From positions 1 through 37,695 of the forward strand of contig CAJCBL010000031.1 in NCBI GenBank assembly GCA_903960515.1: a stretch of 37,695 bases of DNA, read 5' to 3'. The DNA is from an uncultured Verrucomicrobiota bacterium. Lineage in GTDB: Bacteria > Verrucomicrobiota > Verrucomicrobiia > Opitutales > Opitutaceae. Below are positions 1 to 37,695 of this stretch, piece by piece; the stretch's first letter is position 1, and every line of letters begins with the position of its first letter. The notes under the pieces are model-generated. The model ran no database searches and had not been told where the DNA came from. It saw only the letters and a list, made by a program, of their open reading frames with translations. The position numbers were made by a program, and so were the translations under genes.

Positions 1-17
1 CAGGCGCTCGGCGCTGG

Positions 18-45
18 GCTCTGGGCCCTCGACTGACGGTCACGG
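18..45. repeat. Dispersed repeat, left copy
   Basis: This stretch of about 28 nt, beginning GCTCTGGGCC, recurs with a few substitutions and one indel at 37081-37109, at the other end of the window. Both copies are intergenic. The left copy runs directly into the REP-like hairpin at 66-124, so it may belong to a larger composite repeat. No coding potential is seen. Confidence 0.5.
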
Positions 46-65
46 ATTAGCCGTGCCTATTCAGG

Positions 66-124
66 CGTAGGAGCGTGCTTGCACGCGATTCAGAGCGCAG
101 ATCGCGTGCAAGCACGCTCCTACG
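66..124. repeat. REP-like perfect hairpin
   Basis: Positions 66-89 and 101-124 form a perfect 24-nt inverted repeat around an 11-nt loop (90-100). The core is GAGCGTGCTTGCACGCGA. A degenerate partial copy follows at about 138-182. Related cores occur at 1090-1167, 21150-21199, 25869-25910 and 28072-28089, all between genes. The layout and core resemble REP elements mobilised by RAYT transposases in other bacteria. No transposase gene is in the window, so REP identity is inferred. Confidence 0.75.
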
Positions 125-137
125 GCGAACACCGGAG

Positions 138-182
138 TTCGTGCACGCGATTGAGCCCCGGAATCGCGTGCAACCACGCTCC
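138..182. repeat. Partial REP-like inverted repeat
   Basis: A second, imperfect member of the same family lies just after the perfect hairpin. It has a GTGCACGCGATT half and an ATCGCGTGCAACCACG half separated by a short spacer. With the first copy it makes a tandem REP pair upstream of rpoZ. Confidence 0.5.
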
Positions 183-274
183 AGGGAAGGTTGCCTGGGG
201 GCGCCGCGCCTGGGCCGCGCAGGCAAAACTGCACTTTCGCCCGCCCCGGGGCCAAATTCTCCGGAAGTTCACTC

Positions 275-303
275 TTGACCGGGGGCGGGGCGGGGGGTGT
301 TAT
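275..303 (+). promoter_or_regulatory. Candidate sigma70-type promoter for rpoZ
   Basis: TTGACC at 275-280 matches the -35 consensus in five of six bases. It is followed, after exactly 17 nt, by TGTTAT at 298-303, which matches the -10 consensus in four of six. The start codon of rpoZ lies about 30 nt downstream. The spacer is almost entirely G with three long G-runs, which is unusual. Assigned by eye. Confidence 0.45.
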
Positions 304-333
304 CACCCGTTTAGCTTTCCAAGGAGGAACTCT

Positions 334-531
334 GTGAGAGACGATTATCTTAAAGAAGCGCAGAAGGTCATCATTGACGCGAATTTGCTGATCAACGTGG
401 TTTCACGCCGCGTCAAGCAGCTCAGGCGCGGCAGCCGTCCGCTCGTGGAGTCGCTAGAGAAGCTCAACCTTGAGGATATCGCCCTGCGCGAGATCATCGA
501 GGGCAAGATCCACTACGAGTTCGCCGAGTAA
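334..531 (+). CDS. rpoZ: RNA polymerase omega subunit
   Basis: The product is a 65-residue protein read as the omega subunit of DNA-dependent RNA polymerase, a small cytoplasmic factor that helps fold and assemble the beta-prime subunit. The start is GTG at 334, chosen because AAGGAGG (321-327) sits six bases upstream; the reading frame is open further upstream but only through repeat DNA. The sequence has the family pattern DANLLINVVSRRVKQL followed by a glycine/arginine turn, RPLVES, then LEDIALREIIEGKI near the C-terminus. Omega is usually 70-100 residues, so this is a short form. It is followed by smpB after 71 bp on the same strand, and the two may share a transcript. Confidence 0.85.
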   Translation: MRDDYLKEAQKVIIDANLLINVVSRRVKQLRRGSRPLVESLEKLNLEDIALREIIEGKIHYEFAE

Positions 532-602
532 ACGTTGCGGCGGTCGGCACGGCTGGTGGTGGGGATAATCTCCGCCTAGGCCGGCTCCCGCGCACGACAG
601 AC

Positions 603-1073
603 ATGGCTGCATCCAAAAAAGAGCAGCGCTACACCGAGGTGCGCAACTCGAAGGCGTTGCGCGACTATACCATCGAGGAACGCTTCGAGGCCGGCATCGC
701 TTTGCGCGGCTCCGAGGTGAAATCGATACGGGGAGGGCGAGCCCAGATGGCCGATTGTTTCGGCCGGATCCACAAGGGTGAACTCTGGCTCTACAACCTG
801 CACATCGAGGAGTACGCCTTCAGCACCTTTGCCAAGAGCGATCCGCGCCGGATGCGCAAGCTGCTCCTGCACCGCAGCGAGCTGCGCAAGATCGCGCAGG
901 CGCTTGAGGCTGCGGGCCGCTCGTTGATCGGGCTGCGCATGTATTTCAAAGGCGCGCTGGTGAAGGTCGAGATCGGCCTGGGCATCGGCAAGAAGCAGTT
1001 CGACAAGCGCGACGATGTGAAAGAGCGCGAGAACAACCGCGACATTGCGCGCACGATGCGCAGCCGGCGTTGA
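603..1073 (+). CDS. smpB: SsrA-binding protein SmpB
   Basis: The product is a 156-residue protein of normal length for SmpB, the partner of tmRNA in rescue of stalled ribosomes. Family hallmarks are visible: RNSKALRDYTIEERFEAGI at the start, LRGSEVKSIRGG, a central HIEEY, and a very basic C-terminal tail (KKQFDKRDDVKERENNRD, then MRSRR) that in this family enters the decoding centre. The ATG at 603 gives the standard N-terminus; no strong Shine-Dalgarno sequence is present. No tmRNA gene is recognisable nearby. It lies 71 bp after rpoZ on the same strand. Confidence 0.96.
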   Translation: MAASKKEQRYTEVRNSKALRDYTIEERFEAGIALRGSEVKSIRGGRAQMADCFGRIHKGELWLYNLHIEEYAFSTFAKSDPRRMRKLLLHRSELRKIAQALEAAGRSLIGLRMYFKGALVKVEIGLGIGKKQFDKRDDVKERENNRDIARTMRSRR

Positions 1074-1089
1074 GCCGGTGCCATCGCGC

Positions 1090-1167
1090 CCGAGTGTAGG
1101 CTCGTCGCTTGCCGACGCACCACTCATGGCGAGACCATCCGGACACAAGGTGCGATCCTACACTCGG
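1090..1167. repeat. REP-like imperfect hairpin
   Basis: CCGAGTGTAGG at 1090-1100 is exactly complementary to CCTACACTCGG at 1157-1167, and the inner sequence keeps weak similarity to the REP core at 66-124. It lies between smpB and the binding-protein gene. There is no T-tract, so it is not a classical terminator, although the stem could protect the smpB mRNA end. Confidence 0.5.
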
Positions 1168-1293
1168 ATTGATGCGCCGCGGCTTTGGCCGGCGAAGGAC
1201 CGGATACAGCGGAATTCTTTCTCAACTGCGCTGCGGGAGCGCAAGAATGCGGGTTGAATCTGTGCGGGGGACGGGCAGCGTGGGCACCTGCCC

Positions 1294-2682
1294 ATGACCC
1301 TATCGTCCCCATGTCGCGGCTACTCGCGAGGATTTGTGCTGATCGCACTGATCGCGGTGCTGTCGAGCTTGGCGGTATTGCTGTGGCCGGTGGCGAAGCG
1401 TTCGGGGGTGGAGTTCTGGGTGTTTGCCACTTTCCATTACCCTTTCTACCGAGCGCCGGTGGCGCAATGGAACCGCGAGCATCCCGAACGCCCTGTTGAG
1501 CTGAGCTTGCAACCGCTCCCCGCGCTGGAAACGCGGCTGCTTTCGGCGCTACGCACGGGAGCACCTGTGGCCGATATGATGGAAGTGGAGCGAGTGATCG
1601 CTGCGGAGATGTTTATTGGGCCGCTGGATGCGGTGGGCTTTGTGGATCTCACCGAGCGCTTGCGCGCGGGCGGCTGGCTGGAGCGTTTCAACGAGCCATC
1701 GTTCTCCCCATGGACGAGCAGGGGGCGGATTTTCGGCCTACCCCACGATGTGCACCCGGTGTTGCTGGCGTATCGAGCGGATCTGGTGGAGGCAGCCGGC
1801 ATCGACGTGGCCCGCATCGAGACTTGGGAGGATTTCGCGCGGGAGTTGGCCCCCCTCATGGCCGAGCGCGGCCCCGACGGGCGGCCGTTGCGTTACCTGC
1901 TCAATTTCTGGCCGGCCCAAATCGAGCAAACCGAGATCTTCCTTTTGCAAGCCGGCGGTGGGTTCTTCGATGAGCACGACCGGCCCGCACTGGTGACGGA
2001 AGTGAACGTGCGAGTGCTGGCACAATTGGCGGCCTGGTGCGCCGGGCCGTCGCGCATCGCTACGGATGCCGCGGACGTCACCGCTTTGGGGAATCGGATT
2101 CGGTTGGAAGGCGGAGTGGTGTGTTCTCCGATGGCGGACTGGATGAGCGGGTTGTGGCGGCACGATCTTCCCGGGCTGGCCGGTAAGATGAAACTAATGC
2201 CGTTGCCGGCCTGGGAACGCGGCGGGCGGCGTACCAGCGTGCACGGAGGCACGGGGCTGGTGATCTCAAGCAATTCGGACGACGTAGGGAGCGCGTTCGA
2301 GCTCGCCCTGCGCCTCTACACCTCGCCAGAGCTCAGCGACGCGATGTTCCGCGAAACAGGGATCATCGGGGCGCTACGCGAGCAATGGTCCCGACCAGTG
2401 TATGACGAGCCCAACTCGTATTTCAGCGGACAGGCAGTGGGCCGCCTCTACATCGAGCAGGCCCCGCAGGTGCCGCGGCGCAGTTCCTCGCCCTATACTG
2501 TTGAGGCGAGGCGCGGCTACTGCATCGCGCTGCGGCAGCTCGTCGATTGGGCGGAAACCCATCACACCTACGATCGCCCGGCACTCGAGCAGCGGGCCCG
2601 CGAGTTGCTGGAGGGCGTGCAGGCCGATCTCGTGCGCCGGGTGGAGCGCAATGTCTATTTGCGCGAGGGGGGCCAACGATGA
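1294..2682 (+). CDS. ABC sugar-type extracellular solute-binding protein
   Basis: The product is a 462-residue protein resembling family 1 extracellular solute-binding proteins, which capture sugars or glycerol phosphates for ABC import. Residues about 11-30 (FVLIALIAVLSSLAVLLWP) form one hydrophobic helix without a lipobox or clear signal peptidase site, so the protein is probably tethered by an uncleaved anchor. The fold signature follows: VEFWVFATFHYPF, WNREHPERPVEL, then GLPHDVHPVLLAYRADL and later GGTGLVISSNS. The stop codon overlaps the start of the next gene, a permease, in ATGA, so the three genes form an operon. Substrate cannot be told. The ATG at 1294 lacks a strong ribosome site, so the start is uncertain. 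Confidence 0.85.
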   Translation: MTLSSPCRGYSRGFVLIALIAVLSSLAVLLWPVAKRSGVEFWVFATFHYPFYRAPVAQWNREHPERPVELSLQPLPALETRLLSALRTGAPVADMMEVERVIAAEMFIGPLDAVGFVDLTERLRAGGWLERFNEPSFSPWTSRGRIFGLPHDVHPVLLAYRADLVEAAGIDVARIETWEDFARELAPLMAERGPDGRPLRYLLNFWPAQIEQTEIFLLQAGGGFFDEHDRPALVTEVNVRVLAQLAAWCAGPSRIATDAADVTALGNRIRLEGGVVCSPMADWMSGLWRHDLPGLAGKMKLMPLPAWERGGRRTSVHGGTGLVISSNSDDVGSAFELALRLYTSPELSDAMFRETGIIGALREQWSRPVYDEPNSYFSGQAVGRLYIEQAPQVPRRSSSPYTVEARRGYCIALRQLVDWAETHHTYDRPALEQRARELLEGVQADLVRRVERNVYLREGGQR

Positions 2683-3566
2683 ATGCTCGGCGTCCATGCC
2701 CGCGCTGCCTGCCATGGCTGTTTGCAGCGCCTTTTCTCGCGGTATTCGTTCTCTTCGTGGCGTGGCCGCTGGGGCAGTCGTTGCTACTTTCGTTTCAGCA
2801 AACCTACGGGCCGCGGTACTCGACCTGGGTTGGGGTGGGGAATTTTGCTTTCATGCTGCACGACCCGAGCTTTTGGCTGGCGCTGCGCAACACCGTGGTC
2901 ATCGCGCTGGCAGCGCTGGTGGTGCAGACCCCGGTGTCGCTGGCGCTGGCGATGCTGCTCAATCGCCCTGGGGTGAGGGGCCGGGCGGTGTTCCGGCTGG
3001 CGCTGTTTGCGCCGTCGTTGGTGGGGTTGGTGTTTGCGGCGATGCTTTTTTCGATGGTGCTGGAGCGGCGCTACGGGCTGCTCAACCTTTCGCTGCATTG
3101 GTTGCTTCCCTCCTTCGATACCGGATTTGCCTGGAGGCAGGAGCTTCCCTTGTTCTCGCTGGTGTTGGCGTCGCTGTGGCTGCACACGGGCTTTTACATG
3201 GTGTATTTCCTGGCGGCGTTACAGGGAGTACCGCACGAGCAGGAGGAGTCGGCGTTGATCGATGGCGCCGGGCCGTGGCAGCGTTTCCGCTACATCGTAT
3301 GGCCGGAGATCCGGCCGGTGGCGGGCTTTGTCACGCTGCTCTCGTTGGTCGGGAGTTTTCAACTCTTCGAGTTGCCTTGGCTCCTGCTCGACTACTCTGC
3401 GGGCCCCACCGACAATCGCGGGCTCACGATCATGGTTTACCTCTATCAGACCGGTTTTCAGTCGGGCGACCTCGGTTACGCCAGCGCGATCGGCTGGGTG
3501 CTGGCACTGATACTGATGGCGTTCACTTGGGGGCAGCGCCGCCTGCTGGGGGATGGGACAGACTGA
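2679..3566 (+). CDS. ABC sugar-type transporter permease (MalF/UgpA-like)
   Basis: The product is a 295-residue inner-membrane permease with about six transmembrane helices. Start ATG 2679 overlaps the preceding stop by four bases (ATGA) and has a G-rich ribosome site upstream; the longer open frame before it is only overlap with the binding-protein gene. The first helix is residues 11-30 (LPWLFAAPFLAVFVLFVAWP). The EAA loop that docks with the ATPase spans about 189-212, with ALIDGAGPWQRFRYIVWPE. This subunit pairs with the permease encoded immediately downstream. No gene for the ATPase is in the cluster, so it probably uses a shared UgpC/MsiK-type ATPase encoded elsewhere. Confidence 0.92.
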   Translation: MNARRPCPRCLPWLFAAPFLAVFVLFVAWPLGQSLLLSFQQTYGPRYSTWVGVGNFAFMLHDPSFWLALRNTVVIALAALVVQTPVSLALAMLLNRPGVRGRAVFRLALFAPSLVGLVFAAMLFSMVLERRYGLLNLSLHWLLPSFDTGFAWRQELPLFSLVLASLWLHTGFYMVYFLAALQGVPHEQEESALIDGAGPWQRFRYIVWPEIRPVAGFVTLLSLVGSFQLFELPWLLLDYSAGPTDNRGLTIMVYLYQTGFQSGDLGYASAIGWVLALILMAFTWGQRRLLGDGTD

Positions 3567-3569
3567 GCC

Positions 3570-4433
3570 ATGCGCCGCCCACGCGAATACGACACTCTGG
3601 CCCGAGTCTGCCTGCATGTGCTGCTGGTGACGATCTCGCTGTTCATGCTGTTGCCTTTCGCCTGGATGGTCGGGGCGTCGCTGAAATCGGGTCAGGATGT
3701 GTTCGCCTCGGTCTTCCTGCCATCGGGGGACGGGTGGCTGGGCGTGGCATGGTCGCGTTTGAGCGCTGACAACTTTGTCCGGCTCTTCCGGGGGGCGGGT
3801 TTTGGGCGAGCGATGCTCTACTCCACCTTCTATGCCTCGGTGACCGCAGTGGGGGGCACACTGGGAGCATCGCTTTGCGGCTACGCACTTGCGAAGTTCT
3901 CCTTTTGCGGGCGCCGACTGCTCACCGCAGTGGTGCTTGGCGCTGTGCTGGTGCCGGGACCTCTGCTGTTCGCGCCGGGCTATCAGGTATTGTACCGGCT
4001 GGGACTGATGGATTCGTACGCCGGGCTGATCCTGCCCGCGCTGGTGCCGGCAGTGGGTGTGTTTCTCTTCCGGCAGGCGATGATTCACGGCGTGCCCGAC
4101 GAACTTCTCGATGCCGCGCGCATCGACGGGGCCGGTGAGGTGCGGATCTTCTTCTCCATCGTGATGCCAATGATCCGGCCCATGCTCGGCGCTTTCCTGC
4201 TGATCACTTTCCTGGGGGCGTGGAACAACTTCATCGGGCCGCAGGTGGTACTGCAGCGTCCCGAGATCTTCCCCCTCACAACCACCCTTACCAATCTGCG
4301 CGGCAGTCAGTATCAGGACTGGGGACTGGTGATGGCGGGCACGCTGGTCTCGATCTTGCCGATGATGGGGCTGTTTTTGCTACTCCAGCGCGATTTCATC
4401 CAAGGGCTCACCGCTGGCGCGGTGAAGCATTGA
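3570..4433 (+). CDS. ABC sugar-type transporter permease (MalG/UgpE-like)
   Basis: The product is a 287-residue inner-membrane permease, the second channel subunit of the importer. It starts three bases after the stop of the first permease gene, with GGGGGATGGG just upstream as a likely ribosome site. Residues about 12-37 form the first helix, with FMLLPFAWMVGASLK typical of the MalG/UgpE side. The EAA loop is at about 178-204 (ELLDAARIDGAGEVRIFF). About six helices are apparent. It is the last gene of the operon; the downstream 246 bp hold repeats and no ATPase gene. Confidence 0.92.
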   Translation: MRRPREYDTLARVCLHVLLVTISLFMLLPFAWMVGASLKSGQDVFASVFLPSGDGWLGVAWSRLSADNFVRLFRGAGFGRAMLYSTFYASVTAVGGTLGASLCGYALAKFSFCGRRLLTAVVLGAVLVPGPLLFAPGYQVLYRLGLMDSYAGLILPALVPAVGVFLFRQAMIHGVPDELLDAARIDGAGEVRIFFSIVMPMIRPMLGAFLLITFLGAWNNFIGPQVVLQRPEIFPLTTTLTNLRGSQYQDWGLVMAGTLVSILPMMGLFLLLQRDFIQGLTAGAVKH

Positions 4434-4439
4434 TTCCGC

Positions 4440-4679
4440 TTGGACGCAGAGGCCGCGGAGAAGGCGGAACGGGGAAGGCTGAAGGCGGGAAGGTTGAAGG
4501 CGGAAAGGTCGGAGGGAAAAGTGGAAGCGGCGTCTCGCCGCTTTCCGAAATGGGGGCGCAACTTTTCCGACAACTGCCCCGCACGCCGACTCGACGCATC
4601 GCGAGTGCTTGAACGGGGACGGATACAAGGTCCGACAGATCTTCAGCCTTCAGTATTCAGCCTTCAGCCTTTCTTCCAC
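4440..4679. repeat. Intergenic heptanucleotide-type repeats
   Basis: This convergent intergenic region contains degenerate 7-nt repeats. GAAGGCG/GAAGGCT-type units run from about 4460 to 4515, and the complementary AGCCTTC type runs from about 4640 to 4672, so the two blocks could pair as a long imperfect hairpin. GGATACAAGG at 4621 recurs near the similar repeat at 24580-24670. No gene or convincing terminator was seen. Confidence 0.5.
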
Positions 4680-5966
4680 TTATCGCCTCTGCCGCAGCGC
4701 GCTGATATTGCCAATCCAGGACGAGCCCACGCACCCAATCAGGGCGGGCACGATCAGACCGGCGGCGAGTTCATCAATGCGGCCTCCCGGCGCAGGCGGC
4801 CAGGCCCAGGCTGCAAGTGCGCCCAGCGCCACCAGCCACGCAAAGGCACTTGCGCCGCCGAAGATCCATTGCCCGACGCGCCGGGTGTTGTCGAAAGTGC
4901 AGGCGATCGGGATACAGGAGAGCAAAAACAGGGCGCCGGCGACGAGCGGGGCTGCGTTGTTCGCCAGGCAGCCGAATACTGCCAGAGCCGCGCCACCGCA
5001 GAGGCCAGCGCCAATGAAATAGGCCTCCAGTTTCTCGTTTGGACGCAGGACCATGCGGCCGAAGCGGTCGGTGAGCAGCAGCAGGCTGCCGATACCGCGC
5101 GCCACCCACACCCAGAATGCGAAAGCGAAGTAGGCGATGCCGATCACCAAGCCCAACCACCGCCAGTCGCCGGTGAGCAAGTGCCGGGAGAAACGAGTTC
5201 CCAAGTACAGCCCCAGCAGAATCGCCCATTGCTGGCCCTTCTGCCGTTTGGATAGCCAGAAAGAGTAGGCGAGATAGGCGCGGTACAGCGGGGAGCGAGC
5301 GCGGAAAGACTGCACCAGTCCTTCGCGGGCCCATTCGAAGCCGGGGGAGAGGCGCAACGCTTCGGCGAAGTGCTCCTCTGCCTTGCGGGCGTCGCCGCGT
5401 TCAAGCGCGGCCCAACCGGCGTTGGCATGCGCGAGCGGATCGTTGGGATTGCGGCCCAGTTGGCTGCGCACGGCAGCCGCGTTGTCGGCCCCACGCCCCT
5501 GTTGGCGGAGCGAATGGGCGAGATAGTGGTGGGCCAGATCGTATTCGGGCTCCAAGGCGAGCGCTTGTCGGGCGGCCTCTTCGGCCTCTGCCCATTTTGA
5601 ATGCGCGCAGAGGGCGGCGGCGCGGGCGGTGAAGGCGCTCGCGGATAGGGGATCGAGTCGCAGGGCCTCGTCGGCGGCCTGCAGCGCGGCCGAGCCGCGG
5701 CCCATCGTGCACAAGATCTGGCTGTGCAGCACTTGGTGTCCCGCCTCGTCCGGGTCGGCCCCGATGGCCTGAAGTAGCACCGGCAGGGCCTCGGCTTCGC
5801 GATCTTGTCGCCAAAAAGTGCGGGCCAACTGATGGAGCGCCCAGGCGTGGTTGGGTTCCTGGGCGAGCACGCTGCGGAAGGCGGCCTCGGCGTCGGCGTA
5901 GCGGCGCAGGTCGTAGAGTTGGCAGCCGCGCAGGAACTCGGAGTGGGCGGAGGTGGGCGTGTTCAC
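4680..5966 (-). CDS. TPR-repeat membrane protein
   Basis: The product is a 428-residue protein with tetratricopeptide repeats in roughly its first 225 residues (for example YADAEAAFRSVLAQEPNHAW and WAEAEEAARQALALEPEYD) and several hydrophobic helices in the C-terminal 190 (for example WLGLVIGIAYFAFAFWVWVA and AFAWLVALGALAAWAW). I chose GTG at 5966 because it overlaps the upstream ATPase stop in GTGA and the protein begins naturally there; the open frame further upstream is a shadow of the ATPase gene. Overlap with the AAA+ gene implies coupled translation and a shared role. TPRs bind partner proteins; the membrane half suggests it anchors a complex. No named family is recognised and the function is unknown. 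Confidence 0.75.
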   Translation of the reverse strand: MNTPTSAHSEFLRGCQLYDLRRYADAEAAFRSVLAQEPNHAWALHQLARTFWRQDREAEALPVLLQAIGADPDEAGHQVLHSQILCTMGRGSAALQAADEALRLDPLSASAFTARAAALCAHSKWAEAEEAARQALALEPEYDLAHHYLAHSLRQQGRGADNAAAVRSQLGRNPNDPLAHANAGWAALERGDARKAEEHFAEALRLSPGFEWAREGLVQSFRARSPLYRAYLAYSFWLSKRQKGQQWAILLGLYLGTRFSRHLLTGDWRWLGLVIGIAYFAFAFWVWVARGIGSLLLLTDRFGRMVLRPNEKLEAYFIGAGLCGGAALAVFGCLANNAAPLVAGALFLLSCIPIACTFDNTRRVGQWIFGGASAFAWLVALGALAAWAWPPAPGGRIDELAAGLIVPALIGCVGSSWIGNISALRQRR

Positions 5967-7342
5967 TTTTTCAGTCCGAGGTGCACCAGTACGTCGTCGT
6001 AAAAGCCGCTCTGGTTGGCGTAGAGGGCGTGGTTGCGGGCGCTCTCGAACCAGCTGCGGGTGGAGGGCTTCACTTCTTTGGCAGCGCGGGCGAGATCGTC
6101 GGTGGTAAGCGGGATCACCCGGCCGCGTTTCATCGCTTCGACCAGCGAGCGCTCCGTGGCGTGGTCGAACACGGCGCGCAGGTCGGCACCGGAGAAATCC
6201 TTGGTGCGCTTGGCGAGCGCGAGGGCATCGAACTTCGCTACGGGTTTGTCGCGGGCCATCACCGCAGCGATGGCGGCGCGGGCGGGTTCGTCGGGCGGGG
6301 GCACGAAGAGTACGCGGTCGAAGCGGCCGGGGCGCAGGAAAGCGGAGTCGAGGTGCCAGGGGGCGTTGGTGGCACCCAGCACGAGCACGCCGTCGTTGGC
6401 GCCCTGGGTGGCGTCGAACTCGGCGAGGAATTGGTTGATCAACGTGCGCCCCGCGCTGGCGCGCAGATCGGCGCGGTTGGCGGCGAGGGCGTCGACCTCG
6501 TCGAAGAAGAGCACGGCCGGAGCGTTGCGGCGGGCGTACTCGAAAAGCCCGTGCAAGTTTTTCTCGGAGTTGCCCAGCCACATCTCGATCACCTGGTGGA
6601 TACCCACGGAGAGGAACTTCGCCTTGATCTCGCCAGCGACCGCGCGGCTGATGAGAGTCTTGCCGCAGCCGGGCGGGCCGTAGAGCAGCACGCCGCCGCC
6701 GGCCTTTTTGCCGTAGGCCTTGAAGAGATCGGGCTGCTGCAGCGGGAAGAGGATCTTCATCCGCACCTGTTCCTTCACCTCATCCATGCCTCCTACGTCC
6801 GCAAAGGTCAGCGACGGGCGCTCGACCTCTGTGGGTAGTTCGTATTCGGCCACGCGCTCGAGGTCGCCGGCCTCGGCTTCGGTGGGGGCGGTGGCCGGGG
6901 CGCTGCCGGTGGAGGTGATGGGCACTTTTTTTGCGCCCGGGGAGCTTTCGGCGGCGGAGAGTGCCTGATCGAAGGCGGGATCGCGCAGCGTAGGCTCGAC
7001 TGCGAGGGCGCGCTCGTAGGAGGCGCGAGCGGCAGAGGCATTGCCATCGTCGAGCAGCCAGCGAGCGAGCCAGCGGTGAGCCTCGGCGAAGCGGGGATTC
7101 GCACTTACGAGCGCCTCGACCCGCAGGATGGCCTCGGAGGCCTTGCCCTGCAGGTGAAGGGAGCGCGCGAGACCGAGAGCGGCTTCGGAATGCTTGAGGT
7201 CGAGAGCGAGGGCGCGCTCGAAGGCGCCGCGGGCTTCATCGGCGGAGAATTCTTCCAGTGCGGCTTGGCCGAAAAGTACGAGCAAGGGCACGTTATCGGG
7301 AGAATGGGCGAGGGCCGAGCGCAGGGAATCGAGCTTCGACAT
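5963..7342 (-). CDS. TPR and AAA+ ATPase protein (Cdc48/FtsH-type AAA module)
   Basis: The product is a 459-residue cytoplasmic ATPase. Residues about 1-130 are TPR-like helices (ARGAFERALALDLKHSEAAL, ARASYERALAVEPTL). After an Ala/Pro-rich linker comes one classical AAA module: TFADVGGMDEVKEQV, Walker A GPPGCGKT (222-229), Walker B VLFFDE (277-282), sensor ATN (324-326) and arginine fingers in RPGRFDR (337-343). All catalytic residues are present. No protease, zinc site or membrane helix is seen, so it is not FtsH. Start ATG 7342 is preferred to the longer open frame because the TPR region begins there. The gene is followed, with a GTGA overlap, by that for the TPR membrane protein. Likely a protein-remodelling machine; substrate unknown. 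Confidence 0.88.
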   Translation of the reverse strand: MSKLDSLRSALAHSPDNVPLLVLFGQAALEEFSADEARGAFERALALDLKHSEAALGLARSLHLQGKASEAILRVEALVSANPRFAEAHRWLARWLLDDGNASAARASYERALAVEPTLRDPAFDQALSAAESSPGAKKVPITSTGSAPATAPTEAEAGDLERVAEYELPTEVERPSLTFADVGGMDEVKEQVRMKILFPLQQPDLFKAYGKKAGGGVLLYGPPGCGKTLISRAVAGEIKAKFLSVGIHQVIEMWLGNSEKNLHGLFEYARRNAPAVLFFDEVDALAANRADLRASAGRTLINQFLAEFDATQGANDGVLVLGATNAPWHLDSAFLRPGRFDRVLFVPPPDEPARAAIAAVMARDKPVAKFDALALAKRTKDFSGADLRAVFDHATERSLVEAMKRGRVIPLTTDDLARAAKEVKPSTRSWFESARNHALYANQSGFYDDVLVHLGLKK

Positions 7343-7480
7343 GGCGGCGGTGAAACAAACACGGTGCCCGGCGCGTGCAATGCGGGAATGGGGGCGGAAT
7401 GCGGAGGCCACCTCAAGGCGATGGCCTAAAAAGAGCAGTTCACAGAAGGGAACGAGGAAGATGACTGAGATGAACCAGTC

Positions 7481-8362
7481 TTACGCCGGCACCAGGAAGC
7501 GGAGACTGCGGGGCTCGATGCGGATCTCGATCTCGGGGCCGGCGTGGCGTGTCTCGCCGTCGACATGGATCACCCCAGCGGTGGACCGGACGATCGTGAA
7601 GGCTTCGCCCTGCGCGGAGAACACCCCGCGCTGGCGGCGCAGATCGCCGCCGAACATCCGGGCCACAAGCAGGGCCGAGCGGGCCAGCCCCATCGGGGGA
7701 ATGGCGGTGAGATCGAGCCGGCCGTCGTCTACCTGCGCGCCGGGGGCGATGCGGGCGTTATTGCCGTATTGGTCGGAGTTCGCCACGGCGACCACGAAGG
7801 CGGTACGCACGGTTTCGTGGCCGTCGGCAGTGCGGATGGCGTAGGTCTCCGGGCGGTAGTTGAAATAGGCATTCCAGCCGGTGGAAAGGTAGGTGCGGAA
7901 GCCTCGGCTGGGGAGATTGTTGAAGCGGCGGGCAATCTCGGCGTCGAAGCCCACACCGGTGGCGTTGAAAAAGCGGTGGCCGGCAGCCAAGCCGGTGTCG
8001 ATCTCGCGCACACGGCCGTCGCGGGCGATGCGCAAGGCGAGGGTGAGCGAGCCATGCACGCCCAGATGGCGGCCCAAGCCGTTACCCGAGCCGCAGGGGA
8101 TGAGTCCGAGGGCGGCGGGCGAGTGGACTACTCCGCAAGCCACTTCGTTAAGCGTGCCGTCGCCTCCGATGGCGATGATGCGCTCGCAGCCGCGGGCTAC
8201 GGCGCTGCGGGCGAGGTCGGTGGCATGGTGGGGGCGCTCAGTTGCGCAAAACTCGGCATCGAGGCGCTCGGCTGCGATCCAATCGCGCACCCGGCGGATG
8301 AAGGCCGGGCGCTTGCGATTAAGGCCGGAGTGGGGATTGAAGATGAAACAGAACCTGGGCAT
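7481..8362 (-). CDS. Diacylglycerol kinase family lipid kinase (YegS/DagK-like)
   Basis: The product is a 293-residue lipid kinase of normal length for the family, transferring phosphate from a nucleotide to a diacylglycerol-like or sphingoid lipid. The nucleotide-binding motif GGDGTLNE is at 66-73, followed by IPCGSGNGLGRHLG at about 88-101, which completes the active-site cleft. The C-terminal beta domain carries DGRLDLTAI and HVDGETRHAGPEIEI, typical of DAGK_cat/YegS proteins. It starts with ATG at 8362 and lies 138 bp upstream of the AAA+ gene on the same strand. Whether they are co-transcribed is unclear. The lipid substrate cannot be told from sequence. Confidence 0.92.
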   Translation of the reverse strand: MPRFCFIFNPHSGLNRKRPAFIRRVRDWIAAERLDAEFCATERPHHATDLARSAVARGCERIIAIGGDGTLNEVACGVVHSPAALGLIPCGSGNGLGRHLGVHGSLTLALRIARDGRVREIDTGLAAGHRFFNATGVGFDAEIARRFNNLPSRGFRTYLSTGWNAYFNYRPETYAIRTADGHETVRTAFVVAVANSDQYGNNARIAPGAQVDDGRLDLTAIPPMGLARSALLVARMFGGDLRRQRGVFSAQGEAFTIVRSTAGVIHVDGETRHAGPEIEIRIEPRSLRFLVPA

Positions 8363-8417
8363 GCGTTTACAAGGGGAGGTTGCTGCAGGCAGGAGGCGAT
8401 GCGAGGCGAATGTGCTA

Positions 8418-8473
8418 AATGCGGAATGCGGATTGCGGAGTGCGGAATGAGGAGCTCGGAATGCGGAATGCGG
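8418..8473. repeat. Heptanucleotide tandem repeat, 8 units
   Basis: Eight consecutive 7-nt units of consensus AATGCGG run in exact register (units start at 8418, 8425, 8432, 8439, 8446, 8453, 8460 and 8467). Four are perfect and four carry one to three changes. They sit between the divergent lipid kinase gene and miaA. The surrounding 247 bp have no gene. Similar 7-nt arrays with other consensus sequences lie at 4460-4672 and 24580-24624. Confidence 0.8.
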
Positions 8474-8609
8474 CGGGGAGTAGCGGGTAGCGGGAGGAGC
8501 GGGCCTAGGGCCCTTTCAACTCCCCCTCCGCCTTGCTGGGCCTGTTTCCCCTTCTCCTGTTTCGGATTTGTCTTCGGCGGGCCGGGAATGAGGCTGGAGG
8601 AGAACTCCG

Positions 8610-9557
8610 ATGACAGCGCGCCCCATCCTCCATGTGCTCACCGGCCTTACGGCTTCGGGCAAGACTGCGCGCGCTCTCGACTGGGCCGAGCAACACGACG
8701 CCGAGATCGTGTCGTGCGATTCATTGCTGGTCTATCGCGGCATGGACATCGGCACTGCGAAACCGACCGCCGCAGAGCGGGCGCGGGTGCCCCATCATCT
8801 CATCGACATGGTGGAACCACGTGAACGCTACGATGTGCAACGCTATGTGGCGGCGGCACGCGCGGCTGTGGACGATATCCGGCGGCGCGGGCGGGCGGTG
8901 CTGGTGGTGGGCGGGAGCGGATTCTATTTGCGGAGCTTTTTTGCGCCGATGTCGGATGAGATCGAGGTCGACCCGGCGCTGCGCGAGCAGATCGAGGCGC
9001 GGCTGGTAGGGGAGGGACTGGAGGCGCTGGTGGCGGAGTTGCGCACGCTCAATCCGGACGGGCTGGGGACTTTAGATACGCAGAATCCGCGGCGGGTGGT
9101 GCGCGCCTTGGAGCGCTGCCGGGCTACGGGGCGAACCTTGGTGGATCTGGCGGCGGCATTTCGGGAGAAACCTTCGGCTTTCGCCGATTTCGAGCTGCGG
9201 CTCACTCGGCTGGACTCCGAACCGGCCGAGCTGGAGCGGCGGATCGTGCAGCGGGTGCGGGCGATGTTGGCCGCCGGGCTGGTGGATGAGGTACGCCGGC
9301 TCGACACGCTCGGCTTGCGCGAGAATGCGAGTGCGGCAGGGGCTATCGGCTATCGCGAAGTACTCGTGCTGCTCGACGGAAAGAAGCCCTTGGTGGCCCT
9401 CGAAGGTGAGATCGTGCGTAACACCCGGGCCTTGGTGAAAAAGCAGCGCACCTGGTTTCGCACGCAGTTGCCGACCCTGCATCGGGTAATCCGGATAGGG
9501 CAGGCGGGCGAGCTGTTCGATGAACGCGAGCCAGCTACGCCCGCGACTGGGCCGTGA
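8610..9557 (+). CDS. miaA: tRNA dimethylallyltransferase
   Basis: The product is a 315-residue enzyme that adds a dimethylallyl group to N6 of A37 in tRNAs reading codons that begin with U. The P-loop GLTASGKT is at 12-19, followed by the IVSCDSLLVYRGMDIGTAKP segment (33-52) and HHLIDMVEP, all diagnostic. The YDVQRYVAAAR and VLVVGGSGFYLRS regions also match. Length is usual. The ATG at 8610 has a very good ribosome site, GGAGGAG (8596-8602). No hfq or mutL lies nearby. It is read convergently to the HEAT/nuclease-like gene, with a tandem repeat in between. Confidence 0.96.
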   Translation: MTARPILHVLTGLTASGKTARALDWAEQHDAEIVSCDSLLVYRGMDIGTAKPTAAERARVPHHLIDMVEPRERYDVQRYVAAARAAVDDIRRRGRAVLVVGGSGFYLRSFFAPMSDEIEVDPALREQIEARLVGEGLEALVAELRTLNPDGLGTLDTQNPRRVVRALERCRATGRTLVDLAAAFREKPSAFADFELRLTRLDSEPAELERRIVQRVRAMLAAGLVDEVRRLDTLGLRENASAAGAIGYREVLVLLDGKKPLVALEGEIVRNTRALVKKQRTWFRTQLPTLHRVIRIGQAGELFDEREPATPATGP

Positions 9558-9610
9558 GCGGGGCCCCGCGCAGATGGTGAGAGAATGGGGCCTGGGCGCT
9601 TGGGATGACC

Positions 9611-9740
9611 GGCTGACTCGCTTGCGCTCGCCGACGCCGGAGGGCGCTGGCTGACTCGCTTACGCTCGCCGACGCCGGAGGGCGCGGCTGACTCGCTTGC
9701 GCTCGCCGACGCCGGGGGATGCCCGGCTGACTCGCTTACC
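9611..9740. repeat. About 38-bp tandem repeat, three full copies and a partial
   Basis: Units begin at 9611, 9649, 9686 and 9725 with spacing 38, 37 and 39 nt. Each starts GGCTGACTCGCTT and continues through GCTCGCCGACGCCGG; the fourth copy is truncated and runs into the 3' end of the next gene. The array lies between the convergent ends of miaA and the HEAT/nuclease-like gene. Spacing without unique spacers rules out CRISPR. There is no T-tract, so it is not a simple terminator. Confidence 0.85.
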
Positions 9741-10647
9741 CTGGGTGCGGAGGGCGAATCGAGTAACCGAAGTGCGAAAACTTCTCGCGGAGCACGATGT
9801 CGAGGCGGGATTTGTCGGCGGGATAGACCGAGATCAACCGCTTGCCCTCCTGCTGGTAGAGTTGCTGCTTCTTGAGCATGCCGATCTTGTACTCGGCGGT
9901 GTCCATACCCCAGTACTCGATATAAAGATCGAGCTCGGGGAGGTAGAAATCGGGCCGGATCGCGTACCCGGAAAGAATGCGGAAACGTTCGTCGTAGCGA
10001 TAGGCGATTTGGTGAGCAGCGAGCCAGTCGGCAATGAGCCGCTCTCCGCCGGACTGCACAAGCGTGCCAGCTTTTGCGACGATGGTCTTGTGCAACTCTA
10101 CTTTGGTATCGAAGTTGCGCCGATCGAGGAAGACCTCATCGAAACAGCGGTCGCAAAAGGTGCGCTGGAAGGCTTGGGTGCTGCGCGCGTGTTCCTCAGG
10201 AGTGACCTCGCGTCCGCAGCGGGTGCAGCGGTGCAAGGCACCGGCTTCGGCCAGGCGGAGGGCTTCGCGTATCGCCTCGGCGGCAGAGGCTGCGCCGCGG
10301 CGGATGTAGTCTTTCGCGGTATCGTTCGCCGCCAGATCGTCGAGATCATGGAGATGCTCGCGGGCGGCGACACCGTAGCACTTGAGGGACTTTAGAGCGT
10401 ACTGCTGGACCTGCGGGTGGACATCGCGGAGGGCCACCGGGGCAAGAGCGGCCACTGCGGCAGGAGCGTCGGCTCCAAAACCGGCCAGTTTGCCGATGGC
10501 TGAGGCGGCGAGTCGCCGAATCTCAGCGGAAGGCATGGCAAGGAGCCCGATAAGCTCCGCCAAAGCAGATGGATCGGTGCCGCGGCCGAGCTCCAGTGCG
10601 CGCTGGACGCATTGGTGGTGGAGGTGGCCATCCATGTCGGCATTCAT
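9736..10647 (-). CDS. HEAT-repeat / zinc-knuckle / PD-(D/E)XK-like nuclease protein
   Basis: The product is a 303-residue protein with three recognisable parts. Residues about 15-130 are alpha-helical HEAT-like repeats (AEIRRLAASAIGKLAGFGAD, PQVQQYALKSLKCYG). Two CxxC pairs at 141/144 and 165/168 probably bind zinc. Residues about 198-295 match PD-(D/E)XK nuclease-like domains: SGGERLIADWLAAH with E202, then RPDFYLPELDLYIEYWG with D233 and E244, where the usual ExK is ExW, as in helicase-associated members of this fold. Start ATG 10647 (alternative ATG 12 bp later) avoids overlap with the TolC-type gene, which ends 22 bp upstream. Nuclease activity is inferred. Its role is unknown. Confidence 0.75.
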   Translation of the reverse strand: MNADMDGHLHHQCVQRALELGRGTDPSALAELIGLLAMPSAEIRRLAASAIGKLAGFGADAPAAVAALAPVALRDVHPQVQQYALKSLKCYGVAAREHLHDLDDLAANDTAKDYIRRGAASAAEAIREALRLAEAGALHRCTRCGREVTPEEHARSTQAFQRTFCDRCFDEVFLDRRNFDTKVELHKTIVAKAGTLVQSGGERLIADWLAAHQIAYRYDERFRILSGYAIRPDFYLPELDLYIEYWGMDTAEYKIGMLKKQQLYQQEGKRLISVYPADKSRLDIVLREKFSHFGYSIRPPHPG

Positions 10648-10669
10648 GGTGGGGGGGGAGCGAAGAAGC

Positions 10670-12184
10670 TCAGCGAGGGGGAGGAGCGTCGATGGCGTAA
10701 CTCTCAAGCGTGCGGCCTTCCAGGCGACGGAGCTGGGCGAGCGAGGTGAGGAGGGCCACTTGTGACGAGATTTCGTTGACGCGCGCGGTGTCCAGATCGG
10801 TCTGGGCATCGAGCACACGCCGGGCGGTGCTGAGGCCGGCATCGAAGCGGGCTTTCTCCAAGTCGTACTGCTTCACGCCCAAATGACTGGCGAGCGCGGA
10901 GACCTGAACTGCCTCCCGATTGGTCACTACCGCACGCACTGAGCTGCGGGTCTGCACGAGAATGTTCTGCTCAAGCTGGTGCAATTGCAGCCGCGCTCGG
11001 CCGAGAGTGTTTACCGCCTGGGCCAGACGGGCGCGATCGCCGCGGGAACCAATCGGGTACACGAGCTCCACGCCTACTTGCCAGTTGTAGCCGTCGCTGC
11101 CGGGGAGATTCTCGAGTGCGGAGCCCGGATGGGCGCGCTCGGCATTGTAGCCGAGGGTAGTTGCCAGATTAAGCTCGGGCAGGCGGTTGCGGCGGGCGCT
11201 GTCGGCATCGATTTGAAGCTGGTCGATGGTGGTCTTCGAGGCGAGGTATTCGGGTTGGGCGGTTTTGGCGCGTTCGAAGGTGCGGGCCACGTCTAGCGGC
11301 TCGACTTCGGGGAGGGAAAACCCGGTGCCGCCCAGGGGGCTGTCGAGTTCGAACTGGCCAATGATCGAGCGAAGGCCGTCTTCGCGGTCATGGAGCTCCT
11401 GCTCGGCCAGCAGTACGTTGCGCTGCTGGGTGGCAACGCCGACTTCGGCGGTGAGCACCTCAAGATCGGTGAGCACGCCGGTGTCGCGCTTGGTCTTGTT
11501 CTCTTCATACAGCAGTCGGGCGGCGGCGAGAGACTGGCGGCGCACGGAGAGTTGCTGGCGGGCGAAATGGAGCTGGTAGTAGGCTACTTCGGTGTCGCGT
11601 ACCGTGTCCATCATGGTGCTGCGGTAGAGCAGGCTGGTGCGGTCTACCCCCAGTCGGGCGCGGGCGATGGCGGAGCGGTTGTAGGCGAGGCCCGCGCCCT
11701 TGAGCAGGGGCTGGGAAAGGGTGAGGCTGACGTCGGAATCGTAGGCGGGGTTGTAGGGGGAGCTGAGGCGGTTCCCGCTGCGGTCCAGGGAGGTGCTTAC
11801 GCTCACATCGGCACCGGTGGCGATGTGCTGGGACACTCCGATACGGTTTGCCCAGGTGGAGGAGGCGGAGGGGGCGCCGTCTACGCGGGTGCCGGAACGG
11901 CTGGAGGAGGCGCGCAGGGAGGGATCGAAGGCGGCGCTGGCTATGGTGACAGCTTCGCGGGAGTTGGCTGTATCGAAATGGCCAAGCTCGATATCGAAAT
12001 TGCGCAGCAGGGCGCGCTGCACGCAGCCGGCCAGGGTGAGCGGAGCGGGATCTTCTCCGGCCGGAGACGGGGGAGACGACTCGGGAGCAGCGGTGGAGCC
12101 GGCAGCGAAGGCGGTGGTGGCCGGCAGGGCGGCGAGCAGGAGGGCTGAGGTAAGCAGGGAGGTAAGGCGGGAGTCGCAGTGCAT
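10670..12184 (-). CDS. TolC family outer membrane protein
   Basis: The product is a 504-residue outer-membrane channel protein of the TolC type, used for efflux or type I secretion. Residues 1-28 are a signal peptide ending near AFAAG. The mature part has the repeated TolC pattern of long coiled helices (VRDTEVAYYQLHFARQQLSV, LEVLTAEVGVATQQRNVLLA, ARFDAGLSTARRVLDAQTDL) and amphipathic strands (SQPLLKGAGLAYNRSAIARA). The ATG at 12184 gives a clean signal peptide. No membrane-fusion protein or inner-membrane pump is next to it, so the partner must be encoded elsewhere. The HEAT/nuclease-like gene follows 22 bp downstream, so they may share a transcript by chance or function. Confidence 0.92.
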   Translation of the reverse strand: MHCDSRLTSLLTSALLLAALPATTAFAAGSTAAPESSPPSPAGEDPAPLTLAGCVQRALLRNFDIELGHFDTANSREAVTIASAAFDPSLRASSSRSGTRVDGAPSASSTWANRIGVSQHIATGADVSVSTSLDRSGNRLSSPYNPAYDSDVSLTLSQPLLKGAGLAYNRSAIARARLGVDRTSLLYRSTMMDTVRDTEVAYYQLHFARQQLSVRRQSLAAARLLYEENKTKRDTGVLTDLEVLTAEVGVATQQRNVLLAEQELHDREDGLRSIIGQFELDSPLGGTGFSLPEVEPLDVARTFERAKTAQPEYLASKTTIDQLQIDADSARRNRLPELNLATTLGYNAERAHPGSALENLPGSDGYNWQVGVELVYPIGSRGDRARLAQAVNTLGRARLQLHQLEQNILVQTRSSVRAVVTNREAVQVSALASHLGVKQYDLEKARFDAGLSTARRVLDAQTDLDTARVNEISSQVALLTSLAQLRRLEGRTLESYAIDAPPPR

Positions 12185-12321
12185 GGCGGAAGGTGGGTCG
12201 GTCGAGCGGTAGACGCGGGACTTAGGGTGTGAGTTTCCTGGAAACAGTGCGATCTGGCCCTGAGATCGTGAAGGAAGCGCCCGTTGCTACGATCACTGAT
12301 GGCTGGGCGGCGAAGATGGGC

Positions 12322-12349
12322 AAAAAAAAGGCGGGCCATGTGGCCCGCC
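12322..12349 (-). terminator. Rho-independent terminator of the PpiD-like gene
   Basis: Read on the minus strand, a perfect 8-bp stem GGCGGGCC/GGCCCGCC with a 4-nt loop is followed by eight T residues. It begins 9 bp after the stop of the chaperone gene at 12359. A stem of the same GGCGGGCC type with a T7 tract occurs at 37421-37457. Confidence 0.93.
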
Positions 12350-12358
12350 AGAGAAGAA

Positions 12359-14011
12359 TCACTGCGCCGGTGGGGCGCTGCGCTGCAGTTCGGCGTCGAC
12401 CAGCTCTCCGAGAGCCAGCGAGCGGGAGGCGTTTGCGGCCCCGGCGGATACCGCAGTGCTGATCTGGCGATATTCGGCCGAGGTGGTGTCGAGGACAGGA
12501 GCTTTGCGCTCTACGACCTGCACAAAGTAGGCCTTTGTCTCGTCGCGGAGGAGATCGGACAACGCTCCGGCATCGAGACGATCCAGAGCACCGATAACGA
12601 TGGGCGAGACGCCTTCGGGGGGCTGGCGGCGGGTGAAGGGACCGAAGGATTTCACTTCGGCCTTCGGGGCGCCCTGCAGGGATGCGATGGCATCGTCGAG
12701 TTTCACGCCAGCGGCGAGTTTTGCCGCAAGGGTGGACTTCCATTCCGGGGCGCTCTGCATGAGAATGCGGCTCTTCTCGGAGTCGGTGTAGTCGGCGAGC
12801 ACCTGATCGCGGGTTTCCTTGAGCTCGGGCTTGAACTTGGGAAGGGTCTCATGCCAGAGCAGCACGATCTGATCGTCGCCCAAGGGAAGCGGATCGGAGA
12901 AGAAGCGGGTGTCGTCGAGGCGGAAGGCTTCGTCGACGATCTGCTTGGTCCAAGGCAGGCCGGCGGGGGGGCCGTTGCGGGTGAAAAGCGGGGCTGTGGC
13001 GCGCTGGCCGTGGAATTTGGCTACGAGGGCGTCGATGGCGGGGGCTCCCTTGGCGAGTTTCTTGTCGAAGAGTTCGTAAGCGAAGTCGGAGGAGGCCTTG
13101 GCCACGCGGCGGCTGGCGAGTTCGGCGCGCATGGCGGCTTCCACGCGGGGACGGGCGGTGGCGAGCACGGCCGGAGTGGCAGGCTTGCCAGCCTCGGAGG
13201 ACGGGGTGGCGAAGCGGTCCTTGTTGGCCTCGAAGTAGGCGTTCACTTCCTCCTCGGTGAGCGGATCGGCGGCGGCGAAGTCGGCTGCCTTGAAGGTGAC
13301 GTAGTCGAGAATGATGCGCTCGGGGACCTCGAACTTGGCGGCATTGTCCTCGAGGTGTTTGGCGAGTGCTTCGTCGGAGGGGTGGATGCTGGGGGCGTAG
13401 GTGAAGAGGTCGAACTGGGCCACGCGCAGAGTCCACTGCGTGGAGGCCATGTTGAGCTGGCTGGCAACTTCAACGGGGGCAACGTAGCCCGGGCCACCGA
13501 GGAGCTCGCCGATGCGCTGGATGCGGCATTCGTCATCTACGACGCGCCCAACGTCGGACTCGCTCATCTCGGGGTTGTTCTTGAGTTGGTCGCGGAAGCG
13601 GTTGTAGGCGGAAGCGTCGAACTGGCCCTGCTGATCCTGGAACATGCGCAGGCCGGTAAGGAACTTCGTGCGCTGAGCGGCGGTGGGGAGCGGCAGGTGG
13701 TAGCGTTCGGCAAGGGCGAGGCTGGCGGCGCGCTGGAAGGCGTAGTCCTGCATCTGGCGGCCACTTACCTGGGGCATGTAGCCTACGCGCAGCAGGAGGC
13801 TGATCTGGGCATCGAAGGAGATGCGGCGGGCATCGTGCTGATTGCTCAGATTGTACCCGAAAAACTCACGCGCCTGAGCGCGGCGGTCGCCCTTGCCGAT
13901 GCCGGGGGCCGCGCCGATCGTGAATACGAACGGGACGGTGATGGCAAACAATAGGAAGGCGAGGAAGACCTTGGTGTGCTTCTCGAACGTGGTTTGGATC
14001 CAGGAAATCAT
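12359..14011 (-). CDS. PpiD/SurA-like periplasmic folding factor
   Basis: The product is a 550-residue envelope protein anchored by one N-terminal helix (about residues 13-33, TKVFLAFLLFAITVPFVFTI) with the bulk in the periplasm. It matches the SurA_N/PpiD layout: after the anchor comes GIGKGDRRAQAREFFGYNLS, then helical chaperone arms (FDASAYNRFRDQLKNNPEMS) and a charged C-terminal region. A clear parvulin catalytic domain is not recognisable, so it may act as a chaperone without isomerase activity. Start ATG 14011 has no strong ribosome site. It lies 90 bp after the YihY/BrkB gene and ends at a strong terminator. The family call is moderately certain. Confidence 0.78.
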   Translation of the reverse strand: MISWIQTTFEKHTKVFLAFLLFAITVPFVFTIGAAPGIGKGDRRAQAREFFGYNLSNQHDARRISFDAQISLLLRVGYMPQVSGRQMQDYAFQRAASLALAERYHLPLPTAAQRTKFLTGLRMFQDQQGQFDASAYNRFRDQLKNNPEMSESDVGRVVDDECRIQRIGELLGGPGYVAPVEVASQLNMASTQWTLRVAQFDLFTYAPSIHPSDEALAKHLEDNAAKFEVPERIILDYVTFKAADFAAADPLTEEEVNAYFEANKDRFATPSSEAGKPATPAVLATARPRVEAAMRAELASRRVAKASSDFAYELFDKKLAKGAPAIDALVAKFHGQRATAPLFTRNGPPAGLPWTKQIVDEAFRLDDTRFFSDPLPLGDDQIVLLWHETLPKFKPELKETRDQVLADYTDSEKSRILMQSAPEWKSTLAAKLAAGVKLDDAIASLQGAPKAEVKSFGPFTRRQPPEGVSPIVIGALDRLDAGALSDLLRDETKAYFVQVVERKAPVLDTTSAEYRQISTAVSAGAANASRSLALGELVDAELQRSAPPAQ

Positions 14012-14101
14012 GGGGCAGGAAAAGGGCTAACCGTAGAATGGGGAGAGGGTGTGTCAACCTGCGAAACCGGCGACAACGCGCCGAGCTTGGAATGGCAGGA
14101 A

Positions 14102-15544
14102 TCAATTGGGCTCGGGGGCATCGACGGGGAATTCCTCGAGGAGTTCATCGAGGGTGCGGGTGCCGAAGGCCTCGGCATAGGAGCGGGTGAGTCTTTCGTG
14201 AAAATGGCGCAGGACGGGATCGACCCCATCAAGGCGTTCGCCGGAGGGAGAGGAGCCGAGTTGATCGAAGGAGTCGCGGAATTCGCGCAGGGTGATGCGA
14301 TTCAGGGGCCGCGAGGGCTGGAAATGGTAATCGAGCGAGGATTCGTTGGTCGTGGGCGGCGTGGTGGAGATCAGGTGCAGATCGATGAGGCGGTTAAGCG
14401 ACTCATTGATGATCTGGGTGGGCACTCGAACGGCGCTGCTGAGCTCGGTGGCGGTGAAGGGATCCAAGCAATGCCGAAAGCGGCGTGCGATGAGCACCAG
14501 CACGAGCAGGGAGAGAGTCTCGCGGCTGTGTTGGTTGAGATCGTCCCAGGCGATACGGCTGGAGCGGTAATGGACATTCTGTACGGCGTAGGTGATCTGG
14601 CCGCCGAGCAGGACGAAGAACCAGAAGATGTAGAATCCCGCCATGAGCACGGGCAGGATGCTCAATTTGCCAAAGAGGTGGTCGGCGCGCAGCACGCTTT
14701 TGAAATAGATGAAGGCAAGATAGTTGTTTGCAAAGAGCAGTACGACAACCACTACGGCCCCCACCAGGCATGGCAGCCAGCGGACGTTGGCGTTGGGGAT
14801 AAAACGGTAAAAACAGGTGAGCAGCACCACCAGCAGCCCGAAGGCGATCAGGGGGCCGGCGAGCCGAAGGGCGGCGTGGAGCTCGGCACCCCAGGGGACG
14901 TTGGCGAAGAGCGCCGAAATCGTGGCGGCCGAGAGCAGGGAGAGCGCTGCCAGTGTGAGTACGGCCCCGAGGGTGACCAAAGTCCAGTACACCACGATGC
15001 GCAGAAACAACGAGCGGCCGCGGCGCGCCCCCCAGATGGAGTTGAAGGACTCCTCCACCGAAATGAACAACTGGATGACGATCACCACCAGCATCAGCGC
15101 CCCGGCGATGCCCAGCGCGCCCGAGCGGCTGCCGGAAATGAAGTTGTTAAGCAGCTCGGAGAGCGACTGGTTCACGCCCACGCGCACGGCGTCGCCGGTG
15201 GACACCGATTGCTCAAGCTGGTCGAGCTGCGGGGCGATGAAGTGCAGCGCCTCCGTGAGCTTCTCGACTACCGCAGAGGTGTCGGAGTTCTGGAGGATGG
15301 TGCCGGCGACCATCACGCCGATGGCGATGAGCGGACCGATGCCCAACAACGAACTGTAGCTGAGCGCTGCAGCGCGGCTGAAGAGTTTGATCTCTTGCAA
15401 CCCCGTAATCGTGATCGAGAGGATGCGCAGGACGGCGAAACAGCGGCCCCGCAGGCTGCGATCATCGTCGATCGCCGCCTGCCAGATCCGCTGGGTGTAG
15501 ACGGCGGTCCACCAGCGAAGAATGCGGCTAAGCCGTACGGGCAT
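14102..15544 (-). CDS. YihY/BrkB family membrane protein
   Basis: The product is a 480-residue inner-membrane protein of the YihY (formerly RNase BN)/BrkB family. About six helices fall within residues 40-300. The diagnostic FSRAAALSYSSLLGIGPLIA is at the first helix, later SRSGALGIAGALMLVVIVIQ and SVEESFNSIWGARRGRSLF, and then RWLPCLVGAVVVVVLLFANN. The C-terminal 130 residues form a soluble winged-helix-like extension (VRVPTQIINESLNRLIDLHL), as in several longer family members. The molecular function of the family is not settled. The gene starts 27 bp after the GYF-domain gene, consistent with an operon running through to the PpiD-like gene. Confidence 0.9.
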   Translation of the reverse strand: MPVRLSRILRWWTAVYTQRIWQAAIDDDRSLRGRCFAVLRILSITITGLQEIKLFSRAAALSYSSLLGIGPLIAIGVMVAGTILQNSDTSAVVEKLTEALHFIAPQLDQLEQSVSTGDAVRVGVNQSLSELLNNFISGSRSGALGIAGALMLVVIVIQLFISVEESFNSIWGARRGRSLFLRIVVYWTLVTLGAVLTLAALSLLSAATISALFANVPWGAELHAALRLAGPLIAFGLLVVLLTCFYRFIPNANVRWLPCLVGAVVVVVLLFANNYLAFIYFKSVLRADHLFGKLSILPVLMAGFYIFWFFVLLGGQITYAVQNVHYRSSRIAWDDLNQHSRETLSLLVLVLIARRFRHCLDPFTATELSSAVRVPTQIINESLNRLIDLHLISTTPPTTNESSLDYHFQPSRPLNRITLREFRDSFDQLGSSPSGERLDGVDPVLRHFHERLTRSYAEAFGTRTLDELLEEFPVDAPEPN

Positions 15545-15571
15545 GGGGCAGGGCGGCCGCAGAGCTCAGGC

Positions 15572-16330
15572 TTAGACGAAGACCCGGTAGTACGCCAAGG
15601 CCGCCATACCTCCAAGACCCAGCAGCGCGGAGGGAATCAGCGGGGTCCAAGAGACGGACAGGGTCATAAAATAGGCTCCGAGTGTGCCAGCACCCACAGC
15701 GAACATCATCTGGTAGTCGCCACTGAGAAAATAAGTGAACCCCAGGAAGCCTACTGCGAAGAGCGCCCTGAAACGCACCATCGGATAGAAGGTGGTAGCC
15801 CCCAGGAAGAGCACGATCACGAAAAAGATGTCGATCATGCCCAGCACCATGAAGGGGTCCGTGCACAGGCCTACGAAATCGAGAGCGTAGAGAGTCTCGA
15901 GATTGGTGCCTACGCAGAACATCGCGAAGATGCTCAGCAAAAGAGTGAGGATGAGCAGGTGGCGGGCAGCGCCGGCCACGCGTTCGGCGGCGAACTTGGG
16001 ATCGCCCTTGCCGGAGGTCTCGGAGGTGCGGCCCTCGGCGGCGGCGAGCATATCCTCTACTCGGATGGGGGCGTCGCCCGCCTCCTCGACGTTGAGGGAC
16101 TCGATGTTGTCCTTGGGGCGCACCTTGAGGCGGCGCTTCTCGGGGAAGAGGAAGGCCAAGAGGCCCTCGTTGGAGCTGATGGGCACCCATTGCTCCAGCG
16201 ACGCGTCGTAATAGAGCGTGGTGCCGTCGACCTGTTGCGCTTCCACGAGGGAGGCGAGCTGGTCCTGGGTAAATGGCCCGCGTGCGTCGGTGTCGTTCTC
16301 GCCGCGGATGTAGAATTCCTGCGTAGACAT
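15572..16330 (-). CDS. GYF-domain membrane protein
   Basis: The product is a 252-residue protein. Residues 4-52 match a GYF_2-type domain: EFYIRGENDTDARGPFTQDQ, then LYYDASLEQWVPI, with the conserved GP, the hydrophobic turn and the tryptophan. After a charged linker (about 65-118) there are four to five hydrophobic helices from residue 123 to the C-terminus (for example LLILTLLLSIFAMFCVG). In bacteria this domain occurs at the N-terminus of membrane proteins and probably binds proline-rich or other peptides; a precise role is unknown. Start ATG 16330 is chosen because the domain starts right there; the longer open frame upstream is low in coding character. It lies just upstream of the YihY/BrkB gene. 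Confidence 0.8.
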   Translation of the reverse strand: MSTQEFYIRGENDTDARGPFTQDQLASLVEAQQVDGTTLYYDASLEQWVPISSNEGLLAFLFPEKRRLKVRPKDNIESLNVEEAGDAPIRVEDMLAAAEGRTSETSGKGDPKFAAERVAGAARHLLILTLLLSIFAMFCVGTNLETLYALDFVGLCTDPFMVLGMIDIFFVIVLFLGATTFYPMVRFRALFAVGFLGFTYFLSGDYQMMFAVGAGTLGAYFMTLSVSWTPLIPSALLGLGGMAALAYYRVFV

Positions 16331-16460
16331 CCTTGTGCGCAATCTGGCGGGCCCTTCGTTGGCCAGCAAGAGCAAATCCCCGTGAATTTCCCGACAATGC
16401 CGAGGTCGCGCCCCAAGCGGACCGGTACCGGCCCCACTGAGAGAGCGCCCGGAGCCCTTG

Positions 16461-17684
16461 CTAACTGCGGGGCTTGGGCGGATCGGCCTGCTGTTTTTCC
16501 AGGAGAGCCAGCCCCGCTTCGGAGATGCCATGCGTCAAGCGCAGGCCCAGGTGTTTCGCGAGGTACATGTCGATGGGAATCCACTGGCCATCGATGTTGA
16601 CCTGCTTGGTCCAGGCGCAAACGCGAAGGATTTCGTTTTTGAGGTGGGCGATCTGGTTCAGCGCCTGTTGGAGTTCGGCGGTGTGCGCGGCGAGTGCTTC
16701 CTCCGCCTTCTTGCGCTGGGTGACGTCGCGCAACACGAGCACGATGGTAGGTTGGCCGGAGGTAGGATCAAGTACTGCCATGCCGCGCGGCTCGATCCAC
16801 ACCTGGGTGCCGTCGGCTCGGACGATGTGATAGGCGAGTTGGTCCCTGGGTTGCTCGGCGAGAAGCATGGCGAGCGCTTCGCGGGCCTGGGGGCGCTGGT
16901 TTTCTGGCAGGAAATCGAGGATCGAGCGCCCTACGGAGCTGGAGATATCGTAGTTGCCGGTGAGATTGGCGCAGGATTCCGAAGCTTGGCGGATGGTGCC
17001 ATCGGGGGCGAGGATCACGATGCCGTCGGGGGCCGCCTCGAATACGGCACGCAGGCGCGCCTCGCTGGCGCGGACCTTCAACTCGGCCTCCTTGAGCTTC
17101 GAAATGTCGTGGAAGGTGCCGATGGTCGACTCAAGGCCGTGGAAGGTGATCGGGGCGGCAGCGGCGAGCACGGGAAAGCGACGGCCGGCACTGGTGAGCA
17201 GGTCGATCTCTACCTCGCGAGCACCGCCGGCTCGATCCGGGTCCTGAAGTTGGCGGCGGTGGTTCGCGTCGGCGTAGGGAAGGCGTTGGGACTGGTAGTC
17301 GGTCGCGCTGAGGTCGAGCAGAGCGATGGCGCAGCGGTTGGCGAAGAGCAGTTCGCCGCTGTGCCGGCGGGTGACGGCGATGGCAAAGGGCGCGGCTTCG
17401 AGCAGGGCGTGGAAATCGCGCTCGGAGCGCTTGATGCGCAGGGCGAGTCGCCGGTAGAACCAAACGGCGACAACGAGCGCTACGCCAAGCAGGATCAATC
17501 CAGTTGGGGTGGCCCAGCGGTCGGCGTCGGGACTGATCGCGGCCAAGGCAACGTAGCTTGGGACGAAAGCGGAAGTGGCGCCGGGTGCCTCCGCTCTCGT
17601 GCAGCAGTGCGGAACGAGAGACCGCACGCGGCGCGGCTCACGCTTGGGCGGTGGGGGGCGGGTGCTGGGCGGTGGAAAGTGCAA
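16461..17684 (-). CDS. Membrane-anchored PAS-PAS sensor protein without kinase domain
   Basis: The product is a 407-residue signalling protein. One membrane helix at about 60-77 is followed by two PAS domains: residues about 88-200 (FHALLEAAPFAIAVTRRHSG) and about 208-330 (RLRAVFEAAPDGIVILAPDG, then IVLVLRDVTQRKKAEEALAA). A short coiled coil leads to a C-terminal tail with RVCAWTKQV and LTHGIS. That resembles the CAWCKKIR...HGICPxC tail of some PAS proteins, but the cysteine of TK and the final CxxC are absent. There is no histidine kinase, GGDEF or effector domain. The start is a TTG at 17684 and uncertain; the first 50 residues look weakly coding. Ligand unknown. Confidence 0.75.
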   Translation of the reverse strand: MHFPPPSTRPPPPKREPRRVRSLVPHCCTRAEAPGATSAFVPSYVALAAISPDADRWATPTGLILLGVALVVAVWFYRRLALRIKRSERDFHALLEAAPFAIAVTRRHSGELLFANRCAIALLDLSATDYQSQRLPYADANHRRQLQDPDRAGGAREVEIDLLTSAGRRFPVLAAAAPITFHGLESTIGTFHDISKLKEAELKVRASEARLRAVFEAAPDGIVILAPDGTIRQASESCANLTGNYDISSSVGRSILDFLPENQRPQAREALAMLLAEQPRDQLAYHIVRADGTQVWIEPRGMAVLDPTSGQPTIVLVLRDVTQRKKAEEALAAHTAELQQALNQIAHLKNEILRVCAWTKQVNIDGQWIPIDMYLAKHLGLRLTHGISEAGLALLEKQQADPPKPRS

Positions 17685-17954
17685 GGTCTTTGTCTATCGG
17701 CTGCGTTACCCCGTGGTGAAATCGCGAGAGATGCAGTGAGAGTGCAAGGTTCGACCTGATCGATGGGTGGATTCGAGGTAGGAAGCCGGAGATCGGAAGG
17801 ATATTCACTACTCACCTGCCTTGTGTCCGGCCGCAGGCAGTCTACTCGCTCTGCACTGCTGCTGTTTAAGGTCTGCGTGAGCGGAGCACCGGGGCGGCAC
17901 TCCGCCGCGCTCAATAAAAGACCAAACAGAGCGCCTCCGCGTGCAAGTAGATGG

Positions 17955-19646
17955 TTACTGCTTGGCCGGTGCTATCAATCCGGCTTGTTTGGCGCCATGC
18001 AGGGCGCTGGCCAGGTAGGGGATGAGCTGCTTTTTGCGGCTGACGATCGCTTGCAGTTCGAAGGTGTCCTCGCGGTCGGCGTGCGGATAGGATATGTGGG
18101 AGATGAAGTCGCGGTCGCCCTTCACCAGCAGGAGGGAGTTCTGAGTGTTGATGTCGGTGACGAAGAGGCAGGAGAAGAACAGGCTTTCGGCGTCGCGCAT
18201 CTTCTCGAGGGCTTGGGCGAGGGCTTCGACATGGGTGCGGAAGTTGCCAAAGCCCAGCTCCTCGACCTGGGATACGGAGAAGCGCAGCCCATCCTCCTCA
18301 TATATCTTGTTGTCGGAGGTGATGACCTTCTCGGGGGGCTGGGCGAGGATGACCGAGCCGGAGCTGAAGATGAGTTCTGCGAGAGCTGCGCTCTGGATAC
18401 CGGCAAGGGGCACCAGCCAGGCGAGAGTCTCGTAGTCCTTCTCGGTGGTGGTGGGGCTGTTGAGATGGAGAGTGTCGGAGATGAGCCCGGACATGAGCAG
18501 CCCGGCGATTTCGGCGGTGGGGGTGATGTTGTCGCGCCGGAAGAGGTTGGCGACGATGGTGCAGGTGGACCCCACGGGCTCGTTGATGAAGAGGATGGGC
18601 TGGGTGGTGGCCGGGGCCCCCAGACGGTGGTGGTCGATGATCTCGACAATATTAACCTCGGCGGCACCAGGCACGGCCTGGGTGAGTTCGTTGTGATCGA
18701 CGAGAATGAGGCGGGTCTGGCAGGGCTTGATGAGGTCGGTCTTGGAAAAGATGCCAAGCAGGTGGTGGTCGTCGTCGACTACGGGGTAGGCGGCGCCGGA
18801 GAGGGCCGCTACCTTGCGGCGGGCTTCGGTGACTCGGGTGTCGGGGTCGAAGGTGGCCGGTTTGGTGTCGATCAACTCCTCGATGGAGGAGGCCGCGCGG
18901 ATGACCCAGGAGGTGGTGGCGGAATCTAGCGGGCTCACGAGCAGGCTCACTCCCTTCTCGCGGGCGAGAAGCACGACCTCTTCGTCGACGGGTAGGTTGC
19001 CGGAGATGACCAGCAGGCGCACCCCGTTCTGGATGGACTTCTGCTGGATGTCCCAGCGGTCGCCCACGATGATGATGGTCTGCTCCCAGGGGATGTTGTC
19101 GCTCTGGGTGTAGCGGCCGAAGGAGCGGATATCCATGGCACCGATGCGCACGTAGAGCTCCTCCGCGGAGTCGCCGTCGCGCAGGTGGAGCACGTGGGCC
19201 TTCAGGGAGCGGGCGATGGAGGAGAGGGTGCCGTTTACCCGGCGCATCTGGCGCACCTCCTTCATGTGTGGGAGGAAGAAGCCGCCGAGCTGGAAGATGG
19301 AAAGAGTGCCCAGCAGGTGGTTGTCCGGGGCGGTGACAGGCAGGGTGCGGATGTCGTGCTGGTCGATGAGTTCGAGGGCTTCGGCGCAGGTGGCCTGAGG
19401 GCCGACCTTGAAGACCTCACTGGTCATGATGTCGCGCAGGCGCGGGGTGACATCGCTCAGGTAGAGGGGCAGGGGTTGCCCGAAGCGGGCGAGGATGGCG
19501 TCGATGCGGGCGTTGGAGTTGCCGCAGCGGGCGGGCACGCAGCCGAGGTCGCCGCGGCGGACCTTGTAGTTGGCGTAGGCGATGGCCGAGCAGATGGCGT
19601 CGGAGTCGGGGTTGCGGTGCCCGATGACATAGGTAGGCGCGGTCAT
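17955..19646 (-). CDS. ppaC: Manganese-dependent inorganic pyrophosphatase with CBS/DRTGG domains
   Basis: The product is a 563-residue family II pyrophosphatase, hydrolysing pyrophosphate in the cytoplasm and pulling biosynthesis forward. The DHH metal-site motif GHRNPDSDAIC is at 9-19, a second aspartate in VDHNEL and the histidines in EIIDHHRLG follow, and the DHHA2 domain holds the FSVSQVEELGFGNF segment. Between the two halves of the DHH domain sit paired CBS segments (MTSEVFKVGPQATCAEALEL, and KVAALSGAAYPVVDDDHHLL) and a DRTGG-like domain, which make the protein much longer than the roughly 310-residue simple form. In this family those inserts bind adenine nucleotides and regulate activity. 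Start ATG 19646 immediately precedes the conserved motif. Confidence 0.94.
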   Translation of the reverse strand: MTAPTYVIGHRNPDSDAICSAIAYANYKVRRGDLGCVPARCGNSNARIDAILARFGQPLPLYLSDVTPRLRDIMTSEVFKVGPQATCAEALELIDQHDIRTLPVTAPDNHLLGTLSIFQLGGFFLPHMKEVRQMRRVNGTLSSIARSLKAHVLHLRDGDSAEELYVRIGAMDIRSFGRYTQSDNIPWEQTIIIVGDRWDIQQKSIQNGVRLLVISGNLPVDEEVVLLAREKGVSLLVSPLDSATTSWVIRAASSIEELIDTKPATFDPDTRVTEARRKVAALSGAAYPVVDDDHHLLGIFSKTDLIKPCQTRLILVDHNELTQAVPGAAEVNIVEIIDHHRLGAPATTQPILFINEPVGSTCTIVANLFRRDNITPTAEIAGLLMSGLISDTLHLNSPTTTEKDYETLAWLVPLAGIQSAALAELIFSSGSVILAQPPEKVITSDNKIYEEDGLRFSVSQVEELGFGNFRTHVEALAQALEKMRDAESLFFSCLFVTDINTQNSLLLVKGDRDFISHISYPHADREDTFELQAIVSRKKQLIPYLASALHGAKQAGLIAPAKQ

Positions 19647-19847
19647 GAGTGGTAGTGGGCGGCAGTGTGGGAGGGCGGAGGCGCTTGGGAAAGCGCATTT
19701 CGGGCCAGAGGGGGGCTCTGGATGCAGCTTGTGTGTGGTGTGCGGCGGCGGGGCGCTGGGCACGAGGGGGCTGAGAGGGCGGAAATCGCTGGGCGGGCAC
19801 GAAGACCGGGCTTTCCAAGGCCGGCGCGGGCGCTAGTTTCGGCGGCG

Positions 19848-21083
19848 ATGAAATCTGCCACGCGTTGGACCTGTATCGCCTTGGTGATGGCGCTTGTCGT
19901 GGGGCCGCTGATGGCGGCGTCGAAAACTGCCGCGCAGTCGCCCTCCCGTGGTGGTGACAGTGCGGCGCTGGGTACCCAGTTGGCGTCGACGCTCTCGCAG
20001 ATCACCGGCATCGCGCTCTCGCCGATGCTGGGGGTGAGCGCGCTTGGCGCCTACAAGTGGATGCAGGCCGACACTCCCGAGCAGAAGGCGGCGCTGCCCT
20101 GGTACGCGCAGCCGATGTATTGGATAACCGGCTTACTGATCGTGGGAGCGGTGGCGGTGAAGGATGGCGCCGGTGCGGCCCTGCCTCCTGGCTGGAAGAA
20201 GCCGCTGGATGTGGCCGAGACGATGGAGAACAAGCTCAGCGGGCTGGTGGCTGCGGGCGCGGTGATCCCCTTCACCCTCGATACGCTCACCAGCGTGCTG
20301 GGCCACGGCACGGGCGGGGCCGGAGCGGAATTGGCGCATACCACCGGGCTGGCGATGATCCACCTCGGGGCGATCGACCTGCAGCCGGTGCTCAACGTGC
20401 TGCTCGCCCCCTTCGCGGTAGCCGCCTTCCTGCTGGTGTGGATCACCGCACACGCGATCAACGTGCTCATCCTGCTCAGCCCGTGGGGCGCGGTGGATGC
20501 CGCCCTGAAATCGCTGCGCTTGAGCGTACTGGGATTGCTGGTGGTAACCCCGCACATCAATCCTTGGTTGGGGGTGGCCTGCTCGGTGGTGGTGATCGTC
20601 GTATCCTATTTCCTGGCCGGCTGGGCCTTCCGCCTCACCACCTACGGTTCGATCTTCTGCTGGGATTTCTTCACCTTCAGGCGGTCCCGCTTCGTGCCCG
20701 ACGTGAAGGAGAACCTGGTTTTCGCGGGTCATGGAATCGCAAACACGCCGCTGCGCACCTACGGGCGGCTGGCGCGTACGCCGGAGGGCCGGCTGCGGTT
20801 CCGCTACCGGCCGTGGCTGGTGCTGGCGGAGCGGCAGGTGGAGCTGCCCGAGGCGCCGCTGGCGGTGGGGCGTGGGATGTTCTTCCCCACGATCGAGGCC
20901 ACCATCGAGGGGCGAGAGCGCACGATCATCCTGTTGCCGCCGCGGTATGAGGGCCACGAGGAGGCGTTTGCCCGCGCCTGCGGCATCGACGCGATCACCA
21001 ACGTGGGCCTGCGGCGGGCCTGGGGCGTGGTGAAGGAGCTTTTCGGATTCGAGAACAAGCGGCGAGTGGCGGTGGGCGCCTGA
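19848..21083 (+). CDS. Unrecognised integral membrane protein
   Basis: The product is a 411-residue protein I do not recognise. Residues about 8-24 look like a signal peptide (CIALVMALVVGPLMAA). About six further helices follow up to residue 270 (for example MYWITGLLIVGAVAVKDG, LLAPFAVAAFLLVWITAHAI, ACSVVVIVVSYFLAGWAFRL). The C-terminal 140 residues are soluble and basic (RTPEGRLRFRYRPWLVLAER, TIEGRERTIILLPP). Start ATG 19848 places the signal-like helix correctly; the upstream open frame lacks coding character. It is divergent from ppaC with a 201-bp gap. No neighbour suggests a function. Confidence 0.75.
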   Translation: MKSATRWTCIALVMALVVGPLMAASKTAAQSPSRGGDSAALGTQLASTLSQITGIALSPMLGVSALGAYKWMQADTPEQKAALPWYAQPMYWITGLLIVGAVAVKDGAGAALPPGWKKPLDVAETMENKLSGLVAAGAVIPFTLDTLTSVLGHGTGGAGAELAHTTGLAMIHLGAIDLQPVLNVLLAPFAVAAFLLVWITAHAINVLILLSPWGAVDAALKSLRLSVLGLLVVTPHINPWLGVACSVVVIVVSYFLAGWAFRLTTYGSIFCWDFFTFRRSRFVPDVKENLVFAGHGIANTPLRTYGRLARTPEGRLRFRYRPWLVLAERQVELPEAPLAVGRGMFFPTIEATIEGRERTIILLPPRYEGHEEAFARACGIDAITNVGLRRAWGVVKELFGFENKRRVAVGA

Positions 21084-21149
21084 GCCCAGAGCCTCCGATG
21101 CGGGGCGCGGCCGCGCTGTGTGCTAGCCGCTTGGAGTCCGGTGTAACAG

Positions 21150-21199
21150 CAAAGTGCTTGTGCGCGATCTGCGCCCTCAAACGTCCGCAAGCACGCACC
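21150..21199. repeat. Degenerate REP-like hairpin
   Basis: GTGCTTGTGCGCGAT and GCAAGCACGCAC arms face each other in the convergent gap between the membrane protein gene and the NusG-like gene. The arms resemble those of the perfect REP hairpin at 66-124. No T-tract is present. Confidence 0.45.
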
Positions 21200-21272
21200 A
21201 TCCCGGCGGAGAGCAGCGCATCGCCCCAGTCCGCGCCCGCTGGCCGGCGCCGCATCTGCCGGCCGCGCAGAA

Positions 21273-21812
21273 TCAGCCTGCAAGAATCTTCAGGTCGGCC
21301 AGGGGCACGGCCACCAGCACTCCCTGCTGGAGCACGTCCATGGAGATGACCACGCCCTTGGGGCTTTGCGGATTCTCGACCATGCCCTCCACCCCCTTGA
21401 GCGGGCCGCTGACGACGCGCACCCGCGTGCCGTGCCTAAGCAATGGATGCAGTGAGGCCTCCAGACCGGAGCAGGCCAGCGCCTGCACGGCGCCGAGCTG
21501 GCGAAGGAAGATCACCTCGTCGGGTACGGGAATCACCCGTACGAGCAGATCCTGGTGGTAGATACAGGAGCGGCGGGCGGGAGCGATCTGCGCAAAGACA
21601 TAGCCGGTGAAGAGCGGCTTGGTGTAGCGGCGCACTCGGGCCCCGTAGCGGCGTTCGGTGGCGATGAGCGGCAGGCTGTGCTCGCAGGATTCGCGCGCGA
21701 GCAAAGCGGCGAACTTCTTCTCGCAGCGGGGCTTGGTGTGGCACACGAACCACGGCCCGGCCGCTGTCGAAGGCTGGGGCCCTGGAATGCGATCGGGGGC
21801 GGGCTGCGTCAC
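21273..21812 (-). CDS. NusG/RfaH-like transcription antitermination factor
   Basis: The product is a 179-residue protein with an NGN domain (about 20-115) opening with WFVCHTKPRCEKKFAALLAR and including KPLFTGYVFAQIAP. A KOW domain (about 126-175) carries GTRVRVVSGPLKGVEGMVEN. NusG binds the clamp of elongating RNA polymerase. The gene is not in a ribosomal-protein cluster, where housekeeping nusG normally sits, and the N-terminus resembles RfaH/UpxY-type paralogues that act on specific operons, so I read it as a specialised paralogue. The start is GTG; the gene begins only 6 bp after the aroQ stop, indicating one transcript. The target operon is not evident here. Confidence 0.88.
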   Translation of the reverse strand: MTQPAPDRIPGPQPSTAAGPWFVCHTKPRCEKKFAALLARESCEHSLPLIATERRYGARVRRYTKPLFTGYVFAQIAPARRSCIYHQDLLVRVIPVPDEVIFLRQLGAVQALACSGLEASLHPLLRHGTRVRVVSGPLKGVEGMVENPQSPKGVVISMDVLQQGVLVAVPLADLKILAG

Positions 21813-21818
21813 GGTCGA

Positions 21819-22253
21819 TCAGGGACGGGAGGCGAGGAACTCCAGCGCGGCGCGGTAGCCGGGCAGACCCAGGCCGGCGATCACGCCCAGGCAGGCCCCG
21901 GCGGTGACGGACTTGTGGCGGAACTCCTCGCGTGCGTGGACGTTGGAGATGTGCACCTCGATGGCGGGCAGACCGGAGCCGGCGATGGAGTCGCGCAGGG
22001 CCACGCTGGTATGGGTGAGGCCGCCGGGGTTGATTGCGAAACCCGAGAATTGGCGGTCGGCAAGGCTGGCGATGCGGTCGATGAGCGCCCCCTCGTGGTT
22101 GCTTTGGAAGAACTCCAGCTCGACGGGCCGGCCCTGGAAGGCCGCTCGCAGGTCGCGCTCGAGGTCGGCGAGGGTGGCGCGGCCATAGACCTCGGGTTCG
22201 CGTTTGCCGAGGCGGTCGAGGTTGGGGCCGTTGAGGATCGCGAGCTTTTTCAT
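21819..22253 (-). CDS. aroQ: 3-dehydroquinate dehydratase, type II
   Basis: The product is a 144-residue enzyme of usual length that converts 3-dehydroquinate to 3-dehydroshikimate in the shikimate pathway. Hallmarks: ILNGPNLDRLGKREPEVYG (6-24, with the catalytic tyrosine 23 and arginine 18), FFQSNHEG, INPGGLTHTSVALRDS and EVHISNVHAREEFRHKS with the catalytic histidine. The ATG at 22253 gives the standard N-terminus. It is the upstream gene of the aroQ/nusG-like pair. Confidence 0.97.
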   Translation of the reverse strand: MKKLAILNGPNLDRLGKREPEVYGRATLADLERDLRAAFQGRPVELEFFQSNHEGALIDRIASLADRQFSGFAINPGGLTHTSVALRDSIAGSGLPAIEVHISNVHAREEFRHKSVTAGACLGVIAGLGLPGYRAALEFLASRP

Positions 22254-22356
22254 GGCGTTGCTGGAGTAGTGAAGAGGCGGAGGCGCGGACGCAAGGCGGT
22301 GATGGATGGAGGGACTGTGGGGGCCGGGTCTGGCCCTCGAATGCAGCCCGCGAGCC

Positions 22357-23112
22357 TCACAGGGGACAAGCGCTGTGCAGGAAAACCCAGGGCAGGCCGA
22401 AGCGTTGGGAGAGCTCGGCGGCGAGGGCCTGCACCCCGAAGGTCTCGGTGGCGTAGTGGCCGCACAGATAGATGTTGAGGCGCTCCTCCTGGGCCCGGTT
22501 GAAGACCGACTGTTTGATCTCTCCGGTGACGAAGGTATCGAGGCCGGCCGGGGCGAGGGAATCCATCGCGCTCATGCCGCTGCCGGTGAGGAGCGCGACC
22601 TCGCTCGGGCGCTCAGGGCCGAATTCGATGGCGGTGACTCCTCCGGGAAACTGCGCCTCAAGCCGGGCGCGCAGAGTGGCGCGGTCGGCCGGTGCGGAGG
22701 CCACCAGGCCGATGTCGCGGCCCTGATACGGGAGGAATCCGCGCACTGGGGCCAGGCCCAGAGCACGGGCGAGTTGGGCGTTGTTGCCGAGTTCGGGGTG
22801 GGCGTCGAGCGGCAGATGGGCGGAATACACGGCGAGGTTGGCGGCGAAGGCTACCTGCAGGCGCTCGCGCTGCGCGCCGACCACGGGTTTGGCGCCATCC
22901 CAGAACAGCCCGTGGTGGACAATGAGGAAATCGACCCCGGCGGCGGCGGCGGTGCGGAAGGTGTGGAGACCGGCGTCGACCGCCGCGCCCAGGCGGGTGA
23001 CGCTGCCGGTATTTTCGATCTGGAGACCGTTAAAGGAGCCGGGGAAATCCGGGAAGCCGGGCAGGCCTAGGCGCTGGTGGCAGTGGGCGACGAGTTCGGC
23101 GACGGCGGGCAT
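22357..23112 (-). CDS. Nif3-like dinuclear metal center protein
   Basis: The product is a 251-residue protein of the Nif3/YbgI/DUF34 family, annotated in many genomes as GTP cyclohydrolase 1 type 2. It binds two metal ions. Metal ligands are visible in VDFLIVHHGLFW (H66, H67), YSAHLPLDAHPELGNN and GHYATE (about 218-223). This is the short form without the inserted PII-like domain. Cellular function in bacteria is unsettled. ATG 23112. The PEP-CTERM gene ends 51 bp upstream on the same strand. Confidence 0.94.
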   Translation of the reverse strand: MPAVAELVAHCHQRLGLPGFPDFPGSFNGLQIENTGSVTRLGAAVDAGLHTFRTAAAAGVDFLIVHHGLFWDGAKPVVGAQRERLQVAFAANLAVYSAHLPLDAHPELGNNAQLARALGLAPVRGFLPYQGRDIGLVASAPADRATLRARLEAQFPGGVTAIEFGPERPSEVALLTGSGMSAMDSLAPAGLDTFVTGEIKQSVFNRAQEERLNIYLCGHYATETFGVQALAAELSQRFGLPWVFLHSACPL

Positions 23113-23163
23113 GGGCCTGGTGATAGCGTGCCCGCCGGCGCGGAGGCAAGAGCGCGGGGCCCT

Positions 23164-23934
23164 CTACGTGGAGCGCAGCCGGCGGCTGGCGATCAGGGCC
23201 AGCAAGGCCAGGGCCGCGCCAAGCCCGTAGGTGGCGGGCTCGGGGACGGGGGCGTCGTTCCAGTACGCGCCCGCCCTCACGGCGAAGACGAAGAGGGCGG
23301 GGTCGGCGGCCTCCCTGTATCGGGGGTCTTGGTGCTCGAAGGAGAGCACGGCGAAGGGCAGGTCGCTGGCACCGCCCACGCTGGCGAGCGGGGCCAGAGT
23401 GCCCCAGTAGCCGTCGCCCGGTGAGGCGCCGGGGGAGTTGAGCGAGTGGGTGAATGCGTAGTAGCGCTCGGTGCTGCCGGCTTCGGTGCGCTCCACGAAG
23501 AAGTCGAACGCATCGCGTTCGGTGGGCAAGGGCAGGGCGAAGCTGCCAAACTGGCGGTCGGCGCTGGAGCCGCTCAACAGGTGGTCGGTGCCGTTGTTGG
23601 TGTATCCGAACTGGCCCCAGCAGTCGCCAGTCTCACCGAGGAAGACCACCTCGCAGAAGAGTCCGTCTGTGATGCCCACGATAGGGCCGGGAAGGTTGGT
23701 GGGGGCCAGGTTGGGCACCCAGTTGCTCCAGGCCCGTTCGGTGTTGTCGATGTCGTGAGGAGTGGGGGACTCCTGGCCGGGGGCAACCTGCCCTGAGGCC
23801 GGATTGAGCGGGGCGAACCAGTTGAGGTAGTTGGTGAGTCGATCAGCGGCGGGTTCCTGGAGTTGGCCGAAGGCCGTGGAGGCCACCAGCAGTATCACTG
23901 GTGAGAGGACCGGGAGGGATTGGTACGTTTTCAT
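23164..23934 (-). CDS. PEP-CTERM exported protein
   Basis: The product is a 256-residue exported protein. A signal peptide occupies residues 1-22 (SLPVLSPVILLVASTAFGQ). The C-terminus is a textbook PEP-CTERM sorting signal: VPEPAT, a hydrophobic helix YGLGAALALLALIA and the basic end SRRLRST. In this system the tail is recognised and cleaved by exosortase, and the protein is released or anchored at the surface in exopolysaccharide-producing bacteria. The middle region is rich in Gly, Asn, Trp and aromatic residues and matches no family I recognise. ATG 23934 is chosen because it starts the signal peptide. Confidence 0.85.
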   Translation of the reverse strand: MKTYQSLPVLSPVILLVASTAFGQLQEPAADRLTNYLNWFAPLNPASGQVAPGQESPTPHDIDNTERAWSNWVPNLAPTNLPGPIVGITDGLFCEVVFLGETGDCWGQFGYTNNGTDHLLSGSSADRQFGSFALPLPTERDAFDFFVERTEAGSTERYYAFTHSLNSPGASPGDGYWGTLAPLASVGGASDLPFAVLSFEHQDPRYREAADPALFVFAVRAGAYWNDAPVPEPATYGLGAALALLALIASRRLRST

Positions 23935-24101
23935 AGGGGCCGGGTTTGGAGTGCATGGGGTGGGGCAGTGGATGGGGTGGGGTAAACGTGCCGGCACGGT
24001 GGGCGTTTGTTGTGGGGCAGCAAACTGGAGGGCGTGGATGAAATCTGTGGAAAACAGGGGTTGACAGGTCCTGAGGTGTCCGGTGTCCTCGGCAGCTTCT
24101 T

Positions 24102-24227
24102 ATGAAAGTTGTCTCGTCCCTGAAGTCCGCGAAGAAGCGTCACCCTGCCTGCCAGGTGGTTCGCCGCCGCGGTCGTCTCTACGTCATCAACAAGACCGAG
24201 CCGCGCTACAAGGCACGTCAAGGTTGA
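24102..24227 (+). CDS. rpmJ: Ribosomal protein bL36, zinc-free type
   Basis: The product is a 41-residue protein matching bL36 of the large ribosomal subunit. It begins [18 protein letters not shown] and ends with [12 protein letters not shown], the ending typical of the E. coli YkgO-type (type B) form. Only one cysteine remains and the zinc-binding CxxC pair is absent, so it is the zinc-independent (C-minus) type. The gene is followed 19 bp later by type B rpmE, as in zinc-responsive bL31/bL36 pairs. TTGACA at 24061-24066 could be a -35 element, but no good -10 follows, and no ribosome site is strong. Confidence 0.92.
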
Positions 24228-24246
24228 TCAAACCCATTTTTCCGCC

Positions 24247-24501
24247 GTGAAACCTGAAGGCCATCCCACCCTAAACAACGTCTGCTTTGTGGACGTTTCC
24301 ACCGGGCACAAGTTCCTCACCAAGTCCACGATGAAGTCCCTGCGCAAGGAGACCATCGATGGTGTCGAATACAACCTCGTGCTCCGCGACGTGACCTCGG
24401 ATTCGCATCCCGCCTACACCGGCGAGAAGCGCATGCTAGACATCGCCGGACGTATCGAGAAGTTTACCTCGAAGTTCAAGCGCGTTAACACCGCGAAGTA
24501 A
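24247..24501 (+). CDS. rpmE2: Ribosomal protein bL31, type B
   Basis: The product is an 84-residue bL31 of the longer type B. The family start KPEGHPTLNNVCFVDVSTGH, the central YNLVLRDVTSDSHPAYTGEK and the basic C-terminus GRIEKFTSKFK are diagnostic. The zinc-binding CxxC of type A proteins is missing. Start is GTG at 24247 or a nearby alternative. The gene forms a pair with the bL36 gene and is closed by a strong terminator 24 bp downstream. Confidence 0.94.
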   Translation: MKPEGHPTLNNVCFVDVSTGHKFLTKSTMKSLRKETIDGVEYNLVLRDVTSDSHPAYTGEKRMLDIAGRIEKFTSKFKRVNTAK

Positions 24502-24524
24502 GAGCTCCGACTTTCCCTGTTTTC

Positions 24525-24555
24525 GCCCCACGGCTTTTAGCCGTGGGGCTTTTTT
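24525..24555 (+). terminator. Rho-independent terminator of rpmJ-rpmE2
   Basis: A perfect 10-bp stem GCCCCACGGC/GCCGTGGGGC with a 5-nt loop (24535-24539) is followed by six T residues (24550-24555). It ends the bL36-bL31 operon. Confidence 0.95.
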
Positions 24556-24579
24556 GTGGGTTTATCCCGGCGCGTTGGG

Positions 24580-24624
24580 GAAGGCTGAAGGCTGAAGGCT
24601 GAAAGGCGGAAGGCGGAAGGCGGG
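24580..24624. repeat. Heptanucleotide tandem repeat
   Basis: Three perfect GAAGGCT units (24580-24600) are followed by GAAAGGCG and two GAAGGCG units. This block lies between the rpmE2 terminator and rlmN and resembles the block at 4460-4515; both are followed by GGATACAAGG (near 24664 and 4621). Confidence 0.7.
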
Positions 24625-24792
24625 ACGGGGGAAGGGCAGGGGCGGGAGGTGGAACCCGAGAGGCGGATACAAGGCGGCACGCCCGCGTGCTCGGACGCCC
24701 GTTACCCCCCCGCTGCAACGCCCCGATATTCGGGTTCGAAAGCGGGGAAGTTGCCCGGCGCGGGCTTGGCAAAGCGGCGGAAGGCTGCGTTG

Positions 24793-25869
24793 GTGTCTCC
24801 TGTGCTGAGCCTGTCCGATCTTTCCCTCGAAGATTTCACCGCCCGCGTCGAAGCGTGGGGCGGGAGGCCGGTGCATGCGCGGCAAATCCTGCGCAGCTTC
24901 TACGCCGGCGACGGCGCGGTGGCCTGGGGCGAGTTCGAGTTGCCGCGCGCTCTGCGGGGGCGCATCGAGGCGGAGTGCCGGGTGGCCCCCGCCCAGATCG
25001 CCGTACGCCAGGTGGCCGACGACGGCACGGCCAAGCTGTTGTTACGTTTCGAGGACGGGCGCACCGTCGAGTCGGTGTTGATGCCCGACTGGCAGGGGGA
25101 GCGGGCGGCGGGCTGTGTGTCCTCCCAAGTCGGTTGCGCGATGGGCTGCGACTTCTGTGCCACGGCGCAGGGCGGTTTTGCGCGCAACCTCTGCTCCGGC
25201 GAGATCGTGGACCAGTTTTTCGCGCTGCGGCGCGAGGCGAAGGCTGCCGGGCGCAAGCTGCAGACCCTCGTGTTCATGGGCATGGGGGAGCCGCTGCTCA
25301 ACCTCGACAACGTGGTGGCCGCAGCATGCCGGATCGCGGCCAACGACCTAGGGGCCCTCGGGCGCAAGCAGATCACGGTATCCACCGTGGGCCTTGTGCC
25401 GGGGATCCAGGCACTGACGGCGAGCGGCCTGGGTGTGAGCCTGGCGGTGTCCTTGCACGCCCCCGACGATGCCACTCGCGCCCGCATTTTGCCGGCGGGC
25501 CGGCGCCACGCGGTGGCGGAGATTCTGGCCGCTGCCGATGCCCACCAGGCTGCCACGGGGCGGATCACGACGATCCAATATTGCCTGCTCGCCGGGGTGA
25601 ACGACTCGCTCGCCCAGGCCCGAGCCCTCGCGGATGTGCTGGAGGGGCGGCGGATGCATGTGAATTTGTTGCGCTACAACCCGACCGGCCCCGGCCTATC
25701 GGGCTTCGACTATCGCCCGCCGGAGATGGCGGGCATCGAGGAGTTTCTGGTGGAGTTGCGGGGGCGGGGAGTGGTGGCGCATTTCCGCCGGCCTCGAGGC
25801 GAGGGCATCGATGCCGCTTGCGGCCAGTTGCGTGGGAAGGTCGAACGTCCGGGGCGCAGCCTAAGCTGA
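24793..25869 (+). CDS. rlmN: 23S rRNA/tRNA adenine-C2 methyltransferase RlmN
   Basis: The product is a 358-residue radical SAM enzyme that methylates C2 of A2503 in 23S rRNA and A37 in some tRNAs. The CxxxCxxC iron-sulfur motif is C115, C119, C122 (GCAMGCDFCATA), and the catalytic cysteine at C343 (AACGQL) is retained. Other family blocks are FMGMGEPLLN, SLHAPDD and the YNP segment. The N-terminal SLEDFTARVEAWGGRPVHAR agrees with RlmN. I placed the start at GTG 24793 (TTG 24790 is equally possible) because upstream sequence is repeat-derived and non-coding, although the frame is open to 24649. Confidence 0.95.
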   Translation: MSPVLSLSDLSLEDFTARVEAWGGRPVHARQILRSFYAGDGAVAWGEFELPRALRGRIEAECRVAPAQIAVRQVADDGTAKLLLRFEDGRTVESVLMPDWQGERAAGCVSSQVGCAMGCDFCATAQGGFARNLCSGEIVDQFFALRREAKAAGRKLQTLVFMGMGEPLLNLDNVVAAACRIAANDLGALGRKQITVSTVGLVPGIQALTASGLGVSLAVSLHAPDDATRARILPAGRRHAVAEILAAADAHQAATGRITTIQYCLLAGVNDSLAQARALADVLEGRRMHVNLLRYNPTGPGLSGFDYRPPEMAGIEEFLVELRGRGVVAHFRRPRGEGIDAACGQLRGKVERPGRSLS

Positions 25870-25910
25870 GCCGTGACTATTCAAGTGTAAGGGCGTGCGT
25901 GCGCCCGATT
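25869..25910. repeat. REP-like element at the left border of the defence region
   Basis: AGCCGTGACTATTCAAGTGT followed by GGGCGTGCGTGCGCCC aligns with the 50-89 segment (AGCCGTGCCTATTCAGGCGT then the REP core). The inner GGGCG/CGCCC can pair. It lies between rlmN and the exonuclease VII genes, where base composition changes. Confidence 0.5.
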
Positions 25911-25997
25911 CCGAGTGGCGTCCGAGATGAAACGAATTGCGCGCCCGAGTTGGCGCGTGCTTGCGCTCGACAAGGCTTTATTGAAAGCCAAGTGGGC

Positions 25998-26192
25998 TTA
26001 GGCTTCGGGGCCGAAGCGATCAGCCAACATCAGCTTCACGGCATCCAGGCGCTCTTTGCAGATCTTATATGATTTCAGCGCGCTATCCACCTGGGGGATG
26101 AGTTGATCGATATCCGGCTCACCTTGCGTGCGCATCACTTCCGCGATCGTCCGCAGGTTGTCGTAGTGGCTCTTGAATGTTTCTGTCGACAT
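25998..26192 (-). CDS. xseB: Exonuclease VII small subunit-like protein
   Basis: The product is a 64-residue helical protein matching the small subunit of exonuclease VII. In place of the usual LEEIVRRLE...LEESLALYEEG pattern it has LRTIAEVMRTQG, DIDQLIPQVDSALKSYKICK and ERLDAVKLML, so helix order and spacing are kept. Several small subunits wrap around each large subunit in the known enzyme. The gene begins 17 bp after the stop of the xseA-like gene on the same strand, which strongly supports the pairing. ATG 26192. Confidence 0.75.
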   Translation of the reverse strand: MSTETFKSHYDNLRTIAEVMRTQGEPDIDQLIPQVDSALKSYKICKERLDAVKLMLADRFGPEA

Positions 26193-26209
26193 GATGATGT
26201 TTGCCTCGC

Positions 26210-27853
26210 CTATTCTATGGTTGCGCCAACGTTGCCGTCGGCAAATTGAAGTTGGATGTGCGCCCCTGTGCCAAGTTGATTCTTCCGTGTTGCCGGCTTC
26301 CCGTCGCGATTGCGCGCGATCACAAAACCGCGCTGCAGCGTCTTTTCAGGACCCAGCCCCAGTACATATTCGGCCGAAGCGGTGAGGTGGGTGCCCATGG
26401 TTCTGGTGGCGAGAACCGAACGATCCCTGATGAGTTCAAGCCGGCCGGTTGCAGCGGTTGCGGCTTTGTCTATATCATTGAGCGAAGCTTCGCGTATACG
26501 GGCTGCGACATCCGCGACATCCTTGCCTGCTCGGGCGCAATCGCGGTAGGAGCCATCGCGAATCAAAAGCCTATGGTCCTCGATCGAAATTGTGGCCACG
26601 GCCACGTCTTTCGTGGCGTTGCTGTGAATGGTTTGCAGCGAATCTCTGATGCGGTCGCCGACTCTCGTGGCGGCGCTGTCTGCACCTGAACGAACCGCAT
26701 ATACGTCGGAGTCGATAGCTTTTTGCGAGGCTTCGATCCGGGCGAGCGAACAGTCCTTGAGCAGGGGGATATCCCGTTCCAGGCTGGCCAAGGCGAGTTC
26801 GACGACGTGCCTGGTGTCGGCAGTGATAGAGCGGTGGTTGTTGGCGGTTGTCTCGGCCGCCTTGCTCAGTAGGTGGCGTGCCGCGGTGCGAATAGAGTCA
26901 TGGGCATGTTCGAGTTCCTGCGAAAACGATTTCCGGGTGTTGTCGGCTCCGGAAAGGATGAAATCAAAGGCGGTCTGTGCAGCCTGGGCACCTTGTTTGA
27001 TGCAGTCGTATATGTAGCCGATGGCCTTGGATGGAGTGTGGAAACTCATGCCGGCGATCTCGTCGAGTATACCCTTATCGCGCTCGTGCCCTACGGCGAC
27101 CAAGACGGGGATTTTCATCTTCGAAACCGCATCGGCAATGGCGTAATCATTGAGCCACGCGAGGTCGGCTTGGCTACCGCCGCCCCTGAGAATGATCACG
27201 GCATCGAAAGGAGTGGCGGTATTTTCGCGATAGACCGTTCGCAACGCGCCGACTATTTCGGACGATGCGCGCTCGCCTTGAAATAGGGCCGTCAAATAGC
27301 GGAAGCGGCATAGCCCCGCCTTTTCGAGCGGGTCCGCATGGCTGCGGAAATCGCCAGCCCCGGCGGCATCCCCAGGGGCGATGATGGCTACGCTGGTGAA
27401 GTCGGTAGGGGGAGGCAGCAGGCGCTGCCGTTCATATGAGCCTTCTTCTATGAGGCGCTTCCTGAGTTCGATGAGCTTTCTCGCGGCCGCGCCGAGGGTG
27501 AAAGTCGGATCGATGTCCTCAATGGAGGCCTGTAAGCCAAATAGTGGATGCAGGGAGGGGCGGATTTGGACCAGGATTTTGAGTCCTTTGCGCAAGGTCT
27601 CACCGCCAGTTGCTTCGGTAAAACGGGAATAGAGCAGCGCCTTGCGATCGGCCCAGATCTTTGCACTCAATTTGGCAACCAATTCGCCATTGGCACCGGT
27701 TTCGATCAGGGAGACAAATGCGTGCGTATCGCCACGTACCTCCGCTATCTCTGCGGCGACCCATTTTGGTTGAGCTACAGAATTGACCGCGCTCCTGAGT
27801 GGGGCGATAAAGGCCGAGAGGGAGAGGTGTTCCGTAGTGGCGTGGTCAGCCAT
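26210..27853 (-). CDS. xseA: Divergent exonuclease VII large subunit
   Basis: The product is a 547-residue XseA homologue; housekeeping forms are usually about 400-460. An N-terminal OB-fold region (about 10-118, WVAAEIAEVRGDTHAFVSLI) is followed by the nuclease domain, with ILRGGGSQADLAWLND (221-236, including the conserved Arg in RGGGS) and VGHERDKGILDEIA (254-267, keeping H256 and D259 of the canonical GHETD). HTPSKA replaces the usual APTPSAA. A long helical region (about 285-490) and the C-terminal module (LQRGFVIARNRDGKP) complete it. ExoVII degrades single-stranded DNA from both ends. It sits divergently next to Wadjet, away from usual isoprenoid-pathway neighbours, so it is read as an accessory copy. 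Confidence 0.85.
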   Translation of the reverse strand: MADHATTEHLSLSAFIAPLRSAVNSVAQPKWVAAEIAEVRGDTHAFVSLIETGANGELVAKLSAKIWADRKALLYSRFTEATGGETLRKGLKILVQIRPSLHPLFGLQASIEDIDPTFTLGAAARKLIELRKRLIEEGSYERQRLLPPPTDFTSVAIIAPGDAAGAGDFRSHADPLEKAGLCRFRYLTALFQGERASSEIVGALRTVYRENTATPFDAVIILRGGGSQADLAWLNDYAIADAVSKMKIPVLVAVGHERDKGILDEIAGMSFHTPSKAIGYIYDCIKQGAQAAQTAFDFILSGADNTRKSFSQELEHAHDSIRTAARHLLSKAAETTANNHRSITADTRHVVELALASLERDIPLLKDCSLARIEASQKAIDSDVYAVRSGADSAATRVGDRIRDSLQTIHSNATKDVAVATISIEDHRLLIRDGSYRDCARAGKDVADVAARIREASLNDIDKAATAATGRLELIRDRSVLATRTMGTHLTASAEYVLGLGPEKTLQRGFVIARNRDGKPATRKNQLGTGAHIQLQFADGNVGATIE

Positions 27854-28292
27854 ATTGAGCCCGAAAATTAAGCGGTGCGGAGATGTGATGTTGTCCCCTC
27901 CTGAAGTGGGCGGAGGGGCCGCGCGGAAAATGCTGCCGGCGATTTGAAGGCAATGGCCGCCTGGAACGCAAGCTCAACCGCCCGCTTGTGGTAGCCGCGT
28001 TCGTAACAAGGTGCCGCCGAAGCGCGAGTAATTCCGGGTGGCGTTCAAGATCAGACCAATGTCGATCCCGTGAGCGTGCTTGCACGCGAAGACTATCCAC
28101 CGCGAAATCCCTTAGAGGTCACTGGATCGAACCGCGCACACGCTCGTCACCTGAAATCGCTCCGCACCTGCCCACGACTAGCTTGCCTTTGGCGTGGCCG
28201 CAGGTAGAAACCACTGTCGATTTTTGTCCCGCACCGTAATCCCATTTCTGCAATCCGTTTCAACGTAGCCCCATTCTTCACCTCGGTTCGCT
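27854..28292. other. Divergent control region between ExoVII and Wadjet genes
   Basis: These 439 bp separate the start of the xseA-like gene (minus) from the start of jetA (plus) and must hold the promoters of both. An inverted repeat CCCCTCC/GGAGGGG lies at 27895-27901 and 27912-27918, about 42 bp from the xseA start, and could be an operator. A single REP core is at 28072-28089. I could not identify a -35/-10 pair with confidence. A short minus-strand open frame in the region lacks coding character. Confidence 0.45.
28072..28089. repeat. REP core, single copy
   Basis: GAGCGTGCTTGCACGCGA is identical to the core of the perfect hairpin at 66-124, without the second half. It lies in the ExoVII/Wadjet divergent region. 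Confidence 0.7.
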
Positions 28293-29750
28293 ATGCCCAC
28301 CGCAATTGACAGCCTGTACCAAGCCTCGCTCATATTGCGTTTGCTGTGCGCAAAGAATGCTCCGCTGGTGCTGGGGTTTTTCCATGAGGCGTTCAAGGAG
28401 CGCAATCAGCACTCCATCGCGGAGGAGGAGCTGGAGTTGCTACTCGACAGGCATTTGGCCGAGCACGTGGTGCCCGATGGTGAGATGCCGGCTGAAAACA
28501 GGGCCAAGAGCTATCTGAACCTCTGGTGCAGCGATGGCTATTGCTATATACGGAAGCGTTTCGATGAGGAGCAGCAATGCTTTGTCTATCAGCTCACGCG
28601 CCACAGCGAGAAGGCGCTCCAGTGGCTGCACGAGCTCATGACAGGAGAGAAGCTCGCGCATACAACTACCGAGTCCCGGTTCAGCCGGATATTTAGCGAG
28701 ATGCAGATGCTCGCCCAGCAGACCAAGGAGGATCCGCAGGCGAGGCTGCGCACCCTGCTCGCCCAGCGGGAGATAATTGATGCCGAAATCATGGACGTCC
28801 GGGCCACGGGCAGGGTGAAAACCCTCGAGCCAACCCAGGTCAAGGATCGGCTTATCGACCTCGAACAAATGGTTGAGGCCTTCTTGGCGGATTTCCGCTC
28901 CATCGAAGATCGTTTCAAGGAACAGGCCTCCGAGATTCATGAAATATACCTCGAACGCGGACGCTCCAAGGGAGATATAGTCGCCCACGCGCTTGATGCC
29001 GACGACTCCCTGCGCAACTCCGAGCAGGGGAAGAGCTACTATGGCTTCCGCGCGCTGATCCGCTCGATGGAGAGCCGGGAGGCCCTGGCCCGCGCGATTG
29101 ATGATGTAGCCAAACTGGCCGCGCAGGCCGGACTGGGAGATCGCGTTTTCGTGACTTTGATGGAGCGCCTCCTTCTTCAGGTGACGGTTGTGCAAGAGAG
29201 TTATCAGAAGATTGCAGGCCAGCTTCGCCGCGTGGTGGAGGAGTCTGTATCCCAGGACTCGCACCTGCTCATGGAGTGGATTGCGGAGATCAAGCAGCGG
29301 GCACTGGCCTTGCGGGACAATCCGCCCATCGCGGATGAAGAGGGGACGTTTATACAAGTCGATGAGGGCATCGCCTGGGCCAACCTCATGGAGGTTGGTT
29401 TCCACGAAAAGAAGGATACGAGCCGCTTTAGTCCCGTGCAGACCGAGGGTGAGGACGACACTGACGATGTGAAGAGCGCACTCCGGAAGATCGGAAAGCC
29501 GCTCGACCTTGAAGGGTATAGAAGGAAGATTATTGGGCTGCTTGAGACACGCGAGCAGGTCGCGCTCAAGCAGGTGTTGGCCCAATATCCATTGGAAGAC
29601 GGGGCGGTGGATCTGGTCGGCTACCTCTGCGTGGCGGCCGAGAACGCGCACCACCTCATCGACGAGCAAGAGCAGGAGGAGATCGATCTTAACCGCCCCA
29701 AGCAACCGCGCTTCGCCACCATGAACCGCATCATATTCCAGCGCGCATGA
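28293..29750 (+). CDS. jetA: Wadjet protein JetA (MksF/kleisin-like, DUF3375)
   Basis: The product is a 485-residue protein, first gene of a four-gene operon. It matches the DUF3375/JetA family by overall character and position: a largely helical N-terminal winged-helix-like half (LRLLCAKNAPLVLGFFHEAF; YLNLWCSDGYCYIRKRFDEE), the segment HTTTESRFSRIFSEMQMLAQ, a long coiled region about 190-330 (REIIDAEIMDVRATGRVKTL), and a C-terminal helical end. In Wadjet the JetA kleisin-like subunit bridges the JetC heads and binds JetB. No catalytic motif is expected or seen. The stop overlaps the jetB start in ATGA. ATG 28293 has no strong ribosome site. Confidence 0.9.
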   Translation: MPTAIDSLYQASLILRLLCAKNAPLVLGFFHEAFKERNQHSIAEEELELLLDRHLAEHVVPDGEMPAENRAKSYLNLWCSDGYCYIRKRFDEEQQCFVYQLTRHSEKALQWLHELMTGEKLAHTTTESRFSRIFSEMQMLAQQTKEDPQARLRTLLAQREIIDAEIMDVRATGRVKTLEPTQVKDRLIDLEQMVEAFLADFRSIEDRFKEQASEIHEIYLERGRSKGDIVAHALDADDSLRNSEQGKSYYGFRALIRSMESREALARAIDDVAKLAAQAGLGDRVFVTLMERLLLQVTVVQESYQKIAGQLRRVVEESVSQDSHLLMEWIAEIKQRALALRDNPPIADEEGTFIQVDEGIAWANLMEVGFHEKKDTSRFSPVQTEGEDDTDDVKSALRKIGKPLDLEGYRRKIIGLLETREQVALKQVLAQYPLEDGAVDLVGYLCVAAENAHHLIDEQEQEEIDLNRPKQPRFATMNRIIFQRA

Positions 29751-30379
29751 GTGCCAAAATTGATTATCGTCACGTCCTTGCCCGGTTGGCCACCGGCCCA
29801 ATATATGAGAATGATTCCGATCATTGGCTCATGCTCAAGGCGGAGGTGGAGCGGGTGCGCACGCACTATGCTGATATGGGGTTGGAGGTAGTGGTGGATG
29901 AGTCGGGCGGGTATGCCTACCTCCGGCAAAAGCCCGAGGAGAGCGAAGAGGCGTGGACTCCGGATGGGGTGGCTCCGATCCCCCGCATCCTCCGGCGCAC
30001 CCAGCTCAGTTACCACCAAACGGTTTTCCTGCTGCTCCTGCGTGAGCGCCTTCTTCGCCATGAGCAATGCCCGGATGCGGAGACTGCGCTCTACCTCGAT
30101 CTCAGCGACATCACCGAGATGCTACGCCCCTATTTCCCGGAGTCGAACAACGAGAAGAAGCTCTACGACAGCGTGCAATCATTGCTGCGTCGCTTCGATA
30201 TTTTGAACCTGATTTTTCCGATGAAGAATCGCAGCGATGCAATATACCGGGTGGAGCCGATCATAAAGGCCAAACTGCCGGCGGGATTGATCGCCGAAAT
30301 CCGCACCCGCCTGGCGGGAGAACTCAAGACCGAAACCGCGCCCACCACTACCGATGCCAACGGATCAAGCAGTACTTGA
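29747..30379 (+). CDS. jetB: Wadjet protein JetB (MksE/KITE-like, DUF4194)
   Basis: The product is a 210-residue protein of the DUF4194/JetB type, a small winged-helix (KITE) partner of the kleisin-like JetA. Landmarks are GGYAYLRQKPEESEEAW, PRILRRTQLSYHQTVFLLLL, and the helical segment LYDSVQSLLRRFDILNLIFP. The last 15 residues are Thr/Ser/Asn-rich. Start ATG 29747 overlaps the jetA stop by four bases. Its 3' end overlaps the jetC start by 26 bp (30354-30379), so translation of all three is coupled. Confidence 0.9.
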   Translation: MSAKIDYRHVLARLATGPIYENDSDHWLMLKAEVERVRTHYADMGLEVVVDESGGYAYLRQKPEESEEAWTPDGVAPIPRILRRTQLSYHQTVFLLLLRERLLRHEQCPDAETALYLDLSDITEMLRPYFPESNNEKKLYDSVQSLLRRFDILNLIFPMKNRSDAIYRVEPIIKAKLPAGLIAEIRTRLAGELKTETAPTTTDANGSSST

Positions 30380-33300
30380 ATTTTTCCCCGACGCGGACAC
30401 TGCGGGTTTCCGCCTGCACGAGTTGGGTGTGTTGAATTGGGGCACCTTCCATGGAAAGCCCTTCGTGGTGCGCCCCGAGGGCCGCACTGCAATCCTCACG
30501 GGCGGAAATGGCACCGGCAAGTCGACGCTTGCCGATGCCCTGCTCACGCTGCTCGTACCCAATACGCGCAGAAACTACAACCAAGCAGGCCAAACCCAGA
30601 AGAAGAGCGAGCGCAACGAGCGCGACTATGTGCTGGGTGCCTATTCGGAGAAGCACGACGAGAGCATTGGAGAGGGGCGCAAGCAGTATCTGCGCAAAGA
30701 CGCCGGAAGTTACTCGGTGCTGCTCGCCACCTTCAACAACGAGGGAATGAACTCGTGGGTGACGCTGGCGCAGGTGCTATGGATCAACACGGCCAACAAG
30801 GTGGACAAGCTCTTCATTGCCGAGCCGCGGAGGCTCTCAATCGAGGGGGACTTCAACTACCTTGAGGCGCCCTCCACGATAAGGCGTATCCTCAAGGACC
30901 GTGGCTTTTCCTGTCTCGATTCCTTCACCGCATATTCGGAAAAGTTCCACGACATGCTCTGCATGCCGAAGGACAAGACGCCGATGGCGATATTCAACCA
31001 GGCTATTTGCATCAAGGACATCGGAGATCTCACTTCATTTATCCGGGAGCACATGCTCGATGATGGCGGAGCATTGGAGAAACTCCAGGGCCTGCGGAAG
31101 AACTTCACAGAGCTTCGCGAGACCAATCGGCGCATTGAATTGGCGACAAAGCAGCTCGATGCCCTGAACCTCATCAATAATGACCATGAAGTGCTGGTCG
31201 TATTGCAGCGGGACCTGGACGACCTCCATTTTCGCGAGCAGGTGCTTGTGCCCTATTTTGCGGAGCGGGAGCTGGAACTGCGCAAGGAACTTGCTGAGCA
31301 ACAGGCGATTCAGCGGAGCACGCTGGACACGAGGCGGATGGCAGTGACAACAAGCATCGGGTTGCTCCACGGGAAGGTGAAGTCCATCGAAGAGTCGTTG
31401 GAAAGAAGCGATGAGGGGAGACGGTTGAAAGAAATAGAGAGGGCTGTGGCGTTGAATAGCACGCTGCGTGAGGAGCGTAAGAAGAAACGCGCGGCTTTCG
31501 ATGTGCAGCGTGAATGTTGGAGTCCCGGCCAGCAGGTATTCGATGCGACCACCCACGGACAGCTCCTCTACCAGTGCGGGCAGGAAGCCCCGGTCTTGAA
31601 GGGGAGGGTGGAGCGGATCGACAAGGTGGATGTACGCAACCGGGTCGTAGAGGAGGACCATGTTTCGACAAAGCGCAACGAGTTGGAGAAAGAACAGAAA
31701 TCGTTGCTTGAGCGCACGAGCAATATTCCCGAGCACTGCCTGCGGGCCCGGGCCTATTTACTGGATGAGCTTCGCTTGAAGCCCGAGGATCTGCCGTTTG
31801 TTGGCGAGTTGGTTCAGGTGAAATCTACCGACAACCAGTGGACTGGGGCGATCGAGCGGCTGATGCATAGTTTTGCCCTATGTATGGTAGTTCGTCGGGA
31901 TTTGCGGGAACGGGTGGACGGCTTTGTTCACTCCCATCGCCAGAAGGGGCTCGTAGTATATCACGCAGTGCCGGAGCAGATTGGCGCTGTGAATCCCCAC
32001 TTGGATGAGAGCGCGGTCGCACGCAAAGTGGAGTTGAAGGCAGGGCTCGGTGAGCTGGGGCACTGGCTGGAGGTGGAGATCAGCCACCGCTTTGATCACC
32101 TCTGCTGCCCCGACACCGGACCGGGGTTTCGTGAAGCTTCCAACGCGCTCACACTGATGGGCCTCATCAAGCATAAAGGCACAGAGCGCAGAAAGGACGA
32201 TCGAAGCGCCCTTGGCGATGCATCGAACTTCGTGCTGGGGTGGAACAATCGCGAGAAGCTCGTCGCTATAGGCGCGGAGTTGAAGGGGTTGGAATCCCGA
32301 TTACTGACTATCAGAAAGGAGATCGGCGAACTCGAAGAGGAGCAGGCCCTGCTCACTCGGCGAATCAATGCGGGCGATAAACTCGCCATGTTCTACGCTT
32401 CCTACACAGATATAGATTGGCAGATCATAGCGAAGGAAATCGCAGATCTTGAAGTCGAGCAGACCAAGCTCAAGACGGGGTCGGACACGTTGAAACAATT
32501 GGCCAAGGAGAAAACCGCAACTGAACTCGCACTGAAGGAGGCCCAGGCAGAGGAGAAACGCCTGATCGGAGAGGCGGCGGTATTGGAGGACAAGACCAAG
32601 GGCAATGTCGCAGCCAAAATGAAGATGGAGGAGGTGATCAAGTCCGTGGATCAAGTGGCTGCCCAGGATTCCAAGTTCGCTGATTTCAGAGCACAGTATC
32701 CGGCTATCACTGCCTCGCTGGCTTTCCCCTTGACCGACCTCGCCAAATTGTCCGATGCAAGAACCGACGCCGGTGAGGCGATCAAGCGAAAGCGGGCTGT
32801 CACCAATGAGAGCTTTGGCGAGCGTACGCAGCGCATAAAGCGGCGTATGGAGCAGTTCGTCGCGTTCGCGGAGAACATCGAATTCAGGGATCGACTCGCG
32901 GGAGACTATGCGGTGCCGGGCTACAACGCGTCCATCCATGCTCCCTTCGAGGGCGTGCGGAATCAGTTGATCAAGGAGGACTTGCCGAAAAATCAGCACC
33001 GTTTTGAAACCCTGCTGCATTCGACGGTCACCGACGATGTATCGGTGTTTGACGAGTTGCTGGTTCGGCACGCCAAACGTATCGAGGTAAAGATCCAGGA
33101 ACTGAACCAACAGTTGCGGAAGATCGAATTTGATCGGCGCGACAAGACGTATATTCAGTTGGTACCCAATCGCACCGACGAGGCCGCGGTGAAGGAATTT
33201 CGAAATTATATGCGCAACGCTCTTCAGGACTCGCTCAACGCGGGAACCGAGAGGGAGGCGTTGAAGGAGCGATATCACCGGATCGAGCACCTGCTGAACA

Positions 33301-33764
33301 AGCTCGACGAGAATCCCGAATGGACCGGCCGAGTGGTCGATGTGCGCAACTGGTTCAACTTTCGTGCGGAGGAGAGCTTCCGCGCGGATGACACCCACAA
33401 ACAGAGCTATTCGGGGGCTTCGGGCAAGTCGGGAGGGGAGAAGAACCGCCTGGCCTCGACCATCCTTGCAACGTCGATTGCCTATCAATATGGGATTTCG
33501 GTGGACAATAAACATACCGAGACCTTCCGCTTGGTGGCGGTGGATGAGATGTTCAGCAAGACGGACGACGAGTTCTCGGAATATCTTTTGGAGCTCTTCA
33601 AGGAGTTCCATCTGCAATTGCTCGTCATTCAGCCCCTGGATGCCAAAATCCACCTGGTGCAAAAATATGTCGAGCGCTACCATATCGTGACCAAGCGCGG
33701 CGCGAACTCCTCGGTGCGCACGCTCACGGTGAAGGAGTATAAGGAGCTGCGCAACGAGCCATGA
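30354..33764 (+). CDS. jetC: Wadjet SMC-like ATPase JetC (MksB-like)
   Basis: The product is a 1136-residue SMC/Rad50-class ATPase. Walker A is GGNGTGKST at 50-58, after the typical LHELGVLNWGTFHGKPFVV start. The middle, about 250-950, is long coiled coil around a hinge-like region about 470-620 (RLKPEDLPFVGELVQVKSTD, AIERLMHSFALCMVVRRDLR). The C-terminal head has the ABC signature in SGASGKSGGEKNRLA (SGGE at 1026-1029) and Walker B FRLVAVDE (D1064, E1065). All ATPase residues are present. In Wadjet, JetABC extrudes DNA loops and selects small circular DNA for cleavage by JetD. It overlaps jetB by 26 bp and jetD by ATGA. Confidence 0.95.
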   Translation: MPTDQAVLEFFPDADTAGFRLHELGVLNWGTFHGKPFVVRPEGRTAILTGGNGTGKSTLADALLTLLVPNTRRNYNQAGQTQKKSERNERDYVLGAYSEKHDESIGEGRKQYLRKDAGSYSVLLATFNNEGMNSWVTLAQVLWINTANKVDKLFIAEPRRLSIEGDFNYLEAPSTIRRILKDRGFSCLDSFTAYSEKFHDMLCMPKDKTPMAIFNQAICIKDIGDLTSFIREHMLDDGGALEKLQGLRKNFTELRETNRRIELATKQLDALNLINNDHEVLVVLQRDLDDLHFREQVLVPYFAERELELRKELAEQQAIQRSTLDTRRMAVTTSIGLLHGKVKSIEESLERSDEGRRLKEIERAVALNSTLREERKKKRAAFDVQRECWSPGQQVFDATTHGQLLYQCGQEAPVLKGRVERIDKVDVRNRVVEEDHVSTKRNELEKEQKSLLERTSNIPEHCLRARAYLLDELRLKPEDLPFVGELVQVKSTDNQWTGAIERLMHSFALCMVVRRDLRERVDGFVHSHRQKGLVVYHAVPEQIGAVNPHLDESAVARKVELKAGLGELGHWLEVEISHRFDHLCCPDTGPGFREASNALTLMGLIKHKGTERRKDDRSALGDASNFVLGWNNREKLVAIGAELKGLESRLLTIRKEIGELEEEQALLTRRINAGDKLAMFYASYTDIDWQIIAKEIADLEVEQTKLKTGSDTLKQLAKEKTATELALKEAQAEEKRLIGEAAVLEDKTKGNVAAKMKMEEVIKSVDQVAAQDSKFADFRAQYPAITASLAFPLTDLAKLSDARTDAGEAIKRKRAVTNESFGERTQRIKRRMEQFVAFAENIEFRDRLAGDYAVPGYNASIHAPFEGVRNQLIKEDLPKNQHRFETLLHSTVTDDVSVFDELLVRHAKRIEVKIQELNQQLRKIEFDRRDKTYIQLVPNRTDEAAVKEFRNYMRNALQDSLNAGTEREALKERYHRIEHLLNKLDENPEWTGRVVDVRNWFNFRAEESFRADDTHKQSYSGASGKSGGEKNRLASTILATSIAYQYGISVDNKHTETFRLVAVDEMFSKTDDEFSEYLLELFKEFHLQLLVIQPLDAKIHLVQKYVERYHIVTKRGANSSVRTLTVKEYKELRNEP

Positions 33765-34933
33765 TCGACGCGGAGGCACTAAGAAAGCAGGCGGCCAATA
33801 AATATCCTGAGGTGGTCGAGGCACTATTGCGCGGAGAGAATCCCTTCCCGGTCAAGCTGCGCTACGCCCGGATCAAGACGACGGACGCCCGCGACTCGAT
33901 CTTGCGGGATATCGCGACGCTAACGGCGGAGAGTCGCGAGCAACTCGGACATGGGCTCACTGTAGAGTGGATGGAGATCAATACGCTGAAGTATGGGCGG
34001 AACCGAATCCCGGACGCCATTACTATAGCCACAGAGGAGGACTTTGTAGGTTATGTCGGAAAATGTTCCGAACTGAGCACCATACGCCTGGGGGCCGAAA
34101 CACTGGTGACGGCTTTCCCTGGGGTGCGCGCACAGATCCCTGGGCTGTGGCGAGTGTTGCGGGACGGATCACAAGAGTATTGGCAACAAGTGGTTAAGGT
34201 ATTGGAGTTTTTCCGGGCGCAGCCGTTCCCCGACCGCTATATTCGGGAGCTGCCGGTGGCGGTGCCTACCAAGTTTATCGAAGACAACTGCGTCTTGTTG
34301 GAAAGGCTGATCCGGGTGGTGGCTCCTCTTTCGTGGAGGGAAGGCGAGGAGACCTTCGAGGAGCGGCTCGGGCTGAAGACGCCGGATGCGTTGATCGAAT
34401 GTCGGCTGCTCGATGACGAATTGCTGCCTGCGTGGCGATTCCGGCAATTCACGGTCGGGCTAAATGACCTCAAACATCTGGATGAGCTGCCGGCCCACAC
34501 GGTAATCATAACCGAGAATCGGACCAACTTCCTCACTTTGCCGCCTGCGGCGAAGACGATCGCACTTCAGGGACACGGCTATGCCGTGAGCCGCCTGCGC
34601 CGCGCGCCATTTTTGAAGGCGAAGCGGATTCTATATTGGGGAGACCTCGACGAGCATGGCTTTGAAATCCTGGCCGTGCTCAGGCGGGAATTCGGGCACG
34701 CAGAGAGCTTGATGATGGATGCGGGCACTTGGGAGCAGTTTGCTGGCTTCAGGGTAGCCGGGGTTCACAGTCGCAATCCGGCGGAGCAGTTCCTGCCCTA
34801 CTTGAGACCTGAAGAGGCCGAGCTGTTTAAGATCATCGCATCCTTGGATAGGCGCTTGGAGCAGGAGCGAATTCCCCAGGACTATGTGAACCGCCAGATT
34901 TCGAAAATGCTGTGTTCGGCCCCGGAATTATAG
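33761..34933 (+). CDS. jetD: Wadjet nuclease JetD (toprim, DUF3322/DUF2220)
   Basis: The product is a 390-residue protein with the JetD layout. The N-terminal half (DUF3322) holds PFPVKLRYARIKTTDARDSI and the central YIRELPVAVPTKFIEDN. The C-terminal toprim domain carries TENRTNFLTLP (E252) and YWGDLDEHGFEIL (D295, D297), the metal-binding triad shared with topoisomerase VI/Spo11, and ends with ERIPQDYVNRQI. JetD is the nuclease that cuts both strands of captured plasmid DNA. All three acidic residues are intact, so the system looks functional. Start ATG 33761 overlaps the jetC stop by four bases. No gene follows for 580 bp. Confidence 0.95.
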   Translation: MIDAEALRKQAANKYPEVVEALLRGENPFPVKLRYARIKTTDARDSILRDIATLTAESREQLGHGLTVEWMEINTLKYGRNRIPDAITIATEEDFVGYVGKCSELSTIRLGAETLVTAFPGVRAQIPGLWRVLRDGSQEYWQQVVKVLEFFRAQPFPDRYIRELPVAVPTKFIEDNCVLLERLIRVVAPLSWREGEETFEERLGLKTPDALIECRLLDDELLPAWRFRQFTVGLNDLKHLDELPAHTVIITENRTNFLTLPPAAKTIALQGHGYAVSRLRRAPFLKAKRILYWGDLDEHGFEILAVLRREFGHAESLMMDAGTWEQFAGFRVAGVHSRNPAEQFLPYLRPEEAELFKIIASLDRRLEQERIPQDYVNRQISKMLCSAPEL

Positions 34934-35514
34934 GCTTTCAGTGCGGTTTATGAGGACTAAGGAGATGGATATGTAGGTTGCCCATCAAGGCAATCCCGCG
35001 CAGGCGGCCGGGGCATTTCCGTGAGGTCTAGCATTCGAGGTGGAACGAAGCCCGCCCGCCGAATGGTAGCGAGCGAGGAAGAAGCCTGCGGGGCGCGAAT
35101 TCGAGAAGGTATACTTCGCGATCATCATCACCGGCCGACTGCCCCCCACGAATTCCCGCTCCCAGCTCACACCACTCTGAGTGGGGAGGGGCGAGCCGTT
35201 CGGTGATGGCTCGCATTTCCTGGGTGCCTGAAGGGGCGGCAGGTCCGAAATCGCAGCACTCTTCATGGCGACAGGCAGAAGGCGCTTCACGGATTGTGGA
35301 ATTTGATTCAGCTTGGCTCACCAATGATCTGGACCGGTGACCCTTCGAATCAAACCGCCTGCGGGCTGTGCCTTGCGGCGGGCAAATTCATACTACTTCA
35401 TCAATACCGCTTTTGCCGCCAGGTGGTCGATGAGGCGCCGGATCGCCGGATGTCGGGCGGCCCGGCCGGTGCGAAACTTGTAGCTGGCAGCGGCTCGGAA
35501 AGGTTGGGTGCAAA
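34934..35514. other. Gene-free gap at right border of the defence region
   Basis: This stretch of 581 bp between jetD and mpl has no open frame with convincing coding character on either strand, no tRNA and no terminator that I can see. Composition becomes mixed here, moving back to the GC-rich style of mpl. It may hold the island border or decayed sequence; no direct repeat matching the left border was found by eye. The last 20 bp contain GGAAAGG (35498-35503), a possible ribosome site for mpl. Confidence 0.4.
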
Positions 35515-36942
35515 TTGAAGATCTACTTTATGGGGATTTGCGGCACGGCCATGGGCAACGCCGCCCTTCTGCTGCGGCAGGCCGGCCATGAGGTGAGCGG
35601 CGCCGACACCGGCGTGTATCCGCCGATGAGCACAGTGCTGGCCGAGGCCGGCATCGCGATCCACGAGGGGTACGACCCCGAACGTCTCCGCAAACTGGCG
35701 CCGGACCTGGTGGTGATCGGCAACGCCATGTCGCGCGGCAATCCCGAGGTGGAGTGGCTGCTCGACACCCGGGCCATTCTCTTCACTTCCCTGCCGGGCC
35801 TGCTGCACGAGCAGGTGCTGCGCACCCGGCGCAACATCGTCGTCTGCGGTACGCATGGGAAAACCACTACCACAGCCCTCGCCGCCTTCCTCTTGCGCGA
35901 GGCGGCGGCGGATCCGGGCTGGCTGATCGGCGGCGTGCCGCTCGATCCGCCCACCGGCACCCACCTGGGGGCCGCCGACGGGCCCTTTGTCATCGAGGGC
36001 GACGAGTACGACAGCGCGTTCTTCGACAAGCGTAGCAAGTTCATCCACTACGCACCGCGCATCGCCGTACTCAACAACCTGGAGTTCGACCACGCCGACA
36101 TCTTCCGCGACCTGGTGGACATCCAGCGCACCTTCTCGCACCTCGTGCGCATCGTGCCTCGCAGCGGGCATGTGGTGCTTAATGGCGACGATCTCAACCT
36201 GCGCGCCCTTGGCTCCATGCCGTGGACACAGGTCGTGCGCGTGGGCCTCGAACCGGGCAACGACGTGGTGCTGCGCGACTTTGTCGAGACGCCCGCCGGC
36301 ACCTCCTTTGTCCTCACTTGGGGCGGGCGGGAATGGGCGCGCATCGCCTGGTCGCTGCCCGGCCTTTTCAACGCCCGCAATGCCGCGATGGCCGCCACCG
36401 CCGTCGCTCTGCTGCTCCATCCGCAGGACCCGACCAAGCTCGACCTCAGCGCGTTTGCGCGCTTCCGCGGGGTAAAGCGTCGCCAGGAAGTCCTGCACTC
36501 CTCGCCTGCGCTCACCGTGATTGAGGACTTCGGACACCATCCTACGGCGCTGCACGAGACGCTCACCTCGCTGCGTGCCCGCTTTCCCGGACACACGCTC
36601 ACGGCGGTATTCGAGCCGCGCAGCAACACCGCACGCACAAAGGTGCTGCAGGGTGGGTTCAGCCGTGCGCTGGCCGAGGCCGACGAGGTCTACCTCGGGG
36701 CGGTGAACCGGGCCGAAAAGCTTGCGGAGGGCGAGCGCTTCGATTCCGAGGCGGTGGTGCAGCATCTGGCGACGGCCAATGTGCAGGGGCGCTATTTCTC
36801 CAAGAACTCCGATCTGCTCTCCGCGCTCCAGCAGGCGACGCTGCCCGCACAGGGCCGGCCGCGCGTGGTGGTGTTCTTCTCGAACGGTTCGTTCGATGGA
36901 GCTATCGCCGCCTACGCCCAAGCCGCGAAGGCGTCGGCCTGA
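35515..36942 (+). CDS. mpl: UDP-N-acetylmuramate:L-Ala-gamma-D-Glu-meso-DAP ligase
   Basis: The product is a 475-residue Mur-ligase family enzyme of usual Mpl length (about 450-490). It joins the tripeptide L-Ala-D-Glu-meso-DAP, recovered from turnover, to UDP-MurNAc for peptidoglycan recycling. The N-terminal nucleotide-sugar motif GICGTAMG is at 7-14, the ATP loop GTHGKTTT at 112-119, then EGDEYDSAFFDKRSKF, NNLEFDHADIF, and DFGHHPTA with FEPRSNTARTKV, which separate Mpl from MurC. The start is TTG 35515, chosen because MKIYFMGICG is the family N-terminus; GGAAAGG lies 11 bases upstream. Confidence 0.94.
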   Translation: MKIYFMGICGTAMGNAALLLRQAGHEVSGADTGVYPPMSTVLAEAGIAIHEGYDPERLRKLAPDLVVIGNAMSRGNPEVEWLLDTRAILFTSLPGLLHEQVLRTRRNIVVCGTHGKTTTTALAAFLLREAAADPGWLIGGVPLDPPTGTHLGAADGPFVIEGDEYDSAFFDKRSKFIHYAPRIAVLNNLEFDHADIFRDLVDIQRTFSHLVRIVPRSGHVVLNGDDLNLRALGSMPWTQVVRVGLEPGNDVVLRDFVETPAGTSFVLTWGGREWARIAWSLPGLFNARNAAMAATAVALLLHPQDPTKLDLSAFARFRGVKRRQEVLHSSPALTVIEDFGHHPTALHETLTSLRARFPGHTLTAVFEPRSNTARTKVLQGGFSRALAEADEVYLGAVNRAEKLAEGERFDSEAVVQHLATANVQGRYFSKNSDLLSALQQATLPAQGRPRVVVFFSNGSFDGAIAAYAQAAKASA

Positions 36943-37080
36943 GCCGTAACCAGTCACTTGAGCCGGCCCTCGGTGGTGGCAGGCTCCTGCGCGGCGGGCC
37001 GGAGGAGCGGTTGAACTTCAAGGTTTAGGTTGAAGTGGACGGCGGATACCGGAGGCGCGCTCCCTGCCAACCGGTGCGCT

Positions 37081-37109
37081 GCTCTGGGCTTTCGACCGAA
37101 TGGTCACGG
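37081..37109. repeat. Dispersed repeat, right copy
   Basis: This 29-nt copy beginning GCTCTGGGCT matches the sequence at 18-45 with a few transitions and one inserted base. Here it is not followed by the REP hairpin. Confidence 0.5.
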
Positions 37110-37266
37110 CTGAGGCAAGGAAAAGTTGGAGTTGGATGTCGAGCGCGGGCGTGACTGGAGGTGGGCCTCAAGGGCGATGGACTGGTATTCGGCGTCTTCT
37201 ACCTGGGGACTTTTGCGTCCGGCACCAGCGCGGTTGCCAAATGCGGGCCTGCCGGAAGCCGCCCCG

Positions 37267-37372
37267 GCCTCGGGTTGTTGGTGGGGATAGCGGGCGGGCG
37301 CGCAGAGGGCGGCGGAGGCGCCGTTGACCATCAGGCCTCGGGATTGATGGTGGGGATAGCGGGCGGTCGCGC
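37267..37372. repeat. Direct repeat pair of about 38 nt
   Basis: Segments 37267-37303 and 37334-37372 share GGCCTCGGG, then TGGTGGGGATAGCGGGCGG and CGCGC, with about four differences. The copies start about 68 nt apart. TGGTGGGGATA also occurs near 553, between rpoZ and smpB. Confidence 0.65.
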
Positions 37373-37420
37373 TGCTGGCCCGGGTGAATCCGACTACTGG
37401 TAGCAGGACGATTTCGGGCG

Positions 37421-37457
37421 AAAAAAAGGCGGGCCGCCAACCCCTCGGCGGCCCGCC
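37421..37457 (-). terminator. Rho-independent terminator on the minus strand
   Basis: On the minus strand a perfect 11-bp stem (GGCGGGCCGCC with its complement, 37428-37438 and 37447-37457) and an 8-nt loop are followed by seven T residues (37421-37427). It probably ends a gene that lies beyond the right edge of the window, as no minus-strand gene is supported between it and the end. Confidence 0.85.
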
Positions 37458-37695
37458 ATAACTTCCTGAATTCTACCCCAAACGCGCGCTGCACGGGCCT
37501 GCGCGCTCCCGCTCGGACTGCCCCGGCGGGGCAGTGTTCCGGAAATGTTTTCCTCCGGGTGTTCCAGGTGCTCCAGTAAAGACTGGGGACGATGGGCTTG
37601 TCTTGGGCGGCTTGTGGCGGTGCGCCCGGCCCCCCACTGCGGGCTGGTGGGCATTCCGCCTGTGCCCCGCCTCCGACCGTTTGGCTTCACGGCCG

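Follow-up and report, generated by a model that had tools for sequence, protein, structure and literature searches.

The window analysed here, a stretch of 37,695 nucleotides from an uncultured Verrucomicrobiota bacterium, carries a gene pair for exonuclease VII of a mobile type beside a complete type I Wadjet operon. Our preferred reading, to which we assign a probability of about 0.78, is that the exonuclease genes were acquired horizontally and that the Wadjet operon is independent of them, the two cassettes lying side by side in foreign-looking DNA. The enzyme would thus be a neighbour of the Wadjet system and not one of its components.

The locus is made up of two cassettes with intact reading frames. 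On the reverse strand lie a small-subunit gene of the xseB_Acin_var type (xseB-like, 25998–26192, 64 aa) and the gene for a divergent large subunit, xseA (26210–27853, 547 aa). A divergent intergenic stretch of 439 bases (27854–28292) separates them from jetABCD on the forward strand (28293–34933). The earlier note had described this head-to-head arrangement within a lower-GC block, and family models and base composition bear out both the description and its coordinates. In 1-kb windows, the GC content of the block is 0.557–0.597 against 0.65–0.69 just outside, with one exception at 23501–24500, where it drops to 0.606. The same trend is seen at third codon positions, with GC3 values of 0.65–0.74 in the six block genes and 0.84–0.89 in five adjoining genes measured; miaA, which is more distant from the block, has a GC3 of 0.77. 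No sigma-70-like match was found in positions 25800–28400, where 1.1 would be expected by chance.

The Wadjet operon is complete, with its genes in the order A-B-C-D and their ends overlapping. More specifically, it consists of jetA (DUF3375; 28293–29750, 485 aa; PDLC00457, E 5.3e-93; PF11855, 288.2 bits), jetB (DUF4194; 29747–30379, 210 aa; PDLC00487, E 5.5e-41), jetC, encoding an SMC-like ATPase (30354–33764, 1136 aa; PDLC00512, E 2.1e-273), and jetD, encoding the nuclease (33761–34933, 390 aa; PDLC00522, E 1.9e-102). All four proteins find their best PADLOC matches in type I models, and the domains of the JetC ATPase (AAA_29, SbcC_Walker_B) and the JetD nuclease (JetD_C, 132.5 bits) score over their cut-offs. 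Type I Wadjet extrudes and cuts small closed-circular plasmids. Compared with this system, the operon itself shows no difference, and only its neighbour is unusual. The nearest Jet operon, on contig 238 of genome G158, is 54–64% identical to that of the window. It starts about 590 bases from the contig end, which leaves its upstream side out of view; G158 has one XseA.

The identity of the neighbouring pair was established with family models and a residue tally. XseA scores 164.5 bits with Pfam Exonuc_VII_L (PF02601, cut-off 35.9), 213 bits with NCBIfam xseA (TIGR00237, cut-off 180) and 29.7 bits with the tRNA_anti_2 OB-fold (cut-off 27). The small subunit reaches 79.1 bits with NF045605 xseB_Acin_var (cut-off 40). 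With an XseA over its curated cut-off, an adjoining XseB and the residues D168, R223, H256 and D259 all retained, the pair is an exonuclease VII; we take these four residues to be catalytic. The pair shares with known exonuclease VII (PF02601/TIGR00237 with PF02609/TIGR01280; large-subunit structure 8txr, presumably from E. coli) the order of OB-fold and Exonuc_VII_L domain, the D/R/H/D residues and the adjoining small-subunit gene. It differs in two respects: its clade carries GHE-R-D and TPS-K motifs where the 17 housekeeping copies compared have GHE-I/T-D and TPS-A/G, and its XseB remains below both general cut-offs (PF02609, 19.2 of 24 bits; TIGR01280, 24 of 35 bits). The window XseAB most likely acts as an ordinary exonuclease VII.

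Relatives of the window XseA are numerous. A scan of genome contigs, queried with exact peptide patterns of this one protein, returned at least 80 loci with relatives that are 29–48% identical in their best segment, and 76 of the 80 loci listed have titles naming Pseudomonadota. We built a tree from 29 relatives, 11 housekeeping copies of the window's phylum and 8 housekeeping-type copies from variant-bearing Pseudomonadota genomes. The window protein and the variant set fall on one side of a branch with a support of 100/100. In a larger, quicker tree, from which rows shorter than 400 or of at least 700 residues were omitted, three rows were placed outside the variant clade (L076, L079 and L080; two Bacteroidota and one Planctomycetota). 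XseB lies directly downstream of XseA in 70 of the 80 loci listed, and the small subunit of the clade is already modelled by NCBI as xseB_Acin_var.

Residues were tallied in 88 relatives, comprising 79 of the 80 loci and 9 plasmid and phage stretches, with fragments and the three outlying rows included; L084 had no usable XseA. The arginine, histidine and second aspartate of the active site are present in all 88 and the first aspartate in 86, the remaining two being gaps. The earlier note had taken the altered GHERD and HTPSKA motifs as a sign of divergence. The alterations are real, but since relatives share GHE-R/K-D (85/88) and TPS-K (83/88), they are mostly signatures of the whole clade and not decay. 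All 17 housekeeping copies carry I or T at the variable site of the first motif and A or G at that of the second.

The window pair resembles the NF045605 clade of Acinetobacter plasmids, Burkholderiales and others in its XseB score, in the position of its XseA within the 100/100 clade and in the XseB gene directly downstream. It differs in host phylum, in its jet genes adjoining and in its distance from other members, the nearest relative being about 37% identical. This low best identity, together with a long branch, indicates a sub-lineage (the window copy with B. vietnamiensis pBVIE01, REEB80 and REEB109) that is hardly sampled, a point that weighs against our preferred reading. In a phylum sample of 387 genomes, NF045605 scored over its cut-off in one, the window's own. 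Furthermore, the window XseA lacks the DUF5710-like N-terminal stretch that a loose motif pattern detects in 58 of the 88 relatives, among them L081 (9704–11425) and L201; the domain was confirmed by Pfam in the one relative tested, L081.

Members of the clade are found on plasmids and in variable parts of chromosomes in Pseudomonadota. XseA matched 143 of 72,556 plasmid records (E 1e-5), a number that includes Halorubrum, Sinorhizobium and other records that may lie outside the clade, as well as three Acinetobacter records larger than 3.6 Mb. Genes of this kind are also noted briefly for Acinetobacter plasmids in passages of two papers (PMC5571222; PMC3882262). Carriage by phages is weakly supported. 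Among 50,697 phage records, 40 matched XseA, in each case over less than 80% of the query; in Moraxella phage Mcat6 the match coincides with no annotated gene, and the neighbouring genes on an Acinetobacter contig labelled as phage, proC and a P-type ATPase among them, are of bacterial type. When viral contigs were scanned once with the XseA protein, 11 pattern matches came up, none of which was confirmed as a relative. In 28 variant genomes hand-picked from the 80 loci, the mobile-type gene is mostly a second copy, as 20 have an additional, high-scoring PF02601 match above 240 bits (ordinary XseA) and one (G434) has fragments. The other seven carry the variant with no second XseA seen over the cut-off (G411, G412, G413, G418, G419, G423 and G437; loci L005, L007, L009, L021, L022, L035 and L068). 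Here the ordinary XseA may have given way to the mobile type, or the assemblies may be incomplete.

We then consider what surrounds variant xseAB in other genomes. Repair-type genes in the 13 plasmid stretches opened include UmuDC (2), YebG (2), UvrA (1), SSB (1) and a 5'-3' exonuclease (1); the two plasmids with UmuDC are related to each other, and so are the two with YebG. On the former, both from Acinetobacter, variant xseAB and the UmuDC-type polymerase pair have a tail-to-tail arrangement (L203, 7992–11346; L223, 5301–8655), which hints at an SOS-linked repair cassette. Further plasmid neighbours are a UvrD-type helicase, methylases, HipA and transposases, with content varying between plasmids. 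No recurrent neighbour was found on chromosomes either, where the commonest Pfam family among the 140 nearest neighbours, RES, occurs three times. Because neighbours vary and no family is seen more than three times, the evidence speaks for an autonomous gene pair that processes single-stranded DNA and travels with mobile elements. A stand-alone function of the clade in defence or in DNA maintenance is also conceivable.

An alternative, which we regard as unlikely, casts the XseAB clade as a defence element in its own right that degrades incoming single-stranded DNA of conjugation or phages and is found here because islands collect defence genes. In Pelomonas sp. Root405, a CBASS-type nucleotide cyclase with a SMODS domain (L071, 8616–9539) lies directly upstream of variant xseA. 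Single matches to Zorya II, Bil, SIR2 and SAVED models were also seen near xseA, and stretches of three plasmids contain methylase or restriction genes. However, defence models (Ham, Kwa, Qat, CARF) are equally visible farther off, and the lack of a recurrent neighbour also speaks against this alternative. For 140 genes within 906 bases of xseA (the closest of 318 cluster representatives of 100–700 aa) and a random 140 lying more than 6.5 kb away, the numbers of PADLOC families matched were 70 and 80, respectively, with no clear near/far difference; the gene calls behind this comparison came from a simple frame score, some of them in wrong frames, and it covers the first 25 families per list. 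XseA and XseB themselves match no PADLOC family at E values up to 1.

The association with Wadjet suggested in the earlier note did not extend beyond the window in the samples taken. When JetA, JetB, JetC and JetD of the window served as phmmer queries, the 80 related loci yielded no Jet homologue, and profiles combining the window sequences with those of the phylum Jet loci (12 sequences each for JetA, JetB and JetC, 10 for JetD) likewise found nothing in these loci, in the 13 plasmid stretches or in the two phage stretches opened. The JetA profile recovered 35 of 37 positive-control loci. The flanks read across the 80 loci amount to 1,252 kb and reach 9 kb on both sides in 42 loci and 5 kb in 49, so that enrichment of homologues next to jet genes is absent over this range. 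From the opposite direction, PF11855 scored over its cut-off in 10 genomes of the 387-genome phylum sample, and none of the 11 other type I Jet loci of the phylum (9 genomes, stretches of 7.6–19.9 kb) contains a variant XseA. Of 300 genomes from the order that includes Polaromonas glacialis, drawn alike for both models, 3 score over the cut-off of NF045605 and 41 over that of PF11855, with no genome in both groups, leaving the small subunit in 0 of 41 JetA genomes. PF11855 is over its cut-off in 4 of the 28 variant genomes, three times on other contigs and once about 350 kb away. Compared with the background of 41/300, this corresponds to an odds ratio of 1.05 (Fisher p 1.0); the two sets are not quite alike taxonomically, and at least two genomes belong to both. 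A JetC relative is present on 17 plasmids, all of them absent from the best 40 of the 143 XseA plasmids. The Wadjet pairing is therefore one isolated instance that the samples taken do not support statistically and, with the relatives examined not lying beside Wadjet, looks like a coincidence in foreign-looking DNA. A literature search found no paper pairing Wadjet with the gene name xseA.

These counts bear on the reading that XseAB is a lineage-specific Wadjet helper, degrading ends or single strands after the JetD cut and strengthening restriction in this lineage only. The head-to-head position with a gap of 439 bases, the common low-GC block and the intactness of both cassettes fit such a helper. 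Nonetheless, no second case was found among the 80 relatives, the 11 phylum Jet loci, the 41 JetA genomes in 300 and the 28 variant genomes. In addition, xseAB and jetABCD lie on opposite strands and are thus not one operon. We consider a dedicated helper very unlikely. Very unlikely, too, is a combined scheme, in which mobile-type XseAB is a stand-alone plasmid or island system (a second exonuclease VII that has a dedicated small subunit and often an added DUF5710 domain) controlling the single-stranded DNA of mobile elements and was recruited in this lineage to finish DNA linearised by Wadjet.

The genome itself shows that the window pair is accessory. The assembly, in which the window lies on contig 31, consists of 379 contigs and is 96.8% complete with a contamination estimate of 2.2. 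A search with PF02601 found a second, housekeeping XseA on contig 211, which in the trees groups with two copies of the same genus, while the window XseA stands apart from it in the variant clade. Each of 16 other phylum genomes tested, two of them of the same genus, has one XseA over the cut-off, and in one of the 16 (G053) an additional match scores under this limit. The earlier view of the window XseA as an accessory gene outside the vertical lineage is upheld by these results. That it could be the divergent housekeeping exonuclease VII of the organism, as its score over the xseA equivalog cut-off and the seven variant-only genomes might suggest, is refuted for this genome by the separate XseA grouping with the genus, unless contamination accounts for either of the two contigs.

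The flanking genes are a radical SAM gene (24850–25869), which we take to be rlmN-like, and a Mur ligase gene (35515–36942), presumably mpl-like. In relatives, 14 ligase-side and 5 rlmN-side stretches, some as short as 3.3 kb, each lack the other flanking gene; the ligase probe was a reverse-strand ORF, which still located the ligase region in 14 of 14 ligase stretches. As the two genes are never together in the stretches read, the site is rearranged and no empty site can be demonstrated. Nor did the 20 largest of 47 direct-repeat families in 24–36 kb reveal convincing terminal repeats near 25.9 and 35.0 kb. The case for acquisition consequently rests on composition and the tree, from which we infer that XseAB arrived by horizontal transfer. 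As the two cassettes are alike in composition, they could also have been acquired together.

Under our preferred reading of an acquired exonuclease beside an independent operon, the Wadjet cassette would act independently against small closed-circular plasmids. The other cassette would supply an accessory two-subunit exonuclease VII from a mobile Pseudomonadota clade, in which small XseB subunits would bind XseA and the conserved D, R, H and D residues would trim single-stranded DNA ends. It may originally have helped the mobile element carrying xseAB to repair damage or to replicate. These findings keep the enzyme from being listed wrongly among the Wadjet components and bring to attention a separate mobile-type exonuclease VII clade that has a small subunit of its own.
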